From a virus, in IMG/VR virus record IMGVR_UViG_3300034092_001800, positions 1 to 22,176 of that record: a stretch of 22,176 nucleotides of DNA, one strand, 5' to 3'. Within the stretch, counting starts at the first letter, position 1, and each line of letters starts with the position of its first letter. The notes under the pieces are model-generated. The model saw nothing but the letters and a program-made list of their open reading frames with translations. It ran no database searches and was not told the origin of the DNA. The translations under genes were made by a program, and so were the position numbers. Below, piece after piece: positions 1 through 22,176 of this stretch.

Positions 1-38
1 TTTCCAGACCTTGCATATCCACTTAATCCAATAATCAT
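1..38 (-). CDS. P-loop kinase, probably deoxynucleoside monophosphate kinase (5' end only)
   Basis: Only the first 12 codons are inside the window, and the gene continues past base 1. They read MIIGLSGYARSG followed by AA, the first two bases of what would be Lys. This gives a Walker A loop, GxxxxGK, right at the N-terminus. A loop this close to the start, in this wording, is typical of phage dNMP kinases, which phosphorylate dNMPs for DNA synthesis. Other small P-loop kinases start the same way, so the substrate is inferred. The ATG overlaps the stop of the GT32 gene as ATGA, and an AGGGG Shine-Dalgarno-like sequence lies just upstream. The reading frame start is clear; the function is a modest-confidence guess. 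Confidence 0.55.
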   Translation of the reverse strand, partial: MIIGLSGYARSG

Positions 39-823
39 TCTATCCCCTTAACTAGTTTGTCTTCTATCCACTGCGTGTATCTTCCATCGTTCCATTTTTG
101 ACTTCCATAAATATGCTCAATAGCTTTATTATGAAATATCCTCCACCCATAAAAAGACTCTTCATCTTCCTGAACAGAGCTATAGCAATGAAATCCAAGT
201 TCTTTTGTTCTTATATATCCATTATACTCTATGGAGTCAAGTATAAGCGATAGGTGTCCGCATACACCATTATCGTCCTGCATATTACACTCATGTTTTT
301 CTTTGACTATACCAAGGCCATTATGTATACCCTCCGTCCAAACACCTGGACCAGTATGTATGTGTACAAAATGTTTTATTGAGTAGTCTGGATTTTTTAG
401 CCTATTAATCATTGCGTCAACTACCGCCTTCATTACTGGATGACCAGACTCTGCTGCAAAGGCCCATTGACAGAAGTGTAGGTTGTTTTCTGGACATACT
501 ACCATTCTATGATCTTGATTAATCCATGAATCTATGGGAGCCAAACACCTTGTATCTAGGTCTGCATACACCCCACCATATTTATATATTACCAAGTACC
601 GCCACATATCTCCACGCATTACTGGCACTGGTAAATTATCAAATATTTCTACATACTCTCTACCATATTCGGAAAGAATAAAGTCTCTAGCTTGCTGGTC
701 ATCCATGTATTTATGATCCCAGCCTGGATTATTTTCTGTCCATGTGGCCATTGCTTCAACTGCATAGTCTGGCAAATTATCAATTTTATCTTTATATGTT
801 TGCCATATTATTTTAGGTATCAC
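35..823 (-). CDS. GT32-family (Och1-like, DXD) glycosyltransferase
   Basis: A 262-aa protein that should transfer a sugar from a nucleotide-sugar donor. It starts with IPKIIWQTYK, the usual opening of the 'glycosyltransferase sugar-binding region with DXD motif' family. Around residues 69-93 it carries RGDMWRYLVIYKYGG followed by VYADLD, where D88/D90 form the metal- and donor-binding DXD. There is no signal peptide or membrane helix, so it should act in the cytoplasm. It lies directly after a GT25-type gene with a 4-nt overlap (ATGA), so the two are probably co-translated. Acceptor candidates are host or phage surface glycans, or modified DNA bases. Nothing in the window makes a hydroxymethylated base, so the acceptor is unknown. 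Family assignment is strong; substrate is open. Confidence 0.85.
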   Translation of the reverse strand: MIPKIIWQTYKDKIDNLPDYAVEAMATWTENNPGWDHKYMDDQQARDFILSEYGREYVEIFDNLPVPVMRGDMWRYLVIYKYGGVYADLDTRCLAPIDSWINQDHRMVVCPENNLHFCQWAFAAESGHPVMKAVVDAMINRLKNPDYSIKHFVHIHTGPGVWTEGIHNGLGIVKEKHECNMQDDNGVCGHLSLILDSIEYNGYIRTKELGFHCYSSVQEDEESFYGWRIFHNKAIEHIYGSQKWNDGRYTQWIEDKLVKGIE

Positions 824-1503
824 AATGGTTTCCTAACCTCATCTGACTGGAAGGTTGATTCTAATGCCATTAGTGTACATGGGAATTCAGATGTTGGTTT
901 TATTGTATAAACATTAAACTTATCTTGCTGTCTAAACATATACCAGTCTAGTGGTAGATTAAACATATCTGCATTTAGTAATAACTTTTTTGCCCCACTT
1001 TTATTGATAACATAGCATAGGCACGACCAATCTTGATACGCCCTACATATATCCCTAGCCCCAATATCATGAGTATCATTATATTTACCAAACTGGTCTG
1101 CTGGACTGAATGCGTGAAACACATCCCAATTTTCTGGCAACTGAGAAATATAATAGTTTATAAGAGGAAGAAAGTTTTCATTATGAACAATGTCATCCTC
1201 CATCAATATTAAATATTCTTGATCTGATTTTAAAAACTTCATCCATGCAGTCCAATTGCTTGCCCATATTCCTATTTCACCCATTTTCCAACCAGATAGT
1301 CCGTCTAGCTCGTACCCATTTGTGTCTGGCTTAAAGTGTGGATTGTCTAATAAAAATTTATCATACTCTTCTCTATTAGATATTTTAAATGTTGGCGTGT
1401 CTAGGACTATAGAATCCCCAGATAGATATTCATTAATACTTTCTGTTAATTTTGATCTACGGACATCAAGACCATCTGTATGAAAAACTTTATGTGTATA
1501 CAT
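820..1503 (-). CDS. GT25-family glycosyltransferase (LPS-type)
   Basis: A 227-aa protein resembling the GT25 family, known for beta-1,4-galactosyltransferases of LPS synthesis. The family pattern is visible: GEIGIWASNWTAWMKFL at about residues 75-91 matches the 'GEIGCxxSH' block, LILMEDDIV at 98-106 holds the acidic metal-binding residues E102-D104, and a later GAKKLL...LPLDWYMF block matches the C-terminal acceptor region. The usual SH after the first block is SN here. No signal peptide is seen. The ATG shares one base with the stop of the upstream 48-aa HTH gene (TAATG), and the stop overlaps the following GT32 gene by 4 nt. The pair looks like a small glycosylation cassette at the end of the replication operon. 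Acceptor unknown. Confidence 0.8.
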   Translation of the reverse strand: MYTHKVFHTDGLDVRRSKLTESINEYLSGDSIVLDTPTFKISNREEYDKFLLDNPHFKPDTNGYELDGLSGWKMGEIGIWASNWTAWMKFLKSDQEYLILMEDDIVHNENFLPLINYYISQLPENWDVFHAFSPADQFGKYNDTHDIGARDICRAYQDWSCLCYVINKSGAKKLLLNADMFNLPLDWYMFRQQDKFNVYTIKPTSEFPCTLMALESTFQSDEVRKPL

Positions 1504-1649
1504 TATCTTTTTTTAATCAACCCAAATTTCTCTAGATACCTTTGTATTGTCATATGTGAACAACCAGCCTCCTCAGCTATTTCTTTTATGTTTTTCTTTT
1601 GGACAATATATCTTCTATAAAGCCATTCTTTTGATTCGTATAGTTTCAT
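1503..1649 (-). CDS. 48-aa helix-turn-helix protein
   Basis: A 48-residue protein that fills the apparent gap between the RuvC and GT25 genes. It begins MKLYESKEWLYRRYIV and then reads KNIKEIAEEAGCSHMTIQRY (about residues 20-39). This is a clear HTH: the first helix IKEIAEEA, a turn at GCS, and the recognition helix HMTIQRYLEKFG. Such mini-HTH proteins in phages may be transcription regulators or resemble the DNA-binding tail of homing endonucleases; here nothing else is attached. Its ATG overlaps the ruvC stop (ATGA), and its TAA shares a base with the next ATG, so it is translated within the operon. Role unknown; a DNA-binding function is inferred from the motif alone. Confidence 0.75.
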   Translation of the reverse strand: MKLYESKEWLYRRYIVQKKNIKEIAEEAGCSHMTIQRYLEKFGLIKKR

Positions 1650-2212
1650 CTTGCAGTCAAATTCTCGTATGCATAATGTGCTATTCCGATAGCGTCTCCG
1701 ACGTCATTATCTTCTACGTTTACATTAAATTTAGTATTTACAAAGTCCATGGTTCTCTGCTTTCTTATTTCCCTTATCTTATTGCTATACCAAGTGTCAG
1801 ATTTACCTGGATATTCAATTCTAATAGCCGCCTTTTGCTCTTTATTAAACACTTTATTTCCTATAAAACTTTGCCATGAAGTTGGGGCGACAGTTACAAC
1901 TTTTGTTCCGTCTTGCATTAGCTGAGAAATTATTGCTCCATAAACATAAGAAAGTTTAATAACTACATCTGCTGATTTAACAAATACTGCGCCTTCGATG
2001 GCAATATAGTCTGACATTAGGTGGCTATGCATGGCTGATACTTTTTTTCTCGCATCATAAATTCTTTCATAAATATCATTACCGTTTATCATAATTTTAC
2101 CGTGCTTTACTAATTTTCCATTTTCTATAATGCCAAAAGCCACCGATGAGGTGGATGCATCTATACCGATTACACGACGAGCCCTTGGCTTAACTAGACT
2201 TGCTATTCCCAT
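1646..2212 (-). CDS. ruvC: RuvC-like Holliday junction resolvase
   Basis: A 188-aa RNase H-fold nuclease expected to cut four-way junctions during phage recombination and genome processing. The catalytic carboxylates appear in order: D18 in VIGIDASTSS, E73 in YIAIEGAVF, and D170/D173 in DNDVGDAIGIA, which matches the DEADALAIA-type C-terminal motif of RuvC. The VTVAPTSWQSFIGNK stretch also matches the family's V-x-P-x-x-(W/V)K region. Length is close to bacterial RuvC (about 170-180 aa). The N-terminus has a short basic extension, KPRARR. It overlaps the upstream zinc-finger gene by 23 nt and the following HTH gene by 4 nt. The family includes other junction nucleases, so the exact substrate is inferred. 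A second resolvase-like nuclease lies at 3648-3953. Confidence 0.88.
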   Translation of the reverse strand: MGIASLVKPRARRVIGIDASTSSVAFGIIENGKLVKHGKIMINGNDIYERIYDARKKVSAMHSHLMSDYIAIEGAVFVKSADVVIKLSYVYGAIISQLMQDGTKVVTVAPTSWQSFIGNKVFNKEQKAAIRIEYPGKSDTWYSNKIREIRKQRTMDFVNTKFNVNVEDNDVGDAIGIAHYAYENLTAR

Positions 2213-2498
2213 TTATCATATCCAATATACTTTTTCTTTCTTCATAAACTGCAGCATCAATACAAACAGAGCACATATCCTCATAGTTATATCTACTTAG
2301 TTTGGTTTTACATTTTTTACAATGCCTTACCGACCCAAGCTTTATAGCCCTTCTTTCATAGTACCTCTCCATCGTACGCTTATTTGTTGCAAGCCTACAG
2401 CACTCTTCGGAGCAGTATTTTTGATTATGGGTTGCTTTGATAAATGTGTTATTACATTCATCATATCCGCAAACTAGATCTTTAGAACTGGGATTAAT
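2190..2498 (-). CDS. Two-knuckle zinc-binding protein, non-AUG start
   Basis: The first ATG in this frame (2372) would give only 60 residues with one CxxC pair set. The frame is open further upstream and encodes CGYDEC, then QKYCSEEC about 12 residues later. This is the classic C..C...F...QKYCS..C zinc knuckle, so the true gene must start before 2372. The frame is closed by a TGA just upstream, and no ATG, GTG or TTG lies between. The most likely start is ATT at 2498-2496, preceded by GGAGG and GGAG. A product of about 102 aa would begin (M)NPSSKDLVCG. A second knuckle follows, CKKCKTKL...CSVC. The start overlaps the Cas4-like gene by 25 nt. A -1 frameshift from that gene is the alternative. 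It is probably a nucleic-acid-binding accessory protein; function unknown. Confidence 0.7.
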   Translation of the reverse strand: MNPSSKDLVCGYDECNNTFIKATHNQKYCSEECCRLATNKRTMERYYERRAIKLGSVRHCKKCKTKLSRYNYEDMCSVCIDAAVYEERKSILDMINGNSKSS

Positions 2499-3244
2499 TT
2501 TTCTCCATCCTCCATTTCAAAGCATGTGTCCGCTACTGGACAGTTTTTACAAATATTATTGTTTCTTCTAAATGGTCTCTTTGGCATTTCTTTGTGTCCC
2601 CATGATAGGTAGACTTCCTTCATCCATGCGTAGCAGCTATCCAAAAACTCTCTGTTTGACTCTGTCATTTTTACTGGGATTATTAAAATTTCTTGGTTAT
2701 TTTTATTTTCATATAACACAAATCCCTCGTCTGTTTCCATTACGTCCATATAAATAAGAATTTGTAAAAGGTGATTTCTTGAAGGTTCCATAGAGTTTTG
2801 TCTAAATAGATACGCCTCATCTTTAGTTGTCTTAATTTCTCCGACTACAGTCTTTGTTTCCCAGTCTAAAACAACGTCTGCATATCCCTTTATTGGTGGA
2901 TGATTTTTTATAATCTCCTGCTCTATTGCTTTTACAGTTCCAGTTTTCTTAAACATTTCTTGAAGTCTTTCGTGTGCAGCAACCCCAGTAGACATATTTG
3001 CAATCGATATGGCATCAAAACTATCTGTAAATTCTGCTCCTTCAAACGCTATGTACCAATATCTAGGGCATGTTCCATGTCCATATCCAACTGTACTTGG
3101 AGAAAATGTTGTTTTCTTCATAAACTTTTTATTATTTTTACCGCCCAAGTATGCTTCGTCTAACATCTTTGACATGGTCTCTGGATCAAATGCGCCAGTG
3201 TACTTTTTAAACTTTAAATTACTTACTAGGTTTCTAGCCATCAT
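2474..3244 (-). CDS. Cas4-like PD-(D/E)XK exonuclease with Fe-S cysteines
   Basis: A 256-aa nuclease of the Cas4/AddB-RecB superfamily. Visible catalytic signature: H91 in GVAAHERL, D123 in KGYADVVLD, and E136/K138 in VVGEIKTTK, followed by QxxxY-type LLQILIYMDVM. Four cysteines sit where Cas4 proteins bind a [4Fe-4S] cluster: C59 in GTCPRYWY, and C232, C235 and C241 in ICKNCPVADTCF. Known members are 5'-3' or bidirectional ssDNA exonucleases, and phage versions are thought to act in recombination or end processing. There is no CRISPR array or cas1/cas2 nearby, so a CRISPR role is not supported. Start ATGATG: the first ATG overlaps the upstream stop by 4 nt. Its neighbours (RuvC, RecA, SSB) support a recombination role. 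Confidence 0.88.
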   Translation of the reverse strand: MMARNLVSNLKFKKYTGAFDPETMSKMLDEAYLGGKNNKKFMKKTTFSPSTVGYGHGTCPRYWYIAFEGAEFTDSFDAISIANMSTGVAAHERLQEMFKKTGTVKAIEQEIIKNHPPIKGYADVVLDWETKTVVGEIKTTKDEAYLFRQNSMEPSRNHLLQILIYMDVMETDEGFVLYENKNNQEILIIPVKMTESNREFLDSCYAWMKEVYLSWGHKEMPKRPFRRNNNICKNCPVADTCFEMEDGEKLIPVLKI

Positions 3245-3558
3245 TTTGCACCATACTTAAGTGCTGCAACAAGCTTATCCAAAGAGTCGCTTACCGTATA
3301 GTAGACATTCTTCTTCTTGCTAGCAGCCTCGCCCTTTTCTAGGGTGGTATAGTATCTTGCTAAAATAGCAAGCTTTGATGATATGGCCTGCAATTTAATA
3401 ATTAAAATTGATGCAGCAGCAGGTGGAATGTCTGGCTTGGCAATTATTTTAATAATTGCTTCTAGTGCAGAATCTAGTTCTGGATCATTCATAAACTCTT
3501 TAATATCATTAAACTCTGTAATTTCACTAATAGTTTCTAGTACGTTATCTGTTGACAT
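3241..3558 (-). CDS. Small helical protein of unknown function
   Basis: A 105-aa protein with no recognised motif. The sequence looks mostly alpha-helical and soluble: an acidic N-terminal half (SEITEFNDIKEFMNDPELD), a hydrophobic central helix with a PPAAAS turn (AAASILIIKLQAISSKLAIL), and a Lys-rich C-terminal third (EKGEAASKKKNVYY). The start is supported by AGAGGTG about 8 nt upstream of the ATG; this ribosome site lies inside the 3' end of the short membrane-protein gene at 3545-3655. Its stop overlaps the Cas4-like nuclease start as ATGATG, implying translational coupling with it. A role as a partner of the nuclease or of the recombination machinery is possible but rests on position only. 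Confidence 0.75.
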   Translation of the reverse strand: MSTDNVLETISEITEFNDIKEFMNDPELDSALEAIIKIIAKPDIPPAAASILIIKLQAISSKLAILARYYTTLEKGEAASKKKNVYYTVSDSLDKLVAALKYGAK

Positions 3559-3655
3559 ATTTTTTCACCTCTTTAAATGAATACCAAGCTGCCCACAAGC
3601 CTACGCCGTATCCAGCAACCCACCCTAACAAAACACCATACATAAAATTAATCAT
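3545..3655 (-). CDS. 36-aa single-span membrane protein
   Basis: This short ORF fills the space between the resolvase-like gene and the helical protein. It encodes MINFMYGVLLGWVAGYGVGL then a WAAWYSF segment, followed by a positively charged end (KEVKKYVNR). Residues 3-27 form one hydrophobic, glycine- and tryptophan-rich membrane helix, and by the positive-inside rule the C-terminus should be cytoplasmic. It has one of the best Shine-Dalgarno sequences in the window, GGGAGG, 6 nt before the ATG, which strongly suggests real translation. It overlaps the upstream stop by 8 nt and the downstream start by 14 nt. Small membrane proteins in phage early regions may alter the host envelope or exclude other phages, but no function can be assigned. 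Confidence 0.72.
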   Translation of the reverse strand: MINFMYGVLLGWVAGYGVGLWAAWYSFKEVKKYVNR

Positions 3656-3953
3656 GATTTTCCTCCCAGAACTCTATTAATTCTTCTAGTATTGCCCATT
3701 CTATAATCCCTAACCTTACTTTAGACTCAGACCCAATAATAATCTTTAACGCTGGGTGCATGCTTCTACTAACCTTAAAGGTATCGGTACAAATTTTTGC
3801 CCAATTATCTTTATTCAAAGTAAACGATGTGCCAGCCTCTTTATAGTCAACAACAAAACTTTTCCATTTTGCATCACCCTTCTGGTATTGACCTCTACCA
3901 GAATTTTTTTGTGCTTTAGCATTATCTCGTTTTATTTCTCCACGCTCCGACAT
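3648..3953 (-). CDS. PD-(D/E)XK Holliday junction resolvase-like nuclease
   Basis: A 101-aa protein that looks like the compact phage/archaeal Hjc-type nucleases. The relevant stretch is QYQKGDAKWKSFVVDYKEAG followed by TSFTL, which matches the pattern 'GD...(hydrophobic)3-(E/D)xK-x(4-6)-S-(F/Y)-(S/T)-L' of these enzymes. The presumed catalytic set is D28 and the D-Y-K of VVDYKEA. A later PALKIIIG strand matches the usual 'PxLxIxF' region. An upstream catalytic Glu is not obvious; E4/E6 of MSERGEIK are candidates. If active it would cut junction DNA, giving this phage a second resolvase besides the RuvC-like protein. The start ATG shares a base with the stop of the upstream zinc-ribbon gene (TAATG). 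Family assignment is by motif only and moderately sure. Confidence 0.55.
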   Translation of the reverse strand: MSERGEIKRDNAKAQKNSGRGQYQKGDAKWKSFVVDYKEAGTSFTLNKDNWAKICTDTFKVSRSMHPALKIIIGSESKVRLGIIEWAILEELIEFWEENHD

Positions 3954-4156
3954 TACATCGACGCCTTTGATTCATGTTTTTGTGAGCACTGCCACCTTAT
4001 TTCGCCAGTTCTTTCTTGATATATTGCTGACTTAACTTTTTCGTCGCATTCTTGGCAATCAAAAGAGCCCTCTATGGAAGTCCAATATGCTGATCCCTGT
4101 GGATTTTTTTTAAACATAAAATCTTCAATATTAGGATTTGGCATATACTTCCTCAC
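3953..4156 (-). CDS. Small zinc-ribbon protein
   Basis: A 67-aa protein with one probable zinc site: C34 and C37 in FDCQECDEK, and C57 in IRWQCSQKH, with H61 as the likely fourth ligand (CxxC...C-x3-H). Beta strands on both sides (AYWTSIEGSF, SAIYQERTGEIRWQC) fit a zinc-ribbon fold, as in small nucleic-acid-binding or replication accessory proteins. Its start lies inside the 3' end of recA (26-nt overlap) and its stop overlaps the next ATG by one base, so it is embedded in the recombination block between recA and the Hjc-like nuclease. A role alongside RecA or the nuclease is an inference from position. No closer family is recognised. Confidence 0.65.
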   Translation of the reverse strand: MRKYMPNPNIEDFMFKKNPQGSAYWTSIEGSFDCQECDEKVKSAIYQERTGEIRWQCSQKHESKASM

Positions 4157-5132
4157 GTAACTTATCTACCGCTTCTGGATTATTTCTAAGCCATTCAACA
4201 GTTTTAGCTCTACCCTGGAATCTTTCTCCAAGAACCGTGTACCAGGCGCCACCTTTTTCAACAACACCAAATTGCTCTGCAACATCTAGTATTTCTCCGA
4301 CACCGTCAACACCTACGTGATCACCTTGGAAATAAAAGTCATATTGTCCAGAAAGATTTGGTGGGCCTAATTTATTATAATCAATAATCCAGTTTACTGG
4401 TCTACCAACACGCTGTTCAATTATTTTATCTCCCACTTTTATTCCAGATTTAATAGCATTTGCTTCAGCCTCTGATGACCATAATTTAATAACTGTTGAT
4501 GAAAAAAACTTTACGGCCATTCCGCCAGTAGGTATATGAGAAGCATGCATTGATCCAAATTGATTTCTTTGCTGTGATATAAGAATTAATAATGTGTTTT
4601 TATTAGAATAGTTTAACATTTTTACGGCATGTGTCATGTCTTTTGCTTCAGCACCAATTTGTTTTGTATCTTCTAACTTCTTTAACTCAGAACTATCTTT
4701 TTCAAAATAGATGGCTGGAAGTAGTGCTGAAATTGAGTCTACTACAATAATGTCAACTTCAGCTTCCATTAATTGTGTTGCAACATCAACCATATCATTT
4801 ATTGTTTTTGCTGCAGAGTATATTAAATTTTCAGAGTCTACGCCTAGCTTTTCTGCCCAGTCTTGAGAATAAGAATTTTCTGCATCAATCCAAGCACACG
4901 ATTTTCCTTCTTTTTGTGCTTCTGCAATTAACTGCAAACAGAATGAAGATTTTCCAGCAGACTTATTTCCCCATACGAGTACTTGTCTACCGTGACCCAG
5001 ACCGCCTCTTAGAGCCATGTTCAGGCCTATGCTCGGTGTTTTCTGTTTTGGTGTTTCTACCTCTAGTGCTGTTTGTACCCTCTGTCTTGTTTTTGGGTCC
5101 AGCTTTGACATTATTTCTGTAACTGCGCTCAT
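4131..5132 (-). CDS. recA: RecA/UvsX-type recombinase
   Basis: A 333-aa strand-exchange ATPase. Walker A is G55-S62 in VWGNKSAGKSSF; the E85 of WIDAENSYSQ corresponds to the catalytic Glu of RecA (IDAEHALD); Walker B is DIIVVDSISALLP with D132. The SQQRNQFGSM segment matches the RecA 'NQIRxKxGVMFG' glutamine switch and loop region, and the C-terminal WYTVLGERFQGRAKTVEWL matches RecA's W(F/Y)SY...IGQGRE region. The bacterial N-terminal helix region is shortened, and the acidic C-terminal tail of bacterial RecA is missing, as in many phage versions. The start is supported by AGAAGAGAG 5 nt upstream. The gene overlaps the preceding ORF by 146 nt in a different frame, which is unusual here. It should work with the gp32-like protein and the nearby nucleases. 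Confidence 0.93.
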   Translation of the reverse strand: MSAVTEIMSKLDPKTRQRVQTALEVETPKQKTPSIGLNMALRGGLGHGRQVLVWGNKSAGKSSFCLQLIAEAQKEGKSCAWIDAENSYSQDWAEKLGVDSENLIYSAAKTINDMVDVATQLMEAEVDIIVVDSISALLPAIYFEKDSSELKKLEDTKQIGAEAKDMTHAVKMLNYSNKNTLLILISQQRNQFGSMHASHIPTGGMAVKFFSSTVIKLWSSEAEANAIKSGIKVGDKIIEQRVGRPVNWIIDYNKLGPPNLSGQYDFYFQGDHVGVDGVGEILDVAEQFGVVEKGGAWYTVLGERFQGRAKTVEWLRNNPEAVDKLREEVYAKS

Positions 5133-5286
5133 AAAAACTCTCTTCTAGTTGTGAAGCTAAAGCCTTCACCTTTTTGCTACGCATTGTAGCTATTTTTTTA
5201 ATGATATTTAGTATATCTTCCTCGTCAGTTGACTTTATGACAAGGATGATCTCCTCATTGGTTCCAAATAAGAAGTAACCATTCAT
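4987..5286 (-). CDS. Unknown protein overlapping the recA 5' end
   Basis: A 99-aa ORF. Residues 1-55 look like a real small protein: MNGYFLFGTNEEIILVIKST is a beta-rich start, followed by an acidic helix (DEEDILNIIKKIATM) and a helical segment KVKALASQLEESFYERSY. The last 48 residues lie over recA in another frame and are low-complexity and basic (KNKTEGTNSTRGRNTKTENT), which suggests they are mostly a by-product of the recA sequence. The ATG has no Shine-Dalgarno. Instead two TATAAT boxes stand directly upstream, and the closer one is exactly 7-12 nt before the A of the ATG, so a leaderless mRNA is possible. It is the first gene after the promoter at 5293-5326 and precedes recA. Function unknown. 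Confidence 0.6.
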   Translation of the reverse strand: MNGYFLFGTNEEIILVIKSTDEEDILNIIKKIATMRSKKVKALASQLEESFYERSYRNNVKAGPKNKTEGTNSTRGRNTKTENTEHRPEHGSKRRSGSR

Positions 5287-5292
5287 TTGTAT

Positions 5293-5326
5293 ATTATATT
5301 ATACCATTAAAATAGGTTTCCGTGAA
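5293..5326 (-). promoter_or_regulatory. Sigma70-type promoter upstream of the recA block
   Basis: Read on the minus strand, TTCACG (5326-5321) stands 17 nt before a perfect TATAAT (5303-5298). A second TATAAT follows at 5298-5293, sharing one base. The second box ends 6 nt before the ATG at 5286, the spacing of leaderless promoters. The region is the 20-nt gap between mazG and the next gene, and there is no ribosome site. The match is by eye; the -35 agrees at only 4 of 6 positions with TTGACA. Confidence 0.5.
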
Positions 5327-5627
5327 GTGCTGGTCTTTCCTTATTTTTCATCATTTTTCTTTCTATAGCAATGTCTAGCGACTTTGTTATATCACCAGAG
5401 TTAACCATTGCCTGGTAAATGTCTACTAATCTAATTATGACATCTGCCATTTCTTCAACAACTTCGTCACCGCCCTTGCTTTTTCTAATAGCCTCTAGAA
5501 CTTCTGTAACTTCTGAATGCACTAAAGCAAGTTTGTTACCTATTTTGTCGTATGTAACTTCACCCTCCCAAAAACCTTTGGCTCTTGCAACGGTGTGTGT
5601 TTCTCTAGCTAGTAGGTCCAGACTCAT
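5307..5627 (-). CDS. mazG: MazG-like nucleotide pyrophosphohydrolase
   Basis: A 106-aa all-alpha NTP pyrophosphatase that should hydrolyse (d)NTPs to (d)NMPs and PPi. Metal-binding motifs are in place: E39-x2-E42 in LVHSEVTEVLEA and E59-x2-D62 in VVEEMADVIIRLVDIY, with the usual KxGFW-like segment near residues 17-20 (AKGFWEGEV). The frame is open 20 codons further upstream (to 5687), but the ATG at 5627 is chosen because GAGGAG lies 4 nt before it and it overlaps the upstream gene by a typical 23 nt. Phage MazG proteins are thought to adjust nucleotide pools or alarmones, or to remove non-canonical dNTPs. Here it sits between the polymerase and recA, which fits nucleotide-pool control. Family is clear; substrate is not. 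Confidence 0.85.
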   Translation of the reverse strand: MSLDLLARETHTVARAKGFWEGEVTYDKIGNKLALVHSEVTEVLEAIRKSKGGDEVVEEMADVIIRLVDIYQAMVNSGDITKSLDIAIERKMMKNKERPALHGNLF

Positions 5628-5853
5628 TGCTCTCCTCTTCTGAATGTACGTGATCTTCATTTTCTTTATCCACAAGTCTGACGACAAAAGTTTTTTGGTC
5701 CTCGTCTAAGTCTAACATCATTTTCTTGTGGTCTAAATCATGAGAAAGATACTTCTCAATACTTATTGGAAGCTCACCCATAGTAGCGGTTGCTGCCAAT
5801 AATAATCTTGGCAGTGATATTTCTATATTTTTTATATCTGTTTGTTCTGTCAC
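5605..5853 (-). CDS. Small acidic protein of unknown function
   Basis: An 82-aa protein without a recognised domain. The N-terminal 30 residues look like a strand and a helix (IKNIEISLPRLLLAATATMG), the centre is charged and predicted strand-rich (KKMMLDLDEDQKTFVVRLVD), and the last 20 residues are a strongly acidic, probably disordered tail (KENEDHVHSEEESNESG). The tail overlaps the mazG start by 23 nt, so part of its composition may reflect the ribosome site of mazG. Its ATG overlaps the dnaE stop by 4 nt (ATGA). It could be a polymerase partner, or a regulator binding through the acidic tail, but this is only positional. Coding status is supported by tight operon spacing. Confidence 0.65.
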   Translation of the reverse strand: MTEQTDIKNIEISLPRLLLAATATMGELPISIEKYLSHDLDHKKMMLDLDEDQKTFVVRLVDKENEDHVHSEEESNESGPTS

Positions 5854-8800
5854 TTTATCTCCTTTATTGTTATTGTTCCGTCATCTGTTTTTCCAAACAT
5901 TAGTTCTACCTTGTGCCCTGGCTTCATCTTACCTAAAGCCCTGGCATATATTTGTGGGAATGCAATAGCACGTATTAACTTTTTATTAGGATCAGTTAAA
6001 ATTGTATGCGCCATCATTTTTCCAGCCTTAGTCTTATAGTTAGTAAAATCTATTACATAAAAATTATTATCGCTTAGATCAAATTTTTGTGAATACAAGA
6101 AGTTAACGAATGGGTCTGAGCGATCTTCTTTGACCACTTTATCTATTTCAACATACCTATGTATTCTATTATCTCCAACTAAGAAAAAGTACATCTGTCC
6201 AGTTTCAATTTGTGTTTGTTCATTATGGAATACACCTATAGAACCACTCTCATCAACTAACTCAATTCTTGACCAGCCCTGCCCACGCTTGATTGATTTA
6301 ACCATAGCCATAAATACAAATGTGCCCAGCTCTTCAAAATCCTCGAGCCTATTGATCTGAGATTTAATAAATGGGGTAATACCACTTATATCAAACTTAG
6401 GTATGTTTAAGTATTCATACAGGTGGTCTTTTTCTTTTCCAGTTCTTTGGTTATCGTCAAACGATGCGCCACCAATTGAATTAAGTGCATCCAAAGCTCT
6501 TGATGATATACCGCTTTTTTTCTGAGATGCTTTTTCCTTAAGGTCTGCGTAATTTTTATACGGTCTATTTTCAATAATTTTACGACCAATGTTATCTGAA
6601 ATATACTTAACATTAGAAAGACCAAATCTTATTGCATCTCCCTGTATCGTAAAGTCTAAATCAGACTCATTTACGTGTGGCAACAATATCTTAATACCAA
6701 GTCTCTTGGCTTCTATCAGATAATCTGTTCTTGCATCCTTATCGCCTTCATTTTTTAATAAGGCAAACATAAACTCTAATGGGTAATAAAGTTTTAGCCA
6801 AGCCGTCCAATAAGATAGTAGAGAGTAAGCAACAGCATGAGACCTATTAAAGGAATAGCCAGCATGAGCTTCAAAAGTATGCCATAGACTTTCCGCTGCT
6901 TCTTTTGATATATGTCTGCTTGCGCCAACAACAAACTTCTCACGGAACTGATCAAACTCCTTTGCATCTTTCTTTTTACCAATAATTTTTCTAACCTTAT
7001 CGGCTTCTGCCCAAGACATGCCGCCTAGGTGTACACAGGCTTGCATAACTTGCTCTTGATAAATAATAACACCATATGTATTCTCTGTAAACTCTTTCAT
7101 AATTGGGTGAATATATGAAACAGCCTCATACTTATTCTTTCTATTAATATAAGCTTGCCCAACAGTATTCATTGCCCCAGGTCGAACTAGTGCATTTGAG
7201 GCAGCTAAATCTTCGAATTCGCTTACACCCATTTTAATAAGTAGGTTTGTATAAGGAACCGCTTCAGCCTGGAATACACCCTTTGTAAATCCAGCAGATA
7301 AAGACTGAAATACTTTCTCATCAGTTAATGATATTTGAGATAGATCAATTTTATTTTTAGTTCTTTGTTCAATCATTGACACAGTATCTGAAACTACAGA
7401 TAATGTTTTTAGTCCAAGAACGTCGAGTTTAATAAGTCCAATATCTGCAACCTGGTCCATATCATATGCGACTACTGGAACACGACCAGAAACTTTATCG
7501 CTAGGATCTGTTCTAGTTTCAATTGGTGCATATGCATTCAGTGGCTTATTTGCAACAACTACTCCAGCAGCATGCATTCCTACAGATCTTATTCTTCCAC
7601 GAAGTTGTCTTGCTAACTTAACTACTTCTGGATATTTTAATCTAAACCATTTAAGATTTTCAGACTCTTCAAATTCTTCAAATGTGTCCACAAGCTTGAG
7701 AGCTTTATTGACCTCTCCAAGTGGCACCATGAATACACGGGCAGCATCACGGACAACACCCTTATCTTTAAAGTATGTAAATGTAGATATAGACGCTACG
7801 TTTTTAAATTTTTTACGAATATAGTCTTTTACTTCTCCACGTCTACGGTCTTCAAAGTCTGTATCGATATCTGGGAAGTCATTTCTTTCTTCATTAATAA
7901 ATCTAAAAAACAGAAGGTTGTACTCTATAGGATCAACATTTGTAATTCCTAATAAATAACAAACTAGGGATCCTGCTGCTGAACCACGACCTGGACCCAC
8001 TAAAATATTCTGAGATTTAGCCCAGTTAATCATATCTGAAATAACTAAAAAGTATGGAGCAAAATCTTTTTCTTTAATTACATGTAGCTCTTCTTCTAGT
8101 CTTACTTCATATATATCATTACCTAGCCATGGAGATGTAAGTTTTAATCTTTCCATAGCCTCCCAACAAAACTTTCTTACAGTATCGTCTGGGTCCTCTT
8201 TTGGTCTTGGAAGAATACTTAGCCCCTGATGAAACTTATATGTTCCTATTGAGTCTGCAATCAAAACAGTGTTGTCGTAGATATCGGACCTTGTAATACC
8301 TTGTTCAATCATTTGCTTTTCAATTGTTTCACGGTCCATAATGTATACATCTAGATCCTCAAAACTAATCTTTCTATCTGGATACAAATAATTAAATCTT
8401 TCAAATACATTATCTATTTGTCTAGACTTTTCAAAGTCTGCATCTTTATTTGGCTTGGGAGATGTTGATAGAATAAGCATTGCCTCTTCTAGAGCTCTTT
8501 CCTCTTCACATGAAAAATGGCAATCTGCTGTAACAACTGGTTTGATTCCAGTGGCATCTGCAATTTCTAATAGCTTATTATTCAGCTCAACTGGATTATG
8601 TGGCTGAATCTCCATATAAAAGTCATCTTCAAATGTATTCTTAAACCATTTTGCAAGCATCCTTGCTTCGTCTTCTTCGCCACGTTCAATTGCTTTTGAT
8701 ATAAGGCCATTCATACAGCCAGATAAAACTATTAGCCCTTCTTTATACTCCGCTAAAATTTCCCTATCAATTCTAGGTTTATGATAGTATCCTTCTGTCC

Positions 8801-9143
8801 AAGCAATTTCAGATAACTTATTTAGATTACGAAGACCTGCCTCATTCTTAGCCAAAATAATTATGTGATTGAATATAGAAGTGTTATCATCACGCTTACT
8901 TGTATCACGCTTATCAAATCTATCGGTTGCAGAAATATATGCCTCTACACCAAGTATCGGCTTCATGCCAAGTTCCTCGGCTGCTTTTTGCATTTCTCTA
9001 TGACTAGATAGGGTACCGTGATCTGTAATAGCAATGGATGTATGACCAAGTTTTTGTGCAGCACTCAGTAATTCCATTGGACTATTTAATCCGTCCATTA
9101 CACTATACTGTGAATGTACGTGTAAGTGTGTGAAGTTAGACAT
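5850..9143 (-). CDS. dnaE: DNA polymerase III alpha subunit (C-family) with PHP domain
   Basis: A 1,097-aa replicative DNA polymerase of the DnaE type, close to full length for the family. Residues 1-290 are a PHP domain in which the metal ligands look intact: H8 and H10 (HLHVHS), D41 and H42 (TDHG), E67 (GVEAY), H93, C143 (LSGCMNG), D207 and H209 (TADCHF). The palm has GPGRGSAAGSL at 383-393, D425 and D427 in PDIDTDF, and the third Asp D574 in IKLDVLGLKTL. The YSFNRSHAVAYSLLSYWTAW block (fingers), a helix-hairpin-helix-like region and a C-terminal OB fold (GQGWSRIELVDESGSIGVF) follow. An intact PHP domain suggests built-in 3'-5' proofreading. SD GAAAGG lies 5 nt before the ATG. A GC-rich hairpin precedes it. 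Confidence 0.97.
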   Translation of the reverse strand: MSNFTHLHVHSQYSVMDGLNSPMELLSAAQKLGHTSIAITDHGTLSSHREMQKAAEELGMKPILGVEAYISATDRFDKRDTSKRDDNTSIFNHIIILAKNEAGLRNLNKLSEIAWTEGYYHKPRIDREILAEYKEGLIVLSGCMNGLISKAIERGEEDEARMLAKWFKNTFEDDFYMEIQPHNPVELNNKLLEIADATGIKPVVTADCHFSCEEERALEEAMLILSTSPKPNKDADFEKSRQIDNVFERFNYLYPDRKISFEDLDVYIMDRETIEKQMIEQGITRSDIYDNTVLIADSIGTYKFHQGLSILPRPKEDPDDTVRKFCWEAMERLKLTSPWLGNDIYEVRLEEELHVIKEKDFAPYFLVISDMINWAKSQNILVGPGRGSAAGSLVCYLLGITNVDPIEYNLLFFRFINEERNDFPDIDTDFEDRRRGEVKDYIRKKFKNVASISTFTYFKDKGVVRDAARVFMVPLGEVNKALKLVDTFEEFEESENLKWFRLKYPEVVKLARQLRGRIRSVGMHAAGVVVANKPLNAYAPIETRTDPSDKVSGRVPVVAYDMDQVADIGLIKLDVLGLKTLSVVSDTVSMIEQRTKNKIDLSQISLTDEKVFQSLSAGFTKGVFQAEAVPYTNLLIKMGVSEFEDLAASNALVRPGAMNTVGQAYINRKNKYEAVSYIHPIMKEFTENTYGVIIYQEQVMQACVHLGGMSWAEADKVRKIIGKKKDAKEFDQFREKFVVGASRHISKEAAESLWHTFEAHAGYSFNRSHAVAYSLLSYWTAWLKLYYPLEFMFALLKNEGDKDARTDYLIEAKRLGIKILLPHVNESDLDFTIQGDAIRFGLSNVKYISDNIGRKIIENRPYKNYADLKEKASQKKSGISSRALDALNSIGGASFDDNQRTGKEKDHLYEYLNIPKFDISGITPFIKSQINRLEDFEELGTFVFMAMVKSIKRGQGWSRIELVDESGSIGVFHNEQTQIETGQMYFFLVGDNRIHRYVEIDKVVKEDRSDPFVNFLYSQKFDLSDNNFYVIDFTNYKTKAGKMMAHTILTDPNKKLIRAIAFPQIYARALGKMKPGHKVELMFGKTDDGTITIKEIK

Positions 9144-9162
9144 TTATACCTTTCTTGAATAT

Positions 9163-9190
9163 TTGTAGGGGCGGTTTCCCGCCCCCACAA
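9163..9190 (-). other. Strong GNRA-capped hairpin between ssb and dnaE
   Basis: On the minus strand the RNA folds into a 12-bp stem with one G-U pair: TTGTGGGGGCGG, loop GAAA, then CCGCCCCTACAA. The stem begins one base after the ssb stop and ends 8 nt before the dnaE Shine-Dalgarno. It is strikingly GC-rich in an AT-rich genome. No U-run follows, so a classic intrinsic terminator is not supported. Likely roles are mRNA 3'-end protection for ssb, processing, or partial termination of a type without a U-tract. Confidence 0.75.
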
Positions 9191-9191
9191 C

Positions 9192-9860
9192 TTACCACTC
9201 TACGTTACTAGATGAGCTATCTGATGATTGCTCTTCGGATTCTCCGACCATGTAGAACTTTTCTTGTTCCTCATATGGGATTTCCTTAACTGCAACCTTT
9301 TCAAGTTGGAATAATTCGTACTTTGATAGGTCAAAGGCTTCCTTGTCTTGGCCCAATGAAATACCTACGTACTCTGTTGATGTGCCTGTACCACTTCTCT
9401 TTAGTCTCCATGTGAGATTTGATACGCTGCCCATTTCTCCAGCATATTCAATTAATGTTGGTGTTATTGATTTACCGCTTGTACCCTGAGAAAGAATTGC
9501 TACGTATGGCTCTTCTTTACCGTCGTCAACCAAAACGTTGATGTACAGCCTGCTACGTGCCTTCCAGCCAGCCTTGTAATCTTTACGATGTTGCTCACAT
9601 GCCCAGCAACGACCCTGGTCATCTGAAGTACATAATGCTTTTGATTTGTAATTTTTTGGGTTTGTGTGTTCTGCTGCTATAAAGCCTAACCCATTTTTTT
9701 CTAAATAATTTGGTGAGTCTGGATCTAATTCTTGTAAAAATCTGATCTTTACGCTTTCGCCGTCCGCTAGTTTTACCCAACGAGCTTTGCTACCTTCTGA
9801 ATCGCTTGGCTTATCTAGAGCACTATTAATGTTCTTAAGCCCTTTAACTATTGCCATCAT
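9192..9860 (-). CDS. ssb: Single-stranded DNA-binding protein (T4 gp32-like)
   Basis: A 222-aa ssDNA-binding protein of the gp32/gp2.5 kind rather than the bacterial SSB kind. The basic N-terminus (MMAIVKGLKNINSAL) could mediate cooperativity. A zinc site is built from C77, C85, C88 and H91 in ALCTSDDQGRCWACEQH, as in T4 gp32. OB-fold strands follow (SRLYINVLVDDGKEEPYVAI). The last 20 residues are an acidic tail, SEEQSSDSSSSNVEW, ending in Trp. An acidic tail with a terminal aromatic residue is the known docking signal of T7 gp2.5 and, with other sequence, bacterial SSB. AAAGGAAAA lies about 10 nt before the first of two ATGs. A promoter and two hairpins surround the gene, suggesting separate, higher expression. 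Confidence 0.82.
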   Translation of the reverse strand: MMAIVKGLKNINSALDKPSDSEGSKARWVKLADGESVKIRFLQELDPDSPNYLEKNGLGFIAAEHTNPKNYKSKALCTSDDQGRCWACEQHRKDYKAGWKARSRLYINVLVDDGKEEPYVAILSQGTSGKSITPTLIEYAGEMGSVSNLTWRLKRSGTGTSTEYVGISLGQDKEAFDLSKYELFQLEKVAVKEIPYEEQEKFYMVGESEEQSSDSSSSNVEW

Positions 9861-9887
9861 ATTATATATTTTCCTTTTCTGATATTT

Positions 9888-9904
9888 GAGGCTATAAATG
9901 CCTC
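9888..9904 (-). other. Short hairpin in the ssb 5' leader
   Basis: An inverted repeat GAGGC/GCCTC with a 7-nt AT loop lies between the candidate promoter at 9914-9942 and the ssb ribosome site. The stem is only 5 bp. In T4, gp32 represses its own translation by binding the 5' leader of its mRNA, so a leader structure here could serve similar control; that link is an inference. Confidence 0.35.
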
Positions 9905-9913
9905 TGTCATTCT

Positions 9914-9942
9914 AGTATACACCATCCTAGTAGATTTCCCAA
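9914..9942 (-). promoter_or_regulatory. Candidate sigma70-type promoter for ssb
   Basis: On the minus strand, TTGGGA (9942-9937) is followed after exactly 17 nt by TATACT (9919-9914), at the primase 3' end. It would start transcription about 45-50 nt upstream of ssb in a 66-nt gap, one of the longest in the window. The -35 agrees at 4 of 6 positions and the -10 at 5 of 6. The match was found by eye. Confidence 0.42.
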
Positions 9943-10952
9943 GAGTGGTATTCGTAATTTGGTACAGAATTTTCTATACACTGCTTTATTTCTTCGTCTG
10001 TCATATCTCCCATATCTTTTGCACCATGGGGATATACAACATTATATTCATAACTAGCCCAGTAAACATCTTTATTCTTTAATCGATTAGCTATTGAATT
10101 GCCCAAGTCTCTTCCTGGGTTTTTACCATTGTGGCTAGACTTATCGTCAAAATCTGTAGCAATTATAATTTTAGTAAAGTATCTATTTAAAAGATCGTAG
10201 TTGTGTGGACTTAGATGTCCGCCCAAAGTTGCCACGACATTTGGATAACCAGCTTGGTGGACTCTCATGGCGTCAAACGATGCTTCTGTAACAATTACAG
10301 TTGATGATAATCTCTTGGCTCTATGCACATTAAATAATGTTTTGGTTTTTGGTAGCCCTGTGGAATTTTTAAACTTTTTATCTTTTATGCCCCGACCAAC
10401 AATTCCTATAGGTAGCCCATCTGGAGAATGAACTGGAACTGTAACCATTTCTTGATTGTGAGAATATCCAACCTGAAAATAATTTATTGTTTCATCGTTG
10501 AATCCACGACTATGCATATAGTCTCTGCCATCTGAATATAATTCCATCTCAGACCAAAGTTTATCTAGTATGTGTGGATCGAATTGAACGAATTCTGGCT
10601 TTTCTTCTAAAACTTCTACAATTTGTTCATCAAAATCTTCTAATGAATCAGTCACACATTTAGATATTAATCTCAGTGACTCAAATTCATTTCTCTTTGT
10701 AATTGTTTTTACGAGCTCCTGTAAGGATCCACTTGCCCCACATGATGGATTAAAGCAAAGAAACAGACCTGTTTGTTTAGATACAGATAAGCTTGGTGTA
10801 TTTCTATTTCCGTGTATTGGGCATAAGCATAAAAAGTCGTTTCCAGTTTCTGATACTAAAGATATCTCTATTGCTTTAAGGACTTTTTTAACTTGCTTTT
10901 CTGTATACTGCGTGGAAGCATCTTGCCGTTTGAGAATCCCTCTATTTGCCAC
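9927..10952 (-). CDS. dnaG: DnaG-type primase
   Basis: A 341-aa RNA primase for lagging-strand synthesis. The N-terminal CHC2 zinc domain reads C44-x2-H47 in CLCPIHGNRNTPSLSV and C66-x4-C71 in LFLCFNPSCGASG. The TOPRIM catalytic core has E223 in VIVTEASFDAM and D267/D269 in IIIATDFDD, the metal-binding set. The protein is about half the size of E. coli DnaG and lacks a clear C-terminal helicase-binding domain, so how it contacts the DnaB protein encoded upstream is unknown. The start is GTG, with AAGG just upstream. The first 28 codons overlap the preceding small ORF in another frame by 85 nt. Apart from TAG there is no terminator signal at the 3' end; the ssb promoter begins there. Confidence 0.92.
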   Translation of the reverse strand: MANRGILKRQDASTQYTEKQVKKVLKAIEISLVSETGNDFLCLCPIHGNRNTPSLSVSKQTGLFLCFNPSCGASGSLQELVKTITKRNEFESLRLISKCVTDSLEDFDEQIVEVLEEKPEFVQFDPHILDKLWSEMELYSDGRDYMHSRGFNDETINYFQVGYSHNQEMVTVPVHSPDGLPIGIVGRGIKDKKFKNSTGLPKTKTLFNVHRAKRLSSTVIVTEASFDAMRVHQAGYPNVVATLGGHLSPHNYDLLNRYFTKIIIATDFDDKSSHNGKNPGRDLGNSIANRLKNKDVYWASYEYNVVYPHGAKDMGDMTDEEIKQCIENSVPNYEYHSWEIY

Positions 10953-11185
10953 GCCTTAACCTTTCCTATATAAATACCATGAATCGTTAATACAAACGAC
11001 CAATTTTTATCTTCTACATTATATGATACTGAAAAGGCTGGGTCTATGTCAAGCACTGGTATGTACCCGTCCCCACGCATTGATTGAATTAAAGTGGACT
11101 CAAATTGGGCACGTATTCGAATCATGTCCGAATCGTCCCTAAATGTACCATTTATCTTAAAACGCTTTATTCTTTTGTGGGTCAA
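10868..11185 (-). CDS. Unknown protein between helicase and primase
   Basis: A 105-aa ORF with a TTG start at 11185; an ATG at 11125 is an alternative start, with GGGA-like pairing upstream. The body has alternating strands and one helix (MIRIRAQFESTLIQSM, GYIPVLDIDPAFSVSY, NWSFVLTIHGIYIGKV) and could be a small alpha/beta domain. The last 28 residues overlap the primase start in another frame and are basic (KMLPRSIQKSKLKKSLKQ), possibly without selection of their own. No family is recognised. It is placed between dnaB and the primase gene, so a replisome accessory role is possible. The 85-nt overlap is larger than usual in this genome. Confidence 0.6.
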   Translation of the reverse strand: MTHKRIKRFKINGTFRDDSDMIRIRAQFESTLIQSMRGDGYIPVLDIDPAFSVSYNVEDKNWSFVLTIHGIYIGKVKAWQIEGFSNGKMLPRSIQKSKLKKSLKQ

Positions 11186-11199
11186 ACTGTAGCATCTTT

Positions 11200-12414
11200 C
11201 TACTCGTACAGTTCTTTAATTATACCCCTATCAATATCCCAGTCCAAAAAGAAGCTGAAATCTCTACCGTGTCTATTCTTTCTAGATACAATTTCAATCA
11301 TATTTGTATCTGGATGTCTATGGACAGCCATAGCTATATCAGCATCATACTCGATAGCCTTTGACCATGCCACCTGGCTCATCATAGGTGGTGTATCGTG
11401 GTCAGATATATCATCTGCAGTAGCAGCAGTAATATCAATAACTGGTATGTTATTTGTTACCGCAAGCAGCTTGAACTCTCTAGAAATATTTCTATTTCTT
11501 TCAACTTCAGAATTAGATCTTTTATTATCATTAAATAGTTGATGATAGTCAAGAATTACAAGGTCTGGTCTGTGCTGGTCTATCTTACCCTGTACTGTTG
11601 CTGGTGTTACTTCATTAGTTCCCTCGTTGGATACTAGAATAAACCCACGCTTATCTTTAAAACTTTTATCTGCCCATGTGCCAAAATCATCTAGGTTAAT
11701 ATCTCCTCTTTGAAATTGACTTGCTCTAAATAATCCAGATCCAAGCATGGTGTATATACGGTCTCGCATATTCTCTGGAGACATTTCAAGGGAGATGATC
11801 ATTGGTTTAAATCCCTGTTCCCAAGCTTTGCATGCTAGATATGATGTAAACCAAGTCTTTCCTTTTCCTGGCCAACCAATAACAACTGCTAAGTGACCTG
11901 GAGCTAATCCAGTTGGATAGGCAGCATCTATTGCTTTAAATCCAGTTGGTATTCCTGGAGAGCCACCCATTGCTAATGATCTATCTCTTACTGAAAGATA
12001 ATGATCTTTGGCAGACTGAATATCTGTAATATCTAAGTCTCTAACATTGTTTGTAAACTTACTAAGTCCAGCCAACTGCATCTGCATTTGCTGAAGAACT
12101 CTAGATGGTGCATTTTCCTTTAGTGATGATCCAGAGTTTAAAATAATTGTCTTAATCTTATTTCCTAAAAACTCCGACTTCATTTGTTCTAAATAAAATC
12201 CAGTTTCTGCATTTACCTCTACAGCATCAAAATCACGGTACTTGTCTTGCAAAACTCCGATGTCTGGAACAGCTCTAAACTTATAGTAGTATGACTTCAA
12301 CCCATCCCATACATCTTTGTGTGATTGAAATACCTCGTCTACATTATCTGCAAGGAGTGTGCTTATGTCTTTATTTTTACATACTGCACTAATTACTGCT
12401 GCTTCGGTGTTCAT
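11200..12414 (-). CDS. dnaB: DnaB-type replicative DNA helicase
   Basis: A 404-aa hexameric helicase that unwinds the fork. The N-terminal helical domain is short (MNTEAAVISAVCKNKDISTL and on to about residue 110), followed by a linker. The RecA-like ATPase core begins at TGFKAIDAAYPTGLAPGHL, with Walker A G180-T187 in GWPGKGKTWF, the E210 of IISLEMSP, Walker B DLVILDYHQLF at 284-294, and a late QVAWSKAIEYDADIA segment. This is the DnaB order. The length is a little short of E. coli DnaB (471 aa), mostly at the N-terminus. It overlaps the upstream gene by 26 nt, and GGAGATGGAGAG lies before the ATG. Primase, SSB and polymerase follow in the same operon, so this is the phage replisome. Confidence 0.94.
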   Translation of the reverse strand: MNTEAAVISAVCKNKDISTLLADNVDEVFQSHKDVWDGLKSYYYKFRAVPDIGVLQDKYRDFDAVEVNAETGFYLEQMKSEFLGNKIKTIILNSGSSLKENAPSRVLQQMQMQLAGLSKFTNNVRDLDITDIQSAKDHYLSVRDRSLAMGGSPGIPTGFKAIDAAYPTGLAPGHLAVVIGWPGKGKTWFTSYLACKAWEQGFKPMIISLEMSPENMRDRIYTMLGSGLFRASQFQRGDINLDDFGTWADKSFKDKRGFILVSNEGTNEVTPATVQGKIDQHRPDLVILDYHQLFNDNKRSNSEVERNRNISREFKLLAVTNNIPVIDITAATADDISDHDTPPMMSQVAWSKAIEYDADIAMAVHRHPDTNMIEIVSRKNRHGRDFSFFLDWDIDRGIIKELYE

Positions 12415-12742
12415 TACTCTCCATCTCCTCTACCATTTGTTTTGTTAGCTGCTTAAGCTTTTTTCTATTAATCTCATCTTCAGCTTTTTGGTATAGCATT
12501 TTGTCCATGCTATCAAAATTCATAAAGAACCAGTTTACTGGATGTCCAGGCTTATTGGTTTTAAAATAGTAATCCAATAATTCTTTAGCACGGTCATAGC
12601 CAACCGACTCTATTACGTCCTGCATTCCCCACTTCTCTCTATATCTATTAACTACTGGTCTTTTACCATACTTATCTAAGTATAGATTTTCATACAGTGA
12701 TATTAATGCATAGGATAATTTTGGATCACTTTTTGCCGACAC
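12389..12742 (-). CDS. Unknown protein next to dnaB, possible helicase loader
   Basis: A 117-aa, mostly helical and basic protein. Visible stretches are SYALISLYENLYLDKYGKRP, then RYREKWGMQDVIESVGYDRA, then a conserved-looking HPVNWFFMNFDSMDK, and a charged helical C-terminus (INRKKLKQLTKQMVEEMES). The start is GTG, with GGAAG about 7 nt upstream; it overlaps the upstream gene by 17 nt and dnaB by 26 nt. Phage helicase loaders or replisome organisers are often small helical proteins encoded directly before the helicase, so that role is plausible. There is no ATPase loop, which excludes the DnaC type. Without a family match this is an inference from position and size. Confidence 0.65.
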   Translation of the reverse strand: MSAKSDPKLSYALISLYENLYLDKYGKRPVVNRYREKWGMQDVIESVGYDRAKELLDYYFKTNKPGHPVNWFFMNFDSMDKMLYQKAEDEINRKKLKQLTKQMVEEMESNEHRSSSN

Positions 12743-12944
12743 TTAATTCTTCCGCTATCTCTGTTGCCTTCTCTTCTAACTTCTTTTCAACAAACTTATA
12801 GACACGATCAGTGGCATCATTAATATTTTCACCAGATCTTAGATGATCCTGTATTCCAATATCTACTCTTAGGCTTTCAAAATTACCTAAATTTTTAGTA
12901 AAGCCAAGGGTTACGGTTACTCTTGTATTATCAATTTCACTCAT
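12726..12944 (-). CDS. Unknown small beta-strand/helix protein
   Basis: A 72-aa protein starting MSEIDNTRVTVTLGFTKNLG. The frame is open 13 codons further upstream, but the ATG at 12944 has an excellent GGAGGAAGAAA ribosome site, so this start is chosen. The pattern is two or three beta strands (TRVTVTLGFTKNL, ESLRVDIGIQD) and then a long amphipathic helix (NDATDRVYKFVEKKLEEKAT). It resembles small phage proteins of unknown function with a beta-hairpin plus helix. It overlaps the upstream gene by 8 nt (ATGAGTGA) and the downstream GTG by 17-19 nt. It lies in the cluster of small genes before dnaB. No activity can be read from the sequence. Confidence 0.7.
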   Translation of the reverse strand: MSEIDNTRVTVTLGFTKNLGNFESLRVDIGIQDHLRSGENINDATDRVYKFVEKKLEEKATEIAEELSVGKK

Positions 12945-13248
12945 TTTCTTCCTCCATATGCGGTCTGAATCCCAGTTTAGCACGTTTCTTAGATTCCTGT
13001 CCAGTATCTAGCATGTCCGCCAATTCCATCCAGCCTTTAGCTACCAATAATAGTCCCTCAATATTTTTAGAAATAGCAGCACGACTTCCAGCCTCTTCTA
13101 AATATACTGCAGATCTAGTGTACGCCAGCTTTTGATTTATATCCACTTCATGATTAGGCTCAGAACTCATTTTTGTTTTTTTAGCTGGAGCCTTTTTAGT
13201 AGACTTTTTTGCAGTTTTTTTAATATTCTTATTTGTTTGTTTAGTCAT
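12937..13248 (-). CDS. Lys-rich-tailed unknown protein
   Basis: A 103-aa protein with two parts. The first 30 residues are a Lys/Ala/Thr tract (NKNIKKTAKKSTKKAPAKKT) like histone H1 or bacterial HupA-tail repeats, which usually bind DNA non-specifically. Residues 35-85 form a helical domain (QKLAYTRSAVYLEEAGSRAA, then EGLLLVAKGWMELADML). The ATG at 13248 is chosen; a GTG three codons earlier (13257) overlaps the upstream stop and would add MVT, and neither has a strong ribosome site. The gene ends with a Glu-rich EEENE whose bases double as the next gene's Shine-Dalgarno. A DNA-binding or compaction role is suggested by the tail only. Confidence 0.68.
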   Translation of the reverse strand: MTKQTNKNIKKTAKKSTKKAPAKKTKMSSEPNHEVDINQKLAYTRSAVYLEEAGSRAAISKNIEGLLLVAKGWMELADMLDTGQESKKRAKLGFRPHMEEENE

Positions 13249-13250
13249 TG

Positions 13251-13766
13251 TTACCACTCTGGCTGTTTCCAGACAGGTATAAATTCTCCGTCTGATGTTT
13301 GTTGATATAAAACAACTTCATTTTTAATTTTTGCACGAAGCTCCTGTTTCGTAGGCACATTCTTAGAAGTAATCAAGCCATCTTTTCTTGGCCTGCCTCT
13401 GTGTAATGTGGATAAAAATTCTCTTACCAGCATAACATCATCTTCTGACATTAAGTATTTTACTGGTTTCTTTTTAGAATCTAGGGTATATGTCATTTTA
13501 GGTTTAGTTATAAATCCCTTTTCAATATACTCTAATATTCTATTTCTATGCCTATTAAGTAATGATGCTGCTTCATTGATAGTATAGGCTTGCTGTAAAT
13601 TCTTTTTTGCATCGCTAAGAGAGTATCCAACACGCTTTGCTTGATCATAGTTCCAAGCAGTTATAACGTCTGAAGACTTATTTACATGCAACTTCTTATG
13701 TAATTCTCCGTTTAGGAAAAAGTACCGTAAGTCTTTGCTCTTTCGGCTTCTTTTTTCATTAGCCAT
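13251..13766 (-). CDS. DNA-binding protein with HTH and AT-hook
   Basis: A 171-aa probable DNA-binding protein. Residues 60-85 are a MerR/excisionase-type winged HTH (AYTINEAASLLNRHRNRILE and then YIEKGFIT), where TINEAASLL and NRILEYIEKG are the two helices. About residues 122-130 contain LHRGRPRKDG, an AT-hook core (GRP flanked by basic residues) that would reach into the AT-rich minor groove. The N-terminus is basic (MANEKRSRKSKDLRYFF). This pairing fits a regulator of early transcription or an origin-binding protein for an AT-rich genome; which of these it is cannot be decided. It overlaps the upstream zinc-ribbon gene by 55 nt, more than is typical. The ATG is uncertain, because GGGAG lies about 15 nt upstream. 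Confidence 0.72.
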   Translation of the reverse strand: MANEKRSRKSKDLRYFFLNGELHKKLHVNKSSDVITAWNYDQAKRVGYSLSDAKKNLQQAYTINEAASLLNRHRNRILEYIEKGFITKPKMTYTLDSKKKPVKYLMSEDDVMLVREFLSTLHRGRPRKDGLITSKNVPTKQELRAKIKNEVVLYQQTSDGEFIPVWKQPEW

Positions 13767-13903
13767 GATGCAAATCTACTCCCTTGTTTATGAAAGACCC
13801 ATCTTTTAGCACACTTAATACAGTAAAGCTCTAAGTGATCATATTGGGAATATACCCTGTCTATGAACACTCTGCCAGTTCTACATCTTCTGCAAAACAT
13901 CAT
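13712..13903 (-). CDS. Small zinc-ribbon protein
   Basis: A 63-aa protein with two CxxC knuckles: FCRRCRTGRVFIDRVYS and then LYCIKCAKRWVFHK. This is a four-cysteine zinc ribbon with beta strands between, followed by a basic helix (SRFASWLMKKEAERAKTYG). Such proteins bind nucleic acids or serve as transcription or replication accessory factors. The frame is open 10 codons earlier, but the ATGATG at 13903/13900 overlaps the phosphoesterase stop in the usual ATGA way, so 13903 is chosen. The C-terminus overlaps the HTH/AT-hook gene by 55 nt. The large overlap leaves a small chance that one of the two starts is misplaced. No closer family is recognised. Confidence 0.7.
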   Translation of the reverse strand: MMFCRRCRTGRVFIDRVYSQYDHLELYCIKCAKRWVFHKQGSRFASWLMKKEAERAKTYGTFS

Positions 13904-14715
13904 AGAGAGAATAGCTTCCCATCTACGACGCATGTATAGTTTGGAGAAATATGAATCATATTTATATGCGGATACTTTCCGTTTTCAATATGTGCTACCG
14001 CAAAACCCTTTTGCCAATCATGGTGTTGAGTATACTTCATGCCTGGACCTTTTTCGTCACACATGTGACCAATCTCATACCCTCTAATTGTTTCACCCTT
14101 ACCATTATTTCTTAATTCATAAGTCTGTAGGTGTGAAGCAATTCTATGTGAGTGACCACGGATTAAAGATATTTGCATATCTTCCATGTCTTTTCTTACT
14201 GCTCCAGTTGCACTGATTGACATTCCATGATGAACATGTATGTCACCAAATCTTCTCTTTGGCAACTCATTATAATAAATATAGTCATATCCAATAGAGT
14301 CTAATCCCCACAAAGCCTCTGGCGTTACATGCTTTGCATATTCTGGTATTTTCTTATCTAAATAATCAAAAATTCTTATATCGTGATTTCCAAGTGCTGA
14401 AAATAGCTGTGCGTTAGGTAGCATTTTTCTTGTTTTGGCATAGAACTCTCTTGCTCCGCTAGCCTCAATACGCATATCTTTCATCATTAATTCTAGGTCA
14501 TTTGTTACATTATCGTCCTTATACGCTTTAATAAACTCTGTTGGTTTACCCTCTGTATACTTACTGTAACATGCCTGATCGTCGGTATCCCCAAGGTAGT
14601 CAACTACATCTGGTTTAAACCATTTCATAACCTTAAACCATAAAGCAATTGCTTTATCATCCTGGTATGGGAACTGCTGGTCGGATGATAGCATCCACTT
14701 CAAATCGTTACTCAT
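13900..14715 (-). CDS. Calcineurin-like metallophosphoesterase
   Basis: A 271-aa dinuclear-metal phosphoesterase. The ligand motifs occur in order: SSDQQFPYQD (D12; the usual DxH is DxQ here), YLGDTDD (GD, D43), ALGNHD (N110, H111), VHHGMS (H163) and RGHSHR (H188, H190). The DxQ variant with a following PY is seen in a phage/bacterial subgroup of this superfamily. Substrates in phages are unknown; nucleic acids, nucleotides or phosphoproteins are all possible. It is the first gene after the promoter at 14742-14771, with AGAAGGG 6 nt before the ATG, so it heads the replication operon. It is too short and lacks the partner needed to be the SbcD/Mre11 type, so a DNA-end function is not proven. 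Confidence 0.88.
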   Translation of the reverse strand: MSNDLKWMLSSDQQFPYQDDKAIALWFKVMKWFKPDVVDYLGDTDDQACYSKYTEGKPTEFIKAYKDDNVTNDLELMMKDMRIEASGAREFYAKTRKMLPNAQLFSALGNHDIRIFDYLDKKIPEYAKHVTPEALWGLDSIGYDYIYYNELPKRRFGDIHVHHGMSISATGAVRKDMEDMQISLIRGHSHRIASHLQTYELRNNGKGETIRGYEIGHMCDEKGPGMKYTQHHDWQKGFAVAHIENGKYPHINMIHISPNYTCVVDGKLFSL

Positions 14716-14741
14716 TAAGAACCCTTCTGTGTCCTATATCT

Positions 14742-14771
14742 ATTCTACTCTTGCCCTGACTATAAAGTCAA
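14742..14771 (-). promoter_or_regulatory. Sigma70-type promoter of the replication operon
   Basis: On the minus strand, TTGACT (14771-14766) and TAGAAT (14747-14742) are 18 nt apart, each 5 of 6 to consensus. The likely start point is about 20 nt before the phosphoesterase ATG, with its ribosome site in between. The -35 box overlaps the stop codon of the HNH gene. It lies in the gap between the tail and replication modules, where an early promoter is expected. Confidence 0.6.
14757..14770. repeat. Inverted repeat inside the replication promoter
   Basis: TGACT/AGTCA arms of 5 bp are separated by four A/T bases, covering most of the -35 box and the first part of the spacer. This is the usual place for a repressor operator. 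It could equally be the foot of a weak hairpin at the end of the HNH transcript; no U-run follows, so a terminator is less likely. Confidence 0.4.
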
Positions 14772-15031
14772 GCTATTTTGTGAGCATATCTATGTTCCCT
14801 TTCCGTACACGGAAAGAGATTGTCTATTGAGTTGTTTTTTGTATCACCATCTAAATGGTGTACTGTCTCCCAAGCTTTCAGGATCCTATTTAATTGTTTT
14901 TCTAAAACTAATCTATGTTCATAGTACCATCCACCATTAAAAGATTTAGGATGTTCTGGTACCCATACCACTATATACTTATTTAGTTTTTCTTTTTTTC
15001 TTTTAGACCAATCATTGATTGGCCTATACAT
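14768..15031 (-). CDS. HNH endonuclease (probably free-standing homing type)
   Basis: An 87-aa HNH nuclease. The signature is ETVHHLDGDTKNNSIDNLFP then CTEREHRYAH: the HH pair, D/N residues and the final H form the beta-beta-alpha metal finger. Upstream is a basic region and WYYEHRLVLEKQLNR, the usual 'EHR-V-E' approach to the motif in phage homing HNH proteins. Such genes spread between phages by cutting unmarked relatives. It is squeezed between the tail genes and the replication promoter, with a 1-nt TAATG overlap to the upstream gene and only 52 nt to the next. It could also be a packaging-associated HNH, but those usually sit beside terminase, which is absent here. No intron or intein boundary is seen. 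Confidence 0.88.
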   Translation of the reverse strand: MYRPINDWSKRKKEKLNKYIVVWVPEHPKSFNGGWYYEHRLVLEKQLNRILKAWETVHHLDGDTKNNSIDNLFPCTEREHRYAHKIA

Positions 15032-15642
15032 TACCTGTATAGTCTAACATTAACATCAAAGGTTGCCAGTATTCTATTTGACAATGCGCTTGAAGTTGAC
15101 CTTGGACCATTTATTCCAGATCTATAAACAGTTCCGTCAGACCCACCTTGTGCTGGTATGAAACTAAAACCTTGCTTGTCTGCACTTATAAGATAGTCTT
15201 TTAGCCTGACACCAGTTGCCTGTTGTCTAACGTTAGAGTTTCCACCTGGATGGAAGTATAGGCTAGATGTTGATGCCGATAGCACTTCAAAGCTTTTGTA
15301 TGATATTCCAGGCAAATATGCTGAAAGTATGGTAGATGTTACTGTTCTCACAACACGAGTATTTAATGACTTAAAGTTAATAGCACTATCAATCCATTTA
15401 AATGGGTAATCAACATATGCTGCCCCAGTGGTACCTGTAGTTGATGTTGTTGTTCCAAAACTGGTGGAACCGCTTGTTGTTCCAACTGGTCCAGAAACTA
15501 ATACTGGTGCTTCTACCGCAGGAAGCTTATAAATTTGTGCAATCTGAGAAGACAAATAGTTAACATTTTGTATAAGTTTATTTAATACATTGATATCTAT
15601 TGGGTCTCCTGGCTCAAATGGCTTCAGGTAATTTATCGTCAA
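15031..15642 (-). CDS. Tail or fibre-associated structural protein
   Basis: A 203-aa protein in the tail module. It opens with LKPFEPGDPIDINVLNKLIQ NVNYLSSQIAQI, a helical N-terminus typical of small baseplate or tail-fibre attachment proteins. A low-complexity Ser/Thr/Gly linker (residues 50-72, TTSGSTSFGTTTSTTGTTG) follows, and then a beta-rich C-terminal domain (RVVRTVTSTILSAYLPGISY through ILATFDVNVRLYR). The start is TTG at 15642, overlapping the previous stop as TTGA, with GGGGAG about 11 nt upstream. The flexible linker suggests two domains holding apart: one bound to the tail, the other exposed. No enzyme motif is seen. The assignment as structural rests on composition and position. 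Confidence 0.65.
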   Translation of the reverse strand: MTINYLKPFEPGDPIDINVLNKLIQNVNYLSSQIAQIYKLPAVEAPVLVSGPVGTTSGSTSFGTTTSTTGTTGAAYVDYPFKWIDSAINFKSLNTRVVRTVTSTILSAYLPGISYKSFEVLSASTSSLYFHPGGNSNVRQQATGVRLKDYLISADKQGFSFIPAQGGSDGTVYRSGINGPRSTSSALSNRILATFDVNVRLYR

Positions 15643-16118
15643 CTTATTGGCTCCCCATCCTTATGCAATTCAGCCTCTTTATGGCTTACTAGTAGTATTG
15701 AGTCTATATCAATACCAAACTTAGTAAACACATCTGGACTTGTAATATGCTGTTTTTTGCTATTTACCACTAGATATATTTTACCATTTGATATGTCCTT
15801 AATCACAGTACCGTCTCTAAAGCCTAGAATGCCACCTAGGACCGTTTTTGACAAGGATTCTGGACTTCCATACCAAACAGAGAATCCCCAGCTCTCTAAA
15901 GCCCTGTCAGAGATTATCCTATATTTTTTACCATTTTTAATAAAATAAGTATTGATCCCATCAAATACAGCGACTCCGCTTGGGTATGCTGTAGGTACTG
16001 TTGGCGGATCTACTAGATTATTCTGTTGGTGTATTTTCAGAATTGCTCTTATTGACCATTCGAGTAATTTCTGCACGAAGGATAGCAATTTGAGTTTCAT
16101 AATTTGATACCAGCTCAC
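15639..16118 (-). CDS. Protein with two 'NGKKxxIxS' surface-type repeats
   Basis: A protein of up to 159 aa. From about residue 56 it has two related units: TYFIKNGKKYRIISDRALES then WGF, and KIYLVVNSKKQHITSPDVFT then KFG. This 'aromatic-x-V-x-N-G-K-K-x-x-I-x-S...(F/W)G' repeat is known from secreted or surface proteins and phage cell-wall-facing proteins of Gram-positive bacteria. It probably forms a small beta module for binding to other proteins or envelope. The start is uncertain: GTG at 16118, ATG at 16100 and internal GTG/TTG codons all lie inside the coiled-coil gene upstream, giving up to a 101-nt overlap. The first 35 residues may not be translated, or may be reached by a frameshift from that gene. 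A host-contact role is inferred. Confidence 0.65.
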   Translation of the reverse strand: MSWYQIMKLKLLSFVQKLLEWSIRAILKIHQQNNLVDPPTVPTAYPSGVAVFDGINTYFIKNGKKYRIISDRALESWGFSVWYGSPESLSKTVLGGILGFRDGTVIKDISNGKIYLVVNSKKQHITSPDVFTKFGIDIDSILLVSHKEAELHKDGEPIS

Positions 16119-16182
16119 CGATTCTCTGTTGTAGTGCCAATACTACCAATTCAGCCTTATTCTGTTGTTCGTTATTTTCCAT
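16018..16182 (-). CDS. 54-aa coiled-coil protein after the tail fibre
   Basis: A 54-residue protein directly after the large tail fibre gene (37-nt gap). It encodes MENNEQQNKAELVVLALQQR then IGELVSNYETQIAILRAEIT, a single amphipathic helix with heptad-like Leu/Ile/Val spacing, and a polar end. AAAGG lies 6 nt before the ATG, and the frame ends cleanly in TAA, so it is likely real although short. Small coiled-coil genes after tail fibres are common in phages and may act as assembly or trimerisation chaperones; that role is inferred. The following gene overlaps it by up to 101 nt in the +1 frame, so one of the two boundaries may not be as annotated. Confidence 0.65.
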   Translation of the reverse strand: MENNEQQNKAELVVLALQQRIGELVSNYETQIAILRAEITRMVNKSNSENTPTE

Positions 16183-16219
16183 TTTTACCTTTCAGTATAT
16201 ACATCTAATAAGTGTACCA

Positions 16220-18919
16220 TTACGATTCAAGAGCGTCAAGCCTGGCTTTGATTGAAACTATGGAGTCATTTTGTAATTGTATTATCTTTAATAGTCCTGG
16301 TATTAAGAAGTCGCTGTTCCATCTTTGTGGCGTACCATCTGAATCACGATCTACTGCTATAGGATAAACTTCTTCAAGCTCTTCTGCTATAAATCCTGGT
16401 AGATCCATTCCATATCTGGCATCGTCTTCTGGTAAATAGTCGCTCTTGTATGTAAAAGATCTAACTGGCAAATTTAATAATGATATCGGGTCCAAATTTG
16501 GTTTTTCTGATATATCAACAACATTTTCTTTAAATCTTATACTAGAGCCAGAAGCAGCAACTAGTCTGGAAATAGGAGTTGTTGCATCGTTAACCCTTGC
16601 AGTACCACCGCTTGTTGAAACTGGGTATCCTGGATAGTATATAAAGCTATTAAATGTTGCGTTTGACGTAACAGCTCCAGAAGAATTTATTGCAAATCCT
16701 CCGTTTGCTAAAGACATTCCCTGTTGTCCAAGGAAGCTGTACCCGCCAAACCCGCCAGTACCTTGTACTGTAACATAGTCTGCAAACCTAACTGGCTTAG
16801 ATGTAAATATTGAAAAGACATTGTTAATTCCAGTTGTTCCAGCAAATAGTCTAAGGGTTCCTCCAGAGTTAATTAATCCATCTGAATCCATAGTAAAACC
16901 AGCAATAGTTCCAGTAGTTGAAGTTATTTCACCATTAAAAGATGCATTTCCAGAAGGAGTAAGGAATACAGTTCTTGTACCGCTAGAGTTATAAATTTCT
17001 AAACCACTACTGCTTAACTTCATTGTATTGACTGTTCCAGATCCACTATTTACAAGAACATTATTAAGATTAATTGTTCCAGTTGTTATTACTCCACCAG
17101 ATATAGATGTAACATTAGAGTTTACTTGGTTTGCAGCAATCGCTGTTTGCCCTCCAGTTCCAGCAATAGTAAATGTTCCTGTTGCAGTAAGATCTCCTGC
17201 AGCACTAATATTAAAGTTTGAACCTAAGCTAAACTGCCCATTGCTATACAATCCTACAGCCTGCCCAGAAGAGTTTGTTGTTGTTAAAGATGTGGGACCT
17301 AGTGTAAATCCACCAATTTGTCCACCTGTAGCAACTATCTGTCCAGTATTTGCTTGAATAGTTACAAGAGGACTTCCTCCAGTTGATGCATTGTATCCAA
17401 CCAAACCTAGGGAACTCATTTCGACACGTCCAGCCGTTCCAGTAACTCTTATAGCACCACCATTTACTATTAGACTACCTCCAGAGTTTATGTTTAGGTT
17501 TGATGTCATTGTTGAAGCTTGAGTTACATTTAATGAACCTTTTACTGTTAATGATGACCCGTCCCAAATAAGCTGGTCTTTTAAGCTAAACTTTCCAGCA
17601 GCGTCTATATAAAATGGCGTATTAGAGTTATTGTATACACCGCTACCATAATATACTTTTGGTAGTGTGCTTGCGCCATCAAGCACTATTCTATTTGTTC
17701 CAGTTGGTGAGTCGTCCGCTCCAACATATATAATTCCAGCAATTCCAGTATTTGTTTTAAATCTATCTACGTCTACAGTATTAGCCTGTATTTTATCTCC
17801 AACAATAGTATTTGCTGCTATTAAGTTACCAACAATAGTTCCAGATGTTATTGATGTTTCAGCATTTAGTGTGGATGGTGTTGTGGAAGCTATAGATGAC
17901 CATGGCCCAGAGTTTCCAGAAGAATCTGTGGCCCTAACCCTAACATAATATAATGTTCCAGTTGTTAATCCATTAAAGGTAGCAACTGTTCCAGTTATAA
18001 CAGTATCTTCTACTATAGTTGCAAAACTACTGGAAGTTGAAATTTGTACTTGATACTGACCCCTTGCAAGGTCTACGTCATTTTCAGAATTTCTATCCCA
18101 ATATGCAATTACATAGTCTAATCCTGAAATAGCAGACAAATTTTGTGGTGCAGCTGGAGCTGTCACATCTCCAGGAATTAAAACTGATATTGGCGTAGCA
18201 GGAACATAAGCGCTAGGGTTACTGCCGTCTGTAGCATTAACTTGAAAATAATATGTTGTTCCAGACCTTAAATTAAATATTCTTTTAGTGTTTTGTCCTG
18301 CCTGAATAAATAGATACTCATCCCAAACTGTTGAGCTTCTTCCATATCTAATGTAGTGTCCTAGTAAATCTGTAGAAGTTGACCCCGTCCAAGATGCGTC
18401 CACATATCCTGTTGATCCAGAAGTATCTGATGTATCGTTATATGCAAGGACGGACAGACCACTTGGTGAAGATGGTGGTGTGGTATCTATACCAATTGTT
18501 CCAGCAGACACGCTGTCTGATGCCTCTGAAAGTGCAGAAACGTTCCCACTTCTATCAACACCAGTAAATTTAAATGTAAATGGTCCAGTAACTCCTTCTG
18601 GTGGTACATATGTAACAACACTATTTATTGAGGCTATCGATCCAAATTTAGTATATGCACCCCCACTAGATACATAAACATCTACACGATTAAAGTCAAT
18701 TGGTGTTTGGTATGCTGTTTCAACCCACTTTACAGAAACCCCACCAATGACAGATGTTACGTTTGGTTTTGATGGAACTGGTGGTGGTGTAGTGTCTCCA
18801 ATAACTGTATATGTGAATGCTGGTGACCAATCTCCAGATAATCCATTATCACTTATAGCCTTAAATCTAAACGCCCATGTACCTGGCGTTAATCCAGATA
18901 TCGTTCTTTTTGTTGCCAT
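16220..18919 (-). CDS. Tail fibre with FnIII domains and S74 intramolecular chaperone
   Basis: An 899-aa host-contact fibre. Residues 1-40 look like the C-terminal half of a fibronectin III domain (ISGLTPGTWAFRFKAISDNG). Complete FnIII units follow at about 46-140, 146-248 and 252-350, each starting with a D-T/V-T-(P/A)-P linker. A stretch of repeats GTIVGNLIAANTIVGDKIQA (360-380) leads into beta-rich repeats with Gly/Ser/Thr and two 'G-x-I-x-GF-T-(L/M)' modules (VATGGQIGGFTL, TTGTIAGFTM), typical of trimeric shafts. The last 108 residues are an S74 chaperone that cleaves itself off after trimer assembly: S792 in GSSIRFKENV is the predicted nucleophile with K797. The gene starts right after the previous stop (TAATG). 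It should determine adsorption specificity. Confidence 0.9.
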   Translation of the reverse strand: MATKRTISGLTPGTWAFRFKAISDNGLSGDWSPAFTYTVIGDTTPPPVPSKPNVTSVIGGVSVKWVETAYQTPIDFNRVDVYVSSGGAYTKFGSIASINSVVTYVPPEGVTGPFTFKFTGVDRSGNVSALSEASDSVSAGTIGIDTTPPSSPSGLSVLAYNDTSDTSGSTGYVDASWTGSTSTDLLGHYIRYGRSSTVWDEYLFIQAGQNTKRIFNLRSGTTYYFQVNATDGSNPSAYVPATPISVLIPGDVTAPAAPQNLSAISGLDYVIAYWDRNSENDVDLARGQYQVQISTSSSFATIVEDTVITGTVATFNGLTTGTLYYVRVRATDSSGNSGPWSSIASTTPSTLNAETSITSGTIVGNLIAANTIVGDKIQANTVDVDRFKTNTGIAGIIYVGADDSPTGTNRIVLDGASTLPKVYYGSGVYNNSNTPFYIDAAGKFSLKDQLIWDGSSLTVKGSLNVTQASTMTSNLNINSGGSLIVNGGAIRVTGTAGRVEMSSLGLVGYNASTGGSPLVTIQANTGQIVATGGQIGGFTLGPTSLTTTNSSGQAVGLYSNGQFSLGSNFNISAAGDLTATGTFTIAGTGGQTAIAANQVNSNVTSISGGVITTGTINLNNVLVNSGSGTVNTMKLSSSGLEIYNSSGTRTVFLTPSGNASFNGEITSTTGTIAGFTMDSDGLINSGGTLRLFAGTTGINNVFSIFTSKPVRFADYVTVQGTGGFGGYSFLGQQGMSLANGGFAINSSGAVTSNATFNSFIYYPGYPVSTSGGTARVNDATTPISRLVAASGSSIRFKENVVDISEKPNLDPISLLNLPVRSFTYKSDYLPEDDARYGMDLPGFIAEELEEVYPIAVDRDSDGTPQRWNSDFLIPGLLKIIQLQNDSIVSIKARLDALES

Positions 18920-19875
18920 TAAATATCAAATGCCAATCTGTATTCTATATCGAATGGGTAGCCGCCTTCAACAATTAATGGTGTTGCCAAAACAGATCTA
19001 CTTACTAAAGTTGCTTTTTCTAAATCTGATGAGTTATCAAACTTTATTGCATCCATTGTTACAACAGTTTGCGAAGCGCCAGAATTTACAATTATAGATA
19101 TAGACTGAGTTTGACTAATTTCTGGCGATCCAGTTGCAACTAGTTGTGCTATGTTATATGTAACTATATTATACCCAAGGGAGAGGTTTGCTGAAGGTAT
19201 CGTTAATGTATAGTAGTTTAACCCATCATTTGATAGTCTTATAACTACAGAGTTTGGAATTGATCCAGATACATGTAGTGCTACTTTTATCTTATCTGAT
19301 GAAATATATGGTAAAACTGGAACTATTGAACTTAGCGTAGATTGTCTTGTTGTTGATGATGGTGTTGTTATTTCTAACCCATACTTGCCAACCCTAAGTC
19401 TAGGTGTACCCTCTAAATCATTTGTATGAAATTGTATGCCTGTGCCAGTTGACCAAGCTTCATAGTCTGGATCAAATGTGGCTGCTAGCTCTGGATTATC
19501 ATTTACGCTATTTAAATTCGTCAAAGTTACCCCGCCACTTGTTGTTATGCCAGATTCATAAACAACACCATTAAATGTTGAAGGAAGTGTTGTTCTGAAA
19601 ACTAATTCAGTAGGAGTTTGTGTATAGTCTAGCGTTTTAAAATTAATTGCTGTAGCAAACATTTCTAAATTTAAAAATTCATCTGTTAGTGATGCAACTG
19701 TAGATCCACAACCAAGAACTATTCTGGAGGCATATTCGTAGGACTCTCTTGATAAATACTTTAGTATTGCTTCTTTACCAGCAGTAGTTATAATATTTTT
19801 TGATCTTGCTACCTCTATTCCATTTTTATAGAATACGTATTCTCCACTAAGAGATTTTGGTGAATTGAACTTCAT
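18919..19875 (-). CDS. Tail/baseplate structural protein with a beta-sandwich domain
   Basis: A 318-aa structural protein. The start is placed at ATG 19875 (MKFNSPKSLSGEYVFYKNGI); the frame extends 7 codons further, but a GGGGGG ribosome site lies about 10 nt before this ATG. Its N-terminal third follows the tail-fibre pattern 'N-I-I-T-T-A-G-K-E-A-I...' and then ELVFRTTLPSTFNGVVYESG, as seen in fibre or collar proteins that sense the growing tail. Residues about 180-285 form a beta-sandwich (IKVALHVSGSIPNSVVIRLS, NYYTLTIPSANL, SISIIVNSG) like galactose-binding-type or CBM-like modules. A lectin role is possible but not shown. It overlaps the upstream gene by 29 nt and precedes the long tail fibre, so it may connect that fibre to the tail. 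Confidence 0.72.
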   Translation of the reverse strand: MKFNSPKSLSGEYVFYKNGIEVARSKNIITTAGKEAILKYLSRESYEYASRIVLGCGSTVASLTDEFLNLEMFATAINFKTLDYTQTPTELVFRTTLPSTFNGVVYESGITTSGGVTLTNLNSVNDNPELAATFDPDYEAWSTGTGIQFHTNDLEGTPRLRVGKYGLEITTPSSTTRQSTLSSIVPVLPYISSDKIKVALHVSGSIPNSVVIRLSNDGLNYYTLTIPSANLSLGYNIVTYNIAQLVATGSPEISQTQSISIIVNSGASQTVVTMDAIKFDNSSDLEKATLVSRSVLATPLIVEGGYPFDIEYRLAFDI

Positions 19876-20227
19876 AGTTTGTAGCCCCCCTAACATCTGT
19901 AATTATTGCAGTAACGTTTGCTAAATATGTGCCATCTCCAGTAAATGAGCCAGTTTGCTCAAATAGGACAGAGTTTACTGCTCCCAGTTTTTCTTCTAAA
20001 TCCTCATTCGCTTTTTCTAAATTTGCACCCTCTAGTGACTCTTCTCCAGACCCAGTTCCACTATCATCAGATGATTGTGAAGAAGTTTTAATAGCAGCAG
20101 ATTGATATCCATATGGATCTGACTGATTTACTCCACCAACTAAATCTGCATCTGTGTCAAACGGTGAAAATACGTCTTCTTCGCCTTTAACCTGCCTATT
20201 TGAATAGTTTACTTTTTTATTTTTCAT
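19847..20227 (-). CDS. Acidic linker protein in the tail module
   Basis: A 126-aa protein. The first 45 residues are polar and probably disordered (MKNKKVNYSNRQVKGEEDVF). A Ser/Gly/Glu-rich segment (SSQSSDDSGTGSGEE) and a short coiled coil (LEKANEDLEEKLGAVNSVLF) follow, then a beta-rich C-terminus (YLANVTAIITDVRGATNYEV). It has the look of a tail-associated adaptor or an assembly factor, and no enzymatic motif is visible. It overlaps the tail-hub stop by 4 nt (ATGA) and the next gene by 29 nt, so translation is coupled. A role as a peg or fibre-attachment protein is a guess from position between the hub and the fibres. Confidence 0.6.
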   Translation of the reverse strand: MKNKKVNYSNRQVKGEEDVFSPFDTDADLVGGVNQSDPYGYQSAAIKTSSQSSDDSGTGSGEESLEGANLEKANEDLEEKLGAVNSVLFEQTGSFTGDGTYLANVTAIITDVRGATNYEVQFTKIS

Positions 20228-22176
20228 GGTATCTCCTGTAATCTGACACTAGTTGAAATTCCACCATTAAATTCCTGGCTAACTCTAGTAACAACAAATG
20301 TATGTGTTGCTCCTGATAGCCCTAGGTCTGGGTGTATTACATCTACCGTATCCCCTAGCTGAATTAATGGGTTAGCAAAAATTTCAGCATCTAGTATTAT
20401 GATATCATTTAATTTGCCATTTTTCAAGGTTACTGAATTTAACTTAATAAACTCTGCTATATCCTTCGCTTGGCCCTCAGATTGTATCCATTCGCTGTCT
20501 ATTTCAAATTTTGCGTCATCTGATTTTGCCTTAGATATGGTCGTCTTATATTCCCTGGGTTCAAATTTTTTCAATGCATATCCTAAAAGCTTTGGATAAA
20601 CGGCAGTAGTTGTTCCAGGAAATGTACTAGCCAAATCTACTGGTGAATTAGTTTCATTAACAACCGCTACTTTACCTCTAAATGAATTAGACTCTAGTAT
20701 GGTTGCCCCATATAATGTTATAGCTGGACCAGCAGATATTTTTAGTGGTGATGCTGGGAATTTAGTATAGTCAAACTCTGCTACACGTATTTCCCTCATA
20801 TGTGGATAAAATTCATAGTAGTCATAATCTTTTTCAAGACTTGCCTTGCTTGGAACTCCAAGGTTTCCTGCTGCCACTATTTCTGTCATAAAGCCTCTAA
20901 TAGAGTCTGCAAAGAAGCTACCATCCTGAAGAGTAGACTCATTGTTTGCCCCCCATGCAGCAAATTTTGTAAAGAATGCAGTTGAGTCGCCACGAACAAA
21001 TACTCCAGCTTTATTTGTCGGTGGTAGTGGTGTTGAGTCTTCTACTTGTATTATTAACTGACCCATTATGTAAAGATCAATACATCTTTTTCCGTTTCTA
21101 TCAACACGCAGAACTTGTATATCATAGTCCTGCACGGTTTCAAAAGAAACTGTATCCTTAAATATATTTTCTGGGCTATCTGTTTTTGCTCTTCCAGTAA
21201 GACTTCCAACACTCTTAATTTCAGAAATATTACCACTTGAATTTATTTTATAAATATTTACAGACTTATTTGCATTAGCTGTTTTATATGTTGCTGTCGT
21301 ATAGTCTAATCCTAGTTCTATAAAGTATCCAGAATTTGTTGCTGGGTTATAGTCAAAAAATATGCCGCCCAAACTGTCTACGTCCCCAACCTCTTCTCCA
21401 GGCTGCTTGTTAACTATTCTCATTGTGCATTCAAATCTCTTGTAGTTAGATTTCTTTAAATCAACTAACCCTATCTGTATGTACTTTCTTCTTTCAGCAT
21501 TTGACAACGATGATATCTTGCTTGCACCAGAATCATTATCTGTAGAAAGCTTTAATGCTCTTTGTTGTAAGCTAAATGATGGGGCTGTTAAATTTGTTTG
21601 TGTTGTTGTACCAATTTTAAATTGTTTTCTGGACCACAATCCGTTATCTGTGGATACTGGGCTATGGGCTATTTGAGTTGTAGAGAATTGTGCTCTTTTA
21701 ATTCCAGTTAAAATTCCAGTATTAGTTATAGTACTTATTCCTGGATCTGCCTGTATTAATGACTCAAACTGTTGTCTAGATGATACATTAATGTCCTCTG
21801 GAGCTCTTCCATCTTTATATACTACTCTATGCCTAATAGCATCATAATATATAATCTCACCATTTAAATAAAAGTATCCAGAAAATGAAGTTAAACCAGA
21901 AACCACTTTCCATACTACCTCGCCATTTTTTTGAACAACTTGCTGCATTTCTGGCGCTTGTGTTTGTATTGATGTTGTTTCTAATTGTGATATTGGATAT
22001 ACTAATGGTGCAGCCCCAAGTACCCAGGCCTCACCTGGATCCCATATGGATGTGGCATATGAGGATCCTCTAAAACTTACCAGCTGTTCTTTTGGATTAT
22101 TTGCAATACTTTGATATGTTGTAAGAACGTCGCTTTGTGTTTCATAAGATCTTCGTGAATACTTTACTATAAGGTT
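20224..22176 (-). CDS. Tail hub-like minor tail protein with inserted lectin-like domain (5' end missing)
   Basis: The frame is open from the window edge to the stop: 650 residues are visible, and the 5' end lies beyond base 22176. A Met at 21948 is internal, because 76 codons upstream remain open and protein-like (VLTTYQSIANNPKEQLVSFR). Visible residues about 241-408 form a jelly-roll, LamG/DUF1080-like module (LGGIFFDYNPATNSGYFIEL ... IDLYIMGQLIIQVEDSTPL ... AGVFVRGDSTAFFTKFAAW). Such modules bind carbohydrate. The C-terminus ends LIQLGDTVDVIHPDLG ... HTFVVTRVSQEFNGGISTSV, the ending of phage tail-hub and minor tail proteins ('GDxVxV...f.V..i'). It probably forms the tail tip. The next gene starts inside its stop. 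Confidence 0.75.
   Translation of the reverse strand, partial: NLIVKYSRRSYETQSDVLTTYQSIANNPKEQLVSFRGSSYATSIWDPGEAWVLGAAPLVYPISQLETTSIQTQAPEMQQVVQKNGEVVWKVVSGLTSFSGYFYLNGEIIYYDAIRHRVVYKDGRAPEDINVSSRQQFESLIQADPGISTITNTGILTGIKRAQFSTTQIAHSPVSTDNGLWSRKQFKIGTTTQTNLTAPSFSLQQRALKLSTDNDSGASKISSLSNAERRKYIQIGLVDLKKSNYKRFECTMRIVNKQPGEEVGDVDSLGGIFFDYNPATNSGYFIELGLDYTTATYKTANANKSVNIYKINSSGNISEIKSVGSLTGRAKTDSPENIFKDTVSFETVQDYDIQVLRVDRNGKRCIDLYIMGQLIIQVEDSTPLPPTNKAGVFVRGDSTAFFTKFAAWGANNESTLQDGSFFADSIRGFMTEIVAAGNLGVPSKASLEKDYDYYEFYPHMREIRVAEFDYTKFPASPLKISAGPAITLYGATILESNSFRGKVAVVNETNSPVDLASTFPGTTTAVYPKLLGYALKKFEPREYKTTISKAKSDDAKFEIDSEWIQSEGQAKDIAEFIKLNSVTLKNGKLNDIIILDAEIFANPLIQLGDTVDVIHPDLGLSGATHTFVVTRVSQEFNGGISTSVRLQEIP

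Follow-up and report, generated by a model that had tools for sequence, protein, structure and literature searches.

Intercistronic stems that stabilise the upstream message and leaky terminators behind capsid genes have both long been known. Stabilising hairpins such as those of the puf operon of Rhodobacter and the REP sequences in malE-malF require no U-tract, and the T-phi element of phage T7 is a partial terminator located behind the capsid gene. T4-type phages carry the promoter-early-stem-loop (PeSL) cassettes. The message of T4 gene 32 is described as the message of a single-strand DNA-binding protein (ssb) with a structured leader containing a pseudoknot (PMC3014915).

The hairpin described here is situated between the ssb gene and the gene for the alpha subunit of DNA polymerase III (dnaE) in a 22,176-base virus record, the whole of which is hereafter referred to as the window. 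The window has 24 called genes, every one of them on the minus strand, and the features of the ssb-dnaE junction are as follows.

9192-9860, minus strand: ssb, phage single-strand DNA-binding protein of 222 aa, matching phrog_9721 (E 1.7e-48)
9163-9190, minus strand: ssb 3' hairpin, with arms at 9190-9179 and 9174-9163 and a GAAA loop at 9178-9175
9149-9155, minus strand: dnaE ribosome-binding site AGAAAGG, named by eye, unpaired in the predicted fold
5850-9143, minus strand: dnaE, DNA polymerase III alpha of 1097 aa, beginning 19 nt beyond the hairpin

The ssb protein has no match in Pfam at an E-value of 0.001. Helicase, primase, ssb and dnaE follow one another here as they do in the annotations of the Streptomyces and Rhodococcus phages examined. 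At 60-80% DNA identity the ssb-dnaE stretch has matches in 123 phage records, of which 116 are from Streptomyces phages, and none of the 123 matches exceeds 80% of the query. WhiB was found in 13 of 15 long relatives of the window and in only one of 14 control genomes (Corynebacterium), which suggests that the host is probably an actinobacterium. The window also carries two glycosyltransferase-like reading frames at its left end (35-1503, minus strand) and a long fibre-like protein whose C-terminus resembles a chaperone (16220-18919, minus strand), all named by eye.

The original prediction, made from the letters of the window, had described a 12-bp stem with a GNRA loop and one G-U pair in the 48-nt gap between ssb and dnaE, a GC content far above that of the surroundings, the absence of a U-run after the stem and the dnaE ribosome site as the remainder of the gap. 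All these points were confirmed. The gap spans 9144-9191 and the hairpin RNA reads UUGUGGGGGCGG-GAAA-CCGCCCCUACAA (9190-9163), with all 12 positions paired, one as G-U; its GC content is 64% as against 36.5% for the window, and the bases right behind the stem are AUAUUCAAGAAAGG, which include the ribosome site and no U-run. The minimum free energy of the 61-nt hairpin stretch is -25.8 kcal/mol (z -5.1, equalled by none of 200 shuffles), and the hairpin is the most stable 50-nt stretch on both strands of the window (-25.8; runner-up -21.4). It possesses the GC-rich stem-loop of a canonical intrinsic terminator and lacks the U-tract, with three T in the 8 nt behind the stem (AUAUUCAA). The hairpin was absent from the output of a terminator scan requiring a T-run and likewise from that of an inverted-repeat search. 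Rfam gave no match in the window at the gathering score, which speaks against a known RNA family, and sequestration of the dnaE ribosome site by the hairpin is ruled out by the unpaired state of that site in the predicted fold.

The window hairpin, a GC-rich stem without a U-tract, resembles the puf and REP hairpins in its position: it separates a gene presumably needed in bulk from one presumably needed in few copies, the two probably being co-transcribed, and no promoter was found for the second. It differs from them in belonging to a phage and in not being a repeated REP sequence. The core stem pattern occurs at a single site in the 22-kb record, possibly a genome fragment, even with up to three mismatches allowed, whereas REP/BIME elements are recognised by many related palindrome copies; a repeat element is thereby rejected for this record. 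In common with T-phi of T7, the hairpin follows an abundant gene and the downstream genes would still be expressed, but it lacks a U-tract and a host-type polymerase is presumed to transcribe it. The PeSL cassettes resemble the relatives of the window in which a stem-loop is joined to a promoter (19 of 62 hairpin-bearing ends), whereas no promoter was found at the window's own copy, which is therefore not such a cassette. By analogy, the closest functional parallel is the T4 gene 32 message (PMC3014915), which is likewise an ssb message with a structured leader; the leader in the window is however a short hairpin and not a pseudoknot, and the likeness rests on the layout of the message and not on kinship of the proteins. 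Among the matches listed, the titles and abstract beginnings of the literature on PeSL and on Streptomyces phage transcriptomes hold nothing on the ssb-dnaE junction, and a word search of the Rhodococcus phage WC1 transcriptome paper returned no word containing 'terminat'.

Relatives were collected from IMG/VR by scans with dnaE (67 loci) and with ssb (the best 80 of 366 loci, hence the counts describe close relatives), many contigs being common to both. Both ssb and dnaE are present in 138 of the resulting 150 sequences, the window included. Distinct ssb 3' ends were defined by distinct first 60 nt past the ssb stop, giving 86 ends that include the window type (L079) and the isolated phage Francob. 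An end was considered hairpin-bearing when an uninterrupted stem of at least 7 bp with at least five G-C pairs lay within 62 nt of the stop. One relative with an interrupted stem (L050) was counted as hairpin-bearing by eye in the architecture classes and left out of the hairpin, promoter, distance and U-tract counts.

A hairpin was identified at 62 of the 86 distinct ssb ends, as compared with five of 2000 Markov sequences. In these 62 ends the stem starts at a median of 7 nt and a maximum of 24 nt past the ssb stop, and dnaE starts 12-512 nt behind the stem. The hairpin was also found behind ssb in all 11 isolated relatives inspected (ten hand-picked across genera, and Francob), which were drawn from 136 phage records with an ssb match, 40 of them listed. 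However, 23 of the 86 ends have no hairpin even under a laxer limit, and the hairpin is therefore a dispensable element. An essential element is ruled out by the 22 ends that have neither hairpin nor tRNA, a state for which the well-supported branches of the tree force at least three changes.

Covariation in related phages, which the original prediction had put forward as a check, gave strong support, with two-sided changes at all ten of the stem pairs counted in 35 loop-anchored distinct stems. These 35 rows were taken only from loci read on the plus strand with a four-base loop, and the choice for such hairpins inflates the pairing; the count of 62 in 86 is independent of that choice. In comparison with shuffled rows, the covariation measure was 0.98 against 0.21, paired cells made up 96% against 56%, and 116 cells changed on both sides against a mean of 31. 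Two of the five covariation measures, the number of pairs with two-sided changes and that of further pair types, were not clearly above the shuffles (98 and 135 of 500). When whole arms were shuffled among 25 distinct stems, 98.7% of the cells were paired as against 57%. In near relatives (L073-L077), whose ssb is 86-90% identical to that of the window, the stems are wholly rewritten with the pairing intact, which argues for continuing selection. Among 52 four-base loops, 27 are GNRA and five UNCG on the mRNA strand, with none on the other strand, and 16 of the remaining 20 are UAUU, every one of them in a stem that also bears a -35 box; as in the covariation analysis, the sequences are related and the events counted are not independent. 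The folding energy, the frequency of hairpins in the relatives against the Markov null, the stability rank and the covariation together rule out a chance fold.

The 86 ends fall into distinct architectures. The hairpin stands directly before dnaE in 24 (gap of at most 75 nt, no promoter found), is accompanied by a promoter in 19, by a tRNA-like sequence in 12 and by a gap of more than 75 nt with no promoter found in eight; 22 ends have nothing and one has a tRNA and no hairpin. A quick unrooted tree, with 25 of its 77 inner branches open, gives seven changes of the hairpin-only state and nine of the empty state. The promoter overlaps the hairpin in 19 of the 62 hairpin-bearing ends, an arrangement found in 48 of 1000 Markov sequences by the same criterion, and its spacer is 17 nt in all 19. 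In the composites inspected by eye the -35 box sits in the loop and the 3' arm of the stem, so that one stretch must work both as a stem and as a promoter. Such composites, in which a TAGAAT, TATGAT or TATAGT box follows the -35 box after 17 nt, include L085, L100, L114, L135, L142 and L147 and also L149 and L222-L224. Francob (L149) is among them, and Jada, Blueeyedbeauty and TunaTartare, read by eye, are alike. In L102, L126 and L147 the composite promoter is squeezed into 21-25 nt between the stem and dnaE, and the 19 nt of the window thus do not by themselves exclude another promoter type. In the window clade, a search for sigma70-type boxes gave no -35/-10 pair at the criterion in the interval separating the stem from dnaE. 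A sigma70-type dnaE promoter downstream of the window hairpin was accordingly rejected, and RNA from a TATAAA that overlaps the start codon would begin within the gene.

A tRNA gene with the anticodon TAA was called in all four loci scanned. It is 74 nt long and lies between the hairpin and dnaE in L122, L123 and L132, and in L084 the tRNA is kept and the ssb 3' hairpin is absent. In several relatives (such as L083 and L142) a longer stretch behind the hairpin resembles, by eye, a small reading frame, and in Francob an annotated HNH endonuclease occupies the ssb-dnaE slot behind the hairpin.

The tails behind the stems differ among these architectures. The 8 nt behind the stem contain on average 2.6 T in hairpin-only ends (at least five T in none of 23), 1.8 in ends with a tRNA (none of 12), 4.5 in ends with a longer gap (four of eight) and 5.0 in ends with a promoter (13 of 19), a comparison that is confounded since the short tail of hairpin-only ends holds the dnaE ribosome site and the tail of promoter cases is an AT-rich spacer. 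These values fit a tendency to retain the U-tract if a separate promoter serves the following gene. Counter to that tendency, six of the 19 promoter cases have fewer than five T, four of the eight longer-gap cases have at least five T with no promoter found, and only two of the 11 head-gene hairpins described below, each with a promoter-like box behind it, have at least five.

Similar hairpins were sought in the long relatives, of which 13 of 15 were taken whole, all but G005 and G007; neither the window nor G001 entered the hairpin counts. Nine long relatives contain 91 hairpins of at least 7 bp with at least six G-C pairs, 65 of them intergenic and 26 intragenic, as compared with nine in equally long Markov sequence. 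Another 12-relative set (records of 74-116 kb) was examined with gene ends taken from a simple purpose-made gene caller: of the 36 genes for ssb, the major head protein and a putative tail protein, 32 are followed by a hairpin, as are 52 of 1618 other genes. The hairpin lies no more than 60 nt from the stop of ssb in 11 of these relatives, of the major head protein (matching phrog_1623 and phrog_10) in 11 and of the phrog_2175 protein in ten; phrog_2175 is annotated only as 'protein with Ig domain', and we infer that it is a tail protein. Of the four misses, three have predicted stems with more interruptions or G-U pairs than allowed; the fourth is a true absence, behind ssb of G014, a relative that nevertheless has hairpins behind the head and phrog_2175 genes. 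The premise of the original prediction that the hairpin follows a protein needed in bulk thus gains independent support.

A TGNTATAAT-like box, a loose pattern with a few weak examples, is present within 60 nt behind all 21 of the scored head and phrog_2175 hairpins. The corresponding figures are 14 of 52 for other hairpins, one of 11 for those of ssb and 93 of 1570 for gene ends lacking a hairpin. The T content of the tail differs between the hairpin-only ssb ends and these 21 hairpins (Mann-Whitney P 7e-6). In G002-G004, G006 and G008-G015 the head and phrog_2175 hairpins are followed by a TGCTATAAT-like box (21 copies scored), an arrangement that looks like a fixed unit border of the late region.

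The other end of the ssb message carries two further features.

9914-9942, minus strand: candidate ssb promoter, TTGGGA-N17-TATACT
9888-9904, minus strand: ssb 5' leader hairpin, GAGGC-ATTTATA-GCCTC, just past the predicted transcription start

The 5-bp leader stem is fully paired around an ATNTA(T/C)A loop in 59 of 77 distinct leaders, and a TGNTANAAT box, TGATATAAT in 43 cases, lies upstream of ssb in 59 of the 77. An alignment of 39 leaders out of 56 distinct ones, from which L084, a leader without the hairpin, was omitted, shows all the cells paired, two-sided changes at three of the five pairs and a conserved loop. The exact ATNTATA hairpin occurs 33 times in 13 long relatives and the window, with 1.2 expected by chance per 116 kb; the window and nine relatives have such a copy at the ssb leader, and a TATAAT-like box stands upstream of all these ten copies and of three of the other 23. 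G014 and G009 hold more copies (eight and six, respectively), G013 and G015 carry a TACA version at ssb (L060 and L085), G006 and G012 have no exact match at ssb, and the distant group L028-L048 lacks this form of the ssb leader. The leader hairpin is a possible binding site for the ssb protein itself or a possible 5' stabiliser.

A strong stem at the stop of a bulk gene, loops of the unusually stable GNRA and UNCG types and the lack of a U-tract are together best read as a 3' barrier. The preferred explanation, to which we assign a probability of roughly one half (0.48), is that the hairpin works at the mRNA level and forms the 3' end of the ssb transcription unit, with readthrough tolerated, such that ssb RNA would outlast or outnumber dnaE RNA. 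RNA polymerase would start at the ssb promoter or further upstream and transcribe ssb and, at least partly, dnaE; cleavage would occur in the AU-rich AUAUUCAAG behind the stem, 3' trimming would halt at the GC-rich, GNRA-capped stem, and the ssb part of the RNA would be long-lived and the dnaE part lost faster, giving ssb in excess of polymerase. On this reading, hairpins of this kind probably help in yielding much ssb or capsid protein and less of the next one. Readthrough, cleavage, protection and the protein ratio are the parts of this explanation that we infer. Among the three mechanisms offered by the original prediction, namely protection, cleavage and partial termination, the evidence leans towards protection combined with readthrough. 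One ground is that, with no promoter detected behind the stem in the window clade, dnaE would appear to be expressed from transcripts extending through the hairpin; the other is the absence of a U-tract in all 23 relatives of the same architecture, a comparison confounded as stated above. The main rival, a possible reading in its own right that may also act alongside a 3' barrier, is a partial intrinsic terminator without a U-tract, at which some polymerases would be released and the rest would make dnaE. It draws on the similar hairpins at likely transcription-unit borders, since a promoter-like box behind every scored head and tail-like hairpin fits termination better, as well as on the promoters overlapping ssb hairpins and the U-rich tails behind some hairpins; where relatives combine a promoter with a U-rich tail, the same stem is better read as a terminator. 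The window stem itself, however, has no U-tract, and its bottom is U-rich on the 5' side and A-rich on the 3' side, the reverse of a typical terminator stem. Mycobacterial polymerase is moreover said, to go by the title of a 2014 study by Czyz, to require a U-tract, which counts against termination here.

The hairpin-promoter composites, present in Francob and other isolated phages, would also agree with the window stem being a relic of an ancestral composite, now of little use after the loss of promoter and U-tract in the window clade; the rewritten and still paired stems of L073-L077, which indicate continuing selection, make this improbable. Still less credible is a DNA-level element, a recombination or insertion cassette marking a slot for tRNA and small genes. 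The 12 ends with a hairpin and a tRNA-like sequence, the tRNA calls in all the loci scanned and the eight ends with a longer gap would suit such a cassette, but the loops are strand-specific RNA tetraloops, the stem stays within 24 nt of the ssb stop in all 62 ends so that insertions fall behind it, and no second copy of the stem exists in the record.

A broader proposal, on present sequence evidence rather unlikely to hold in full, is that the ssb-dnaE site switches in evolution among three states, namely a terminator-promoter composite whose loop and 3' arm contain the -35 box, a readthrough hairpin devoid of a U-tract, and an empty junction, the U-tract being retained chiefly if a separate promoter serves the following gene. 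Combined with the AUNUA(U/C)A leader hairpin, maybe bound by ssb for its own control, this would make a self-contained message setting the ratio of ssb to polymerase in a large group of actinobacterial phages. The window hairpin belongs to a known kind of element; what appears to merit testing is the pattern across the family. The case also shows that a terminator scan can overlook a conserved signal when the hairpin has no U-run. The many related phages provide a natural series of one junction, with hairpin and promoter, hairpin alone or neither, which allows the shares of the 3' stem, the U-tract and a second promoter in the ratio of two replication proteins to be tested.
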